Part shown: positions 1-53,844 of the stretch, one piece after another
Layout: every line of letters starts with the position of its first letter
Numbering within the stretch: the stretch's first letter is position 1
Source of the DNA: Sphingobacterium thalpophilum
GTDB lineage: Bacteria > Bacteroidota > Bacteroidia > B-17B0 > Aurantibacillaceae
Assembly (NCBI GenBank): GCA_943325195.2
Contig: CALPON020000002.1
Location: forward strand, 1-53,844
Direction: 5' to 3'
Length of the DNA: 53,844 bases
The notes under the pieces: model-generated
Databases searched by the model: none
Told to the model about the DNA's origin: nothing
What the model saw: only the letters and a program-made list of their open reading frames with translations
Translations under genes and position numbers: made by a program

Positions 1-282
1 ATTGCGCTGAACATACTCAAAAACAAATTTTTTATTACTAGTATTGCTTTGCTGGTCTGGCTTACGTTTTTTGATAAGAACGATGTCTTTACGCAATATG
101 AGTTAATTGAGAAGTGCCATAAACTCGAGAAGGAAAAACAGTATTACATAACGGAGATCGAAGAAAACCGTAAAAACTTAGAGGAGCTAAAGACGAATAA
201 AAAAAGTCTGGAGACCTTTGCCCGCGAGAAGTATCTGATGAAAAAAGATAACGAAGAAGTGTTTGTCTTCGTTACCCGTTAA
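1..282 (+). CDS. Septum formation initiator (DivIC/FtsB family), 5' truncated by window edge
   Basis: The reading frame is open from the first base, so the start lies outside the window; 93 residues are visible. They form one transmembrane helix (about residues 9-22, ITSIALLVWLTFF) followed by a charged coiled coil rich in E and K (residues about 30-70), then the family ending FAREKYLMKKDNEEVFVF. This is the layout of the small bitopic divisome proteins FtsB/DivIC, which bridge FtsL and FtsQ/DivIB in the periplasm during septal peptidoglycan synthesis. A TTG at position 49 is inside the membrane helix and is not a credible start. The stop codon lies 2 nt from the stop of the convergent ferritin gene. 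In many Bacteroidota the upstream gene is enolase, but that cannot be seen here. Confidence 0.85.
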   Translation: MALNILKNKFFITSIALLVWLTFFDKNDVFTQYELIEKCHKLEKEKQYYITEIEENRKNLEELKTNKKSLETFAREKYLMKKDNEEVFVFVTR

Positions 283-284
283 TA

Positions 285-818
285 TTATCTTCCTGATTTT
301 TTCTTTTCGGCTTCGTCCACCGCCACCTGCTTGGCCATGGCTTCGAGATCGCGATCGAAGAAATACAAACCGCCTTTATCGTCTCCAATCAATTTAATTT
401 TATCGACAATCTGGCGGGCGAGGGCCTCTTCCTCGATTTGTTCGCTTACATACCATTGTAAAAAATTATGTGTGGTATAGTCCTTTGCTTTTAGGGTGGC
501 GTCTACCAGGGAATTAATATCCGCAGTGACTTTCATTTCGTGCTTCAGAATATCTTCAAAAACCGCTTTCACCGATTTAAAAGTGACAGGGGGTTGTTTT
601 AGGGCAGGGACCTGTCCGTGACCGCCGCGCTCATTTACAAACTTAATCAGTTTCAACATGTGAAGACGCTCTTCGTCACTGTGGTGATAAAGAAATGCTG
701 AAACCCCATTTAGACCCTGAGTCTCAGCCCAGCTGGCCATAGCCAGATAGTATTGGGAAGAAAAGCCCTCGAGCTCAATTTGTTTGTTCAGTGATTTACT
801 TAATTCCGGCGATAACAT
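285..818 (-). CDS. ftnA: Non-heme ferritin (FtnA type)
   Basis: A 177-residue ferritin that oxidises Fe(II) and stores it as a mineral in a cytoplasmic 24-mer shell. All expected ferroxidase-centre residues of the bacterial FtnA family are present at the usual numbers: E17, E50, H53, E94, Q127 and E130. It has the EEALARQIVDKIKLIG helix D and the typical GGLYFFDRDL end, followed by a short lysine-rich tail. No heme-binding methionine of bacterioferritin is seen. The gene sits 32 nt downstream of dsbD on the same strand and may be read from it. Its 3' end abuts the convergent divisome gene, with no visible terminator between them. Confidence 0.97.
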   Translation of the reverse strand: MLSPELSKSLNKQIELEGFSSQYYLAMASWAETQGLNGVSAFLYHHSDEERLHMLKLIKFVNERGGHGQVPALKQPPVTFKSVKAVFEDILKHEMKVTADINSLVDATLKAKDYTTHNFLQWYVSEQIEEEALARQIVDKIKLIGDDKGGLYFFDRDLEAMAKQVAVDEAEKKKSGR

Positions 819-850
819 CGTTGTAATTTTAAAAGTTAATAATTAAAGGC

Positions 851-3055
851 TCAAGGATTGTCTTTCTTGAATGCCGCCATTCCTTTGTCCAGCCAATTCA
901 GATAGAGACGCACATCGGGATCATAACTAGCCGCATCGCTATACAACTTTTCATCAGCATCAATAATCCAATATTGCGGCTGTGCGCTGGAGTTGTATTT
1001 GGTTTGCTGCAGATACATCCAACGGTCACCGATTGAACGTAATTTACGGTTACTTCCATGCCAAACAACTTCTTTCTGTAGATTCTCCGGCAATGTTTTT
1101 TTATCATCTACATAAAGGGAAACCAACACAAAATCTTCACTTAGTCTCTTTTTGACACCTGGGTCAATCCAGACCTGATTTTCCATCTTACGACAGTTGA
1201 CACAGCCCCAGCCGGTAAAGTCCAGCATAAGGGGCTTGTGGTGTTCTTTGGCATATTCCAGGGCCTTGTAATAATCATCAAAGGCGGGGATGCCATGGGG
1301 ACCTGCGTGCGCATTTTCCGGCCTATCCTTGTCAGAATTGGAACTGGCGGCTATCGTTTTTTTGCCACCGAAACCCTCTGGTGATTCACTGTAAAAGTCG
1401 GGTGGCGGAAACCCGCTGATTAGTTTTAATGGCGCGCCAAACAAACCGGGAATCAGATAAAAGACAAATGCAAAGACGATTACCGCAAACAGGACCCGGC
1501 CAACTGGTAATGATTTTAGTTCGCTGTCGTGCGGCAGTCGAAACCAGCCCATTAGATAAGCGCCCAATAAGGTGAAGATGGCAATCCACAGAACCAGAAA
1601 CACTTCCCGCTCCAGCAAATGCGCCTGTACAACGAGATCGGCTGTCGATAGAAATTTAAGTGCCAGTGCTAATTCCAAAAAACCTAGGACCACCTTGACC
1701 GAGTTCAGCCAGCCCCCTGATTTAGGAAGGGAGTTCAACCAGCCCGGGAAAGCGGCGAATAAACCAAATGGAAGTGCCAGCGCCATCGAGAAGCCGAGCA
1801 TGCCGAAGAAAGGGCCAGCCAGTGCACCTGTCGCAGCCGCCTGCACTAAAAGGGTGCCGACGATTGGTCCGGTGCAGGAAAAAGAAACAAGGGCCAAGGT
1901 AAAAGCCATAAAGAAAATGCCAATCAGTCCACCGCGATCAGACTTTGCATCCATCTTATTGACGAACGAAGCGGGTAAGGTGATTTCAAAAGCTCCTAGA
2001 AAAGAGATCGCAAAAATAACGAGTAGCACAAAGAAGGCGAGATTAAACCAGACATTGGTCGCCATGCTATTGACGGCGTCTGCACCAAAAATCAGCGTGA
2101 CACCCAGTCCCAGAATAATATAAATAATAATAATCGAAGCGGCATAAATAATGGCGTTGCGAATACCTTTCAATTTGGTCTTACTCTGCTTGATAAAAAA
2201 GCTAACCGTCATCGGAATCATCGGAAACACACAGGGAGTCAGCAATGCCAATAATCCCCCTAAGAAACCCGCGATAAACAAACCCATATAGGTCTTGTCT
2301 TCTTTCTTTGCAGGCGCTTCCTCAAACGCCATTTCCTTCGTTCCTAATTCCTGAGATGGGAGAACATCTGTCGAGGGCTGCAGAGTTTCTGTTACTGCCG
2401 TTCCTGCTGAGCTATCGGGGACTGAGCTGGCAGCGACCTCGGCATCCGTGACCTTAAATTCAAAGTCGATGGGTGGTGAGAACTGCTGACATTGACTGTC
2501 ATTACAGGTTTGTCCAGTTATAAATCCCTTCACGGCAATCGTGCCGGGCTTCAAGATTTTTATTTTTTGCGTGAAGACGACTTTCCCTTCAAAAGAGCGG
2601 ACGATGATGTCGTCGAACATGGGCTCTTTGGCCTCGTGCGGCTTAGGTTCAATGGTTTTTCCCAGAAGCTGGAAGGCTGCTGATTTTTCATATTTAAAGC
2701 CAGTGGGAGCGGGGCCTTCGGCATAGATAATTTTATCGACCCCTTCTTTTTTCAGTGATTGCTCTGGTGCATTGGCATCATTGAGTTTGCGGTAGCGCAC
2801 CAGTTGATCACCGTCTTCCAGAATTCGAATCTCCAGGCGTGCTCCATCTTTTTTGACGATGACGTCCGCAGTTTCAATCTGAGAATAGAGGTGCCAGCCT
2901 GGATCGATACTAGCAGTGAAGCTTAATTCATAGTCCGTCGCATTTAATTTTTTTTGAGAGAATTTCCATTTAACATGTTCGTATTGGGAAAAGACGGTAG
3001 AGAAGCTAAAGACAGCAAACAGCAGTATAAATTTCCTAAATAGGTTGTGTGACAT
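851..3055 (-). CDS. dsbD: Thiol:disulfide interchange protein DsbD (full three-domain form)
   Basis: A 734-residue inner-membrane protein that carries electrons from cytoplasmic thioredoxin to periplasmic thiols. Domains in order: signal peptide (1-23); DsbD alpha domain with its redox pair C184 and C189 (TCNDSQC); a linker rich in S, T and E; a CcdA-like bundle of about eight helices (about 255-540) with the paired membrane cysteines in LTPCVFPMIP and SFSCTGPIVG; then a periplasmic thioredoxin domain with WGCVNCRKM. All three cysteine pairs are present, so the electron relay looks intact. A separate copy of the alpha domain is encoded 25 nt upstream on the same strand, almost certainly in the same transcript. 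Confidence 0.95.
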   Translation of the reverse strand: MSHNLFRKFILLFAVFSFSTVFSQYEHVKWKFSQKKLNATDYELSFTASIDPGWHLYSQIETADVIVKKDGARLEIRILEDGDQLVRYRKLNDANAPEQSLKKEGVDKIIYAEGPAPTGFKYEKSAAFQLLGKTIEPKPHEAKEPMFDDIIVRSFEGKVVFTQKIKILKPGTIAVKGFITGQTCNDSQCQQFSPPIDFEFKVTDAEVAASSVPDSSAGTAVTETLQPSTDVLPSQELGTKEMAFEEAPAKKEDKTYMGLFIAGFLGGLLALLTPCVFPMIPMTVSFFIKQSKTKLKGIRNAIIYAASIIIIYIILGLGVTLIFGADAVNSMATNVWFNLAFFVLLVIFAISFLGAFEITLPASFVNKMDAKSDRGGLIGIFFMAFTLALVSFSCTGPIVGTLLVQAAATGALAGPFFGMLGFSMALALPFGLFAAFPGWLNSLPKSGGWLNSVKVVLGFLELALALKFLSTADLVVQAHLLEREVFLVLWIAIFTLLGAYLMGWFRLPHDSELKSLPVGRVLFAVIVFAFVFYLIPGLFGAPLKLISGFPPPDFYSESPEGFGGKKTIAASSNSDKDRPENAHAGPHGIPAFDDYYKALEYAKEHHKPLMLDFTGWGCVNCRKMENQVWIDPGVKKRLSEDFVLVSLYVDDKKTLPENLQKEVVWHGSNRKLRSIGDRWMYLQQTKYNSSAQPQYWIIDADEKLYSDAASYDPDVRLYLNWLDKGMAAFKKDNP

Positions 3056-3080
3056 AATGAGGTAAAATTACTATTATTTT

Positions 3081-3527
3081 CTATTGCATTTTTACGCTCA
3101 GCTCTGCTGTTTTTGGGGGCAGACACATCATATCATTACACGTCATGTACTCCACTTTGATGGCAAGCACCTGGCCTGATTTGCCGTTGGTTTTGACTTT
3201 CTGACGGAATTCTGCTTTATCCGAAAAGATCGAAATTTTCGCACCAAATGCTGGTACAAATTCTTCGTGCGGCGGCGATTCCAAGACCTCTCCCGAGAGC
3301 TGAACCCCTTTTGGGGCCGTAATGGTAAAGGTAGTGGGGATAGGACCATCTGCGCTTGCTTTTTGCGAATACGTATGCCAGTTTTTGTCAATGAGGGCGC
3401 TGATGATTACTTCACCTTCTGTCGCTGAGGTTTTGACGTAACGTGCCGACCAGTGCACAGGGTCTTGTTGTTGCGCATTCAAAAAGGAAGAAACAACTAA
3501 ACTTAAAAATAAAACTATTTTTTTCAT
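3081..3527 (-). CDS. Stand-alone DsbD alpha-domain (nDsbD-like) secreted protein
   Basis: A 148-residue exported protein with a clear signal peptide (1-18, ending FLNAQ) and then a single domain resembling the N-terminal alpha domain of DsbD. It keeps the DPVHWSARYV start, the HTYSQKA motif and the cysteine pair in YMTCNDMMCLPP. It has no membrane bundle and no thioredoxin domain. In the full DsbD the matching region also has WHLYSQ and TCNDSQC, so this looks like an ancient duplication of that domain. By family logic it would receive electrons from the DsbD membrane domain and pass them to a periplasmic partner (inference). It is the first gene of a probable three-gene unit with dsbD and ferritin. 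Confidence 0.88.
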   Translation of the reverse strand: MKKIVLFLSLVVSSFLNAQQQDPVHWSARYVKTSATEGEVIISALIDKNWHTYSQKASADGPIPTTFTITAPKGVQLSGEVLESPPHEEFVPAFGAKISIFSDKAEFRQKVKTNGKSGQVLAIKVEYMTCNDMMCLPPKTAELSVKMQ

Positions 3528-3613
3528 AAGGAGGCTTGCTTTCGTCTAAAGGTCAAATAATATTTATCGGCACACAAACTACTAAACAAAGTTTAACACT
3601 TCTTGCGCCCATT

Positions 3614-5590
3614 TCAGCGTCCCAGGTAGCGCCAGTTGCGTACTAAAATTTTCAAGTCTTTTTCGCCGTGATAATCGCGAATGTATTGCAGAATGGACCG
3701 GTTTTGCATTGCTGTAGTGACCGTGCTGTCCGGCACATCACCGGGACAGAGGACAGAAGGTCGTATAGCGGGCAGGTCGCGGCGTTCGGCTTTTCCATAT
3801 CCCACCCACGTGTAAATGCCGAAAAGCACCTTTAGACAATTGCTAAAGTAAGCATGCCTTTTTTTCTGAAGGGGATATAGGATCCAGCAGAATGCCAGTA
3901 GGAAGAGAGTACTCAGGACATCGAAGAGGCGCTTACTCCTTTTGTTTTCTGGTTTTGCGATGCCGTTCACGTCCGCAACATACAGATCACCTGCCGTATC
4001 AATACTGTTACTGCCAATGATGGAAAGGCTTTCGGGTGCGGCAATTTTGAACTCCAGTCCGCTTGCGGCCAAACGGTTCATCTTTTCAATAATGATGGCA
4101 GATGAAATATCCTTGGCGCAGAAAATGAGTTCATTAATCTGGCAGACAGAAATAATCTCTTCCAGTTGAACAAGTGTTCCTAAATGGTCGCTCTGGTGAA
4201 AAGCGCCTGTTTGAGGGGAAACAAAACCAATGAATTCTGCTTCGATGTTTGTTTTTTGCACAATATCCTGCACCCTCACAAACTCCGACTCTGAGCCAAT
4301 GATGGCCATGCGGACCGCTTTTTTTGTATTGCCGATGCGGAAGCGTTGTAAGCCGGCCAAGTGATAAAGTGTCCGGCTGAGCAGATAGAGAAGCAGTGTA
4401 TAACCAGAACCGATGAGTATGAGGGCTCTTGAAAAGCGAATGTATTCGGGCAGTAAGCTGTAGACGATCAGAATAAAGGCGGAACCCGTCAGCACCCCAC
4501 GGGTCAGCTTGCGTAAATTAAGGGGACGGTCATAACCACCACTGAAATAGGTAAAGCACATCCAGATGAGCGTATACAGCGGGAAAAACAAATTCAGCAT
4601 CTCTGCCGAATAAAAGTTAGGATAAAGTTTAAAACGTGTTTCATACACGTCCTTGCAGAGATATAGGCCCGCTAAAATCAACACAAAATCAATCGCCGGA
4701 AAAAACAGTTGTTTTATTAATCGCCAAAGAATCGCAGCTCCCGCGCGGAGATAGATGGCCAGGTAAATCATAAAATTAAAGAGCCGGGCGTTATTCTGAC
4801 TAAAATGTTTGGAGGCAAAAATAGCCATGGCTTTGTAAAAAACCACGACATAATTCACGCTGCTTTTTTTGGTGCTTTCGCCTTTGTAATGAATAATGCT
4901 GCTGTCTGCGAAATAATAATTCTGATAACCTGCGCGTGTGAGACGGTAAGAAAGGTCAATGTCTTCACCATACATAAAGAACGTTTCATCCAGCAAGCCT
5001 GCTTTATCCAGCGCTTCTTTGCGCATGAGCATGAAGGCACCACTGAGGATTTCTACCGGCTGGGTTTTTTCTTTATCGAGATAAGTAAGGTGGTATTGTC
5101 CGAAAGTCTGGGATTGCGGAAATAATTTCGCGAGTCCGAAGATTTTATAAAAAGCAACGGCCGGCGTTGGCAGCCCACGTTTACTTTCCGGTAAAAAACA
5201 GCCTTTGCCATCGACCATGCGTATGCCTAGGCCTCCCGCATCTGGATGTGCTTCCATAAAAGCGAGCGTTTTTGTAAAGGTATCTTCCTGCACCACGGTA
5301 TCGGGATTTAGCAGCAGGGCGTATTTCCCCCGGGCTAGTCGCAGCGCCTGATTATTGGCCGCAGAGAAACCCAGGTTTTGCGAGTTCTGGATAAAGATGA
5401 CTTGTGGAAACCGCTCTCGAATGAGGGCTGCGGAGCCATCCACCGAATTATTGTCTACCACAAACACCTCCGACTCCAGATGTTCAGTCGCTTTAAAGAC
5501 CGAATAGAGACATTGTTCCAGAAAGTGCCGGACGTTGTAATTGACTATGACGATAGAGAGTTGCAGATCAGCACTAAAAATAAAGATAAT
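3614..5590 (-). CDS. Family 2 glycosyltransferase fused to a membrane, polyprenyl-glycosylphosphotransferase-like region; start likely non-canonical (ATT)
   Basis: The N-terminal third is a GT-A glycosyltransferase of the rhamnosyltransferase-like GT2 type: VVDNNSVDGS, NPDTVVQED, and GAFMLMRKEA followed by FFMYGEDIDLSYR. About four helices follow, then a Rossmann-like nucleotide-binding segment (MAIIGSESEF), then KRLFDVLSTLFLL. This resembles the CoA-binding-like half of WbaP/EpsE-type phosphotransferases, but I see no intact catalytic domain. The first canonical start is GTG at 5467, but that deletes the first GT-A strand: the frame continues upstream with LSIVIVNYN and HFLEQCLYSV. No ATG, GTG or TTG lies between that motif and the in-frame TAA at 5602. 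ATT at 5590 or 5581, or CTG at 5566, are the only options. Likely role: polysaccharide or surface glycan assembly. Confidence 0.8.
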   Translation of the reverse strand: MIFIFSADLQLSIVIVNYNVRHFLEQCLYSVFKATEHLESEVFVVDNNSVDGSAALIRERFPQVIFIQNSQNLGFSAANNQALRLARGKYALLLNPDTVVQEDTFTKTLAFMEAHPDAGGLGIRMVDGKGCFLPESKRGLPTPAVAFYKIFGLAKLFPQSQTFGQYHLTYLDKEKTQPVEILSGAFMLMRKEALDKAGLLDETFFMYGEDIDLSYRLTRAGYQNYYFADSSIIHYKGESTKKSSVNYVVVFYKAMAIFASKHFSQNNARLFNFMIYLAIYLRAGAAILWRLIKQLFFPAIDFVLILAGLYLCKDVYETRFKLYPNFYSAEMLNLFFPLYTLIWMCFTYFSGGYDRPLNLRKLTRGVLTGSAFILIVYSLLPEYIRFSRALILIGSGYTLLLYLLSRTLYHLAGLQRFRIGNTKKAVRMAIIGSESEFVRVQDIVQKTNIEAEFIGFVSPQTGAFHQSDHLGTLVQLEEIISVCQINELIFCAKDISSAIIIEKMNRLAASGLEFKIAAPESLSIIGSNSIDTAGDLYVADVNGIAKPENKRSKRLFDVLSTLFLLAFCWILYPLQKKRHAYFSNCLKVLFGIYTWVGYGKAERRDLPAIRPSVLCPGDVPDSTVTTAMQNRSILQYIRDYHGEKDLKILVRNWRYLGR

Positions 5591-5611
5591 TGGAGGAACT
5601 TAAGGAATTAA

Positions 5612-5957
5612 TTTGACTGGAATTTTGGGAAGCAGGCTGAGAAGATGCCTTGGGAGAAGTGTGTCTGCGTGTTTATTCAAAAAATGGCCTGGGAGGGCTT
5701 GCATTAAGGCTACTTCCCCTCACTTAAAACCCGCTGCGACTCCCTTGATTTGGTCGGATTATTAGATTTACCTAAAAATATTTCTCGGACCATCCCGTCA
5801 TTTTTCCTATTAGTTAATTTTTGGATTTGATAGAATTTTATAGAAAACACCGTTTTTACAGAAAGGCAATCATTTTTTTAGTATTTTCATGCTGATATTA
5901 AATTGTCTTACACAATGCGAGATTAGAAAAAAAAGTCTTGACAAAAAACGCAAAATT
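5612..5957. other. Intergenic region upstream of the first glycine-rich T9SS gene
   Basis: This 346-nt AT-rich stretch separates the divergent glycosyltransferase and T9SS genes. It holds one copy of a 58-nt element (5724-5781) that recurs upstream of the next T9SS gene. I see no tRNA and no clean TTTG/TAnnTTTG promoter for the T9SS gene. An in-frame ATG at 5889 would add 23 residues but would spoil the signal peptide. Confidence 0.6.
5724..5781 (+). repeat. 58-nt element, copy A (shared with 8875-8932)
   Basis: Ungapped alignment by eye with copy B gives 45 of 58 identical positions. Conserved cores are TTAAAACCC, GACTC, TTGATTT and GATTTACCTAAA. It lies 176 nt upstream of the chosen start of the downstream T9SS gene. 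It contains TTTG, 20 nt, then TAAAAATA, a weak match to the Bacteroidota promoter. Confidence 0.65.
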
Positions 5958-8624
5958 ATGAGAAGAAAAAGTTACAAATTATTTTCTAGGGTAAACGGTC
6001 TGTTTGCACTTGGATTAAGCTTGCTATCATCTGTTGGCAATGCTCAAGCAGTTTTCACGTTCAGTTATACAGCGGGGCAGCAAACGGTAAGTCTAGCTCC
6101 CGGTAATTACTCATTTCAATGTTGGGGCGCCGATGGGGGACTGGGAAATATTAACTCAGGTTCGGTTCCGAACGCTCAAATTGCAGGCGGTGTTGCAGGA
6201 TATTCTTCTAGAACAATTACAATAACCTCTCCTACGACACTTAACATAGTAGTTGGCGGCAGAGGCGCAGATGGATTTCTAAATGCTACTGCACCAGGCG
6301 GTTACAATGGAGGTGGTAATGGAAGTACTGCCTCTACGCATAGAGGTGGAGGTGGAGGCGGAGCTTCCCATATTGCCACTGCTACTGGAATCTTGAGTTC
6401 TTTGTCTGGAAATCAAGCGGCAGTTTTAATAGTTGGTGGCGGCGGCGGCGGCGGCGGGAATCAGTCTATTGGCGGGCATGGCGGGGGCTTGAATGGTGTT
6501 CAACCTGCAAGCGCCACTCAGTTCTCAAATAGAGTTGCTGGCGGCGGCGGCTCACAAACAACGGGTGGCGTATGCTTCACCAGTGGTTCTGGTGCTGTTT
6601 TTGGGCAGGGTGGAACCTCAACGCAAAACTTAGCCGGCGGCGGTGGCGGCGGCTGGTATGGCGGTTGTACGGGTGATAATAGCACCGGTGGTGGTGGCGG
6701 TTCCGGTTACACTGGAGGAGTACCAAGTAGCTCAACAATTGTATTCGGCACTGCTGGTTACATCGCAAATCCTGATGTTAATGCTAATGGCAGAGTTGTT
6801 ATTACCTCACTCTGTAACATCACCATCTCATCTTCCGCGCCTAATTCTTTGAACCCGAGTATTTGCTCTGGACAAAGTCTTACACTTACAACAAATGCTG
6901 TGAGCAATTATACCTGGAGTAGCGGTAACACAACTGCAACTTCAATCGTTGTGAGTCCTACCGCATCAACAACATATTCTGTTATCGGTACCAGCACAGC
7001 AAATTGTCAGGCTGCTAATAATATTTCAGTAATCGTCAGCACGGGTCTACCGGTATTGTCTATATCCAATCCAAGCAACAACGTATGCAGCGGCCGTGCA
7101 GTGGCACTCACCGCCACCGGTGCATTAACTTACACGTGGAATTTGGGAGTTCAAAACGGACAACCATTTACGCCTGTCAATACTGCCACATACATTGTTA
7201 CTGGTCAAAATGGTTGCGGTACTTCAACAGCTGCTACCGCAGTTACAGTTGCCCCCATGTCTGTTTTAGTAACCGCTAACCCAGCTTCTCTGTGCCAGGG
7301 TTCAGCTGCGACGCTTACTGCCGTTTCTCCTGTAAACGGATATACTTGGGCTCCAGCAAATATTACTGGTAATAACGCCATTGTGGGTCCGATGGTCAAT
7401 ACTGTTTATACAGTGACGGCAAGTGACGGCACTTGCACCAATACACAGACGGTGGCCATTAATATACTGCAAACTCCAACATTAACACTTACTCCTTCTA
7501 TAACTTATGTTTGTGCTGGACAAGTTGCGACTTTTTCTGTCTCTGGTGTCGGTGTGGGCGGATCTTATAACTGGTTATCCGGTTCCGGTTCCGGTGCTAC
7601 ATTTACGTTGGCACCCGCCTCTAACTCGCTAGTTTCTGTAATTGGCACCAATACATTGAATTGCGGCGCAACAGCCCAGGCTGCTGTAGTTGTTAGTCAG
7701 CCGGCGCCGCTGAGTGTAGTGGCCAATAAAACACTGATTTGCCAGGGTAGTGAGGCTGTTCTCAGTGCTTCCGGTTCAAATAGTTATCAATGGTCCGGAG
7801 GACCTTCTACTGCGGCGTACTCCGTTTCTCCTTCGGCAGCTAGCACAGTATATACGGTTACCGGTAGCAATACCAGCAATTCCTGCACCGCAACCGGAAC
7901 TGTAGCAGTAGCAGTGATCACACCAAGCGTAAACTATACAAGTTCACTCACAATTTGCGAGGGAGGTTCTGCAACCCTTACTGCAACAGGTGCAAACACC
8001 TATACATGGGGCGCAGTTAATACACAGTCTACGGGTGTTTTAGTGGTTGCACCAGTCATTTCAACAAACTATGTTTTGATTGCCAACACACAGTCACTTG
8101 CTACAATATGTACCAGCACTTACGCTGCAATAGTGCAGGTAAACCAAAACCCAACACTCACGATTGCAGCAAGCAAAACCACGGCTATTTGCCGTGGAAA
8201 TAGTGTAATTTTAACTGCAGGCGGTGCTCAAACCTACACTTGGAGTAATAATGCAACTACGGGAAGTATTTCGGTTTCGCCTTCTGTTACAACTACGTAT
8301 TCTGTTATTGGAACTAGCTCCTTAGATTGTTCTTCCACTCAGCAAAGGGTAGTCCTCGTTAGCTCATGCACAGGATTGGAAGAGATGAATCTGTCTAAGT
8401 CGCTTGTTGTATTTCCTAATCCAAGTAGCGGCTACTTTACCATCCGTTCGGACTATGATATGAGCATTCAGGTCCTGAGCGTATTAGGTGAAGTCATCAG
8501 AGAAATTGATCTGACCTCACAAAATAATTTCAATTTGAATTTGACCGATTTGCCAGCAGGTTTGTACTTCTTGAAAGAAAACAACACCTCAAATTCAGCC
8601 GTTCGAATTGTGATCGAGAAGTAA
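5958..8624 (+). CDS. Glycine-rich surface protein with seven Ig-like repeats and T9SS type A sorting domain (paralogue 1)
   Basis: An 888-residue secreted protein. The chosen ATG gives a good signal peptide (KLFSRVNGLFALGLSLLSSV, then GNAQA). Residues about 35-290 form a glycine-rich domain with many G4-G8 runs, resembling the ALK/LTK-type glycine-rich domain (PF12810) also found in bacteria. Seven Ig-like or PKD-like repeats of about 65-70 residues follow. Each starts with a C-x-G motif (SICSGQS, NVCSGRA, SLCQGSA, YVCAGQV, LICQGSE, TICEGGS, AICRGNS), continues with YTW and ends with TYxVxG and a second cysteine. The C-terminus (VVFPNPSSGYF, ending LPAGLYFL) is a T9SS type A signal, so the protein should be exported across the outer membrane and anchored or released. 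Likely adhesin or matrix protein (inference). A one-to-one paralogue lies near 44-46.6 kb. Confidence 0.9.
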   Translation: MRRKSYKLFSRVNGLFALGLSLLSSVGNAQAVFTFSYTAGQQTVSLAPGNYSFQCWGADGGLGNINSGSVPNAQIAGGVAGYSSRTITITSPTTLNIVVGGRGADGFLNATAPGGYNGGGNGSTASTHRGGGGGGASHIATATGILSSLSGNQAAVLIVGGGGGGGGNQSIGGHGGGLNGVQPASATQFSNRVAGGGGSQTTGGVCFTSGSGAVFGQGGTSTQNLAGGGGGGWYGGCTGDNSTGGGGGSGYTGGVPSSSTIVFGTAGYIANPDVNANGRVVITSLCNITISSSAPNSLNPSICSGQSLTLTTNAVSNYTWSSGNTTATSIVVSPTASTTYSVIGTSTANCQAANNISVIVSTGLPVLSISNPSNNVCSGRAVALTATGALTYTWNLGVQNGQPFTPVNTATYIVTGQNGCGTSTAATAVTVAPMSVLVTANPASLCQGSAATLTAVSPVNGYTWAPANITGNNAIVGPMVNTVYTVTASDGTCTNTQTVAINILQTPTLTLTPSITYVCAGQVATFSVSGVGVGGSYNWLSGSGSGATFTLAPASNSLVSVIGTNTLNCGATAQAAVVVSQPAPLSVVANKTLICQGSEAVLSASGSNSYQWSGGPSTAAYSVSPSAASTVYTVTGSNTSNSCTATGTVAVAVITPSVNYTSSLTICEGGSATLTATGANTYTWGAVNTQSTGVLVVAPVISTNYVLIANTQSLATICTSTYAAIVQVNQNPTLTIAASKTTAICRGNSVILTAGGAQTYTWSNNATTGSISVSPSVTTTYSVIGTSSLDCSSTQQRVVLVSSCTGLEEMNLSKSLVVFPNPSSGYFTIRSDYDMSIQVLSVLGEVIREIDLTSQNNFNLNLTDLPAGLYFLKENNTSNSAVRIVIEK

Positions 8625-8639
8625 AGAGTACTGCTAACC

Positions 8640-8660
8640 TAAATCACAATTTGTGATTTA
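8640..8660. promoter_or_regulatory. 21-nt inverted repeat just after the T9SS gene
   Basis: TAAATCACAA and TTGTGATTTA are perfect 10-nt arms around one central T. It lies 15 nt after the stop codon and before the terminator. It contains TCACA-N3-TGTGA. It could be an RNA hairpin or a dimeric regulator site; the role is unknown. Confidence 0.4.
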
Positions 8661-8680
8661 AAATCAAAAGCTAAATTCTG

Positions 8681-8716
8681 AAAAGCCTGTAAGAACATTT
8701 CTTACAGGCTTTTTTA
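8681..8716 (+). terminator. Rho-independent terminator of the first glycine-rich T9SS gene
   Basis: AAGCCTGTAAG and CTTACAGGCTT form a perfect 11-bp stem with a 7-nt loop, followed by a T run. It lies about 60 nt after the stop codon. Confidence 0.92.
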
Positions 8717-8740
8717 TGGATTTTCCTTCTCCAAAAAAAC

Positions 8741-8778
8741 GAAGTCAAATCTTAGAAGAGGCATTCTAAGTGGACTTC
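8741..8778. repeat. Nested hairpin in the intergenic region
   Basis: Two nested perfect stems: GAAGTC with GACTTC (outer, 6 bp) and CTTAGAA with TTCTAAG (inner, 7 bp), loop GAGGCA. No T run follows on the plus strand, so it is not a simple terminator. It lies between the terminator and the 58-nt element. Function unknown. Confidence 0.45.
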
Positions 8779-8874
8779 AAAATGACCTGGACTCAACTCA
8801 AAGAAGCGCAAGAGATGCAGTGCAATGAACATTTAAAAATTTCATCAACAATAGTTAGTCCCCCTTCCGCTCAA

Positions 8875-8932
8875 TTAAAACCCCCTCTGACTCATTTGAT
8901 TTAGCCAGATAATCCGATTTACCTAAATTTAT
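8875..8932 (+). repeat. 58-nt element, copy B (shared with 5724-5781)
   Basis: The second copy ends only 14 nt before the ATG of the following T9SS gene. It includes TTTA, 20 nt, then TAAATTTA, a degenerate promoter-like pair. If that is the promoter, the leader would be only a few nucleotides long. The rest of the 322-nt gap (8625-8946) holds only the inverted repeat, terminator and hairpin listed separately. Confidence 0.65.
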
Positions 8933-8946
8933 TAAAAATAGTATTC

Positions 8947-10917
8947 ATGCATTTTTCCTGGAGGTATCTCCTACTACCCATTTGTTTTTTTGCGTTGCAA
9001 TTAGCGGGACAAAACGATTCACTACAAGGCTTTGATAGAGATGCGATTATTCGTGAGGGTGTTGTGGAGGGACACAGTGCTGCGGCATTGCGACAGTATG
9101 TGTCGATGCAACAACAGAAGTTCCTAGATCTAAAATACGGCCTGGTTCAACGACAGACCGGCGGTGGTGTTTCTGTCGGACTCGGACCCTTGGGTTGTGA
9201 TGGCGGTGATTTTGAGAACGATATAGCGGCGAGTATTTCTTTTTCCACGCAGTTGCAGGGATGGGTTTGTAAACAAGGCTATAATGGGTACATCGGAAGT
9301 CTAAATACATCGTCCTTGAGTACTTATTTTCCGGGAGGTCTTACAAATGCTAGTAGCTGCAATCTCACCGGTTGTTGTCCCATTCCGCCGCAGAACGCTT
9401 GCGCTGTCGTCACCACTGGCAGTGCTGGAATCGTGGATTCTAATATTGGATCACAGTACCTTATCTATTCTGTGTTTGGAACAGATACTGCAGGTTCTTC
9501 GCAGGCTGCTGCTGCTAATCCTCAACTGACCAGTACAATGAAAGGCGCTAAGGTCTTAAGAATCAATAATGGGCTTACAGGCGATTATAGTATTAGCCGA
9601 ATTTCAAAAACAGTGATTGTGGACTCCCTCAATTCTATGTTTTCTTATGCGTTCATAAGTGTGCTACAAACCGGACATAATTGTTGCGATGGAGCAGTTG
9701 TCCATTTTAATTTCCGATCAGTGCCAAGCGGCTCACTTATTTCTGCCATAAGTTCCAATTTTTCTGCGCCTAGTTCGCAGTGCTCTTCAACTAACACACC
9801 TTTTTTTTACATTAGTTACACAGGCTTACCCTATCAACCACAATTGAATGCTTCAGCCATCTACAATCGCTGGGAGGTGAGACACATTGACTTATCGCCG
9901 TATATCGGGCAAAGTGTTGCGGTAGAGGCGATTGTCACAGATTGTACTGCCGGCGGGCATTTCGGAATGATGTATTATGACAGTCAATGCAGTAATCTGA
10001 ACGTCACTGTCAATGGCTTAACTTCTTATTCCGGCTGTCCGACCACTTATACCTTAGCGGCCTTTCCCAATATCATGAATGCCGTCTGGCTCGGTCCCAA
10101 CAATTTTTCCATTGCAGCCTCAAGCTTTACAACCAATAGCTCTGGTGTTTATACACTATCAGTAGCAAATCCTGGGGGACTGCCAGCGGTGACTCGGACA
10201 ATCAACATTCAAAGTGCGGGTACCACACCGGTTATTACACCAGTAACGTCCACAGTTTGTGCGGATGAGTCATTTAGTGTCTCAGTATCGGGGCTGACCA
10301 CCTACACCTGGTCCAACGGCATTATCAATACAGGTTTTCTGGATACAATTAGCACCAGTAAAGCTTATACCGTGCAGGGAATAAATAATGCCGGTTGCAG
10401 TTATACTTTAACGCAGGCCATTACCGGAATTGGCGAACAATTCTATTGTCAAGCGGCCGAAGTACTTCTTTGTTCTGGTAAATCCACCACACTTTATGCT
10501 TATCCCGGAATTAATTACCTATGGAGTACCGGCGTTACCGGCGGCCAGATCATTGTTACCCCCTTCATAACAACTAATTATACCGTTGCGAATACAAGCG
10601 GACCTGGGAATTGTATTTACACGAAAACCATTACGGTAGCCGTGAGCTTATGTGATAATGTGGATGAGGTTTTTATGCATGATGTTTTAAAGCTATATCC
10701 CAATCCTGCTCGCCATGAAGTCACACTCTTGACAGAAACAAGGGACGAACGACAATATCTCATTATTCGCAATTGTTTAGGTGAACAGGTCCTGCAACAG
10801 GAAGTCACTTCCACTTTCTCCACTTTGTCGCTGTCAGACCTGCGACCCGGTCTGTACTTCGCTGAATTAAAGCTGGGACAAAGGTTTGCGGGAAGAGAGA
10901 AATTAGTGATTGAATGA
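8947..10917 (+). CDS. Secreted protein with Ig-like repeats and T9SS type A sorting domain
   Basis: A 656-residue exported protein. Signal peptide at 1-21 (LLLPICFFALQLAGQ). The N-terminal 420 residues are cysteine-rich (GCDGGDFEND, NLTGCCPIPP, GHNCCDGAV, SSQCSSTNTPFFYI) and contain a segment RWEVRHIDLSPYIGQSVAVE typical of extracellular jelly-roll or CUB-like beta domains. I could not name that domain. Two Ig-like repeats follow (STVCADES with TYTWSNG; VLLCSGKS with YLWSTG). They are of the same type as those in the two glycine-rich proteins of this window. The C-terminus (LKLYPNPARHEV, ending LRPGLYFAELK) is a T9SS type A signal. It shares an upstream 58-nt element with the preceding T9SS gene, which suggests joint control. 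Confidence 0.87.
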   Translation: MHFSWRYLLLPICFFALQLAGQNDSLQGFDRDAIIREGVVEGHSAAALRQYVSMQQQKFLDLKYGLVQRQTGGGVSVGLGPLGCDGGDFENDIAASISFSTQLQGWVCKQGYNGYIGSLNTSSLSTYFPGGLTNASSCNLTGCCPIPPQNACAVVTTGSAGIVDSNIGSQYLIYSVFGTDTAGSSQAAAANPQLTSTMKGAKVLRINNGLTGDYSISRISKTVIVDSLNSMFSYAFISVLQTGHNCCDGAVVHFNFRSVPSGSLISAISSNFSAPSSQCSSTNTPFFYISYTGLPYQPQLNASAIYNRWEVRHIDLSPYIGQSVAVEAIVTDCTAGGHFGMMYYDSQCSNLNVTVNGLTSYSGCPTTYTLAAFPNIMNAVWLGPNNFSIAASSFTTNSSGVYTLSVANPGGLPAVTRTINIQSAGTTPVITPVTSTVCADESFSVSVSGLTTYTWSNGIINTGFLDTISTSKAYTVQGINNAGCSYTLTQAITGIGEQFYCQAAEVLLCSGKSTTLYAYPGINYLWSTGVTGGQIIVTPFITTNYTVANTSGPGNCIYTKTITVAVSLCDNVDEVFMHDVLKLYPNPARHEVTLLTETRDERQYLIIRNCLGEQVLQQEVTSTFSTLSLSDLRPGLYFAELKLGQRFAGREKLVIE

Positions 10918-10985
10918 TTCTTGGCGTGTTAAGCAACCGGCCAATCAAGGAGGGTAAACTCTTAAGACTGGCGAGTGTGATTAAT

Positions 10986-11024
10986 AGAGTGATAGTGAAT
11001 TAAGGGTGCTATCGCTCTCTTTCT
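10986..11024 (+). terminator. Likely terminator of the T9SS gene
   Basis: AGAGTGATAG pairs with CTATCGCTCT (10 bp with one G-T pair, 13-nt loop), followed by CTTTCT. It lies 70 nt after the stop codon. The T run is imperfect. Confidence 0.6.
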
Positions 11025-11140
11025 CGCTTAAAAAAGCCAAAGCACTTAAAAATTCTAGTTATCGCATTAGTAAATCCTGCGCTGCGGCTCGCTCTCAGGC
11101 TGGGATCTGTTATGAATGAAAAAGGGTTTGAGAATTAAGA

Positions 11141-11195
11141 AAAAAACCAGAGACTCAAAACCACGCTCTCGCTCTGTTTCTCACTCTGGTTTTTT
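11141..11195 (-). terminator. Terminator downstream of tRNA-Arg
   Basis: AAAAAACCAGAG and CTCTGGTTTTTT are perfect 12-nt arms with a loop of about 30 nt. On the minus strand the second arm ends in a T run, right after the 3' end of the tRNA. The symmetry means it could also stop plus-strand transcripts. Confidence 0.7.
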
Positions 11196-11196
11196 G

Positions 11197-11270
11197 TAGT
11201 CCCACTTGGATTCGAACCAAGGGCCGCAGGTTTAGAAAACCTGTGCTCTATCCAACTGAGCTATGGGACC
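11197..11270 (-). tRNA. tRNA-Arg(UCU)
   Basis: A 74-nt cloverleaf read on the minus strand. Acceptor GGTCCCA with TGGGACT (first pair G-U) and discriminator A; T8 and A9; D stem GCTC/GAGC; anticodon stem CAGGT/ACCTG with loop TTTCTAA, giving anticodon TCT; variable CGGCC; T stem CTTGG/CCAAG with loop TTCGAAT. The CCA end is not encoded, so it must be added enzymatically. It decodes AGA (and AGG by wobble). A promoter lies about 30 nt upstream and a terminator follows directly. Confidence 0.97.
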
Positions 11271-11300
11271 AGAAGTCTTCCTAAGGCGGAAAACAGGTGG

Positions 11301-11332
11301 CAAAAGTACGGATTTTTATAGTATTTTTCAAG
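11301..11332 (-). promoter_or_regulatory. Promoter of tRNA-Arg
   Basis: On the minus strand: CTTG, 20 nt, then TACTTTTG, which matches the Bacteroidota sigma-A form TTTG/TAnnTTTG. The expected start of transcription is about 24 nt before the mature tRNA 5' end. Confidence 0.65.
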
Positions 11333-11349
11333 AACTTATTTGTCCTACC

Positions 11350-11545
11350 CGACAGATGCAGGCTAATAAAAAGACTCTTTCTACTTGATTTCCCGCTGGT
11401 AGCGTGCCGTGTCAAAGACCAGCGACTCCCGGCCAAGAACAATGTTTTTCAAAGTACGCGGGACCCGCTGAGCGGCCCGCCCACATAAAAAGGGAATGCT
11501 TCGCTCCCTCAGGCCGAGGATTTTCTCCATGTGGGCTTTTTCTCC
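11350..11545 (+). ncRNA. Candidate structured small RNA, family unknown
   Basis: A GC-rich stretch in an otherwise AT-rich gap that folds densely. CGCTGGT (11394) pairs with ACCAGCG (11418). CCGC-TGA-GCGG forms a small hairpin (11465-11475). GCCCACAT (11479) pairs with ATGTGGGC (11529) and closes on two inner hairpins (GGGA/TCCC and CCTC-AGGCC-GAGG). A run of five T follows directly, giving an intrinsic terminator on the plus strand. I saw no match to the conserved cores of tmRNA, RNase P RNA or SRP RNA. No clean promoter is visible on the plus strand. It could be a 6S-like or regulatory RNA, or only a complex terminator. Confidence 0.4.
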
Positions 11546-11642
11546 GCTTATCCTCCATTAACGTTCTTTATAAAAAACCGAATGTTCAATTTTAATTGGC
11601 GGCATTATATAATATGAACCATTTTTAGGCGAATTTTAATCT

Positions 11643-14216
11643 GTGGAAACAACAGAATCAGAGGAGAAGAAAAAAGTAGGAATGTTGAGGCGAATCGCTA
11701 AGGTCCTCTTATGGTTTCTGCTTTTGCTGTTGCTTGGCGCAATGACGCTGGTGGGACTTGTACTTGTCTATGAAAAAGAAATCAAAGGCGCCATTCTCGG
11801 CGAATTGAACAAACACCTTTTGGTCAAGGTGAAGGTGGCCCCGGAGAACATTGACCTCACGCTTCTTAAGTCCTTCCCCGATTGTGCGCTTCAGTTCAAA
11901 AAAGTACTGGTCCTGGGCGCCCTGCCTCAGAATAAACAGGATACCCTACTTTATGCGGATTTACTGAGTCTGCGCTTTAATGTTGAGGACATTTGGAATA
12001 AAAACTATAAAATTCACACCGTATCGGCAGATAAAGGCTTGCTCCGGCTCATCACTTTAAAGGATGGCAGTACCAATTATAGTTTTTGGAAGAGTGACGG
12101 AGAAAGTTCCGCAAGTACCGATTTTGATTTGGACCGCATTGCTCTTTCTAATTTTCATCTACAGTACAAGGATAATTCCATCCGGTTCTTTAGTGATCTG
12201 CAAATTAAACAATTGGTTTTTTCGGGTAAATTCCGCGACACGAAGTACGACCTGAAGTGCGAGGGAGATGCCCTCGTAAATGAACTCTTGCAAAATAAAA
12301 CAGCTTTCCTCCGTCAAAAAAGAGTCAAACTGGATCTTAATCTCGCGGTAAACGGCAGCCAGTATGATTTTACAAAGGCCGACCTGCAAATCAACGATCT
12401 TTTTCTGAAACTCACTGGTAGACTACTCTACGGACAGTCTTTAGAACGAGTGGCTATTAAAATGAATGCCGCTGATCTGGAGATTAGCTCGGTTCTCTCT
12501 CTCTTGCCGCAAAGTTACTCGGCTGTAGTGAATGATTATGTGAGCAAAGGGAAGTTGTATTTAAACGGGGATCTCGATTATACCTCTGACAAGCGCTTCC
12601 GCCTCACCGCTGCCTTTGGAATAGATAAAGGCACCATCACCTACAAGCCCGGAAACACAAGTGCTGAGGATGTAAATCTAGAAGGCAATCTCTTGTACAC
12701 ACTAGACAGAAGTTTTTTGCAATTGACAAGGGTCTTCTTTCGACTCAGCGATGATGTCATTAAAGGAGATTGCCGCATCGAGGATTTTAGTCAACCACAG
12801 TTGTCTCTGAATGTGGCCGCCAATCTGCATTTAGCCAACTTGCAGAACTTCTGGCCAATCGATACCCTGCGAGCGCTCGAGGGACAATTAGAAATCAATA
12901 CACAGATCAATGGACTGCTCTCGGATTTGAAAGCCAATACCTTTGGACCAAAAGTAAAGCTGGTACTCGATGCAAACCTGAAAGACTTAAAGGCTCAATT
13001 TAAGTCGGATGAAAAGACCTATCTCGTGCCCCATTGTCAGATTGATGCCTCTGATGGGGAGGTGCGGGTGTCAGATTTGCAATTACAAAGGGGACAGTCG
13101 CACTTAGTTCTGAATGGCCGCATTCCTGGCCTGTTCAATTACCTCACCGATGCCAGCGCACCGCTGAACATCATCGGAAAACTGGAAGCGCCGCAACTAT
13201 TTGTCGAAGATTTTTTAATTCCTTCTTCCGGCTCTGCCAGCGATCAAGCGCTCATTCCTGAAAAAGTCAACTTTAAACTGGAAGCAGCCATAGCGCAACT
13301 GTCATTCGGTAAATTCAAAGCAGAAAACATTTCGGGGGAGCTCGAGATTCGTGATCAGAAACTACTAGCAAATGACATTCGTTTGGAAACGATGGAGGGT
13401 CAGACCGTTTTGAATGCTTTTGCGGATAACAGTAAAAACAAACTGGACATTACCCTTCAGGCAGAAATCAACCAGATTAATATTCAGGAGTTATTTCGTC
13501 AAATGAATAACTTGGGACAAAGCACGCTGCAGGATAAAAATCTACGCGGGATTGCTTCCGCCAGCATTGAATTTAGTGGTTCTTGGTCAAATGCCCTGCT
13601 AGTGGATGAAAACTCACTTCAGTCCCGCTGTCAGCTGACGATCGAAAAAGGCCAATTAAAGGATTTTGAGCCGATGCGCGCTTTATCCCGGTTTGTAGAG
13701 GTTAAAGATCTAAATGACATTCGTTTTTCGGCCCTGCAAAGCACGGTGACAATAAAAAACCGACAGATTATCATCCCTGCCACAACCATCAAAAACTCGG
13801 CACTTGACATTGATCTGTGGGGTACGCATAGCTTTGACAATGTTGTGGATTATCATTTTCGTTTACTCATCAGTGAATTGCTGAATAAAAAACGGACAAA
13901 AGCGCAGGATGAATTCGGACCGGTCCTCGATGATCCCGACAAAAAACGTATGGCCTTTGTCCGCATGACGGGACCGATGGACAAACTGGTGATTCGGTAT
14001 GATAAGCAGGGCATGAAACAGAAAGTAGCAGCGGATTTAAAGACCGAAAAGCAAAGCATTAAGCGGCTGCTGCGCGAGGAATTTGGCCTGTTCAAAAAAG
14101 ACAGTCTTCCTAAAAAGTCAGCACCGGTCAGTGTCTTTGAGCTGGAAGAAAGCAATCCGCCGCCTCCGAAAAAAACACTGGAACTCAAAAAGAAAAAAGA
14201 AGAGGATGATTTTTAA
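11643..14216 (+). CDS. AsmA-like envelope protein
   Basis: An 857-residue protein with one N-terminal membrane helix (about residues 19-42, VLLWFLLLLLLGAMTLVGLV) and a very long periplasmic part made mostly of beta strands. This is the architecture of AsmA/TamB-like proteins, which form hydrophobic grooves thought to move lipids towards the outer membrane. The segment VKVAPENIDLTLLKSFPDCALQFKKVLV just after the helix is typical of Bacteroidota AsmA-like proteins. The C-terminal part has DYHFRLLISELLNKK and ends in a charged tail with KKKKEEDDF. The start is GTG; an ATG 13 codons later is also possible and keeps the helix. A histidine kinase follows after 48 nt on the same strand. Confidence 0.85.
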   Translation: METTESEEKKKVGMLRRIAKVLLWFLLLLLLGAMTLVGLVLVYEKEIKGAILGELNKHLLVKVKVAPENIDLTLLKSFPDCALQFKKVLVLGALPQNKQDTLLYADLLSLRFNVEDIWNKNYKIHTVSADKGLLRLITLKDGSTNYSFWKSDGESSASTDFDLDRIALSNFHLQYKDNSIRFFSDLQIKQLVFSGKFRDTKYDLKCEGDALVNELLQNKTAFLRQKRVKLDLNLAVNGSQYDFTKADLQINDLFLKLTGRLLYGQSLERVAIKMNAADLEISSVLSLLPQSYSAVVNDYVSKGKLYLNGDLDYTSDKRFRLTAAFGIDKGTITYKPGNTSAEDVNLEGNLLYTLDRSFLQLTRVFFRLSDDVIKGDCRIEDFSQPQLSLNVAANLHLANLQNFWPIDTLRALEGQLEINTQINGLLSDLKANTFGPKVKLVLDANLKDLKAQFKSDEKTYLVPHCQIDASDGEVRVSDLQLQRGQSHLVLNGRIPGLFNYLTDASAPLNIIGKLEAPQLFVEDFLIPSSGSASDQALIPEKVNFKLEAAIAQLSFGKFKAENISGELEIRDQKLLANDIRLETMEGQTVLNAFADNSKNKLDITLQAEINQINIQELFRQMNNLGQSTLQDKNLRGIASASIEFSGSWSNALLVDENSLQSRCQLTIEKGQLKDFEPMRALSRFVEVKDLNDIRFSALQSTVTIKNRQIIIPATTIKNSALDIDLWGTHSFDNVVDYHFRLLISELLNKKRTKAQDEFGPVLDDPDKKRMAFVRMTGPMDKLVIRYDKQGMKQKVAADLKTEKQSIKRLLREEFGLFKKDSLPKKSAPVSVFELEESNPPPPKKTLELKKKKEEDDF

Positions 14217-14264
14217 GGCACGTCCATACTGAATAAAAGCTATCTTTAATTTTCAGGGATCTGA

Positions 14265-15767
14265 ATGAATATCTACACGCAAAAACAACGATGGAAACTT
14301 GGACTGGCCGCCGCCGCCCTCCTCATTGTGATGCTCTCTTTCTGGTACACTCAAAATCTGGCAAATAAAATTTCGAACGACGAACGCAGCAAAGCGCAGG
14401 TCTGGGCGAAAGCTGTGCAGAGTCAGGCAGAACTTATCAAATTTACCAACCGCCTTTTCAGCGCTATAAAAAAAGAAGAGCGTAAAAAAGCAGAGCTTGT
14501 CGCAGAGGCCTTTAAGCAATTGAATCGTTTTGACGGGGGTTCGGATATCAATTTTGTGCTGAAGGTCCTGCAGGAAAACACGACCATTCCCGTTATTTTA
14601 AAAAATGATAATGGCGAGATGACCTCGCGGAATTTGGATTCAATCAGGAGTTCTGACACCACGTATCTGAAAGAGCAACTCCGGCTTATGAAGTCCAAGT
14701 ACGATCCGGTGGTTATTAATTATTATAAGAACTTTAACAGCTATTTGTACTATAACGACAGTAAGGTGTTTGCCGACTTGCAGGTGGTATTCGACAAACT
14801 CATTCGCTCATTTCGTGAATTAGCCCAGACAGCGGATGTGAAAGTTATTTTCACGGACGCCAGCAAACGACGCATCATCGCGCACAGTGATAAAGTAGAC
14901 TCGACGGAGATTGTGAATGCCGAAAAATTGCGGCAGACCTTGATGAGTCTGGCGAATGAAAATATACCACTTCAGATTGATTTGGGTGAAGGCGCCACGA
15001 GTTATATTTTTTACGGAGAATCAGAATTACTGCGGAAGCTGCGGTATTATCCCTACATACAATTTGGTGTGATTGGTTTATTCTTGGTGATCGCTTATAT
15101 CCTTTTTAGCACCGCGCGTAAGGCAGAGCAGGATCAGGTTTGGGTAGGCATGAGTAAAGAAACTGCGCATCAATTAGGCACTCCCTTATCTTCTCTAATG
15201 GCCTGGAATGAGCATCTATTGGGTGCAGGCGTGGATCCTGAAATTGTAAATGAAATGCAGCAGGATGTCCGCCGCTTGAACACTATCACCGACCGCTTTA
15301 GTAAGATTGGTTCGCAACCGGCACTGATGCATGAAAACATTACGGAAGTCCTGGCAGAATCGCTGGATTACCTCCGCAAGCGCAGTTCTCGCAATGTGGT
15401 GTATGACATTGTTCTTCCCGCCGAAGCCATCTCTGCGCAATTGAGTAAGCCCTTGTTTGACTGGGTGATTGAAAATCTGTGTAAGAATGCGATTGACGCG
15501 ATGGAAGGCAAGGGACAGATTAAAGTGGAGTTGAAGGAGGTTCCCGAGGGTCTGACGATTGATATCAGTGACACGGGTAAGGGCATACCCAAAGCCAGTT
15601 TCACCACTGTGTTTGAGCCGGGCTATACAACCAAGAGCCGAGGTTGGGGACTTGGATTAAGCCTCTGCAAACGCATCATTGAAAACTATCACAAAGGAAA
15701 GATTTACGTCCTCCGCAGCGAGGTAGGGAAAGGCACCACCTTTAGGATCGAGTTGCAGCGCGATTAA
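14265..15767 (+). CDS. Membrane sensor histidine kinase (orphan)
   Basis: A 500-residue sensor kinase. Helix 1 (about 12-29) and helix 2 (about 267-285) enclose a periplasmic sensing region of about 235 residues of unknown fold, alpha-helical at its start. After helix 2 comes the dimerisation/phosphoacceptor box with H302 (SKETAHQLGTPLSSL) and no recognisable HAMP domain. The ATPase domain shows N box NLCKNAIDAM, G1 ISDTGKGIP, F box VFEPGYTTK and G2 GWGLGLSLCKRI. All catalytic motifs look intact. No response regulator is encoded beside it, so its partner is elsewhere. It lies 48 nt after the AsmA-like gene, so it may sense an envelope condition (inference). Confidence 0.93.
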   Translation: MNIYTQKQRWKLGLAAAALLIVMLSFWYTQNLANKISNDERSKAQVWAKAVQSQAELIKFTNRLFSAIKKEERKKAELVAEAFKQLNRFDGGSDINFVLKVLQENTTIPVILKNDNGEMTSRNLDSIRSSDTTYLKEQLRLMKSKYDPVVINYYKNFNSYLYYNDSKVFADLQVVFDKLIRSFRELAQTADVKVIFTDASKRRIIAHSDKVDSTEIVNAEKLRQTLMSLANENIPLQIDLGEGATSYIFYGESELLRKLRYYPYIQFGVIGLFLVIAYILFSTARKAEQDQVWVGMSKETAHQLGTPLSSLMAWNEHLLGAGVDPEIVNEMQQDVRRLNTITDRFSKIGSQPALMHENITEVLAESLDYLRKRSSRNVVYDIVLPAEAISAQLSKPLFDWVIENLCKNAIDAMEGKGQIKVELKEVPEGLTIDISDTGKGIPKASFTTVFEPGYTTKSRGWGLGLSLCKRIIENYHKGKIYVLRSEVGKGTTFRIELQRD

Positions 15768-15821
15768 TAAGGCGGCAGCTAGGATACCACATATGGGCGG
15801 AGTGTCAAAAAAAGGATTATA

Positions 15822-15853
15822 AAAAAAGCCATCTTATTGAAGATGGCTTTTTA
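15822..15853. terminator. Bidirectional terminator between histidine kinase and sdhB
   Basis: AAAAAGCCATCTT pairs with AAGATGGCTTTTT (13 bp, loop ATTG). A and T runs on the two sides allow it to work for both convergent transcripts. Confidence 0.92.
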
Positions 15854-15869
15854 AATTAGTGTATCAAAA

Positions 15870-16625
15870 TTAGGTCAAACTTGCACCCAGATATTCACGG
15901 TTTAAGCGGGCGATGTTTTCCAGTGAAATGCCTTTTGGACATTCCGCTTCGCAGGCGCCAGTGTTGGTGCAATTTCCGAAACCTTCCTCGTCCATTTGTT
16001 TCACCATGTTGAGTGCACGTTCTTTGCGCTCTACTTGTCCCTGCGGCAATAAAGCCAGCTGTGACACTTTTGCAGAAACGAATAACATGGCGCTGGAGTT
16101 TTTACAAGCGGCTACACATGCGCCACAAGAAATACAAGCAGCCGCATTAAATGCCGCATCGGCCTCCGGCTTTGGGATGAGAATGTTGTTAGCGTCCTTG
16201 GCATTACCGGTGTTGACAGAAACGAAACCACCCGCTGCGATGATGCGGTCAAATGAAGAACGGTCGACCGCCAAATCTTTAATCACAGGAAAGGCAGCGC
16301 TTCTCCAGGGTTCCACCACAATGGTATCACCATCGGTAAAGCTGCGCATGTGCAACTGACAAGTGGTTACGCCTTGTTTAGGACCGTGTGGACGACCATT
16401 GATGTACATGCTGCACATACCACAAATCCCTTCACGGCAGTCATGGTCAAAAACAATTGGTTCTTTCCCGCTGCTGATCAGTTGTTCGTTCACCACGTCA
16501 AACATTTCCAGGAAGCTCATATCGGGCGAAATGCCTTTTGCTTCGATGGTATCAAAACGACCTTTTTCGTTTTTATTTTTTTGCTTCCAGACCTTTAAGG
16601 TCAGATTCATATTTCCGTGACTCAT
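15870..16625 (-). CDS. sdhB: Succinate dehydrogenase/fumarate reductase iron-sulfur subunit
   Basis: A 251-residue electron-transfer subunit of complex II. The N-terminal plant-type ferredoxin domain has the [2Fe-2S] cysteines in [15 protein letters not shown] plus the distal VTTCQ. The C-terminal domain has two clusters: [11 protein letters not shown] with [15 protein letters not shown], for [4Fe-4S] and [3Fe-4S]. It passes electrons from the flavin of SdhA to the quinone site at SdhC. It is the last gene of the sdh operon, but unusually it is separated from sdhA by a gene for an unrelated secreted protein. The 65-nt gap upstream shows no clear promoter. Confidence 0.98.
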
Positions 16626-16690
16626 ATAATTTTGTTTGTATGAACGTTTCGCAATCCCTGTTGTGCCTGCTCCGGTACCGCCGCCGTGTA

Positions 16691-17779
16691 TTAGTACTTT
16701 GAATATTTTGAGTAGCGGGCATCATAATCCTTCAATAATTTTGAAGCATCATCATACGCGCGGCTATAATCTTCATCCAGCATTTTATGATCGGCCAGAT
16801 AATCGTAAGCTTTGCTGAAATCCTTTAACCAGGTATAAGCAAGAGCCAAATTAATGGTTGTTGCAGCTGCTACATCTTTATTTATTTTTGCCTTTTTATC
16901 CGTTTTGTTTAACTCCTTCATGTTCGTTTCCCAGATCGCCACACACTCTTTTAAAGTTGTGGTGAATTTTTCTTGGCGCTCGGGCATATTAACGGACATA
17001 AAAGCAACTTCCAATTTCTGAATCGCTTCATGGTAATCCGCATACTGGAATGCCTTATCCTTTACATCAAAGAAAGGACAATCATCCTTTACCACATTAA
17101 AACCGTAATTGGTTTTAAGATAATTGTTGAGGTTAGTAACAGCTAAATTTTTTGCGTTAGTCTCGAGGGTCTGCATAGTGGAATTGTAGTTCGCGCCCAA
17201 ATTCTGATTGCCTGTTGCGGTAAAGGTAATGTTGGTACTGTTGTTTGGCAGGTCGCCTTGGAAAACAGAAACACCTTTGTCATTTGTGATTGATAATTTC
17301 ACCTTCAATGGCGCATAAGTAACAGTGATACCGCTCGGGTTAACCGTAGGCATGAATTCAGAGAATTGTGCATTCACGATACAGGTAGCGCCGTCCTTTT
17401 GCGTAAAACCAGGAATGCTAATCATGCCTTCTAATTCAGTCGAATTAAAGAGTGTTGGAATAAATTGGTTACTGTTATAAACGCCCGTAGGTTTAGCTTC
17501 TCCAAGTATGTTTTTTTCCAGGTATTTCTGACCGAATTTTTTCTTGTCATACTCTTCCTTCTGCAGTCTCGCCTGCTCTTGTTTTGCTGCCAGATCCGCT
17601 TTCGCCGCTTCTACTTTCTGAACGTAATCCAGGGTGACAATAATATCCGCTACCTTTTCTTTTGAAATTGTATTAAGGGGATACATGTCAAATTCATATT
17701 TGATTTTTACTTTATCTGTTTTCTGAGCAAAAGCTCCGATTGTCATGGCAGACAGTAACACTAATGTTGTGTTTTTCAT
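16691..17779 (-). CDS. Secreted protein of unknown function inserted between sdhA and sdhB
   Basis: A 362-residue exported protein that I do not recognise. Signal peptide at 1-18 ([14 protein letters not shown]). A lysine/glutamate-rich helical segment follows (about 52-80, [20 protein letters not shown]), then a mixed domain with [20 protein letters not shown]. The C-terminal third looks helical and TPR-like ([20 protein letters not shown]) and ends in a tyrosine-rich [12 protein letters not shown]. There is no sorting domain, lipobox or metal motif. It lies 29 nt after sdhA and 65 nt before sdhB in the same direction, so it is probably co-transcribed with complex II. A direct role in complex II is unlikely on topology alone, because the protein should be periplasmic. 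Confidence 0.8.
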
Positions 17780-17808
17780 TTTTCTTGTTGTTTGATGTGG
17801 ATTAAAAA

Positions 17809-19797
17809 TTATTTATAACTCCTTGATGCAATTTTAATATTCTCGTATTTTAAATCTTCTTTATGGAGCTCGTACTGACTGTCCCCTTTAAATTCCCAAG
17901 CAGACACGTAGGCGAAGTTCTCATCGTCACGCAATGCTTCACCTTCCGGTGTCTGGTATTCTTCACGGAAGTGTCCGCCGCAGCTTTCATTTCTTTGCAA
18001 GGCATCAATACACATCAATTCTCCTAGTTCGAGGAAATCCGCCACACGTCCTGCTTTTTCTAGCTCGGGATTGTATTCGTTTGCTTCAGCGGGTACACGA
18101 ACATCTTTCCAGAATTCGTTTCGTAATGCTTTGATGTCTTCAATGGCCTTGGCGAGTCGCACGCCGTCACGCGCCATACCGCATTCATCCCACATAATTT
18201 TACCAAGTTTTTTGTGGAAGTAATCCACCGGCTTGGTGCCTTTTACATTGAACAATGCACTGATGCGGGCCTGCACTGACGCTTCCGCTTCTGCAAAGGC
18301 AGGATGATCGGTTGGGATAGATTTGGTCCGGATTTCTTCAGACAGATAGTCTCCAATGGTATAAGGAATTACAAAATAACCATCTGCTAGTCCCTGCATC
18401 AAAGCAGAAGCACCCAGTCGGTTAGCACCGTGATCACTGAAGTTCGCTTCGCCCAAAGCATAAAGGCCTGGCACGGTGGTCATCAAATTATAATCCACCC
18501 ACAAGCCTCCCATGGTATAGTGAACAGCAGGGTAGATGCGCATTGGCACTTCATAAGGATCTTCGCCGGTGATCTGCTTATACATGTCGAACAGATTGCC
18601 GTATTTTTCTTTCACTACTTCTTTACCCAGACGCATGATTTCATCTTTGGAAGGACTATGAAGATTTAATTTCGTTGCTTCAATGCGACCGTAGCGCTCG
18701 GTATTTGCTGCGAAGTCTAAGTATACAGCCATTTTGGAAGCACCTACTCCGTAGCCGGCGTCACAACGCTCTTTTGCAGCACGGCTGGCCACGTCACGCG
18801 GCACTAAGTTTCCAAAGGCAGGGTAGCGACGCTCCAGGTAATAATCTCTTTCTTCTTCAGGAATATCTGTTGGCTTGCGGGTATCACCTACTTTTTTCGG
18901 CACCCAGATGCGTCCGTCATTACGAAGTGATTCGGACATGAGGGTCAGTTTCGACTGATGATCGCCGGAGACAGGAATACAAGTCGGGTGAATCTGAGTA
19001 TAACAAGGATTAGCAAAGAAAGCTCCTTTTTTGTGCGCTTTCCAGGCAGCTGTTACATTACAACCCATGGCATTGGTAGAGAGGTAAAACACATTACCAT
19101 ATCCCCCAGTGCAAAGCAGAACAGCATGGCCAAAATGTCTTTCTAGTTTTCCGGTGATGAGGTCGCGCGCAATAATACCGCGGCATTTACCATCAATATT
19201 TACCACATCCAGCATTTCGTGACGGGTGAGTAGTTGCACGGCACCCATGCCGACCTGACGTTGCAGGGCACTGTAGGCGCCCAGCAATAATTGTTGGCCC
19301 GTTTGTCCCGCTGCATAAAAGGTGCGTTGTACTTGTGTACCGCCGAAGCTACGGTTACTCAATGTTCCGCCGTACTCACGTGCAAAAGGAACACCCTGCG
19401 CCACACATTGGTCGATAATGCTACTAGAGACTTCTGCCAGACGATGCACGTTGGCTTCACGGGCACGGTAGTCGCCCCCTTTGATGGTATCGTAGAAGAG
19501 GCGGTAAACACTGTCCCCGTCATTCTGGTAATTCTTCGCAGCATTCACACCACCTTGTGCAGCAATACTGTGCGCGCGGCGGGGAGAATCTTGAAAACAT
19601 AATACTTTCACTTTGTAGCCCATTTCTGCAAGGCTGGCCGCTGCGGATGAGCCTGCCAGTCCTGAACCCACCACAATCACTTCGAGACTGCGTTTGTTGG
19701 CCGGGTTCACCAGATGAACAGTTGAACGGTACTTTGTCCACTTATTCTCCAGGGTCCCTTCCGGAATTCTTGAATTTAATTTTGGTGATGTAGCCAT
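17809..19797 (-). CDS. sdhA: Succinate dehydrogenase/fumarate reductase flavoprotein subunit
   Basis: A 662-residue catalytic subunit that interconverts succinate and fumarate with covalently bound FAD. Visible: the FAD dinucleotide fold [20 protein letters not shown]; the flavin-linked histidine in [10 protein letters not shown]; the active-site block [18 protein letters not shown]; the arginine in [12 protein letters not shown]; and the second FAD-binding segment [20 protein letters not shown]. The length and the sequence [10 protein letters not shown] are typical of the Bacteroidota b558-type enzyme. It follows sdhC by 32 nt. Confidence 0.98.
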
Positions 19798-19829
19798 ATC
19801 CTTAAAATATTGTCAGTTTGTTTAATTTA

Positions 19830-20510
19830 TTAGCGAATCAGTCCCAGATACATGCTTACCGGCATTGCAGCGAAAAGAAGTGGAATGAGGATCGAAATAA
19901 CCAGTCCGGCCTTTTTAATCGCCGGTGTGTATCCTTTGTGATTAACTCCCAGCGTCTGAAACGCACTCTGAAAGCCATGCATCAGGTGGTACATTAAGGA
20001 AATCATGGAAAGAACATAAATAACCACCACGAGCGGACTTTGGAAAACCACCCGCATAACGGCATATAGGTCTTCGTGTCCAGAAGCATCATGCCCCTGA
20101 AGTCCAGTAAAACGGGACTTCACCCAGAAATGCGCCAGGTGGATAATTAAAAAGATGAGCAATAGCGTGCCTAGCAGTCCCATGGAACGGCTGTACCAGC
20201 TGCTGTTTGCCGCTCCGTCAAATTTATAATAGGGCACCGGACGGGCTTTGCGGTTTTGAAGGGTTAGCATCAGCGACTGCACAATGTGCAGAATCAGACC
20301 AAGAAAAAGAACAATCTCCATGGTTCTGATTAACCAATTATGGGCCATGAAGTCCGCGCCGGTATTGAATAGCAAGCCGCCATCATTCGCGAAAATCAGT
20401 GAATTTAAAAAACAATGTACGAGCAGGAAAGTGATCAGAAACAGACCCGTCACACCCATTACCACTTTTTTACCGATGGAAGAATTTAAAAAATTTGTTT
20501 TATTACTCAT
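19830..20510 (-). CDS. sdhC: Succinate dehydrogenase cytochrome b558 subunit
   Basis: A 226-residue membrane anchor with about five helices that binds heme b and menaquinone. Visible: the N-terminal SSIGKKVVMGVTGLFLITFL, heme-ligand candidates in LLVHCFLNSL, LILHIVQSL, IHLAHFWVK and MYHLMHGFQSAF. I chose the ATG giving MSNKTNFLNS. A TTG 13 codons upstream lies inside the -7 promoter box, so it cannot be transcribed as a start. First gene of sdhC-sdhA-(unknown)-sdhB. The single large cytochrome subunit points to menaquinone use. Confidence 0.96.
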   Translation of the reverse strand: MSNKTNFLNSSIGKKVVMGVTGLFLITFLLVHCFLNSLIFANDGGLLFNTGADFMAHNWLIRTMEIVLFLGLILHIVQSLMLTLQNRKARPVPYYKFDGAANSSWYSRSMGLLGTLLLIFLIIHLAHFWVKSRFTGLQGHDASGHEDLYAVMRVVFQSPLVVVIYVLSMISLMYHLMHGFQSAFQTLGVNHKGYTPAIKKAGLVISILIPLLFAAMPVSMYLGLIR

Positions 20511-20546
20511 AGCGAATGAAATAGTTTGTGCCAGAATTAAGCATGG

Positions 20547-20578
20547 CAAATGTATTAAGCAAATAGTTCACAATCAAG
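20547..20578 (-). promoter_or_regulatory. Promoter of the sdh operon
   Basis: Minus strand: CTTG, 20 nt, then TACATTTG, an exact TAnnTTTG -7 box. The expected leader is about 30 nt before the sdhC ATG. It rules out the TTG start upstream. Confidence 0.75.
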
Positions 20579-20692
20579 CCATAGTTAGGATATTTATAGG
20601 CCCTGATGCGGCAGACAGAGGATGCTACCGCTGTGCGCATGACTATGCAAGCCTTTCGGCAGTTATTTGGAAAGAGTCTAAACAGCACCTGC

Positions 20693-21247
20693 CTAGCTTT
20701 TATTAAACTTTTTTAGCACTTCCCATTGTTTCTCCAATTTCAATAGTGAAAATTCCAAGAAACGGAGGTCCAATTCCAGGGTCCTGCTCTGAAATTCCTT
20801 TTCCAATTGATAAAACAGGGGCTTTTTTAAGTCTCTGAAAGCAATTGTGATGTGGGGATGAAAACCACGCCGGTCATCCGTCTCGTTGTATAGGCGGAGG
20901 GTCTGCCGGCAATACTGCGCAAGTACGGTGTGCAGTTGATCCAGCCTCTGGTCTGGCTCTACATGTGCATAAATCACCCGGGGCTCAAAACTGGCGAAGT
21001 TGTGGACGTTCAGTTGCAAGGCCTCGCCAAAGGTAAAATCTTCCAGACTTTTGATCAGTAGATCTTCGCGGTCTAGCCGCCATTCAAATGGCCGGTGAAG
21101 GGTAATGTGGGCGGGACTCCTAAGGGCCCCTTTTAAGCCATAGCGCTCAAAGAGCTCTGTTTTCAGGGCTTCAACGGCCTTCAGTGATTCGCCTTCCAGT
21201 ACTAGTGCTATAAAGTACTTGGCTGTCTTGTTTTTTAGTCCTCCCAC
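20693..21247 (-). CDS. 2H phosphoesterase family protein (2'-5' RNA ligase-like)
   Basis: A 184-residue soluble protein of the LigT/2H superfamily. The two catalytic histidine motifs are present: AHITLH (near residue 46) and HPHITIAF (near residue 131). Members hydrolyse or transfer 2',3'-cyclic phosphates or 2'-5' linkages in RNA or nucleotides; the substrate here cannot be told. The start is GTG, and no in-frame ATG exists in the conserved first strand (YFIALVLEGE). It is divergent from the nucleotidyltransferase gene, with only 42 nt between them. Confidence 0.85.
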   Translation of the reverse strand: MGGLKNKTAKYFIALVLEGESLKAVEALKTELFERYGLKGALRSPAHITLHRPFEWRLDREDLLIKSLEDFTFGEALQLNVHNFASFEPRVIYAHVEPDQRLDQLHTVLAQYCRQTLRLYNETDDRRGFHPHITIAFRDLKKPLFYQLEKEFQSRTLELDLRFLEFSLLKLEKQWEVLKKFNKS

Positions 21248-21262
21248 TCCATTAAATTATAC

Positions 21263-21270
21263 TATTTTTG
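21263..21270 (+). promoter_or_regulatory. -7 box upstream of the nucleotidyltransferase operon
   Basis: TATTTTTG matches TAnnTTTG exactly, 20 nt before the ATG. No good TTTG is found 19 nt upstream, so the call rests on the -7 box and spacing only. Confidence 0.5.
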
Positions 21271-21289
21271 TCTGACTAAAAAAGAAAAA

Positions 21290-22300
21290 ATGCAAATCAT
21301 TATTCCCATGGCGGGAAAGGGAAAGCGCATGCGTCCTCATACTCTTACCACCGCAAAACCGCTTATTCCCGTTGGGGGAAAACCTGTTGTTCAACGCCTG
21401 GTGGAGGACATCACCAAGGTCTGTGGAGAAAAAGTGACAGAGATTGCATTTGTGATTGCGCCCGATTTTGGAGCGGAAATCGAAAGAAACCTCATCTCCG
21501 TGGCGGAAAGCCAGGGCGCAAAGGGCAGTATTTACTATCAGGATAAGGCATTGGGCACTGCCCACGCCATCATGTGTGCCAAAGAGGCTCTGAAGGGCAA
21601 AACCGTTGTGGCTTTTGCCGACACCTTGTTTAAGGCGGATTTCGTGATGGATACCGAACAGGAAGGCGTTATCTGGGTGCAGAAAATTGATGATCCCCGT
21701 CAGTTCGGCGTTGTGAAACTCGATGCAGCCGGAACCATCACCGATTTTGTGGAGAAACCGGAGCAATTTGTCAGCGATCTAGCCATTATTGGCATCTATT
21801 ATTTTAAAGATGGCGACTACCTAAAGCGTGAATTACAACATTTGCTCGATAACAACCTGACTGAAAAAGGGGAATACCAGCTCACCAATGCGCTTGAAAA
21901 CATGAAGCGTAAAGGCACAAAATTCAAGCCTGGTCAGGTCAGCGAATGGCTGGATTGCGGGAATAAAAATGCCACTGTTTACACAAACCAGCGGGTATTG
22001 GAATTTGATAAAGATAAAAGCGGGCTTAAAGGCAATGGCATCAGCAATAACAACAGTGTTATCATAGAACCTTGTTTTATCGGTGACGGTGTCCAGCTCC
22101 ACAACTCCGTTGTAGGCCCTTACGCTAGCATTGGCGCCAATAGCATCATTTCTGGCAGTTTGGTACGCAACAGTATTCTGCAAAATGACGTCAAACTTAA
22201 AAATGCATCGGTGGCGGATAGTATGATTGGTGCCGGAGCTGAAGTGACGGGGAAAATGGCGGATCTTAGTGTGAGTGATTATAGTCAGGTCATTGTATAG
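21290..22300 (+). CDS. Sugar-phosphate nucleotidyltransferase with hexapeptide C-terminus
   Basis: A 336-residue cytoplasmic enzyme that joins a nucleoside triphosphate to a sugar 1-phosphate. The N-terminal domain has the pyrophosphorylase signature IIPMAGKGKRMRPHTLTTAK with PLIPVGGKPV, the base/sugar site DKALGTAHAI and the metal aspartate in VAFADTL. WLDCGNKNATVYTN marks the end of the catalytic domain. The last 90 residues are left-handed beta-helix repeats (IEPCFIGDGVQLHNSVVGPY), possibly an oligomerisation or acetyltransferase-like module. The exact sugar and nucleotide cannot be read from sequence; glucose-1-phosphate thymidylyl- or uridylyl-transfer are both possible. It starts a four-gene operon of overlapping envelope genes. 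Confidence 0.92.
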   Translation: MQIIIPMAGKGKRMRPHTLTTAKPLIPVGGKPVVQRLVEDITKVCGEKVTEIAFVIAPDFGAEIERNLISVAESQGAKGSIYYQDKALGTAHAIMCAKEALKGKTVVAFADTLFKADFVMDTEQEGVIWVQKIDDPRQFGVVKLDAAGTITDFVEKPEQFVSDLAIIGIYYFKDGDYLKRELQHLLDNNLTEKGEYQLTNALENMKRKGTKFKPGQVSEWLDCGNKNATVYTNQRVLEFDKDKSGLKGNGISNNNSVIIEPCFIGDGVQLHNSVVGPYASIGANSIISGSLVRNSILQNDVKLKNASVADSMIGAGAEVTGKMADLSVSDYSQVIV

Positions 22301-24029
22301 ACCGCGAAAATATTTGCTGCTTTGCATGGCTGCATTACTCCTCGTAATGGGTGGGTGCGCATCAAAAAAGAGCGCCGCTATGGCTGGCTCAGCTGGTCCT
22401 TCGAATAACGATGCCATGTTCGGCTACCTCTACGTTACAGGTTGTCATGAGCGGGCTAAAGGTAATCTCAAAGAAGCCATGACAGCTTTTCAGGAGTGCC
22501 TCAAAATTAAATCGCAAGATGCCGCTGCACACTATGAGGTGGCAACGATTTCGAAATTACTCGGACAACCAGAGTCCGCCTTGAAGCACGCCAGATTCTG
22601 CGCGGTGGCCGATGCGCGCAATGAATGGTATCAATTGTTGTACATTGATTGTTTGTCGGACACCAAGCAATACAGCCAGGCGCTTAAAATGCGCGAGCTG
22701 TTGGCGAAGAATTACCCCGAAAAGAATGAATTTCGCGAAGACCTGGCTATCAACTACGCCATGCTGGGGATGTATGATAAATCGTTTCGTATTTATCAGG
22801 AGCTGGAAAAGAACGTAGGCATTAATGAGCAGCTGACACTCAACAAAGTAAAGCTGCTGAAAAGCCAGAATAAATTAAGAGAGGCCGAAGGGGAATTACA
22901 GCGCCTTTCCGAAAGCGACACCCTGCAAGGCCGCTACTACATGCTGCTAGCAGAGTTCTACTTGGAACAAAATGATTTGGATAACACCAAAAAAATGTAC
23001 GATCGTATGTTACAGATGGACCCCTCTAATGCCGATATTCAGCTGGCGCTGCATGATTATTACAACAAAAAAGGAGATGAGGCGCAGGCCTATGAATACC
23101 TGAAAAAGGCGCTTCTGAATCCGGATCTGGAGATGCAGGTCAAAGCTAGCATCGTTGAGTCTTATTATGTGCAGGCAGAAAAAAGCAATGCTTTGGCGCG
23201 CACACAAGGAACTGAGCTTGCCGAGATCTTACTAAAAACAAACCCGTCGGCCACAGAGGCGAATGCCTTGTTTGCCGACTTTCTCAGACTCGATAAAAAA
23301 AATGCAGAAGCCGCAGTTTACTACTATAAAGCGGCAGTGAATGAAAAAAAAGATTTCCGAATCTGGGACAATCTGCTTTTTGTGGACAATGAATTGAATC
23401 GGTACGACAGTCTTGAACGCCACAGTGACCGGGCGATGGAGCTGTTTCCGAACCAGCCCGTGAATTATATTTATAATGGCGTGGCCAATACACAATTACG
23501 CAATTATCAAAAAGCGGTTCGTTCCCTCAACGCAGGCATTGATTTTGTGGTGGATAATAAAGCATTGCTGATTCAGTTTTACAGTGCCCTTGGCGATGCC
23601 TATTATTATTTGCGGGAATACCTCAACTCCGATCAAGCTTTCGATAAAGCCCTAAGGGAAGATTCTGACAACACCTACGTGCTCAATAATTACGCCTATT
23701 ATCTCTCCCTGCGGAACGAACAATTAGAAAAGGCAGAAAAACTGAGTAGAAAAAGTAACGTCTTGAAGCCGAATAACCGAAATTACATGGATACCTACGG
23801 TTGGATTTTGTTTCAGGAAAAAAAATATACCGAAGCAGATCAATGGCTGGGCAATGCGGCCAAGATGGGCAGTAATAGCGCTACTATACTTGAGCATTAC
23901 GGGGATAACCTCTTTCAACTCGGAAAAAAAGAAGAGGCTGTGAAGCAATGGGAGGCAGCCAAGGCGGCTGGGGGAAGCAGTCCCGTGCTATTGAAAAAAA
24001 TAAAAGAAAAAAAATTCAATGCCGAATAG
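22275..24029 (+). CDS. TPR-repeat lipoprotein
   Basis: A 584-residue lipoprotein. The signal peptide (YLLLCMAALLLVMGGC) ends in a lipobox-like MGGC; the mature protein begins CASKKS. The rest is at least ten tetratricopeptide repeats, for example AKGNLKEAMTAFQECLKI near the start and YYLREYLNSDQAFDKAL near the end. These form a helical scaffold for protein contacts. The GTG start overlaps the nucleotidyltransferase by 26 nt; a TTG six codons later would reduce the overlap to 8 nt. It overlaps the DUF4292 gene by 11 nt. Order and overlap suggest a fixed envelope-biogenesis operon, as seen in many Bacteroidota. Confidence 0.9.
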   Translation: MIIVRSLYRPRKYLLLCMAALLLVMGGCASKKSAAMAGSAGPSNNDAMFGYLYVTGCHERAKGNLKEAMTAFQECLKIKSQDAAAHYEVATISKLLGQPESALKHARFCAVADARNEWYQLLYIDCLSDTKQYSQALKMRELLAKNYPEKNEFREDLAINYAMLGMYDKSFRIYQELEKNVGINEQLTLNKVKLLKSQNKLREAEGELQRLSESDTLQGRYYMLLAEFYLEQNDLDNTKKMYDRMLQMDPSNADIQLALHDYYNKKGDEAQAYEYLKKALLNPDLEMQVKASIVESYYVQAEKSNALARTQGTELAEILLKTNPSATEANALFADFLRLDKKNAEAAVYYYKAAVNEKKDFRIWDNLLFVDNELNRYDSLERHSDRAMELFPNQPVNYIYNGVANTQLRNYQKAVRSLNAGIDFVVDNKALLIQFYSALGDAYYYLREYLNSDQAFDKALREDSDNTYVLNNYAYYLSLRNEQLEKAEKLSRKSNVLKPNNRNYMDTYGWILFQEKKYTEADQWLGNAAKMGSNSATILEHYGDNLFQLGKKEEAVKQWEAAKAAGGSSPVLLKKIKEKKFNAE

Positions 24030-24906
24030 TCTTAGAACATCTGCCTTAGTCCTTCTGATTACATTCGCTTTTTCACAAAGCGCCTGTAAACACAGACGTA
24101 AGACTAGTGCCACACCCTCTGATGTAAGTGTGATTGCGGAAGACACCATCAATGTGAAATGCAGACTTGACTTTAAAAGCGCAAGAACACTGAGCCGTAA
24201 CATGAAGGACAATGAACTTCAATTTACGTGGCTCACCGCTAAAGCCAATGTCACTTCGCTAATTGAGGAGAAAGAAGAAAACTTCGATATCCGCGTCAGC
24301 ATCCGCCGCGACAGCGCTATGTTGGTGAGTATACAGTATCTGCTCGGGTTGCAGGTTGCCAAGGTATTAATCACCAAGGACTCTGTTCGATTTGTAAATT
24401 ACATTCAGAAAACGTATTTTAAAGGGGACTTTAATTATATAAATAGCCTCCTCAGTGCTGATCTCGATTTTGATCTTCTTCAGGCTGTCCTTTTCGGGAA
24501 TAGTGCTGATTTTAAAGAGGAGGAGTCAAAGCTTAAACCGATGGCCGATAGAGCTAACTGTAAATATATGTTGAGCACTGAGCGCAAACGTCGATTAAAG
24601 CGCATCCAGAACGGGGACACTGAGCCTGCCGATGCACTTCAGACGCTGAGCCTTCTGCCCGAGACCTTCAAAATCTGCAGTAATGAATTTATTGATCCGG
24701 CAACCAACCGCAAATTCATCGCCAATTACAGCAATTTCACTAAAAAAGACAGTGTTTATGCACCATATTATGTTGATATTGACATTGTCGCGCAAAAGAA
24801 AGCAAACATTAAAATTGAGTATGTTCGCATAGAGAAAAACAGTCCTCAAAGATTGTCGCTCTCTATTCCTGCGAAATATGATGCGATTCAGATTGAGAAA
24901 AAATAA
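24019..24906 (+). CDS. DUF4292 lipoprotein
   Basis: A 295-residue protein of the DUF4292 family, predicted lipoprotein (signal LVLLITFAFSQSAC, then KHRRK). The mature part has the family pattern: VKCRLDFKSARTLSRN, an arginine-rich strand RVSIRRDSAMLVSIQYLLG, KDSVRFVNYIQKTYFKG, and a late YVDIDIVAQKKANIKIEY. The fold is thought to resemble LolA/LolB-like lipid-binding beta sheets (family-level inference). It is translationally coupled on both sides (11 nt and 29 nt overlaps). Its position beside an EnvC-like gene fits a role at the cell envelope. Confidence 0.88.
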   Translation: MPNSLRTSALVLLITFAFSQSACKHRRKTSATPSDVSVIAEDTINVKCRLDFKSARTLSRNMKDNELQFTWLTAKANVTSLIEEKEENFDIRVSIRRDSAMLVSIQYLLGLQVAKVLITKDSVRFVNYIQKTYFKGDFNYINSLLSADLDFDLLQAVLFGNSADFKEEESKLKPMADRANCKYMLSTERKRRLKRIQNGDTEPADALQTLSLLPETFKICSNEFIDPATNRKFIANYSNFTKKDSVYAPYYVDIDIVAQKKANIKIEYVRIEKNSPQRLSLSIPAKYDAIQIEKK

Positions 24907-26272
24907 AACGTCCCGCTTACTGGTCATTCTGCTGGTTTCGCTGGGCTGTATCACCTCAGTCCCTGCTCAAAAAGACGGCAAAAATAACCACACCAATCAG
25001 CTCGTTAACAAACAAAAAAAAATCAAGGAGGAGATCCGCGAAATCAACGAGATTCTACAAGTTACTAAATCCAATAAAAAGAGTTCCATTGGCCGTCTGG
25101 TCAACATTAACATGAAGTTGGAAAAGCGTCAGGAACTTATTCTGACAATCAGCCAGCAAATTTCGCAGATTAACCGGGACATTAAAAACAACGAAAATCA
25201 AATAGGCGCACTCACGGGTAATCTCGAGAAACTTAAAAAAGAGTATGCGCGTATGATTGTATTCGCGCAACGCAATCAAGATGCATACAGTGTACTGATG
25301 TTTATTTTTGCGGCAGAAAGTTTTTCACAAGCCTACAGCCGACTTAAGTATGTGCAGCAATATTCGGAATTCCGCAAAAAACAAGCCCTTGAAATTATTG
25401 AGACACAAACGCGCTTGTTGGCGAAGTTGAATGAACTAAGGCAGCAGCGGCGTGAAAAAAACAGTTTACTGGGCATTGAAGAAGATGAAAAGAAAACCCT
25501 CAGTTCCGAAAAGGAAGAACAGGAACAGGTATTGACGGAACTGCAGAAAAAAGAAAAAGAACTAAAAGCGGAACTGGAGAAGAAAAAACAGGAGACGATT
25601 CAGCTCCAGGCCGAGATTCGCCGGCAGATTGAGCTAGAGATGAAGCGCAAGGCAGAGGAGGCCGCAGAGGAAGCACGTCTTCTGGCGAAAAAAGAAAAAG
25701 AGCGGGAAGCAAAGGAACGCGAAGAAAGAGAAGCGAAGAAACGAGATGATAAAAAGCGGCCGCTACCGCCGGTGGCAAAAGTGGTGGAGAAACCCGCGCC
25801 TGAAAAGCCCCTGCCCGATGCTACTGAACTCTCGGAGGCAGCCGTGGCACTCAGCGCCGACTTTTCCAATAACCGCGGCAAACTGCCCTGGCCCATTCCC
25901 AAGGGGATTATCTGTGAAGGTTATGGAGAGCATGAACATCCTGCCATCAAAGGCTTTATGATGTTTAATAATGGACTTGAAATCTGTTCCGCTAAAGGCT
26001 CGCAAGCCCGAGCTGTGTTTGCGGGGGAGGTCACAAGTATTGCCATCAGTCCCACAGGAGGAAAACTGGTGATCATTCGTCACGGCGAATACCTGAGTGT
26101 TTATTGTAATCTGGAACATATCTTGGTGAAGACAGGGGACAAAGTGAGCGTGAAGCAACCAATCGCCACCGTGATGTATGATGAAGAGGAAGGCAAGTCA
26201 TCTATGAATTTCCAAATCTGGAAAGGTCAAAAAACCATGGATCCGGGTGGTTGGCTGCTGAATGCACGCTAA
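24878..26272 (+). CDS. EnvC-like murein hydrolase activator with degenerate LytM domain
   Basis: A 464-residue exported protein: signal peptide (about 14-31, LLVILLVSLGCITSVPAQ), a long coiled coil in two parts (about 40-135 and 185-310, very rich in E, K and R), a proline-rich linker (RPLPPVAKVVEKPAPEKPLP) and a C-terminal M23/LytM domain. The metal ligands of active M23 peptidases are replaced. The first HxGxD-type motif reads FNNGLEI; the position of YxH reads YCNLEH; the late HxH reads SMNFQIW. This matches EnvC, which activates amidases rather than cutting peptidoglycan itself. The stop codon is 2 nt from the stop of the convergent gene. It starts with two ATG codons; either may be used. 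Confidence 0.9.
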   Translation: MMRFRLRKNKTSRLLVILLVSLGCITSVPAQKDGKNNHTNQLVNKQKKIKEEIREINEILQVTKSNKKSSIGRLVNINMKLEKRQELILTISQQISQINRDIKNNENQIGALTGNLEKLKKEYARMIVFAQRNQDAYSVLMFIFAAESFSQAYSRLKYVQQYSEFRKKQALEIIETQTRLLAKLNELRQQRREKNSLLGIEEDEKKTLSSEKEEQEQVLTELQKKEKELKAELEKKKQETIQLQAEIRRQIELEMKRKAEEAAEEARLLAKKEKEREAKEREEREAKKRDDKKRPLPPVAKVVEKPAPEKPLPDATELSEAAVALSADFSNNRGKLPWPIPKGIICEGYGEHEHPAIKGFMMFNNGLEICSAKGSQARAVFAGEVTSIAISPTGGKLVIIRHGEYLSVYCNLEHILVKTGDKVSVKQPIATVMYDEEEGKSSMNFQIWKGQKTMDPGGWLLNAR

Positions 26273-26274
26273 GA

Positions 26275-27813
26275 TTAATACGGCATTTCATATTTGCGTT
26301 CCAGCCTAATAAAATCCGCCATTGGCAGGGTATTGCCGGTAATCAGAGCTAAGCCGTAATCATCCAACTTTGTAATTTGAAAACCAGCATCCTGTGCCAT
26401 TTTTTCAGCGATATTGAAGGTGGTGGAGAGTAAAACGAATTTTGGGACTACTTTTCCTTCAAAGGTCTGTCTTACCGCATAACGTTTGTCCCAAGTGGTC
26501 TCCATGTTATCCGGATAATCTTTATCCAGCGCCTTTCCGGCATAACAAATTGTGTTCACGGCCCAGAAACGGTGCGAGACGAGGATAAAATCCGCTCCTT
26601 GCTCCTTGCACTTTTGTCCGTAAAAGCCACTGACCTGCTGGGTACTTTCTAGTGAAATCAACGAAAGGGCGTTCCAGTTTTGTTCTTCAAAGTGCCAGCG
26701 TAATCGCTCTTCGTGTGTTGTAAAATTGATCGTGAGATTGATTAGGGCCGCGGGTATCAGAACATAACGTGCCAGCCTTGCTGATAGTTGCACTTGGGCC
26801 AGCAATAAAGCAAACAAAAGGGGAAGTGCGAGGTACATGCGGCTGTAGCTGAGATACACCCATACGCTACCGTCGCGAGTTTTGCTGATGCACATACTGA
26901 TCAGTAGCAAGAGCAGAAAACTCCCGAAGGCAAAAAGCAGCGCTTTGTTTTTTTGACGAAGGATTAAGTAAAACAGTGCGCCGAAGGGCAACAACAACCA
27001 AACCGCCTGCTGTTCGACGAAAGGGGAGAGTTGCGCAAAGGTGGCATTTAGTTGACTGAGGTTTTCTTGCAGATATCTTAGACCGAATTCCATAATTAGA
27101 TTAGTTTTAATGTATTCGGGATGGGTTCTATAAAACTGATTAAAGAACAAATCAAGGGGTAAATAAAGTCCTGCAGCAATTGCCGTGAGCCCATAATACC
27201 AGAGGTGTCGGTGGTGGTGGTAAAATAAGAAGGCCAGCATGGGCACTGTGAGCAGTAGAGAATTAGGATTCACAAAAAATGCTAGTAGGCCCGCTGCTGT
27301 ATTAAAGAATAACCAGGATCTGCGCTCGGGATACAGAAAACTCTGCGCGTAGAAAGAACAAAAGAACAAACCGGTAACAAATCCCCGCGGCTGTGCGTTC
27401 AGCAGAAAATAAGCGGGATTCATGCAGAGCAGTAGCGCTAAAAAACTCAGGGCTTGCCAATGACGGTCCGCGCGAAAAAGTAAAATAGCGGTGCTCAGTA
27501 TGGGAGCTAAAAAAAGGAGGTGTGTCGCCAAAGGGACTGCTTGCCAAACGGGCAGTCCCATTTTATAAAACGGCACAGCCAGCAAGGCCTCCAGAAAGGT
27601 ATTATAATTCTGCGCATAATAACGCGGCTCATAAAAGCGACCCTGCGAAAAATCGGATAAGCCGGCCCACATAAAGAACTGGTCCGTGTCCACCCATTTC
27701 AGATTGTAGCAGATATAAATACACGCCTGAAAAGCAACGAGGCCTCCCAAGAGTAGAAAAAAAAGAAGGCGTACCGTCGTCTTTTCCTTACGATTGCCGC
27801 TATGTGTTTCCAT
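26275..27813 (-). CDS. Multi-pass membrane protein, possible GT-C glycosyltransferase
   Basis: A 512-residue membrane protein with about ten to twelve hydrophobic helices in the first 360 residues and a soluble C-terminal domain of about 130 residues (DFILVSHRFWAVNTICYAGK, FVLLSTTFNIAEKMAQDAGF). The layout resembles GT-C enzymes such as the PMT/ArnT-like or Bacteroidota lipid-linked sugar transferases, but I see no diagnostic DD or DE motif in the first loop beyond KWVDTDQFF. Specific function not assigned. The ATG beginning METHSGNRK was chosen. The frame is open for 107 more codons upstream, but they overlap the trigger factor gene and its terminator and have non-protein-like composition. 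Confidence 0.7.
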   Translation of the reverse strand: METHSGNRKEKTTVRLLFFLLLGGLVAFQACIYICYNLKWVDTDQFFMWAGLSDFSQGRFYEPRYYAQNYNTFLEALLAVPFYKMGLPVWQAVPLATHLLFLAPILSTAILLFRADRHWQALSFLALLLCMNPAYFLLNAQPRGFVTGLFFCSFYAQSFLYPERRSWLFFNTAAGLLAFFVNPNSLLLTVPMLAFLFYHHHRHLWYYGLTAIAAGLYLPLDLFFNQFYRTHPEYIKTNLIMEFGLRYLQENLSQLNATFAQLSPFVEQQAVWLLLPFGALFYLILRQKNKALLFAFGSFLLLLLISMCISKTRDGSVWVYLSYSRMYLALPLLFALLLAQVQLSARLARYVLIPAALINLTINFTTHEERLRWHFEEQNWNALSLISLESTQQVSGFYGQKCKEQGADFILVSHRFWAVNTICYAGKALDKDYPDNMETTWDKRYAVRQTFEGKVVPKFVLLSTTFNIAEKMAQDAGFQITKLDDYGLALITGNTLPMADFIRLERKYEMPY

Positions 27814-27847
27814 GGTCTTCACCCGCTTCAAACAAAAGGTCGGTATA

Positions 27848-27880
27848 AAAAAAACCCGGCTGTTTAAGACCGGGTTTAAT
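27848..27880 (-). terminator. Terminator of tig
   Basis: AAACCCGG and CCGGGTTT form an 8-bp stem with a 10-nt loop. On the minus strand it is followed by a run of T. It lies about 20 nt after the trigger factor stop. Confidence 0.9.
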
Positions 27881-27898
27881 AAAAGTAAGAAAAAGCAT

Positions 27899-29233
27899 TT
27901 AGTTTTTGAAAAAATCATCGTAGCTGACTTCCGTGGTCTGCAGCGTGCATTTTTCACGGATGAGGGCCAGAACTTTTTTACTGTACAGATTTTCAAAAAT
28001 CTTCTGTGCATCTTTTTCACGTGCAAGAATGTCTTTTGAAATTTTAACGAGATCTTCTTCTGTAGGCGTCTGTCCATAACGCGCGTATTCGCTGCGGACA
28101 AAGGTTTTCGCCTCTTCCTGCGCCTCTTCTGCATTTACCTGAAGACTATTGTCTTTTATTATTTTGTTTTCAATTAAGCGCCACTGCATCGCTTTGGCAT
28201 AGTTCGGATAATCGCTTTCAATTTCTTCAGGCGTTGCCGGTTTTTCATTGGCATAGGCCAGCCATCTTTTCAGAAAATTGTCCGGCAATTGTAAGTTCAG
28301 TTTTTCAACCAGTTTGTTCTCAACTTCGGTACGTAAAAAGCGATCAGAATCGGCACTGAACATGAGACTCAATTCTTCACGGATCTTAGCACGGAAAGCC
28401 TCTTCACCCTCAATCACACCGGCACCATAAATTTTATCAAACAATTCCTGGTTAAGCTCAGCTTCTTCCATGCGACTGATGTTTTTAACGGTCAGCTGCA
28501 GGTCGCAGTTACTTGTTTCTGCTAGGTCTTTTTCAATCCCCAAGGAAACACTTTTATCAACGGCAGTTTCATAAAGGTCATTAATATTAATAACCACTTT
28601 GTCATCCCGCTTCAAGCCAAGCAATTGTGCTTTTGCTTTTTCACTTTTTATCCGCTCATAACTCAGGCTGGTGGACTTGAAGATCCCACCTGCTTTAATA
28701 GCGCCTGTTTCGTCGAGTTCATTAATGTCAACAAAAACCACATCTTTCTCGGTTGACACTTCCGGGCTGGCAGGCTTTCCGTAATTGCGACGAATGTCTT
28801 TCAGGTATTTTTCAATCAATTCATCGTCTACTTTTACTGTTTTGTGATTGAACACATTGCTGCTATCGAGGTTGATTTTAAAATCTGGGGAAAGACCAAT
28901 CTGATACACAAATTCAAAATCCGCTTGTTTGGTAAAGTCTACAGAAGTCTGATCTTTGGGAAGGGGATTGCCTAAAATATCAATTTTGTTTTCTTCTATG
29001 TATTTGTAAATAGAATCATTTAGAAGCTTATTGATTTCATCTACCATGATCTGTGTTCCGTACTGCTTTTTAATCAGTCCCGCGGGCACTTTTCCTGGTC
29101 TGAAGCCTGGCATGTTCGCCTGACGCTGTACTTTCTTGAGACCTTCGTTTACTTTTGCTTCGTAATCCGCAGGTGTCATGCTAATCGTGATCTCAGCATT
29201 CAATGCATCAATATCTTGCTTTGTAATGTTCAT
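27899..29233 (-). CDS. tig: Trigger factor
   Basis: A 444-residue ribosome-bound chaperone for nascent chains. The ribosome-binding tail signature is present as MPGFRPGKVPAGLIKKQYG near residue 42. A central segment where the PPIase domain lies in other trigger factors follows, without its usual strong FKBP motifs (VVFVDINELDETGAIKAGGI). The C-terminal helical arm domain follows. The ATG of MNITKQDIDA was chosen; an upstream in-frame start would add 11 residues that overlap the promoter. clpP and clpX, often next to tig in other bacteria, are not here; the next gene is an unrelated membrane protein after a terminator. Confidence 0.95.
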   Translation of the reverse strand: MNITKQDIDALNAEITISMTPADYEAKVNEGLKKVQRQANMPGFRPGKVPAGLIKKQYGTQIMVDEINKLLNDSIYKYIEENKIDILGNPLPKDQTSVDFTKQADFEFVYQIGLSPDFKINLDSSNVFNHKTVKVDDELIEKYLKDIRRNYGKPASPEVSTEKDVVFVDINELDETGAIKAGGIFKSTSLSYERIKSEKAKAQLLGLKRDDKVVININDLYETAVDKSVSLGIEKDLAETSNCDLQLTVKNISRMEEAELNQELFDKIYGAGVIEGEEAFRAKIREELSLMFSADSDRFLRTEVENKLVEKLNLQLPDNFLKRWLAYANEKPATPEEIESDYPNYAKAMQWRLIENKIIKDNSLQVNAEEAQEEAKTFVRSEYARYGQTPTEEDLVKISKDILAREKDAQKIFENLYSKKVLALIREKCTLQTTEVSYDDFFKN

Positions 29234-29253
29234 TGGCTTAAAAATTAAGAGCG

Positions 29254-29271
29254 CAAAAATACGCAAATTTA
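29254..29271 (-). promoter_or_regulatory. Tandem -7 boxes upstream of tig
   Basis: On the minus strand TAAATTTG and TATTTTTG both match TAnnTTTG, two bases apart, about 21-38 nt before the ATG. No good -33 TTTG is at 19 nt for either. Either could set the transcription start. Confidence 0.5.
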
Positions 29272-29321
29272 CCTTCCTTTTGAAGCAATTAAAGGGCTGA
29301 ATGAGAGAAAATTAACAAAAA

Positions 29322-30185
29322 TCAGAAGATGCTGATTTGAAAGCCGCAGGCATAGGTGTGTGCAGGGGATAGTCGGATAATTCCAGCTTTCTCTGACAGC
29401 TTTCCACTGCTCCCCACTTTGTCAGTGATCCCCATCCAGGGCTCAAGGCAGATAAAGGGATGCTCGCCTTTTTTACTCCAGATGCCAAACCATGGCCAGC
29501 TTTCGCAATCCATGCGCAGGGCGCGCTGATGGTTTTTGCTGCGCAACCAGACTTTGTTAATTTGACTGTTGGCGAAGACCAATGCATCGGCATCAAAAAG
29601 TGAATGGGAGAGAGGAAGCTGGCGGTATGGGAGGAAAAGCGTATCGGTCCTATTGCTTAGTAAACCATCCTCTAAAAGTGTACGGCGGAGTTCTTCCTTC
29701 TCAAATTCGAGGTAATAATCCTCCAGCCGTTCGCCTTTTAGCAAGGGGCAGTTGAAGCCGGGATGTGCGCCAATGCTGAAAAGCAGATCGCTTTCACCTG
29801 TATTCTTTACTGTATAGGTTGTTCGTAAGGTCGCTCTGACCAAGGTATAGGTGATGCGGAGATGAAATAGAAAAGGGTAGAGGCGAAGCGTTTCTTGATC
29901 CGGCTGCAAATCCATACTGACTTCTTTGTCTGTTTGGACCACACAGTCAAAGTCACGGTCCCTCGCAAATCCATGTTGAGGCAGACTGTAAGACTCCTCG
30001 CCGGACGAATAGGTGTTGTTTTTTAGTCGGCCCACAATGGGAAAGAGCACGGGGGCGTGACGGGGCCAGACGGAGGGCTCTGCCTGCCAGAGGTATTCGA
30101 GTCCGTCTGGAGTTTGAAGACTGCATAACTCAGCACCTTTTTCTTTTATGCGGATGCGGAGAAATTCGTTTTGAAGCTCAATCAT
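29322..30185 (-). CDS. Aldose 1-epimerase family protein (LacX-like)
   Basis: A 287-residue beta-sandwich enzyme of the galactose mutarotase superfamily, LacX-like branch. Key residues: the conserved arginine in PIVGRLKNN, HGFARDRDF with the first active-site histidine, GAHPGFNCPL with the second, and CLEPWMGITD with the catalytic glutamate. Likely interconverts anomers of a hexose or hexose phosphate; substrate not known. It is the last gene of the run M42 peptidase-GH3-LysE-DUF493-LacX. Confidence 0.9.
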   Translation of the reverse strand: MIELQNEFLRIRIKEKGAELCSLQTPDGLEYLWQAEPSVWPRHAPVLFPIVGRLKNNTYSSGEESYSLPQHGFARDRDFDCVVQTDKEVSMDLQPDQETLRLYPFLFHLRITYTLVRATLRTTYTVKNTGESDLLFSIGAHPGFNCPLLKGERLEDYYLEFEKEELRRTLLEDGLLSNRTDTLFLPYRQLPLSHSLFDADALVFANSQINKVWLRSKNHQRALRMDCESWPWFGIWSKKGEHPFICLEPWMGITDKVGSSGKLSEKAGIIRLSPAHTYACGFQISIF

Positions 30186-30217
30186 AGCCAGCTCTTTTCA
30201 AATAAAATGCCAAGAGA

Positions 30218-30490
30218 TTACAGATAGATAAGTCCCTCAATTTTGCCAGCTTTTCTATAAATCTCAATAATCTCATCCACTGACATCACCACCTGGCGTG
30301 CGGTAATGCTTGTATACCGGCCCCTGCCGCTTTCTTTGCGGTGGAGATCAGTACCTGGCTCAAATAAATTTTCTACGAGGGCAATCTTACGCAGCTCGCT
30401 GGTGACAACGAACTTGAACATATAAACACTCGGGTAACTCAAGCTCTCGGCTAGCTTATCTCTGAATTTTAGTAGTTCTTCTTCGGTCAT
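30218..30490 (-). CDS. DUF493 (YbeD-like) family protein
   Basis: A 90-residue cytoplasmic protein of the DUF493/YbeD family, with the ferredoxin-like ACT-type fold: YPSVYMFKFVVTSELRKIAL, then the conserved RRES-type segment HRKESGRGRYTSITARQVV, then VDEIIEIYRKAGKIEGLIYL. Members are thought to be small regulatory proteins; no firm function is known. It overlaps the LysE-type gene by 4 nt, which suggests coupled translation. Confidence 0.88.
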   Translation of the reverse strand: MTEEELLKFRDKLAESLSYPSVYMFKFVVTSELRKIALVENLFEPGTDLHRKESGRGRYTSITARQVVMSVDEIIEIYRKAGKIEGLIYL

Positions 30491-31125
30491 GTTTTTTCAA
30501 AATAATGGTTGTAAATAAGTACAAGACCAAAAATAACAAGGAGAACACCAGTGAAAATATTAATTAAATACATAATACGAGCAGTCAGTAAGGCTTTCAA
30601 TTTGCCACTCGCCACTAACTTTGCTACCTCCACAAGCAACACGATGCCAAGCGTCATTCCGAAATACAGAATCATTTTTATAACGGAATAGTTGAGTGTT
30701 TTGCTCACTGCGGTGACATTTCCCAGCCACAATAGCCACACGGCGGGATTGAGTGAATTGAGCAGAAAGCCTCGAGCCAGCATAGCACCTGCTGTCGGCA
30801 GCTTCAGGGGCTCATCCACCTGATCGCTGGGCAGGGGTTGTCGGAAGTGTACCGCTCCAAAAATAATGAGCATACTGCCCGCCATAATGCCCATAAAGCG
30901 CTGGCTTTTTTCGTCCTGTATAAAATTGGTGGCACCAAAATGAACAAGCACAATGATGAGCAGGCAGACAATAAAATCGCTCAGCACCACGCCCATAGCG
31001 AGTAGCGAACCGGTCTTATAGCCGTGCTTAATGCCTGTGTTAATCAGTGCGAAAAAGGCGGGACCAAAAGAAAATGTCAGCAATAGTACGATGACAATGG
31101 TCTGGTATATGAGGCTGCCAATCAA
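30487..31125 (-). CDS. LysE/RhtB family translocator
   Basis: A 212-residue inner-membrane protein with about six helices, of the LysE/RhtB superfamily of amino acid and metabolite exporters. Typical features are the first helix with FSFGPAFFALINTGIKHGY, the GSLLAMGVVLSDFIVCLLII second helix, and the GFLLNSLNPAVWLLWLGN motif, where NP is strongly conserved in the family. The exported substrate is unknown. It has 4-nt overlaps with GH3 upstream and DUF493 downstream. Confidence 0.9.
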   Translation of the reverse strand: MIGSLIYQTIVIVLLLTFSFGPAFFALINTGIKHGYKTGSLLAMGVVLSDFIVCLLIIVLVHFGATNFIQDEKSQRFMGIMAGSMLIIFGAVHFRQPLPSDQVDEPLKLPTAGAMLARGFLLNSLNPAVWLLWLGNVTAVSKTLNYSVIKMILYFGMTLGIVLLVEVAKLVASGKLKALLTARIMYLINIFTGVLLVIFGLVLIYNHYFEKT

Positions 31126-32660
31126 TACGGAGGTGTCTTATAGTTTTCTAGAAAGGCCAACCAATCATTCAGTTGTTTACCTTTCATTACGCGTGGAAAC
31201 TTACTTTGTCCCCCGAGTTTATTTTTACTGGCGAGAAAATCGATAAAGGCCTGGTTGGGAAGCACGCTCACCATAACTTCTTTTAAAGCATGTCTGCGCT
31301 CGACGGCATAGTCATCGTTGAGTTTTTTCAGATGTCCGTCAATGCTTTCAAGCAAGGCTGCCTCATCCACAAGTTTGTTCGCGCCAACATACCAGTGGTG
31401 CGCAAAGAGGCCCTGGTGAGGTTTTCCAACAACACAGTATTCATTGATGTTGATATTAAAGTCCTGTGCTGCCAGCTTTATCGCCTGGTTCATATTGTCG
31501 ACGCTGAGGTGTTCGCCGCAGAGGCTGAGGAAGTGTTTGGTGCGGCCAGTAATAATAATTTCACAGCGCTGCAAATCGGTGAATTTGATGGTATCGCCAA
31601 TGAGGTATCGCCAGGCCCCAGCACAATTACTAATTAAGAGCGCGTATTCCTGTTCGGCCTCAACCTGTGTGATATCAAGGGCTTTAGCCTGAGGCTTTAG
31701 GTTGCCGTCCGCATCAAAATTATCAGACGTAAAAGGAATAAACTCAAAAAAAACTTTATTATTCGTTAAGAGTTTCATCGCTTGTTTTTCATTGGGACGC
31801 TCCTGGTAGGCTAAAAAACCTTCAGACGCCATGTAAGTGTCCAGAAAAATAAGTTCGCGACTACACAATTTATCGATGCTTTTGCGGTAGGGATGAATCG
31901 CAACGCCCCCATGCACAAATACGGCTAGATTGGGCCATATATCGTGAATGGTGTTGACATTGTAGTGTTTGATAATACGTTCAAAAAGCAACTGAATCCA
32001 TGCAGGAACACCGCAGATAAAGCCGACATTCCATTGTCGGGCGTTTTCAACAATCTCTTGTAATTTCGATTCCCAGTCATTCAGAGAACGGATGTCGGGG
32101 CCTGGTAGTGTAAAATTTTGAAACCAGCGTGGTTGTGTGCCTTGGGTAATTCCACTTAAATCCCCGCTGAAATAAGTGCCGTTATAACTCAGGTTGGTGC
32201 TGCCACCTACGAGTAATATTTCGGTTTCAAATTGTTCTTTGGGAAAATCAAAATGACGGGTACTGAGAATTTGTTTTAAGGTGCCGCGATGAATGGTTTT
32301 GATAATTTCACGGGTCACAGGAATATGTTTACTGGAAGATTCGGAAGTGCCCGAACTCAGCGCAAAATATTTTATTTTACCAGGCCAGCAGACATCTTTT
32401 TCACCTTTTAGGGCGCGGTGCCACCAAGCGTCGAACAAACTAGAGTAGTCAAAGATGGGAATGGTTTTTTGAAATATCTGCACGGGATTTTCCATTAGGC
32501 TCATTTCCGAGAACTTATAATGTGTGCCAAAGGCAGTTGACTGGGCTCTGGTGAGCAGTTTCAGCAACTGATTAATTTGCTGCTTGTGCACACTGCTGCG
32601 GTTTGGTATTCTGGAACGAATACCGATAGCACCTTTTATAAGGGATCCTAGTATTGGCAT
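31122..32660 (-). CDS. GH3 family acyl-adenylate-type protein
   Basis: A 512-residue member of the GH3 family (ANL superfamily). Plant members join amino acids to acyl acids via an acyl-adenylate; bacterial members are common in Bacteroidota and not well understood. Visible: the ATP-binding loop FALSSGTSESSSKHIPVT, the adenylation-site TYMASEGF, and ISNCAGAWRYLIGDTIKF with TGRTKHFLSLCGEHL, which match the three core motifs. The enzyme is probably cytoplasmic. The neighbouring LysE-type exporter, coupled by a 4-nt overlap, could export its product (inference). Confidence 0.92.
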   Translation of the reverse strand: MPILGSLIKGAIGIRSRIPNRSSVHKQQINQLLKLLTRAQSTAFGTHYKFSEMSLMENPVQIFQKTIPIFDYSSLFDAWWHRALKGEKDVCWPGKIKYFALSSGTSESSSKHIPVTREIIKTIHRGTLKQILSTRHFDFPKEQFETEILLVGGSTNLSYNGTYFSGDLSGITQGTQPRWFQNFTLPGPDIRSLNDWESKLQEIVENARQWNVGFICGVPAWIQLLFERIIKHYNVNTIHDIWPNLAVFVHGGVAIHPYRKSIDKLCSRELIFLDTYMASEGFLAYQERPNEKQAMKLLTNNKVFFEFIPFTSDNFDADGNLKPQAKALDITQVEAEQEYALLISNCAGAWRYLIGDTIKFTDLQRCEIIITGRTKHFLSLCGEHLSVDNMNQAIKLAAQDFNININEYCVVGKPHQGLFAHHWYVGANKLVDEAALLESIDGHLKKLNDDYAVERRHALKEVMVSVLPNQAFIDFLASKNKLGGQSKFPRVMKGKQLNDWLAFLENYKTPPY

Positions 32661-32678
32661 CTTTTTAATTACTTTTTG

Positions 32679-33770
32679 CTATTTGATGTATCGGAAGTCC
32701 TGGTTGTTTTTTATGGTTTTCAGACTGTGATAAATAAGCTTAATAACTTCTTCAACATCTTGTTTATGCACACTTTCAACGGTTGTGTGCATATAGCGCA
32801 GAGGGAGTGAAATAAGCACCGATGCAATGCCGTCGGTGGCATAAGCAAAGGCGTCTGTATCGGTGCCCGTTGCGCGACTCGCAGCCTGACGCTGAAATTC
32901 GATTTTATTTTTCTTGGCCGCTTCTATCACCATTTTCAGTAGATTGTTTTGTACTGCAGGGGCGTAACTTAAGACGGGACCTTTTCCGCAGGCGAGGTCG
33001 CCACTGGTGATTTTATTCATCATGGGCGTTTGCGTATCATGGCAGACGTCTGTAATAATGGCCACGTCGGGTTTAATGCGCCGCGCAATCATGGTCGCAC
33101 CATTTAAACCGACTTCTTCTTGAACACTATTTACTAGGTATAAACCAAACGGTAATTTGTCTTTATTTTCTTTCAGCATTCTGGCCACTTCGGCAATCAT
33201 GAACCCGCCGATGCGGTTGTCCAAGGCACGGCCCGTATAAAAGCGGTCGTTCAACTCCATTAGCTCATCTTCGTAGGTCACAACGCAGCCAACGTGCACA
33301 CCTAGGGCTTCTACTTCCTTGTCGGACTTGCAGCCAAGATCCAGAAAAATATTTTTCAGACTTGGACCTTCTTCTTTAGCGGCATCCCGCACATGAATGG
33401 CCGGCCAGCCGAAGACGGCCTTAATAGGTCCGTTTTCGGTGTGTATGTTAACGCGCATGGAAGGCGCAATTTGGTGATCACTTCCGCCATTACGACGAAG
33501 GTAAATGAAGCCGTCTTTGGTAATGTAATGGACAAACCAGCTAATCTCGTCGGCATGGGCTTCAATCACAACTTTATATTCCGCTTTTGGATTGATGACA
33601 CCCACTGCCGTGCCGTAAGTGTCCACAAAATACTCGTCGATAAAAGGTTTGAGGTAATTCAACCAGATTTTCTGACCGCTGCTCTCGAAACCGGTGGGGG
33701 ATGCATTGTTGAGGTACTCGTATAAAAAACGGGTGGACCCGGGGTTCAAAACGCTCTTACTCTTTGCCAT
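32679..33770 (-). CDS. M42 family metallopeptidase (TET/FrvX-like aminopeptidase)
   Basis: A 363-residue dinuclear-metal aminopeptidase of clan MH. The metal and catalytic residues are in order: EAHADEISWFV (H), GRALDNRIGGF (bridging D), NSVQEEVGLNGA (catalytic E and ligand E), ITDVCHDTQTP (D) and MHTTVESVHKQDV (H). Such enzymes form tetrahedral dodecamers that trim peptides in the cytoplasm. The frame is complete and of normal length. It starts the run of five minus-strand genes. A TAAATTTG box about 30 nt before its start, at 33800-33807, is a possible promoter. Confidence 0.94.
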   Translation of the reverse strand: MAKSKSVLNPGSTRFLYEYLNNASPTGFESSGQKIWLNYLKPFIDEYFVDTYGTAVGVINPKAEYKVVIEAHADEISWFVHYITKDGFIYLRRNGGSDHQIAPSMRVNIHTENGPIKAVFGWPAIHVRDAAKEEGPSLKNIFLDLGCKSDKEVEALGVHVGCVVTYEDELMELNDRFYTGRALDNRIGGFMIAEVARMLKENKDKLPFGLYLVNSVQEEVGLNGATMIARRIKPDVAIITDVCHDTQTPMMNKITSGDLACGKGPVLSYAPAVQNNLLKMVIEAAKKNKIEFQRQAASRATGTDTDAFAYATDGIASVLISLPLRYMHTTVESVHKQDVEEVIKLIYHSLKTIKNNQDFRYIK

Positions 33771-33820
33771 AATCTATCAATTCAACCTTAAATTAAAGCA
33801 AATTTAACGACAATTAAAAG

Positions 33821-33840
33821 CAAAAACCCCTAAGTTTTTG
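33821..33840 (-). terminator. Short hairpin after the carbonic anhydrase-like gene
   Basis: CAAAAAC and GTTTTTG form a 7-bp stem around a 6-nt loop, with T-rich sequence following on the minus strand. It lies about 35 nt after the stop codon. Weak because the stem has only two G-C pairs. Confidence 0.5.
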
Positions 33841-33874
33841 TGTATTGACGCGGACCTTGCGGGCGGTCAGGGAC

Positions 33875-34474
33875 TTATTTTTTATTCTTTTTCCAGTTTT
33901 TATATTCCTCCTGTTGCAGGGGTCGGAAGGCCGGCGGTCTTCTGAGTGGTTCGCAGGGACGTAGGGACGCATAGCAATCCGCCGGTAACTGCTGATACAG
34001 TTCAGTGCCTTTGGTTTTCCATTCCATCATCTCATCACTCACGGATTTTATGGCTTTCGCAGGATTTCCGACAATCAGCTGCCGTTTCTCAAACACCTGG
34101 CCTCCAGCCACAAAGCTTAAGGCCCCCACAATGCATTCATCTCCCAGAATTACATCATCCATTAACACGGCATTCATGCCAATCAAACAGTTTTTTCCAA
34201 TGGTGGCCCCATGTATAATGGCCCCGTGTCCAATATGCGCCGATTCTTTGAGCAAGACCAAGGTGCCTGGAAACATATGAATGGTGCAATTTTCCTGAAC
34301 ATTACATCCGTCCTCGATCACAATCTGCCCCCAGTCGCCGCGAATGGCAGCACCGGGTCCGATGTAAACTCGTTCACCAATGGTCACGTTGCCGGTAACA
34401 GTGGCATTGGGGTGGACAAAGGAGCTGGGGTGGATAATAGGACGGTAACCTCGGAATTCGAAAATATTTGCCAT
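33875..34474 (-). CDS. Gamma carbonic anhydrase family protein
   Basis: A 199-residue left-handed beta-helix protein made of hexapeptide repeats, expected to be a trimer with metal sites between subunits. The three zinc histidines are in CTIHMFPGT and ESAHIGHGAIIHG. FVHPNATVTGNVTIGERVYI and the RGDWGQIVIEDGCNVQENC block are typical. It could be a carbonic anhydrase or a PaaY-like CoA thioesterase; sequence alone does not decide. The ATG of MANIFEFRGY was chosen; 43 upstream codons are open but have no family match. It is read away from the small gene at 34.6 kb. Confidence 0.93.
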   Translation of the reverse strand: MANIFEFRGYRPIIHPSSFVHPNATVTGNVTIGERVYIGPGAAIRGDWGQIVIEDGCNVQENCTIHMFPGTLVLLKESAHIGHGAIIHGATIGKNCLIGMNAVLMDDVILGDECIVGALSFVAGGQVFEKRQLIVGNPAKAIKSVSDEMMEWKTKGTELYQQLPADCYASLRPCEPLRRPPAFRPLQQEEYKNWKKNKK

Positions 34475-34565
34475 GACTTGCGTTGTTTTAGCGAAGGTAC
34501 AAATTATCTGAGTGCCCGAAAGCCCTGTTTTACCAGTCTTTTCAATTAATACTACAATTCGTAGC

Positions 34566-34595
34566 ATTGTTTTGCTATTCAGCGTAGTAATTTTG
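34566..34595 (+). promoter_or_regulatory. Promoter of a small unknown gene
   Basis: ATTG, 18 nt, then TAATTTTG, an exact TAnnTTTG box. The next ATG is 25 nt downstream. No other plus-strand gene is near. Confidence 0.7.
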
Positions 34596-34620
34596 AGTAT
34601 CAATTAAAAAACAGCTTCCT

Positions 34621-34845
34621 ATGATTAGCAGCGCCACACCCTTACAGCCCGTACATTTCAGACAGCTAAATGAATTATTGTCCACCGCCCATTCCCGTAA
34701 AACGGGGGGCGAGCCGATATTAAAGCGTTCGTCACAGCCAGGTCGACTATTGACGCAATTAGAAAAAGAGTTGCCTGTGGTGCCTGCACCAGCTGTATTT
34801 CGGCGTTTAGGTAGGCATACCCAGCTCGTTCTTGCTTTATCATGA
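34621..34845 (+). CDS. Small protein of unknown function
   Basis: A 74-residue protein that I do not recognise. It has no membrane helix or signal peptide, is basic and fairly rich in Leu, Arg and Pro (KRSSQPGRLLTQLEKELPVV). Support for it being real is the strong promoter just upstream, an ATG in good position and a hairpin-terminator 25 nt after the stop. Against it: short length and an opposite-strand open frame of 61 codons over the same bases. It is the only plus-strand gene between 26.3 and 38 kb. Confidence 0.45.
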   Translation: MISSATPLQPVHFRQLNELLSTAHSRKTGGEPILKRSSQPGRLLTQLEKELPVVPAPAVFRRLGRHTQLVLALS

Positions 34846-34869
34846 GTAGTGCCTTACGAAGGGCTTGAG

Positions 34870-34898
34870 CAAAAAAAAAGGAGACAAAGCTCCTTTTA
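34870..34898 (-). terminator. Terminator of the RNase E/G gene
   Basis: AAAGGAG and CTCCTTT form a 7-bp stem with a 6-nt loop. On the minus strand a run of nine T follows. It may also serve the small plus-strand gene, though with fewer T on that side. Confidence 0.85.
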
Positions 34899-34922
34899 GA
34901 TAGTTAGTTTAGCAGAGAGGGT

Positions 34923-36479
34923 TTAGACCGCAATCTCATCCATGTCCTTATTGAAGAACTTGAATTCAAGAATGCCCTGACTGGAAACGCCTTCCACTTT
35001 AATCCATTGTTTATATTGGAAATACCATTGCCATTGTCTGCTGCGTAAGAAGCCTCCTTTTTTGATAAAGGCATCTACGTAGGGGTGGACCAGTAGAATC
35101 ACGTTTTTTTGATTCTGTTCCTGAATAATAAAACGCAAGGTGTTTTCAATCTGATCCACAAACAAAATACTTGGCTGCACCGTTCCAGTTCCACCGCAGC
35201 TAGGGCATGTTTCGACCACTTCGATATTCACCTCAGGACGAAGGCGCTGACGAGTAATCTGTATCAGTCCGAATTTACTTGGTGGCAGAATATTATGCTT
35301 GGCCCGATCACGCTTCATTTCATCTTTGAGACGATCAAAAAGAAGTTTGCGATTATCGGGACTATGCATGTCGATAAAATCGACCACGATGATGCCACCC
35401 ATATCCCGGAGTTTTAACTGACGAGCGACTTCAGAAGCGGCTTCCAGGTTGACTTCCAGTGCATTTTGTTCCTGTGTATTATCACTCTTGGCGCGGTTTC
35501 CGCTGTTGACATCAAATACATGAAGCGCCTCTGTATGCTCAATCACCAAATAAGCACCACTCTTCATGTGCACGGTTTTACCAAACAGACCTTTGATTTG
35601 TTTTTCCACGCCATGTGCATCAAAAATCGGAGTCTTTCCGTTATGCAATTTCAGAATATCCAGCTTATCCGGTGAAATGGTCTTGATATAAGTCTTTAGC
35701 TCCTCATAAATGTTGGCATCATTGACATGTATGGCATTAAAAGAAGCATTCAGAAAATCGCGGAGAATTGCACTGGTTCGGTTCACTTCACCCAGCACCC
35801 GCATAGGCGGCTGAGAAGTTTTGACGGCTTGATAACAATCGTCCCAACGGCGAATCAAATCATTCAAATCATTTTCCAGATCCGTTACCGACATACCTTC
35901 TGCCACCGTGCGCACGATTACTCCAAAATTCTTTGGTTTGATTTTGTGCATCAGGTCTTTCAGACGGCTTTTCTCTTCAAAATTTCTGATCTTAGAGGAC
36001 ACAGAAATTTTATCCGAAAACGGCATTAAAACAAGGTAGCGACCCGCAAGGCTGATTTCAGTGGTTATGCGAGGGCCTTTCGCACTGATCGGTTCTTTGG
36101 CGACCTGCACCAGAAGATTTTGTCCCGAACGAATAATCTCATTGATTTTACCGTCCTTTTTAATATCCCCCTCATTTTTAAAATACATGAGGTTACTGAC
36201 ACTCTGCTTGCCGTTTTGAACGGTTTCCACATATTTAATCAGGGATTGAGCCTGAGGACCCAGATCCAGATAATGCAGGAATGCATCTTTCTCATAGCCT
36301 ACATCCACGAATGCAGCATTGAGACCCGTCATCACTTTTTTTGCCCTGCCCAGATAGATGTCTCCAACCGCAAATTTTGAGTTGTCCTTTTCGCGGTTTA
36401 GCTCTACCAGACGTTTGTCGTGTAGAAGAGCGATAACAACTTCGCCAGACGTGGAATTAATAATTAATTCTTGGTTCAC
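34923..36479 (-). CDS. rng: Ribonuclease E/G family protein
   Basis: A 518-residue endoribonuclease for mRNA decay and rRNA maturation. The N-terminal S1 RNA-binding domain is at about 35-120 (GDIYLGRAKKVMTGLNAAFV). The catalytic aspartates are in VFDVNSGNR and VVDFIDMHS, and the zinc-link motif is CPSCGGTG near residue 425. It is RNase G-like in length, with no long C-terminal scaffold for a degradosome. The start is GTG (NQELIINSTSGEV is the family N-terminus). It is downstream of the HU-TPR-bS22 run on the same strand but separated by a hairpin. Confidence 0.95.
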   Translation of the reverse strand: MNQELIINSTSGEVVIALLHDKRLVELNREKDNSKFAVGDIYLGRAKKVMTGLNAAFVDVGYEKDAFLHYLDLGPQAQSLIKYVETVQNGKQSVSNLMYFKNEGDIKKDGKINEIIRSGQNLLVQVAKEPISAKGPRITTEISLAGRYLVLMPFSDKISVSSKIRNFEEKSRLKDLMHKIKPKNFGVIVRTVAEGMSVTDLENDLNDLIRRWDDCYQAVKTSQPPMRVLGEVNRTSAILRDFLNASFNAIHVNDANIYEELKTYIKTISPDKLDILKLHNGKTPIFDAHGVEKQIKGLFGKTVHMKSGAYLVIEHTEALHVFDVNSGNRAKSDNTQEQNALEVNLEAASEVARQLKLRDMGGIIVVDFIDMHSPDNRKLLFDRLKDEMKRDRAKHNILPPSKFGLIQITRQRLRPEVNIEVVETCPSCGGTGTVQPSILFVDQIENTLRFIIQEQNQKNVILLVHPYVDAFIKKGGFLRSRQWQWYFQYKQWIKVEGVSSQGILEFKFFNKDMDEIAV

Positions 36480-36586
36480 GCGCTTAATATTTTAGTTTGT
36501 ATAAAAGTCCAATCAATTACCAGCTTCGCTCTCCCATACAGGATCACACGCCACAATTCAATGCTGGCCGTTTTATAAAATAACTG

Positions 36587-36616
36587 AAACGGAAAAGGCA
36601 TTGTGCCCTTCCGTCC
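36587..36616 (-). terminator. Probable terminator after the bS22-like gene
   Basis: On the minus strand, ACGGAAGGGCA and TGCCTTTTCCGT can pair around CAA with one or two bulges, followed by TTTC. It separates the small ribosomal gene from rng. Confidence 0.5.
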
Positions 36617-36644
36617 AGAAATTTTTTAAGAAAAGATCAATGGA

Positions 36645-36734
36645 TTATTTTTTCTTATGACGATTCTTACGCAAACGTTTTTTGCGTTTGTGCGTTGCCA
36701 TTTTATGTCTTTTTCTTTTCTTTCCGCTTGGCAT
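36645..36734 (-). CDS. Small basic ribosomal protein, AURKAIP1/COX24 (bS22/mS38-like) family
   Basis: A 29-residue protein, MPSGKKRKRHKMATHKRKKR then LRKNRHKKK, with 19 Lys or Arg residues. It matches the AURKAIP1/COX24 family pattern (KRxxMxxHKxKKxLRKxRHxxK), whose members are bS22 in mycobacteria and mS38 in mitochondria and bind 16S rRNA in the small subunit. The homology is by pattern only; the exact ribosomal name in Bacteroidota is not decided here. It is 21 nt downstream of a TPR gene on the same strand and followed by a probable hairpin. It is easily missed because of its size. Confidence 0.88.
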   Translation of the reverse strand: MPSGKKRKRHKMATHKRKKRLRKNRHKKK

Positions 36735-36755
36735 AATTTCAAATTTTAATGGTTA

Positions 36756-37562
36756 TTATTTTGTTTCTTTTAATTGTTTAATATACTTGCTGACCTCAAG
36801 GCGGACCACTGCATCCTCTGTCTTTGATACATACTGCTCCAGCATTTCAATCGTCCCTTCTTTATTCCCCTGCTGCTCATAAGCGTCTGCCAAGTGCAGA
36901 TAAGCTTCCAGATAAGCAGGATCAATTTTTAAAACCTTTTTAAAACGTGCAATGGCCTTGTCCGTTTGCCCGCTTTTCAATGAGAAAAAAGCAAAGCTTA
37001 ATTGCAGTTTCACATTGTTACTGTCTTTTTTTTCGATCTCCCGCAGAAGACCGATTCCCTTCATCGGATCAGAACCACTCTCCACATATGCGGATGCGAG
37101 CATAATCCGAGCATCTGTATTCTCCGGTTCCAGCACCAGACCTTTCTTAAAACAACGCGCCGAACTCTGTATAAGCACCGGCTCCTCAGTTTTGTCTTTA
37201 ATAAATTGGACGGAATAGTAATACCGGTTGCCCGCTAAAAACCAATCGGAAGCCTTTCCCGTCTGCATCGCCTTCTCTTCTGAGAAATGCGCCGCCAAGT
37301 CGGGGCGTTTTTGGGAGGACCAGAAACTTATCAGACTGTCCGCCGAACGTTGCTTATCCATCAATTGCTTCAGCTCCGGCGAAAGATTCTTTACTGCCGT
37401 GCGAAGATAAATGTCTAGTCGCACCGTTTCATCCACCTTTATCGTCTCTGCTGCCGCAGCATCAGACGATTCAGCTGTTTTTATTTTTGGCGCAAAATAT
37501 AAAAGAACGAAAACTACAAGGGCGCCGCCAATTAGTACAATCTTAGTGACCGGGGCCCGCAT
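36756..37562 (-). CDS. TPR-repeat membrane-anchored protein
   Basis: A 268-residue protein with an N-terminal membrane helix (about 7-24, KIVLIGGALVVFVLLYFA), then an alanine/acidic linker and at least three tetratricopeptide repeats in the second half (ARFKKVLKIDPAYLEAYLHL is the clearest). The C-terminus is EVSKYIKQLKETK. It should sit in the inner membrane with the repeats outside, as a protein-binding platform. Five nt after HU on the same strand, so probably co-transcribed with HU and the small ribosomal gene that follows. Confidence 0.88.
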   Translation of the reverse strand: MRAPVTKIVLIGGALVVFVLLYFAPKIKTAESSDAAAAETIKVDETVRLDIYLRTAVKNLSPELKQLMDKQRSADSLISFWSSQKRPDLAAHFSEEKAMQTGKASDWFLAGNRYYYSVQFIKDKTEEPVLIQSSARCFKKGLVLEPENTDARIMLASAYVESGSDPMKGIGLLREIEKKDSNNVKLQLSFAFFSLKSGQTDKAIARFKKVLKIDPAYLEAYLHLADAYEQQGNKEGTIEMLEQYVSKTEDAVVRLEVSKYIKQLKETK

Positions 37563-37567
37563 AGTCT

Positions 37568-37882
37568 TTAATCAATATTTTTAGGCATTGGCTCTGCTGT
37601 TTTTACATTGCGCTTCACCCTGTCCGCAAATGTCTTCGCCGCCTTAAATGCTGGTATGTAATGCGCAGGGATGACCACCGTCGTGTTTTTAGAAATATTA
37701 CGCCCGATTTTCTCTGCACGCTTTTTCACCACAAATGTCCCAAACCCCCGCAGATAAACGTTCTTCCCTTCTACCATCGAATTACGAATGGTCTTCATGA
37801 AGGCCTCCACAGTGGCCTGCACAGCCATCTTCTCGATACCGGTCTTTTCCGAAATTTCGTTAACTATATCTGCCTTGGTCAT
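37568..37882 (-). CDS. HU/IHF family DNA-binding protein
   Basis: A 104-residue nucleoid protein, dimeric, that bends DNA. It has the N-terminal TKADIVNEISEKTGIEKMAV helix pair, the signature RGFGTFVVKKRAEKIGRN and the beta-arm with proline followed by AFKAAKTFADRV. A 14-residue basic/proline C-terminal tail (KTAEPMPKNID) extends past the usual HU length of about 90. On the minus strand, TATCTTTG at 37929-37936, about 47 nt before the start, is an exact -7 box and a possible promoter. The gene lies next to mutY, which diverges from it. Confidence 0.95.
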   Translation of the reverse strand: MTKADIVNEISEKTGIEKMAVQATVEAFMKTIRNSMVEGKNVYLRGFGTFVVKKRAEKIGRNISKNTTVVIPAHYIPAFKAAKTFADRVKRNVKTAEPMPKNID

Positions 37883-38014
37883 CTTACAAACTATTTAAAA
37901 TCAATTAATTGTATTTCAAAACGGGCAGCAAAGATACTAGTTTAATGTGGAATATGAAAATATTTTTTTTCTTTACGCCTGGCGCCTCCTTTTACGGTAT
38001 TTTCGTGGCGCATC

Positions 38015-39073
38015 ATGAATGGTTTTTCTGACACTTTAATCGCCTGGTATCAGCGCAACAAAAGGGACCTTCCCTGGCGTCAGACCAACGATCCATACGC
38101 TATCTGGCTTTCTGAGATTATCCTGCAGCAAACGCAGGTGGCACAGGGCTTGGCCTATTACCTCCGTTTTCTCTCCGCCTTTCCCTCCGTTCTGCAGCTG
38201 GCGGAAGCTTCTGAAGATGAGGTGCTGAAATTGTGGCAGGGACTCGGCTATTACTCCCGCGCGCGCAACCTGCACGCCACGGCGAAAATAATTGTGCAAA
38301 AGTATGATGGCAGGTTTCCCGACAAGTACGCGCTGATTCTGGACTTGAAAGGGGTGGGGGACTATACCGCCGCTGCCATTTCTAGTTTTGCTTTTAACCT
38401 GCCGCATGCCGTGGTTGACGGAAATGTATACCGCTTGCTTAGTCGCGTTTTCGGCATTGAATTACCGATTGACTCGACCGCGGGAAAAAAAACGTTTCGA
38501 GAACTGGCCGATGAACTGCTCCATCCTAAGCAACCTGCCCTGCACAATCAGGCCATCATGGAATTCGGCTCTCAGTTTTGTAAACCGGTTAATCCAGATT
38601 GTCCTACCTGCATTTTCTCCGACCGCTGTCTAGCCCGGCAAAAAGGTCTGGTTGAGATCCTGCCCGTAAAAGAAAAAAAGACGAAGATCCGCCCGCGCTT
38701 CTTCCATTATCTGGTGCTGGTAGATTCCAAAAACCAGGTCTTGCTGCAAAAACGCCAGGCGGGAGATATCTGGCAGGGATTGTATGAATTTTATCTCGTG
38801 GAAAAGGATAAGGCCGGTCCACTCAGCGATGACGTGCTTCTTCAGGCGCTAAAGGAATATGGCGCCCGGAAGCCCCAGCTGATAAGTGTTTCGGAGACTT
38901 ATAAACACGTGCTTAGTCATCAGCATCTTTTTGTCTGCTTTTATCTGTTCCGCGTTCAGTTCAGCCCAGCACTGCTGCCACTGCTGGTTAGCAAAGAAAA
39001 ATTTGCGGAGGTGCCGCTGCCGCGACTTCTAGAAAAATTTGCGACGGATTGCGGATTGACGGAAATAGTATAA
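38015..39073 (+). CDS. mutY: A/G-specific adenine glycosylase
   Basis: A 352-residue base-excision repair enzyme that removes A opposite 8-oxoguanine. Visible: WYQRNKRDLPWRQTNDPYAI, the catalytic glutamate in WLSEIILQQTQV, the helix-hairpin-helix LDLKGVGDYTAAAI with the catalytic aspartate in VVDGNVYRLLSR, and the [4Fe-4S] loop CKPVNPDCPTCIFSDRC (C-x6-C-x2-C-x5-C). A NUDIX-like C-terminal domain (YLVLVDSKNQVLLQKRQAGD, IWQGLYEF) recognises 8-oxoguanine. All key residues are present. It is the first of several plus-strand genes, divergent from HU. Confidence 0.96.
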   Translation: MNGFSDTLIAWYQRNKRDLPWRQTNDPYAIWLSEIILQQTQVAQGLAYYLRFLSAFPSVLQLAEASEDEVLKLWQGLGYYSRARNLHATAKIIVQKYDGRFPDKYALILDLKGVGDYTAAAISSFAFNLPHAVVDGNVYRLLSRVFGIELPIDSTAGKKTFRELADELLHPKQPALHNQAIMEFGSQFCKPVNPDCPTCIFSDRCLARQKGLVEILPVKEKKTKIRPRFFHYLVLVDSKNQVLLQKRQAGDIWQGLYEFYLVEKDKAGPLSDDVLLQALKEYGARKPQLISVSETYKHVLSHQHLFVCFYLFRVQFSPALLPLLVSKEKFAEVPLPRLLEKFATDCGLTEIV

Positions 39074-39095
39074 ATTTGATAAAAATATATCGGGT

Positions 39096-39680
39096 ATGAG
39101 GTTTCTGCTAACGCTTACTGCTGTTTTTACATTTATAAACAGCCAATCGCAAATCTATACAGCGAAAACGGGGTCCACCACTATTACTTTTCACTCTGAT
39201 GCACCACTGGAAAATATTGACGCCACCAACAAAGGTGCGATCATTGTTTTTAAGTCATCCACGGCGGAACTCCAGGTGCGTGTCACCATGCAGAATTTTC
39301 AATTTAATAATTCGTTAATGAAGGAGCATTTTAACGAAAACTATATGGAGACCGATCTGAAAGTAGAGGTCAATGGTGCCGCCACCTATCCCAACCGCTA
39401 CGCCGAATTTAAAGGCAAAATCAATGAGCCTTTAGGGGCAATAAAAGAGGGTGAAAATAAAGTGTCGCTGAAGGGAAAAATGGCGATGCACGGCGTTACC
39501 CGCGATATCGCGATTGAAGGTACCCTCACCAAAAAAGGCGAAGAAATTTATATTGCCAGCAAATTCAGAATTAAAGTCGCAGATTATAATATCAAAGTGC
39601 CCAGTATGTATGTAAAAAGCATTGCTGAGGAGGTAGACGTGACCATCTCTAGTGTTTTGGAGCCTTTGCAAAAAAAATAA
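39096..39680 (+). CDS. YceI family periplasmic protein
   Basis: A 194-residue exported lipocalin-like beta-barrel of the YceI family, thought to bind polyisoprenoids or other lipids. Signal peptide at 1-17 (LLTLTAVFTFINSQS). Family features: TITFHSDAPLENIDATNKGA, MQNFQFNNSLMKEHFNENYM, MAMHGVTRDIAIEGTL. No lipobox. It lies 22 nt after mutY and 3 nt before the DUF5777 gene, so it is probably co-transcribed with it. Confidence 0.92.
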   Translation: MRFLLTLTAVFTFINSQSQIYTAKTGSTTITFHSDAPLENIDATNKGAIIVFKSSTAELQVRVTMQNFQFNNSLMKEHFNENYMETDLKVEVNGAATYPNRYAEFKGKINEPLGAIKEGENKVSLKGKMAMHGVTRDIAIEGTLTKKGEEIYIASKFRIKVADYNIKVPSMYVKSIAEEVDVTISSVLEPLQKK

Positions 39681-39683
39681 ACA

Positions 39684-40628
39684 ATGCGCAGATGCCGCGG
39701 CGTTTTTAGTGCCTGTTTTTTATTCGCTGCCGCTGCTGTGTTAGCGCAGACAAATCCCCCCCGCCCTCTGGAGGATGAGACCCCCAAGTCTAAAAAAGCA
39801 GACCCTCCCTTCAAAAGCACGCGCTTAGGAAACGCACAGAGTATCGATTTCGTAAAAAAAAATCACTTAGACATTCGCATATCCCAACGTTTTGGTAAGT
39901 TGTATGATGCGACTAATCCACATCCGCTGACTGAGAGTTTTCAGACCTTTTTGGGATTCGATAATACCTCGGATATCCGCTTAAGTTTCGACTATGGTCT
40001 GCGGGAAAACCTCAGCATAGGTTTAGGACGGAGTAAGTATAACCGACTGGTGGACGGGAATGTAAAATGGAAACTGCTTTCACAAACTGCAGACTTCAAA
40101 ATTCCGGTGTCCATTGTGCTGTTCGAAAGTATTGGCTATACACATGCGCCCACAACGCAACTCTATAGTGGCATAGTAAAGGATTTTGAAACGAATGAAC
40201 TGCACCGCTTTAATTATGTTTCGCAATTAGTCATTGCTTCTCGGCTCTCCTCAAGGCTTTCGGTTGAAGTTGTGCCCGGCTATATACATCGTAATTTTAT
40301 CCGGGAAAGTTACAATACAAACAGTAAGGCGGCGGACCAGAATGGATTTTTATTCTTGGGTCTTGGGGCGCGGCTCAAGATTTCGCAGCGCGTTTGTATA
40401 ATTGGCGATTACTTTTATAATTTTGCAGCGTATTATCAAAACAATTCTTCTGTGCATCAGCCACTGTCATTAGGTATCGAGTTAGAAACGGGGGGACACT
40501 TAGTCAGTCTCTTTTATTCCAATGCGTCGGCCTTCACGGAGAATAATTATCTGGCGGGAACCAGTGACTCTTGGCGCAAGGGCCAGATTAAATTCGGATT
40601 TAGTATTTCCAGAATGTTTGCATTGTAG
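39684..40628 (+). CDS. DUF5777 family outer-membrane beta-barrel protein
   Basis: A 314-residue exported protein: signal peptide (FSACFLFAAAAVLAQ), a proline-rich charged stretch, then ten or so amphipathic beta strands typical of an outer-membrane barrel, ending in a phenylalanine-containing strand (KFGFSISRMFAL). Family features: IDFVKKNHLDIRISQRFGKL, FLGFDNTSDIRLSFDYGL, ENLSIGLGRSKYNRLVDGNV. Function unknown; it often follows a YceI gene in Bacteroidota, as here. Its TAG stop overlaps the GTG start of the next gene by one base. Confidence 0.88.
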   Translation: MRRCRGVFSACFLFAAAAVLAQTNPPRPLEDETPKSKKADPPFKSTRLGNAQSIDFVKKNHLDIRISQRFGKLYDATNPHPLTESFQTFLGFDNTSDIRLSFDYGLRENLSIGLGRSKYNRLVDGNVKWKLLSQTADFKIPVSIVLFESIGYTHAPTTQLYSGIVKDFETNELHRFNYVSQLVIASRLSSRLSVEVVPGYIHRNFIRESYNTNSKAADQNGFLFLGLGARLKISQRVCIIGDYFYNFAAYYQNNSSVHQPLSLGIELETGGHLVSLFYSNASAFTENNYLAGTSDSWRKGQIKFGFSISRMFAL

Positions 40629-41356
40629 TGTTGAATCAGGCATTGAACGAGCATATTTTTTATAATCATCTTCTGGTGCCAGTGCAGGCCCGCCCGGAAG
40701 TGAACCATACCACCGAATTGGTTTGGCCTTCTGTTTATCTTTTTATCTGCCTCTTTCTGCTGGCTTACATCAAAGCGGGCTCCTTTTCTCGAGTCGTCCG
40801 CATCATTCAGTCCACCTTCAGCAAACAAATCCTCCAGCAACTGGAGAGAGAGGAGTTGAATGCCTCAAAGATTCACTCCGTTGGACTGACCGTCTTTTTC
40901 CTACTCAACTTTGCCTTTCTGGTTTACAAAATTAATTCGCTGTATGATTTAGTGTTACATGGAACCGATTCACTGCTTCAATACCTCTTTTTCGTCCTGC
41001 TTATTTTTCTCATGTTTGCCTGCAAACAACTGGCATTAAGAATGCTGGCGTTCATTACGGACCGCCGCCGCATGTTTACCGATGTGCGGACCAGCACCAA
41101 CCTGTTGAATCAAACCTTTGGCCTCTTTATCTTTCCCTTTCTTGTTTTTTCGGAATTTACAAGCTGGAACGCCCGTTATTTCTTAGGCAGCGCCTTAGTC
41201 ATTCTGACCTTCTCCCTGTTTTTAAAATGGTACCGCGGGCTTATGATGAGCCTGGTCGAGGAAAGGATAGGATTATTGCAAATTTTCTCCTACTTTTGCG
41301 GTTTGGAAGTCCTGCCACTTTTAACAGTGGTCAAATTTGTAGTCGAAACTTTATAA
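40628..41356 (+). CDS. DUF4271 integral membrane protein
   Basis: A 242-residue protein of the DUF4271 family with about six or seven helices. The N-terminal 35 residues are soluble, followed by WPSVYLFICLFLLAYIKAGS and further hydrophobic helices. Family features: VRIIQSTFSKQILQQLEREE, LTVFFLLNFAFLVYKINSLY, TNLLNQTFGLFIFPFLVFSE. Function unknown. It lies between an outer-membrane barrel gene and hemD. The GTG start gives a one-base overlap with the previous gene (TAGTG). Confidence 0.85.
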   Translation: MLNQALNEHIFYNHLLVPVQARPEVNHTTELVWPSVYLFICLFLLAYIKAGSFSRVVRIIQSTFSKQILQQLEREELNASKIHSVGLTVFFLLNFAFLVYKINSLYDLVLHGTDSLLQYLFFVLLIFLMFACKQLALRMLAFITDRRRMFTDVRTSTNLLNQTFGLFIFPFLVFSEFTSWNARYFLGSALVILTFSLFLKWYRGLMMSLVEERIGLLQIFSYFCGLEVLPLLTVVKFVVETL

Positions 41357-41371
41357 CATTAGGGCATAGAG

Positions 41372-42451
41372 ATGTCAGCTAAAAAATCCCCCTCTAAAAA
41401 AGGGGTTGTGAAGAAGAGTGTAGGTGCTGTGAAGACGGCAAAATCTTCTGTTTCAACTGCCGTCAAAAAGAAAAGCGCTAAACGCAGCGCAGTGGTGAAG
41501 ATAAGTGCCAAGCCCGCGGCTAAAAAAGTTCTTAAGCCTGTTGTTGAAAAGGTGACGGCAAAAAAAATAATCGTCAAGAGCGAAGAAAAAGAAACCATAG
41601 AAAAAGTGGCGCCGTTAAAACGCGCCAGGAAGGTGTCTCGTAAAACACTTCCGAGCGTAGTGACTCCGCCTCCTGTAATCATTAGCGATCACCCCAAAAG
41701 CAGAGTCAAAAACATTCTGGTTTCTCAACCTAAGCCAGTCGAAACGGAAAAAAACCCGTATTTCGAACTGGCTAAAAAACATAGCCTGAATATTCAGTTC
41801 CGTCAATTCATTAAGGTCGAAGGTCTCTCTTCACAGGAGTTCAGGGCGCAACGCATTGATATCACCGAACATGGTGCGGTCATTCTCACTAGTAAGCAGG
41901 CGGTTGATCACTATTTCCGTATCTGCAATGAAATGCGCATTACGGTGCCTGAAACCATGAAGTATTTCTGTATTAATGAGCAGACTGCCTATTATCTTCA
42001 GAAATACATTCAATACCGTAAACGAAAAATATTTTTCGGACACGGCACAATCCTTGACCTGGTGGATGTCATCCGCAAAAACCGCGCAGAGAAATTCTTA
42101 CTTCCCTGCAGTGATGTTCACAAGGAACAAATCGTGGATTTTCTCGATGATGTAAAAATCACCTTCACAAAGGCTACTTTTTACAAAACCGTCAGTGCTG
42201 ATTTGAGTGACCTGAAGTCATTGGCAGAATTCGACTTGCTGGTGTTTTTTACGCCGGTTGGTATTCGCTCCCTCAAGCACAACTTCCCTAATTTTAAACA
42301 GGGAAACACCCGCATCGCTGCATTTGGACACGCAACCGCTCAAATGGTGAAGACCCTGGGCTATCGTCTCGATATATTTGCACCAAATCCCCAGAACCCC
42401 AGTATGACTGGCGCTCTGGACGCCTATATCAAAGAAGCGAATAAAAAGTAA
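41372..42451 (+). CDS. hemD: Uroporphyrinogen-III synthase with a histone-H1-like N-terminal tail
   Basis: A 359-residue protein. Residues about 111-359 are a HemD-type uroporphyrinogen-III synthase, which closes hydroxymethylbilane in heme and siroheme synthesis: RVKNILVSQPKP, FRQFIKVEGLSSQEF, YFCINEQTAYYLQKYIQY, LLVFFTPVGIRSLKHNFPNF and FGHATAQMVKTLGY. The first 110 residues are an added basic, low-complexity tail of Lys, Ala, Ser and Val (21 Lys in the first 70 residues; KKSPSKK, VKKKSAKRSA, KPAAKK). This resembles the AlgP/H1 type, not a signal peptide. Bacteroidota HemD proteins usually start near the core. The stop abuts that of the convergent rnpA. Confidence 0.92.
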   Translation: MSAKKSPSKKGVVKKSVGAVKTAKSSVSTAVKKKSAKRSAVVKISAKPAAKKVLKPVVEKVTAKKIIVKSEEKETIEKVAPLKRARKVSRKTLPSVVTPPPVIISDHPKSRVKNILVSQPKPVETEKNPYFELAKKHSLNIQFRQFIKVEGLSSQEFRAQRIDITEHGAVILTSKQAVDHYFRICNEMRITVPETMKYFCINEQTAYYLQKYIQYRKRKIFFGHGTILDLVDVIRKNRAEKFLLPCSDVHKEQIVDFLDDVKITFTKATFYKTVSADLSDLKSLAEFDLLVFFTPVGIRSLKHNFPNFKQGNTRIAAFGHATAQMVKTLGYRLDIFAPNPQNPSMTGALDAYIKEANKK

Positions 42452-42835
42452 TCAGTCCTTTAATTTCAGACACAGCTTCTTTAGGAGCTGCTCGACACTC
42501 TGCGAAACCACTTCAAATGGTTCTTCTTTTTTTGAGGTATACAGAAAGGCTAGGACCAAGTGATTTTGTGATGGCTGGAGACAGGCGTACAAGTCTTCTT
42601 TTTTTAAACGATAAGACTCCCGCATACGTCGCTTCAGCGTATTACGGTCCGGTGATTTTTTAAAGCTCCGCTTCGGGGCCACAAACATGGCCTGCACGGG
42701 ATAATCCATTGGCACCTCATCTTTCAGGAAAACCAATTTAAGCGGATAAACCTGAAGGGATGAGCCCTTCTTGAAAAGCAGATCGGTTTTTTTTCTGCTG
42801 CAAAGTCGCTCGTGTTTATGGAAGGAAGTTGTAAT
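42452..42835 (-). CDS. rnpA: Ribonuclease P protein component; probable ATT start
   Basis: The RnpA protein binds RNase P RNA and helps recognise pre-tRNA. The RNR motif is present as DRNTLKRRMRESYRL, after YPVQAMFVAPKRSFKK. The first canonical start (TTG at 42736) gives only 94 residues and loses the conserved N-terminus. The same frame runs upstream through HKHERLCSRKKTDLLFKKG and SSLQVYPLKLVFL, which is the usual first helix and strand. The frame is bounded by TAA at 42856, and no ATG, GTG or TTG lies in it. ATT at 42833-42835 would give a 127-residue protein of normal length beginning TTSFHKHERL. An indel or sequencing error is an alternative. Confidence 0.88.
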   Translation of the reverse strand: MTTSFHKHERLCSRKKTDLLFKKGSSLQVYPLKLVFLKDEVPMDYPVQAMFVAPKRSFKKSPDRNTLKRRMRESYRLKKEDLYACLQPSQNHLVLAFLYTSKKEEPFEVVSQSVEQLLKKLCLKLKD

Positions 42836-42880
42836 AGGACAAGTAGTTTAAAAGTTTAGCCCCGCTCTCTGCGACAGCTT

Positions 42881-42911
42881 TTTGCTTGCTAAAGATAATT
42901 TTTTACTTTTA
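42881..42911 (+). promoter_or_regulatory. Promoter of the bTHX gene
   Basis: TTTG, exactly 19 nt, then TACTTTTA, seven of eight positions of the Bacteroidota promoter. The ATG is 20 nt downstream, which sets the start codon. Confidence 0.75.
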
Positions 42912-42930
42912 CACAAATAAAACTATTATT

Positions 42931-43092
42931 ATGGGAAAAGGTGACCAAAGGTCTAAACGTGGCAAAATTCATATCGGTACTACGGGTGTTAGCCGCCCAA
43001 AAAAGAAAGCGGTGAAGAAAACCGCAGCTGCTGCTCCAAAAAAGGCCGCTAAAAAAGCACCGGCAAAGAAAGCCGCTAAAAAAGCTGAATAA
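42931..43092 (+). CDS. Small ribosomal protein bTHX with basic C-terminal tail
   Basis: A 53-residue protein. Residues 1-26 (MGKGDQRSKRGKIHIGTTGV, then SRPKKK) match the bTHX family, which fits in the 30S head of Thermus (MGKGDRRTRRGKI form) and is widespread in Bacteroidota. After the core comes a lysine/alanine-rich tail of about 27 residues (TAAAAPKKAAKKAPAKKAAK), histone-H1-like. The upstream in-frame GTG/ATG options overlap the promoter, so the ATG at 42931 is preferred. A hairpin terminator follows 4 nt after the stop. Confidence 0.92.
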   Translation: MGKGDQRSKRGKIHIGTTGVSRPKKKAVKKTAAAAPKKAAKKAPAKKAAKKAE

Positions 43093-43096
43093 TTTG

Positions 43097-43123
43097 AAAG
43101 CTGTCTGAAGAGACAGCTTTTTT
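43097..43123 (+). terminator. Terminator of the bTHX gene
   Basis: AAAGCTGTCT and AGACAGCTTT form a 10-bp stem with loop GAAG, followed by more T. It ends 6 nt before the next gene. Confidence 0.92.
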
Positions 43124-43129
43124 GTTCTC

Positions 43130-43621
43130 ATGACATCACTCGACAAATTTTATAACGATTCTAAATTCCGGGAAAAGGACAACAAGGCGTTTTATAATCG
43201 TCTGAAAGCGCGTCCCCCGAAGAATCTTGACCTGCACTTTCACCAACTGCATGAAGAGGTGTTTGAGAAAACGGATTGTCTCAGTTGCGCGAATTGCTGC
43301 AAAACCACCAGTCCCATCTTTTATGACCGCGATGTAGAAAGGGCTGCTAAAGCCTTAAGAATGAAGCCAGGCGCGTTTACGGAGAAGTACCTGCGTCTGG
43401 ACGAGGACAACGACATGGTGCTTAAAACCGCTCCCTGTCCTTTTTTAGACGGGCAAAATTATTGTTCCATCTACGCCGACCGTCCCGCCGCCTGTCGCGA
43501 ATACCCCCATACGGATCGGAAAAAAATGTACCAGGTATTGGATCTCACCTTCAAAAACACCCTGGTTTGTCCGGCTGTTTTAAAAATTACCGATCGTTTG
43601 CGGAATTTGAAGATTGTTTGA
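43130..43621 (+). CDS. YkgJ family cysteine cluster protein
   Basis: A 163-residue cytoplasmic protein of the YkgJ/UPF0153 family, with a zinc- or iron-chelating cysteine cluster: CLSCANCCK (near residues 50-58), CPFLDGQNYCSIY and RPAACREYP. A later C is in LVCPAVL. The family often sits beside metal or ribosome functions, but the role is not known. It starts just after the bTHX terminator, so either read-through or an own promoter in the bTHX tail drives it. Confidence 0.9.
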   Translation: MTSLDKFYNDSKFREKDNKAFYNRLKARPPKNLDLHFHQLHEEVFEKTDCLSCANCCKTTSPIFYDRDVERAAKALRMKPGAFTEKYLRLDEDNDMVLKTAPCPFLDGQNYCSIYADRPAACREYPHTDRKKMYQVLDLTFKNTLVCPAVLKITDRLRNLKIV

Positions 43622-43748
43622 TTTAGCGGGCCTCGCAACTTGTTTTTCTTCGAAAAATTGAGTAACTCCAGAGTGTCTAAAAGACTATTTCTATAAAGGG
43701 ATGTTACTATCGTGGTTTTAATAGATATTGAACCAGATAGTTAAATTC

Positions 43749-43779
43749 TTTGCAGGAGTGTCAAAACATTTTACATTTG
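43749..43779 (+). promoter_or_regulatory. Promoter of the second glycine-rich T9SS gene
   Basis: TTTG, exactly 19 nt, then TACATTTG: a perfect match to TTTG/TAnnTTTG. The ATG at 43807 lies 27 nt downstream. A further in-frame start at 43750 lies inside the promoter and is excluded. Confidence 0.88.
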
Positions 43780-43806
43780 ATCTACATTAAATCAAGACAA
43801 ATTAAG

Positions 43807-46593
43807 ATGACAAAATCTTTACAGCATTTTTTAGATAAAATCAATCCACTGTTTTTTATACTGATGGTTTTGAGTTTTACTAATGCAAGCGCGCAACAAA
43901 CATATACATTTACTGCTGCCAGTGCAACGGGGAATGTGGGGCCTACACAAGCCCAGGTTAATGCAGCATACCTGGCCACCAACTTAAATGGTTCAGTGCA
44001 GGTAGTGGGTGGTATACAGACGTGGACAGCGCCCTATACGGGGGGATATAGAATTGAAGCAAATGGCGCATCGGGTGGAAGTTCACCTGCCAATGCAGGG
44101 GGCTTAGGCGCACGCATGGTTGGCGATTTTACGTTAACAGCCGGAACAGTTTTACGCATCCTGGTTGGACAGGCAGGAATTTCCGGACTTGCGGTTTTTA
44201 ATAGTGACGCACAACAAGCTGCCGGTACAGGTGGCGGAGGAAGTTATGTTACTACCCTTGCCAATGCACCACTAGTGGTTGCTGGTGGAGGTGGTGGGGC
44301 TTCGCAGTCTGGATCAGGTGGCGGAATCAATGCCATTGGTCAGGGCGCACCAACGTCGAGTAATGGTTTATCAGGCGGTGGAGCGGCTGCTTCGGGTGGC
44401 GTTTCAGGAGGAGGCGGTGTTGCTTTTTACTGGATAGGCTGGCATGGCGGTACTGGCGGCGGCGGCTTTACAGGAAATGGCGTCAACAGTTCCGCTGGAA
44501 ATACGGCTTCTTTTGGTTCGGTCAATGGTCCTGGAATTTCATTTATTAATGGAGGAGCTGGTGGCACTGCCGGCTCAAGTGGACGACCCGGTGGTTTTGG
44601 CGGCGGCGGCGCAGCTGGATTCACAGGCGGCGGCGGTGGTGGCTACTCCGGTGGAGGCGCAGGCACATCCAACAGTGCACCTGGCGGAGGGGGCGGTGGT
44701 TCCTTCAACGTAGGTGCAAATCAAACCAGCACTGCTGCTATAAATAGTGGAGATGGACGTGTCCTGATTACAGAGTTATGTAATATTTCCCTTACCAGTT
44801 CTGGCGCTTCATTGGTTAATCCTTCCATCTGCGCAGGTACATCTGTAACCCTTACTACCAATGCTGCAAGTAATTATACCTGGAGCAATGGCAATACAAC
44901 AGCCACTTCAATTGTTGTTACACCTAGTTCCACAAGCACCTACTCTGTGCTCGGAACCAGTTCACTTAATTGTCAAGCCGCAGCTTTTATTACAGTTACA
45001 GTAAGCGCCGGTTTACCCGTCCTTTCCATTTCAAATCCCAGCAACAATGTTTGTCTCGGCCGCTCTGTAACGCTTACTGCCAGTGGAGCAATTACTTATA
45101 CCTGGACGAGCGGCGTTACGAATGGACAGGCATTTGTACCGAATGTCACCAACGTTTATACGGTGAGCGGACAAAATGGTTGTGGCATCTCGACAGCTAC
45201 TACTGCCATCAGCATTTCACCCTTGCCTGTATCTGTGGTGTCGTCTTCAAGCCTGCTCTGTCAGGGCTATCCGGCAACACTCACTGCAGTATCATCGGTA
45301 AGTGGTTACACGTGGAATCCCGGCACTCTTGTTGGTAATGCTGTGGCAGTCGCTCCTCTGGCCAATACTCTTTATACTGTGACAGCCAGCGATGGAACAT
45401 GCAGTGGGACACAAACCTTGCAGATTACCACAAAAATTACTCCTACCATTTCTATTACACAAACCTTTGTGCCCCTTTGTCTTGGGGACGCGACAACTCT
45501 CAACGCATCGGGAGCCGGCGCAGGTGGAAATTATTCATGGACACCGGGTGGCCTTACAGGACCCTCAATTACTGTTTCTCCTGCGACCTCTACTCTTTAT
45601 ATTGTAAGTGGAACCAACTCTCTAAACTGCACTGCCTCAGCACAAGTGCCGGTGTTGGTTGTTCAGCCATTACCGCTAAATGTCTCGGCCAGCAAAACGC
45701 TTGTCTGTTCAGGCGCAAATGCAACACTCACTGCCAGCGGTTCAACAAGTTATGTGTGGACCGGCGGCCCCGGTGGTCCCACCTACGTTGTGAATCCAAC
45801 AGCCTTAACTGTGTACACGGTTACAGGTTCTAATACCAGCAATACCTGTACCGCTACAAATACAATTGCTATTGCGGTGCTTAGCCCAAGCGTGAATTTC
45901 ACGCCTTCCGCTTCAGCATGTGCCGGACAAGCAGTTACTCTTACTGCTTCAGGTGCTACCAGTTATACATGGAATGGCGCTATTAGTCCAAATGGTGTGT
46001 ATACCTACACCCCTACACAAACAGGTGCAGTGACGCTTATTGCGAATACGACATCCCTCACTACGGTTTGTCTTAGCACGCTCAGCACGATGGTGGCAGT
46101 TAACCCTAATCCAACCATTACCCTGGCCGCTACTAGAACAGTAACTATTTGCAGAGGCACTACAAACACATTAACAGCTGGTGGGGCTCAAACATACTCC
46201 TGGAGCGTGGGAACAGCAACCGGAAATGTGATTAGTGTCACTCCCAGTGTCACTACCTTCTATACTGTTACCGGGATGGATGCTAACGGTTGTGAAGGCA
46301 CACAACAAATCCAGGTAAGAATTTCAGGCTGCACAGGGCTTGATACACAAAATAAAAATTTCGGATTGCAGATTTTTCCAAACCCTAGCAACGGTAAATG
46401 TACAGTAAGATCAGAATCTGAGCTCCAGTTTCAACTGGTCAACCAAGTTGGACAGGTAGTAAGGACAGGGGCGTTGAATGCTGCTAATGAATATCTGGCA
46501 GTGTTTACAGAACTCAGTGCTGGTGTTTATTTTATGGTAGGAGAAAATCTTCAGCATGAAACTGTTTCATATCGTATTGTTATCAGCGAGTGA
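43807..46593 (+). CDS. Glycine-rich surface protein with seven Ig-like repeats and T9SS type A sorting domain (paralogue 2)
   Basis: A 928-residue secreted protein. Signal peptide ends in NASAQQ. A unique stretch of about 75 residues with IQTWTAPYTGGYRIEANGAS leads into a glycine-rich domain (about 100-325; GGGGFTG, GGGGGGYSGGGAGTS, PGGGGGGSFN), ending GDGRVLITELC. Seven Ig-like repeats follow, in the same order and with the same motif variants as in the paralogue near 6-8.6 kb: SICAGTS, NVCLGRS, LLCQGYP, PLCLGDA, LVCSGAN, SACAGQA, TICRGTT. The C-terminus (LQIFPNPSNGKC, ending LSAGVYFMVG) is a T9SS type A signal. The pairwise repeat match shows duplication of the whole gene. Likely adhesin or matrix protein (inference). 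Confidence 0.9.
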   Translation: MTKSLQHFLDKINPLFFILMVLSFTNASAQQTYTFTAASATGNVGPTQAQVNAAYLATNLNGSVQVVGGIQTWTAPYTGGYRIEANGASGGSSPANAGGLGARMVGDFTLTAGTVLRILVGQAGISGLAVFNSDAQQAAGTGGGGSYVTTLANAPLVVAGGGGGASQSGSGGGINAIGQGAPTSSNGLSGGGAAASGGVSGGGGVAFYWIGWHGGTGGGGFTGNGVNSSAGNTASFGSVNGPGISFINGGAGGTAGSSGRPGGFGGGGAAGFTGGGGGGYSGGGAGTSNSAPGGGGGGSFNVGANQTSTAAINSGDGRVLITELCNISLTSSGASLVNPSICAGTSVTLTTNAASNYTWSNGNTTATSIVVTPSSTSTYSVLGTSSLNCQAAAFITVTVSAGLPVLSISNPSNNVCLGRSVTLTASGAITYTWTSGVTNGQAFVPNVTNVYTVSGQNGCGISTATTAISISPLPVSVVSSSSLLCQGYPATLTAVSSVSGYTWNPGTLVGNAVAVAPLANTLYTVTASDGTCSGTQTLQITTKITPTISITQTFVPLCLGDATTLNASGAGAGGNYSWTPGGLTGPSITVSPATSTLYIVSGTNSLNCTASAQVPVLVVQPLPLNVSASKTLVCSGANATLTASGSTSYVWTGGPGGPTYVVNPTALTVYTVTGSNTSNTCTATNTIAIAVLSPSVNFTPSASACAGQAVTLTASGATSYTWNGAISPNGVYTYTPTQTGAVTLIANTTSLTTVCLSTLSTMVAVNPNPTITLAATRTVTICRGTTNTLTAGGAQTYSWSVGTATGNVISVTPSVTTFYTVTGMDANGCEGTQQIQVRISGCTGLDTQNKNFGLQIFPNPSNGKCTVRSESELQFQLVNQVGQVVRTGALNAANEYLAVFTELSAGVYFMVGENLQHETVSYRIVISE

Positions 46594-46602
46594 TAAGCCA
46601 TA

Positions 46603-46634
46603 AAGAGATTTCTTGAACGGATCTCTCTTTATTA
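46603..46634 (+). terminator. Terminator of the second T9SS gene
   Basis: AAAGAGAT pairs imperfectly with ATCTCTCTTT across a 14-nt loop, with T-rich sequence following. It lies 10 nt after the stop codon. Confidence 0.6.
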
Positions 46635-46889
46635 CTTCTCCTAATTAGTTGAGTAATAAATAGGGTCTGCTGATGAAGCCACACCTGCAACAAATGTATA
46701 AAGCGAAGCTGTATACTATTACTGCTAGTCTGGGGCCGACGAAACAGATGTCCTGGGGGGACTAGCCACAGATTTTGTATGTTTTGAAATTTTCGTTCAG
46801 AATTGGGCTGTTTTTATAGGTGCATCCGTCTTTCTTCGCGGATCGGCACTATCACTTAGGAGGCGCTCCTCAGCACAGCTCGTTTTCCG

Positions 46890-46920
46890 TTTGTTGATGA
46901 ACGAAGCTAAATTATATTTG
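46890..46920 (+). promoter_or_regulatory. Orphan promoter, no gene downstream
   Basis: TTTG, exactly 19 nt, then TATATTTG, a perfect match to the Bacteroidota promoter. The predicted transcript starts near 46927 and runs towards the 3' end of ribE on the opposite strand. No open frame follows. It may drive a small RNA or an antisense transcript. Confidence 0.5.
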
Positions 46921-46997
46921 CGACTGTAAATCTACACGCTGTATTAAAAAAGGGGAGGTTATACCCTGAGTCTATTGAAGGGACAGAAGCGTAAATA

Positions 46998-47013
46998 TTC
47001 AATTTAAATTGAA
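46998..47013. terminator. Palindrome at the ribE 3' end, possible weak terminator
   Basis: TTCAATTTAAATTGAA is a 16-nt perfect palindrome, 24 nt after the ribE stop on the minus strand, followed by TATTTA. All but two pairs are A-T, so it would be a weak terminator. Confidence 0.35.
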
Positions 47014-47037
47014 CCTTCGAAACCCGTGCAATAACTT

Positions 47038-47625
47038 TTATTTCCGGCTCATCAATCTCGCCACATACTTCCCTACAATATCAAATTCTAAATTCACACG
47101 GGTGCCCGGTTGAATGTATTGAAAGGTAGTATGTTCGTAAGTGTAAGGGATAATGTGAACGGAGAAACCAGATGCGCTGGAGGCCACAACCGTCAGACTC
47201 ACCCCATTGATGGTGATGCTTCCTTTTTCTACGGTCACAAAAGATTTTACTTCCGGATGGTTAAATTCAAAGACCCAACTGCCATCTAAATCTTTAACCG
47301 ATGTGCATTCGCCGGTCGTATCCACATGACCTTGCACAATGTGTCCGTCAAAGCGGCCGTTCGCAGACATACAGCGTTCCAGATTTACTTTGTCGCCAAT
47401 GTGTAGGTCGCCGAGATTTGTTTTCTGCAGTGTTTCATCAATGGCCGTGACAGTATAGGTATTGCCTGAAATTTTTACAACGGTCAGACAAACGCCCTGA
47501 TGTGCCAGACTTTGATCTATTTTTAATTCACCTGTGAGTGTGCTGCTGAATGTAAAATGCACATTGCTGCCTTCGCGCGCAGTCTTCTCAAGGGTTCCGA
47601 GTGTTTCAATAATTCCTGTGAACAT
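47038..47625 (-). CDS. ribE: Riboflavin synthase alpha subunit
   Basis: A 195-residue enzyme that forms riboflavin from two molecules of 6,7-dimethyl-8-ribityllumazine. It consists of two similar lumazine-binding barrels, the first from MFTGIIETLGTL with SLAHQGVCLTV, the second from GHIVQGHVDTTGEC with SITINGVSLTVV. The cysteine of VCLTV and the internal repeat are diagnostic. No FMN riboswitch is seen upstream. It is the last gene of the operon from acpP, 1 nt after the TlpA-like gene. Confidence 0.97.
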   Translation of the reverse strand: MFTGIIETLGTLEKTAREGSNVHFTFSSTLTGELKIDQSLAHQGVCLTVVKISGNTYTVTAIDETLQKTNLGDLHIGDKVNLERCMSANGRFDGHIVQGHVDTTGECTSVKDLDGSWVFEFNHPEVKSFVTVEKGSITINGVSLTVVASSASGFSVHIIPYTYEHTTFQYIQPGTRVNLEFDIVGKYVARLMSRK

Positions 47626-47626
47626 A

Positions 47627-48862
47627 TTATTCCTGCAGCAAGTGTTTAATTAAATTTTCTGTCCGTTGTTTGTACACTTCGTAATCAGCTCCGGTGGCCG
47701 GTCCGCTGAACCCGGTGTGGATTTTTACGGCTTGATGCTGACGGTTTAAAAACAAAGTGGTGGGAAAAGCAGTAATGCCACTGAGTCGCGGTAGCAGCTC
47801 TCCTGCTTTATCTTTGCCACTTACCAGAGGTAACAAAATGGCATAGGAGATGTTTAACTTTTCTTTGAGTCGTGTGACCTGTTGTTGTACTTTTTGAGGA
47901 TCACTTGTTTTTTCAAAAGCTAGCGCAATAATCTCTAGGCCCTGAGAATTATACTGCTTATAGATTTCTGAAAAAAAACGACTTTCATCCATGCAGTTCG
48001 GACACCAACTCCCCATGAGTTGAACAATGACAGGTTTGTTGAGGTAACGCGCATCGCTTAAGGAGACCGTGTTTCCATCCAATGCTTTCATGCTGACCTC
48101 AAAGGGGAGGTCAGGATTACGAATGCTGGTGATCTGCTCGGCATCGCGCAGTGAAAAATTATCGTTGCGTATGGCGACCCAATCTTCTTTCCAGTGCGTG
48201 CCGGAAAAAAACTGTCCCTGTAATTTATTTTCTGTCACCTGTGCAATGAATAAAAAAGCATGACTGCCATCAAATGCCGAAAGATAAAGATGGGCATCCT
48301 TTATCATTCCTTCCAGGTAGCGGTAGTCACCGGTCTCCGTCAAAAATGTGCCCGTCACCTGATCGGTTCCTTCTACCTGATGGAAAAGTCCCAAAGCTTT
48401 TGAAGTAGTTGAAGTGCCGGGTGAAAATTCAGTCTCCCATTTTCCAAGGAGTACATTTTTCATGAGGCCTTGCGAAGGCGAAAAACGATGACTCTCTCCG
48501 TACACCGATGTAAAGGCGATTCGCTGCGCTGTGGTCCGGTAGTGATTAATCCAAAAGCCTTCCAGACCATTTTCCGTTTGTTTGCAATGGAACTCGGTGT
48601 CAAAAACGGGCAGCTGAATGATGAGCGAGTCACCCTGTAGTGAAATCTCATCCACCCGAATGCGTTCATCCGCATTGTGAATAATCATCACCGGTTTTTT
48701 GTGCTCATACTTCCATTCGTAGTTAAAAGGAAGTTCAATTCCCTCTGCACTATTGAGTCTCAGGACAGCGCGATAGATGCCTGCTTTTAGTTTTTTTGCT
48801 TCCATGGTCAAGGTGCCACAACTACAAATAACCGCTAATATGAGAGCAATGGTGTTCCGCAC
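47627..48862 (-). CDS. TlpA-like thioredoxin-fold envelope protein
   Basis: A 411-residue protein. The N-terminal hydrophobic stretch (IALILAVICSC) suggests a lipoprotein or signal anchor, with C15 a possible lipid site. A middle beta-rich domain of about 240 residues has no clear family. The C-terminal domain is a TlpA/AhpC-type thioredoxin fold with WCPNC (C287 and C290) and a cis-proline in ITAFPTTLFL. Likely reduces disulfides or peroxides in the periplasm. GTG at 48862 was chosen because it leaves the same 1-nt gap seen at neighbouring junctions; a GTG 33 nt upstream would overlap the agmatinase gene but gives a better charged n-region. Confidence 0.85.
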   Translation of the reverse strand: MRNTIALILAVICSCGTLTMEAKKLKAGIYRAVLRLNSAEGIELPFNYEWKYEHKKPVMIIHNADERIRVDEISLQGDSLIIQLPVFDTEFHCKQTENGLEGFWINHYRTTAQRIAFTSVYGESHRFSPSQGLMKNVLLGKWETEFSPGTSTTSKALGLFHQVEGTDQVTGTFLTETGDYRYLEGMIKDAHLYLSAFDGSHAFLFIAQVTENKLQGQFFSGTHWKEDWVAIRNDNFSLRDAEQITSIRNPDLPFEVSMKALDGNTVSLSDARYLNKPVIVQLMGSWCPNCMDESRFFSEIYKQYNSQGLEIIALAFEKTSDPQKVQQQVTRLKEKLNISYAILLPLVSGKDKAGELLPRLSGITAFPTTLFLNRQHQAVKIHTGFSGPATGADYEVYKQRTENLIKHLLQE

Positions 48863-48863
48863 T

Positions 48864-49937
48864 TTATTTCGTAAATGGATTTTCAGCAGACACACTCAAC
48901 GCTGCCATGTTGGTGATGCGGTAGAGCAGACGGGCAGCGACATTTGCATCCCAATCGTTGCCATCGGCAGCAGGACTCACTTCGTTTAGATCGAAGGCAA
49001 TGATTTGGCGACCACTTCTTACAATTTTTTCTAAAAGAAAAAGGACCTGTTCTGTCTCAAAGCCACCAGCCACCGGTGTTCCGGTATTCGGACACAATTT
49101 CGGATCCAGTCCATCAATATCAAAACTCAAATAGATGATCTGTGGTAACTCACGCACAATGCGATTGCAAATGCGATCCCAGCTATCACCGGCATACATT
49201 TGATATTTGATGTCGCGATCAAAGAAGGTTTTCACACGGCTAGTAGAAGATTGAATGAGATTTAATTCTTCCTCGCAATAATCGCGAATGCCGACCTGTA
49301 CTAATTTTTCTACCTGAGGAATTTGAAGCGCATTGTACATGATGGAGGCATGCGAAAATTCGAAGCCTTCGTAGGCTTTGCGCAGATCAGCATGCGCATC
49401 AATTTGTAAGATGGCGAATGAACCGTGTTTTTCTGCGATGGCTTGCATCATGCCAAGTGGCGTAGAGTGATCGCCACCAACCAATCCAACATATTTACCT
49501 GCATTCCATTCATTCAACACTTGTTGTTTGACCCATGCATTCAGCGCCATGCATTCAGCAGTGATGACGGCAGAAGTCGCTTGCATGTCGGCCTCCTTTT
49601 CACTCTTACCATTCGCCAATTGTTCAATGTACGTTTCAGCTTGTTGACGAAGGCCATTGCTTTTTTCCACCACAGAAGCATCCAAGGTTTTCATGGCAAT
49701 GCCTTTTTTCCAGGCATCTTTTACAAAGGGATCATAAAGATCTACCTGGTAACTCGCTTCCAGAATAGCGGCGGGGCCTTCAGCCGTTCCGCCACCATAA
49801 CTCACAGTGACTTCCCAGGGAATAGGAATTAATACCGTTTCACATTCTTCTTCCGAAAAAGGAAGTCCGAACATACCATCATTTAATTGGCCAATCCCAT
49901 TTGGATCAAAGGCATTTATCTTTTCTTGTTTTGTCAT
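48864..49937 (-). CDS. Agmatinase/arginase family ureohydrolase
   Basis: A 357-residue dinuclear-manganese enzyme that splits a guanidino group to urea. Metal ligands are in VGGDHSTPLG (H), QIDAHADLRKAY (D, H, D) and LSFDIDGLDPKLCPNTGTPV (D, D), with the substrate-side glutamate in FDLNEVSPAADG. The family name in Bacteroidota is agmatinase family protein; arginase, agmatinase or formimidoylglutamase cannot be separated by sight. No arginine decarboxylase gene is near. Only 1 nt separates it from pdxH and the TlpA-like gene. Confidence 0.93.
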   Translation of the reverse strand: MTKQEKINAFDPNGIGQLNDGMFGLPFSEEECETVLIPIPWEVTVSYGGGTAEGPAAILEASYQVDLYDPFVKDAWKKGIAMKTLDASVVEKSNGLRQQAETYIEQLANGKSEKEADMQATSAVITAECMALNAWVKQQVLNEWNAGKYVGLVGGDHSTPLGMMQAIAEKHGSFAILQIDAHADLRKAYEGFEFSHASIMYNALQIPQVEKLVQVGIRDYCEEELNLIQSSTSRVKTFFDRDIKYQMYAGDSWDRICNRIVRELPQIIYLSFDIDGLDPKLCPNTGTPVAGGFETEQVLFLLEKIVRSGRQIIAFDLNEVSPAADGNDWDANVAARLLYRITNMAALSVSAENPFTK

Positions 49938-49938
49938 T

Positions 49939-50589
49939 TCAGGGACTCAAGCGGTTAATATTCCAGGAATTATTTTCTAATGTGTACGCGAAACGGTCAT
50001 GTAGGCGGCTGTGGCGGCCCTGCCAGAATTCAAAGCGGGTTGCTTTCACGCAATAGCCACCCCAGAAGTCAGGTTTCACAATCGTTTCGGGGGACATGGA
50101 GTTTTTTAATTCTACTATTTTGTCCTCTAGTTCTTTTCTATTAGTTAGCACGCTGCTCTGCGCGCTCGCCCATGCGCCAATTTTTGAGTCGTATGGTCTT
50201 CCATTAAAATAAGCGATACTCTGTGCTTCAGAGACTTTTTCTACTAGCCCTTCGATACGGACCTGGCGCTCCAATTCTTTCCAAAAAAAATTGAGTGCGA
50301 CACGCGGATTAAAGGCGATGTCCGCTGCTTTATCCGATTGGTAGTTGGTATAGAAGCAAAAGCCGGAGGCGTTGAATTCACGGAGGTAAACGATTCGGGA
50401 AGTAGGCTGGCCCGTCTCAGAAATGGTGGCTAGGTTCATGGCCTGTACCTCGCTCAGTTGTGCTTCTACCGCTTGTGCCAGCCATTTCTCAAACTGTTGA
50501 TGAGGGTCAGGCAGAAGATCCCTTTCATCCAGCTTGCCATGGCTAAAATCTTCCCGCAGGAGGCGGATGTGCGCGCTAAGTTCTTCCAT
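49939..50589 (-). CDS. pdxH: Pyridoxamine 5'-phosphate oxidase
   Basis: A 216-residue FMN enzyme that oxidises pyridoxamine or pyridoxine 5'-phosphate to pyridoxal 5'-phosphate. Features: AMNLATISETGQPTSRIVYL, FCFYTNYQSDKAADIAFNPR, RQVRIEGLVEKVS and the C-terminal signature FWQGRHSRLHDRFAYT with NINRLSP. It is inside the acpP operon, 35 nt after the IPExxxVDY gene. Confidence 0.97.
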   Translation of the reverse strand: MEELSAHIRLLREDFSHGKLDERDLLPDPHQQFEKWLAQAVEAQLSEVQAMNLATISETGQPTSRIVYLREFNASGFCFYTNYQSDKAADIAFNPRVALNFFWKELERQVRIEGLVEKVSEAQSIAYFNGRPYDSKIGAWASAQSSVLTNRKELEDKIVELKNSMSPETIVKPDFWGGYCVKATRFEFWQGRHSRLHDRFAYTLENNSWNINRLSP

Positions 50590-50624
50590 GGCACAAAGAT
50601 ATTCAGAAAAAGCGGAGAACCCCC

Positions 50625-51107
50625 CTAAAAAATCAGATTACGGCGGCTTGGTAAATCCCGGGGACTTAATGGACTAATCTGGCTGAGTTCCGGACACTTT
50701 CGGAGTAGCTCAGAGATTAAGAGGACGCTGTGTTGCAATTCCTCTCCCCTCAGGAGGAGAAGATAATCGGTCCTTGGCAGTTCTTTTATCAGGCGGGTCC
50801 GTTCCTCCACTTCTACTTCCGAGAAGAGGTCTCTGCCGGCTGTCATTTCATGCGGGGGTTCAAAATTACTGAGGTTGGGAATAAAGTTGTATTCCAGTCC
50901 CAATTGTTCATCCAAAAACTGGTACAATGAGAATTGAAAGATTTTATTTTCTTTTAGTGTGAGGGGAATATAGTCGGAGAGAACCAGCTGAATGCTGAGC
51001 GCTCTATCGAGCAAGGCTGCAGTGGTATATTGCTCTTCCGAACAAGAGATGCCGATAAGGGCAAAATCAAGTTCATCATCGTTGTTGCTCAGCGTGTACT
51101 TCGCCAT
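50625..51107 (-). CDS. IPExxxVDY family protein
   Basis: A 160-residue cytoplasmic protein of the Bacteroidota IPExxxVDY family. It has YTLSNNDDELDFALIGISCS at the start, acidic and aromatic segments (YQFLDEQLGLEYNFIPN) and the family-defining segment near the end. In this protein the motif is changed to LPRTDYLLLL, so the name-giving IPE and VDY residues are not all kept. Function unknown. The position directly after rnc (32-nt overlap) is the usual one in the phylum. Confidence 0.82.
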   Translation of the reverse strand: MAKYTLSNNDDELDFALIGISCSEEQYTTAALLDRALSIQLVLSDYIPLTLKENKIFQFSLYQFLDEQLGLEYNFIPNLSNFEPPHEMTAGRDLFSEVEVEERTRLIKELPRTDYLLLLRGEELQHSVLLISELLRKCPELSQISPLSPRDLPSRRNLIF

Positions 51108-51840
51108 ATTCTTTCAGAAGTTGTTCGAGAGTAAGTTGTGCCGCTTTTTGTTCTGCGAGTTTTTTGCTGTGATTTTCAAAACGGGTATAGGCCTTGCTAT
51201 TAACCAAGACCTCGATGACAAAAGAACGCTGGGGTCCAGACTTTTCGTCATTCACCACTCTGTATTCGAGGGGCATTTTATTTTTCTGACACCAGATTTG
51301 CAGTTGACTTTTATAATCAATGTTTGTGCTCGCCAAATGATCGAGGTCGATGTGCAACTTAATAATCCGGCTGATGACGAAGCGTTTTGTTTTTTCATAG
51401 CCAAGGTCCACATAAATTGCACCAATAAACGCTTCGAAGGCATCACCGTAGGCGCTGGATTTGGTTTTCTCATCGCGTGTCAGAGTCGCTTTCAGAAAGT
51501 CATCAAAGCCAAACTTAAGGGCAAGTTCACGCAAACTCTGACCATTAACAATCCGACTGCGGAGCTGGGTTAGAAATCCTTCGTCTCTGTAAGGGAAAAG
51601 TTGAAAAAGGTGATCCGCGACGATTGCACCGAGAATCGCATCCCCCAGAAATTCCAGACGTTCATTTGTGATAACCGTGCCGCTCCGTTTTACGGCGACG
51701 CTACTGTGGAAAAAGGCCTGTTCGTAAACGGCTATGTTTTTGGGTTGGAGACCGGTAATGTGTTTAATCCAGATTTTAAAATCCTTGCTGCCCCGGGAAA
51801 CCTCTGGTTTAAGAAGCGCTAAGAATCTTTTGATTGGCAA
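51076..51840 (-). CDS. rnc: Ribonuclease III
   Basis: A 254-residue double-strand RNA endonuclease for rRNA processing and mRNA turnover. The catalytic signature is NERLEFLGDAILGAIVADHL, with later acidic residues in GDAFEAFIGAIYVDLGY. The C-terminal dsRNA-binding domain has YKSQLQIWCQKNKMPLEYRV and KKLAEQKAAQLTLEQLL. The start is TTG, 5 nt after fabF; no ATG or GTG lies upstream in frame. The 3' end overlaps the next gene by 32 nt. Confidence 0.95.
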   Translation of the reverse strand: MPIKRFLALLKPEVSRGSKDFKIWIKHITGLQPKNIAVYEQAFFHSSVAVKRSGTVITNERLEFLGDAILGAIVADHLFQLFPYRDEGFLTQLRSRIVNGQSLRELALKFGFDDFLKATLTRDEKTKSSAYGDAFEAFIGAIYVDLGYEKTKRFVISRIIKLHIDLDHLASTNIDYKSQLQIWCQKNKMPLEYRVVNDEKSGPQRSFVIEVLVNSKAYTRFENHSKKLAEQKAAQLTLEQLLKEYGEVHAEQQR

Positions 51841-51845
51841 GAGCT

Positions 51846-53099
51846 TTATTGTTTGAATTTTCGGATAACTACGGCAGCATTGTGACCACCGAAACCGAAG
51901 GTGTTGCTGATGGCTACATCCACGTTTCTTTTCTGCAGAGTATTCAGAGTTAGGTTGAGGCGCGGATCAATTTCAGGATCAGCGGTGTGGTGGTTAATTG
52001 TTGGAGGAATGATGCCCTCTCTAATAGCCAGAACAGCCGCCATGGCTTCAATTGCGCCAGCAGCACCAAGCAGGTGACCGGTCATACTTTTGGTGGCGCT
52101 GATATTTAATTTGAAAGCCTGATCACCAAAAACGTTGATAATGGCTTTAAGCTCTGCTGTATCACCAAGGGGCGTACTAGTTCCATGTGTATTTACGTAA
52201 TCTACTTCAGAGGCATCGATTCCTGCATCTTTCAGTGCACGTCTCATTACCAAGGTGGCACCGAGTCCTTCCGGATGCGGCGCGGTGATGTGATGCGCAT
52301 CAGCGCTCATTCCGCCACCGATAATTTCAGCGTAAATTTTTGCACCACGGGCTAGTGCATGATCCAGTTCTTCGAGCACAAGCGCACCCGCTCCTTCACC
52401 AAGGACAAAGCCATCGCGGTCCTTGTCATAAGGACGAGAGGCGCTGGTCGGCTCCTCGTTCCGCGTGCTCATGGCCTGGCAGGCATTAAATCCGCCAATC
52501 CCACTCTCGTTAACAGCCGCTTCGCTGCCACCGGTAACGATAGCATTGGCTTTTCCGAGACGAATATAGTTGAACGCGTCAATTAATGCATTGGTGCTAG
52601 ATGCGCAAGCAGAAACGGTGGTGAAATTCGGCCCCCTGAAACCAAAGCGCATAGAGATGTGACCACTGCAGATATCAGCAATCATTTTCGGAATAAAGAA
52701 GGGATTGTAACGCGGTGTACCATCGCCCTTCGCAAAATTGAATGTTTCTGTCTGAAAGGTATCCAGTCCACCGATACCACTTCCCCAAATGACGCCGACT
52801 TCATTTCGGTCTATTCCTTCAGAAGCAATTCCACTGTCTTCAACCGCTTGCACACTGGCAGCAATACCATACCAGGAATAAGCGTCAAGTTTTCGGGCTT
52901 CTTTTTTATCGAAATAGTTTTCCGGATCAAAACCTTTTACCTCACAAGCGAAGCGGGTTTTGAATTTAGTCGCATCAAAACGTGTAATAGGCGCAGCTCC
53001 GCTGACACCGTTTATCAGATTGGTCCAATAGTCTTGGACGCTGCTGCCTAGTGGAGTTACGGCGCCGAGCCCTGTTACTACTACACGTTTTAATTGCAT
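51846..53099 (-). CDS. fabF: 3-oxoacyl-[acyl-carrier-protein] synthase II
   Basis: A 417-residue condensing enzyme of fatty-acid elongation. The Cys-His-His triad is in VSACASSTNALIDA, VNTHGTSTPLGDTAE and KSMTGHLLGAAGAIEA, and FGFGGHNAAVVI closes the fold. The ATG of MQLKRVVVTGLGAV was chosen; 16 upstream codons are open but overlap the gap to acpP and lack the conserved start. It follows acpP by 10 nt. Confidence 0.98.
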   Translation of the reverse strand: MQLKRVVVTGLGAVTPLGSSVQDYWTNLINGVSGAAPITRFDATKFKTRFACEVKGFDPENYFDKKEARKLDAYSWYGIAASVQAVEDSGIASEGIDRNEVGVIWGSGIGGLDTFQTETFNFAKGDGTPRYNPFFIPKMIADICSGHISMRFGFRGPNFTTVSACASSTNALIDAFNYIRLGKANAIVTGGSEAAVNESGIGGFNACQAMSTRNEEPTSASRPYDKDRDGFVLGEGAGALVLEELDHALARGAKIYAEIIGGGMSADAHHITAPHPEGLGATLVMRRALKDAGIDASEVDYVNTHGTSTPLGDTAELKAIINVFGDQAFKLNISATKSMTGHLLGAAGAIEAMAAVLAIREGIIPPTINHHTADPEIDPRLNLTLNTLQKRNVDVAISNTFGFGGHNAAVVIRKFKQ

Positions 53100-53109
53100 A
53101 CGCCTAAAA

Positions 53110-53349
53110 TTAGTTTTTTGCGTTCGCCTCAATATAGGTGATGGCATCGCCTACAGTTCCGATTTTTTCTGCTTGCTCATCAGGAATAGCAATATTGAAC
53201 TCTTTTTCAAATTCCATGATTAGCTCTACAGTGTCTAATGAATCGGCACCAAGATCGTTAGTAAAACTAGCGGTTGGCGTTACTTCTTTTTCATCAACGC
53301 CTAATTTGTCAACGATGATCGATTTTACTTTACTTGCAATGTCAGACAT
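53110..53349 (-). CDS. acpP: Acyl carrier protein
   Basis: A 79-residue acidic four-helix protein that carries acyl chains on 4'-phosphopantetheine. The attachment serine is S37 in [13 protein letters not shown]. It begins [10 protein letters not shown], the usual start; eight upstream codons overlap the promoter. It is the first gene of the eight-gene operon acpP-fabF-rnc-IPExxxVDY-pdxH-agmatinase-TlpA-ribE. Confidence 0.98.
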
Positions 53350-53372
53350 TTTTATAGATTTAAAAATTTTCA

Positions 53373-53402
53373 CAAAAATAAAAATATCGAGGCTAAAACA
53401 AA
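53373..53402 (-). promoter_or_regulatory. Promoter of the acpP operon
   Basis: Minus strand: TTTG, 18 nt, then TATTTTTG, all consensus positions met. The start codon is about 24 nt downstream. It likely drives the eight genes down to ribE. Confidence 0.85.
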
Positions 53403-53471
53403 ACTTTAATTCGTAAATGCTTGAATTTTAGCAAATAAGAGAATGTGTATCAGCCCATCAACTCTATATCC

Positions 53472-53810
53472 CTAAAAATGAAGGGGGTTTGCAGGGGGCA
53501 GGGCTTGCAGAATCCCTGAAATACGGTTAATAGAAGCTCTTTTTTGATCGTAAGTTTGTTTTTTGGACTGAAAAGGAGTGTAATTCAACCAGACGCGTTT
53601 TTGCTTGCCGATGGGATTTGGCGCAAAGAGGCCATAAATAAAGAGACCGGCCAGCATCAGCAAGGTCAGTAACCATGGGAATTGTTGGTCTGGAAACTCG
53701 CGATTTAAAAAAAAACTGAACTGGCTAATAAGTCCTGCGTGTGCCGCCTCAATATTGAGAAATAGCATGGCCATGAGAACAATAATTAAACGAAGAGTGC
53801 TTTTTGTCAT
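53472..53810 (-). CDS. Small membrane protein of unknown function
   Basis: A 112-residue protein that I do not recognise. Two hydrophobic helices: 6-25 (LRLIIVLMAMLFLNIEAAHA, which could be a signal peptide) and about 46-62 (LLTLLMLAGLFIYGLFA). A basic tail of about 45 residues follows with KKQTYDQKRASINRISGIL. Just upstream on the minus strand is TATTTTTG (53818-53825), an exact -7 box, about 8 nt from the ATG, so the leader would be very short or a later start is used. The -33 part lies at the window edge. Confidence 0.65.
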   Translation of the reverse strand: MTKSTLRLIIVLMAMLFLNIEAAHAGLISQFSFFLNREFPDQQFPWLLTLLMLAGLFIYGLFAPNPIGKQKRVWLNYTPFQSKKQTYDQKRASINRISGILQALPPANPLHF

Positions 53811-53844
53811 CGTACAGCAAAAATATTAGGACATTTCTCCTAGA

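Follow-up and report, generated by a model that had tools for sequence, protein, structure and literature searches.

The RNase P protein gene rnpA very probably begins at AUU, and its start codon is rarely ATG across the genus

RNase P is the enzyme that trims tRNAs, and rnpA encodes its protein half. To our knowledge, few bacterial genes outside infC keep a start other than ATG, GTG or TTG. The infC gene of E. coli, which encodes IF3, starts with AUU and is autocontrolled by IF3, and pcnB of the same organism also starts with AUU. IF3 represses noncanonical starts, among them the GTC start of sigR in Streptomyces (PMC5472188), and inhibits translation of leaderless mRNA (PMC9031893). In Thermus, rnpA and rpmH have an overlapping start site with AUG starts and a nested gene (PMC9841429).

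The window analysed here, a stretch of 53,844 nucleotides from Sphingobacterium thalpophilum, carries an rnpA gene that can be set beside each of these systems. The AUH start (ATC, ATT or ATA) of infC is conserved over wide distances and likewise present as ATC/ATT in infC of the window's genus, a group of uncultured Bacteroidota; infC is controlled by the very protein it encodes, whereas rnpA would be a heterologous target on which IF3 may act. With sigR the gene shares a conserved start that is none of ATG, GTG and TTG, lies on a gene distinct from infC and is overlooked by annotation. It differs from sigR in codon class and gene, and regulation by IF3 was tested for sigR, while for rnpA it would be a prediction. 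The pcnB gene is similar as an RNA-processing gene with an AUU start, and its protein is unrelated. The rnpA of E. coli K-12 is the same gene with a non-AUG start, but this GTG is canonical and the gene adjoins rpmH, whereas rnpA of the window stands alone and diverges from thx. Thermus rnpA also has an unusual initiation arrangement, an overlap of a kind that the window's rnpA lacks.

A search of the open-access literature found no paper joining rnpA with AUU or noncanonical starts. Judged by the comparisons below, rnpA is to be placed as a new member among the known genes with conserved noncanonical starts.

Frame and N-terminus of rnpA

The features of the gene and its neighbours are as follows.

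42452..42835, minus strand: rnpA, RNase P protein component, ATT start, TGA stop, 127 aa
42833..42835, minus strand: ATT start codon of rnpA, in a column kept in the genus as ATC/ATT/ATA/TTG/GTG/(ATG)
42848..42850, minus strand: in-frame TAA that shuts the rnpA frame upstream of ATT, read from the sequence
42734..42736, minus strand: internal TTG of rnpA, the start expected from a standard gene caller (94 aa, N-terminus lost)
42931..43092, plus strand: thx, THX-type small ribosomal protein, ATG start, used as control gene
41372..42451, plus strand: hemD-like uroporphyrinogen-III synthase, ATG start, convergent with rnpA and abutting its stop, named by resemblance

The first-pass annotation had proposed that rnpA starts at the ATT at 42835, which adds 33 codons ahead of the TTG at 42736 and gives a protein of normal length, 127 residues. 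Sequence and frame agree with this, the frame being open to the TGA at 42452. It had also described a TAA and the absence of ATG, GTG and TTG in the gap upstream, which holds, as none of the three codons was read between the TAA (42850-42848) and residue 34; the TAA lies five codons before the ATT instead of the seven given there. The four codons separating the two (ACT ACT TGT CCT) are all more than one base away from ATG, so that the ATT at 42835 is the sole near-cognate start in the gap ahead of the conserved F5-H-K-H-E-R-L. The leader contains no ATG in any frame, and the source genome has a single copy of rnpA.

A conserved N-terminus in the 33 upstream codons, likewise part of that proposal, was borne out by a profile search, in which the match of the 127-residue protein to Pfam PF00825 begins with residue 5 on profile position 1, scores 47.1 bits (curated cut-off 22.3) and covers profile positions 1-108 of 109. 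The N-terminus could also be aligned with RNase P proteins of solved structure (PDB relatives); F5, K7 and E9-R10-L11 were invariant in the alignment, and the first conserved F of the T. maritima protein is residue 5 as well. Translation from the internal TTG into a 94-residue product would use the first canonical start of the frame. The match of this 94-mer to PF00825 begins only at profile position 38, however, and 33 conserved residues including the invariant ones would be lost, so that this start was rejected and we give it next to no credence. Translation of rnpA therefore very probably begins at the AUU. Standard annotation will shorten or overlook rnpA, an essential gene, at this place.

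Start codons of rnpA in related genomes

When 60 genomes were searched, one copy of rnpA was found in 59, and the start column was read in the 36 genus members with an rnpA match, source genome included. The column holds ATC in 8 genomes, ATT in 4, ATA in 2, TTG in 15, GTG in 4 and ATG in 2, with one ambiguous case (relative G010, locus L015), where ATC lies four and TTG eight codons upstream. AUH is thus found in 14/36 genomes, and the source genome as well as some 12 further members of the genus have it without a usable ATG, GTG or TTG; in one of the ATA cases (relative G035, locus L003) a GTG is located two codons upstream. Further GTDB genomes gave the same picture, with CTG in L063 and L068, ATT in L058 and ATC in L059. 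The weak start is therefore broader than ATT, UUG/GUG being as frequent as AUH in the genus, a point absent from the first-pass annotation.

That this is a start column and not an amino-acid position follows from its leucine codons, all of which are TTG although within these genes TTG makes up 18% of the Leu codons (naive P about 1e-11 or smaller). Similarly, all valine codons in the column are GTG (27% of Val codons in the same genes), and stop codons lie 1-10 codons upstream in many genus members. At the same loci the divergent neighbour thx, taken as control, starts with ATG in 30/30 cases, and the nine hemD genes found there by motif all have ATG.

A sequencing or assembly indel that masks a normal ATG could be suspected in a source genome fragmented into 217 contigs. 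Yet AUH, UUG or GUG occupies the same column in 33/36 independent genomes, including one single-contig assembly, Chitinophaga isolate genomes carry ATA at rnpA, and the leader is free of ATG in every frame. Because the relatives hold ATC, ATA, ATT, TTG or GTG and rarely ATG, an indel or read error was rejected, and we consider it highly improbable. The proposed start thus survived the comparison of relatives, with ATG at the codon in 2/36, and the earlier suspicion that the ATT is more than chance is substantiated by the conservation of the column across the genus.

On a tree built from four proteins (RnpA, RecR, GT2 and IF3) the start codon of rnpA changed at least 13 times by parsimony, and just 2 of these changes led to ATG. 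Among published prokaryotic start-codon switches, by comparison, GUG to AUG accounts for 202/241 and UUG to AUG for 43/79 (PMC5622118). Against these rates, 2/13 changes to ATG gave P values from 0.005 to 1e-7 in a rough test on parsimony counts. We therefore regard it as likely that weak initiation of rnpA is maintained by selection in the genus; as the non-ATG start has been retained through evolution, it resembles a deliberate means of slowing translation more than an error of sequencing.

Outside the genus, Chitinophaga isolate genomes have a conserved ATA at rnpA and no canonical start. Among 30 rnpA loci read from the Chitinophaga pinensis family, 6 are without canonical start (ATA, ATC or ATT), about 11 have TTG/GTG and 13 ATG, and the other sampled families of the class have mostly ATG. 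AUH starts in both the genus and the Chitinophaga family point to probably more than one origin. Since infC of Chitinophaga starts with ATG while its rnpA starts with ATA, a weak start at one gene does not always go with a weak start at the other. Five Chitinophaga loci (L113, L115, L118, L127 and L130) show a strongly conserved stretch of about 60 bp directly upstream of the ATA-started rnpA, which could be a candidate regulatory leader.

Leader length and promoter-like elements

Three elements were assigned upstream of rnpA.

42836..42889, minus strand: putative rnpA mRNA leader of about 50 nt (54 nt from the -7-like box to ATT)
42890..42897, minus strand: TATCTTTA, conserved -7-like box of the Bacteroidota TAnnTTTG type, presumed to serve rnpA
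42882..42911, plus strand: divergent thx promoter-like element TTG-N19-TACTTTTA, assigned from the sequence

The block GTAAAAGTAAAAAATTATCTTTACC upstream of rnpA is conserved across the genus, and in it the promoter-like elements for thx and for rnpA overlap and point in opposite directions. The spacer of TTG-N19-TACTTTTA, the thx promoter, contains TATCTTTA and is nevertheless conserved, a hint that this box may work for rnpA. Folding of the rnpA leader revealed no structure above chance (z +0.56) and no Rfam family matched at rnpA, which makes a riboswitch-like device in the leader unlikely.

In 13 AUH genomes the distance from the TATCTTTA-type box to the start of rnpA was 44-87 nt, and in 17 genomes whose start is TTG, GTG or ATG it was 7-22 nt. 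These leader lengths are sequence-motif distances, the nearest matching box being taken for a few outlying members, and in relatives G005 and G012 additional boxes nearer the start also match (chance boxes). The single exception to the pairing of 13 long leaders with AUH and 17 short ones with canonical starts is G035, the ATA genome with the upstream GTG. Fisher's test gave 7e-8 with kinship ignored, a value that overstates the association because the relatives are phylogenetically linked and the independent events number three. These are the three AUH to canonical changes counted by parsimony, each of which falls on the same branch as a leader shortening. On the opposing side, the two CTG-started loci named above have a -7-like box near the start. 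Judged by motif distances, the start class of rnpA thus appears to track leader length, a relation that is new here and absent from the first-pass annotation.

Other weak starts and the possible part of IF3

A second weak-start gene lies in the same window.

3614-5566, minus strand: GT2-domain gene, 650 aa, CTG start at 5564..5566

This gene had been named as a companion case, and it proved to be real: among 29 relatives it starts with CTG in 23, TTG in 5, GTG in 1 and ATG in none. The source genome also has CTG at recR (G000:C4:6734-7348, locus L167:6734), which across the genus starts with TTG in 12, GTG in 9, ATG in 5 and CTG in 2 cases. Nearly all genus members lack a canonical start of infC and have ATC/ATT before the conserved N-x-K-K-P; in the source genome it is ATC (locus L137, G000:C49, about 17 kb). 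The genes rpmI/rplT are not adjacent to infC here and hence were unusable as controls.

The CTG starts of recR and GT2 would also be expected if start choice were relaxed genome-wide by an altered initiator tRNA or IF3, with nothing special about the ATT of rnpA. In stretches totalling 451 kb of the source genome (about 325 genes), however, about 3 of some 325 genes were without canonical start, and besides rnpA only recR and GT2 were seen. These candidates were read by eye, since the codon-usage screen was too weak for short upstream stretches and printed no candidate; the background screen would overlook a noncanonical start that an in-frame ATG closely follows, and it did not pick up rnpA itself. 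The constant ATG of thx (30/30) also speaks against relaxed choice, as does an initiator tRNA of normal look, with CAU anticodon, GGG/CCC anticodon stem and 1:72 mismatch, by which an altered initiator tRNA was rejected. From the few cases in 451 kb and this tRNA it follows that noncanonical starts are restricted to few genes, and a general loosening is improbable. With ATC/ATT at infC and CTG at GT2 in the same genomes, a small set of genes therefore keeps starts of the kind that IF3 represses in E. coli and Streptomyces.

The AUU at 42835 would be read by the ordinary initiator tRNA, and the weak start would most likely hold RnpA synthesis low and may make it responsive to IF3, like the AUU of E. 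coli infC. Weak initiation may be reached by two routes, either an AUH codon behind a leader of some 40-80 nt or UUG/GUG with almost no leader on the mRNA, and both architectures would leave rnpA open to IF3. The steps that we infer here are the transcription start of rnpA, its low expression and IF3 as regulator. Half the genus uses UUG or GUG at rnpA, codons that are not strongly discriminated by IF3, and this counts against the IF3 reading.

Such a start might instead merely fix a low, constant level of an enzyme needed in few copies, with IF3 having no regulatory part, an explanation to which we assign almost an even chance. It would account for the mixture of AUH, UUG, GUG and CUG, which is not fixed on IF3-discriminated codons, for the GTG of E. 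coli rnpA and for the frequent TTG/GTG at rnpA in the Chitinophaga family, and it agrees with the absence at rnpA of the A-rich upstream context of thx (A at -3 45% vs 76%). On the other side, AUH, present in 14/36 members, occurs in genomes much less often than UUG/GUG and forms exactly the class repressed by IF3, infC of the same genomes uses AUH, and the loss of AUH coincides with leader shortening.

All in all, we think it reasonably likely that initiation of RnpA is conserved as weak, a start selected to lower RnpA synthesis, and that it may be IF3-sensitive. IF3 itself as the regulator of rnpA is put forward tentatively, at somewhat less than an even chance. It is doubtful, though conceivable, that infC, rnpA and GT2 form a small IF3-responsive set in which RnpA synthesis follows the ribosome:IF3 ratio through two interchangeable leader/codon routes. 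If true, IF3-responsive RnpA synthesis would tie tRNA maturation to ribosome supply, and the weak start of rnpA offers a testable link from IF3 to tRNA processing. Weak starts at a housekeeping ribonucleoprotein gene, genus-wide as well as in Chitinophaga, suggest that control by initiation fidelity extends to a wider class of genes. Elsewhere in the window, a tRNA-Arg (TCT) is located at 11197-11270 on the minus strand.
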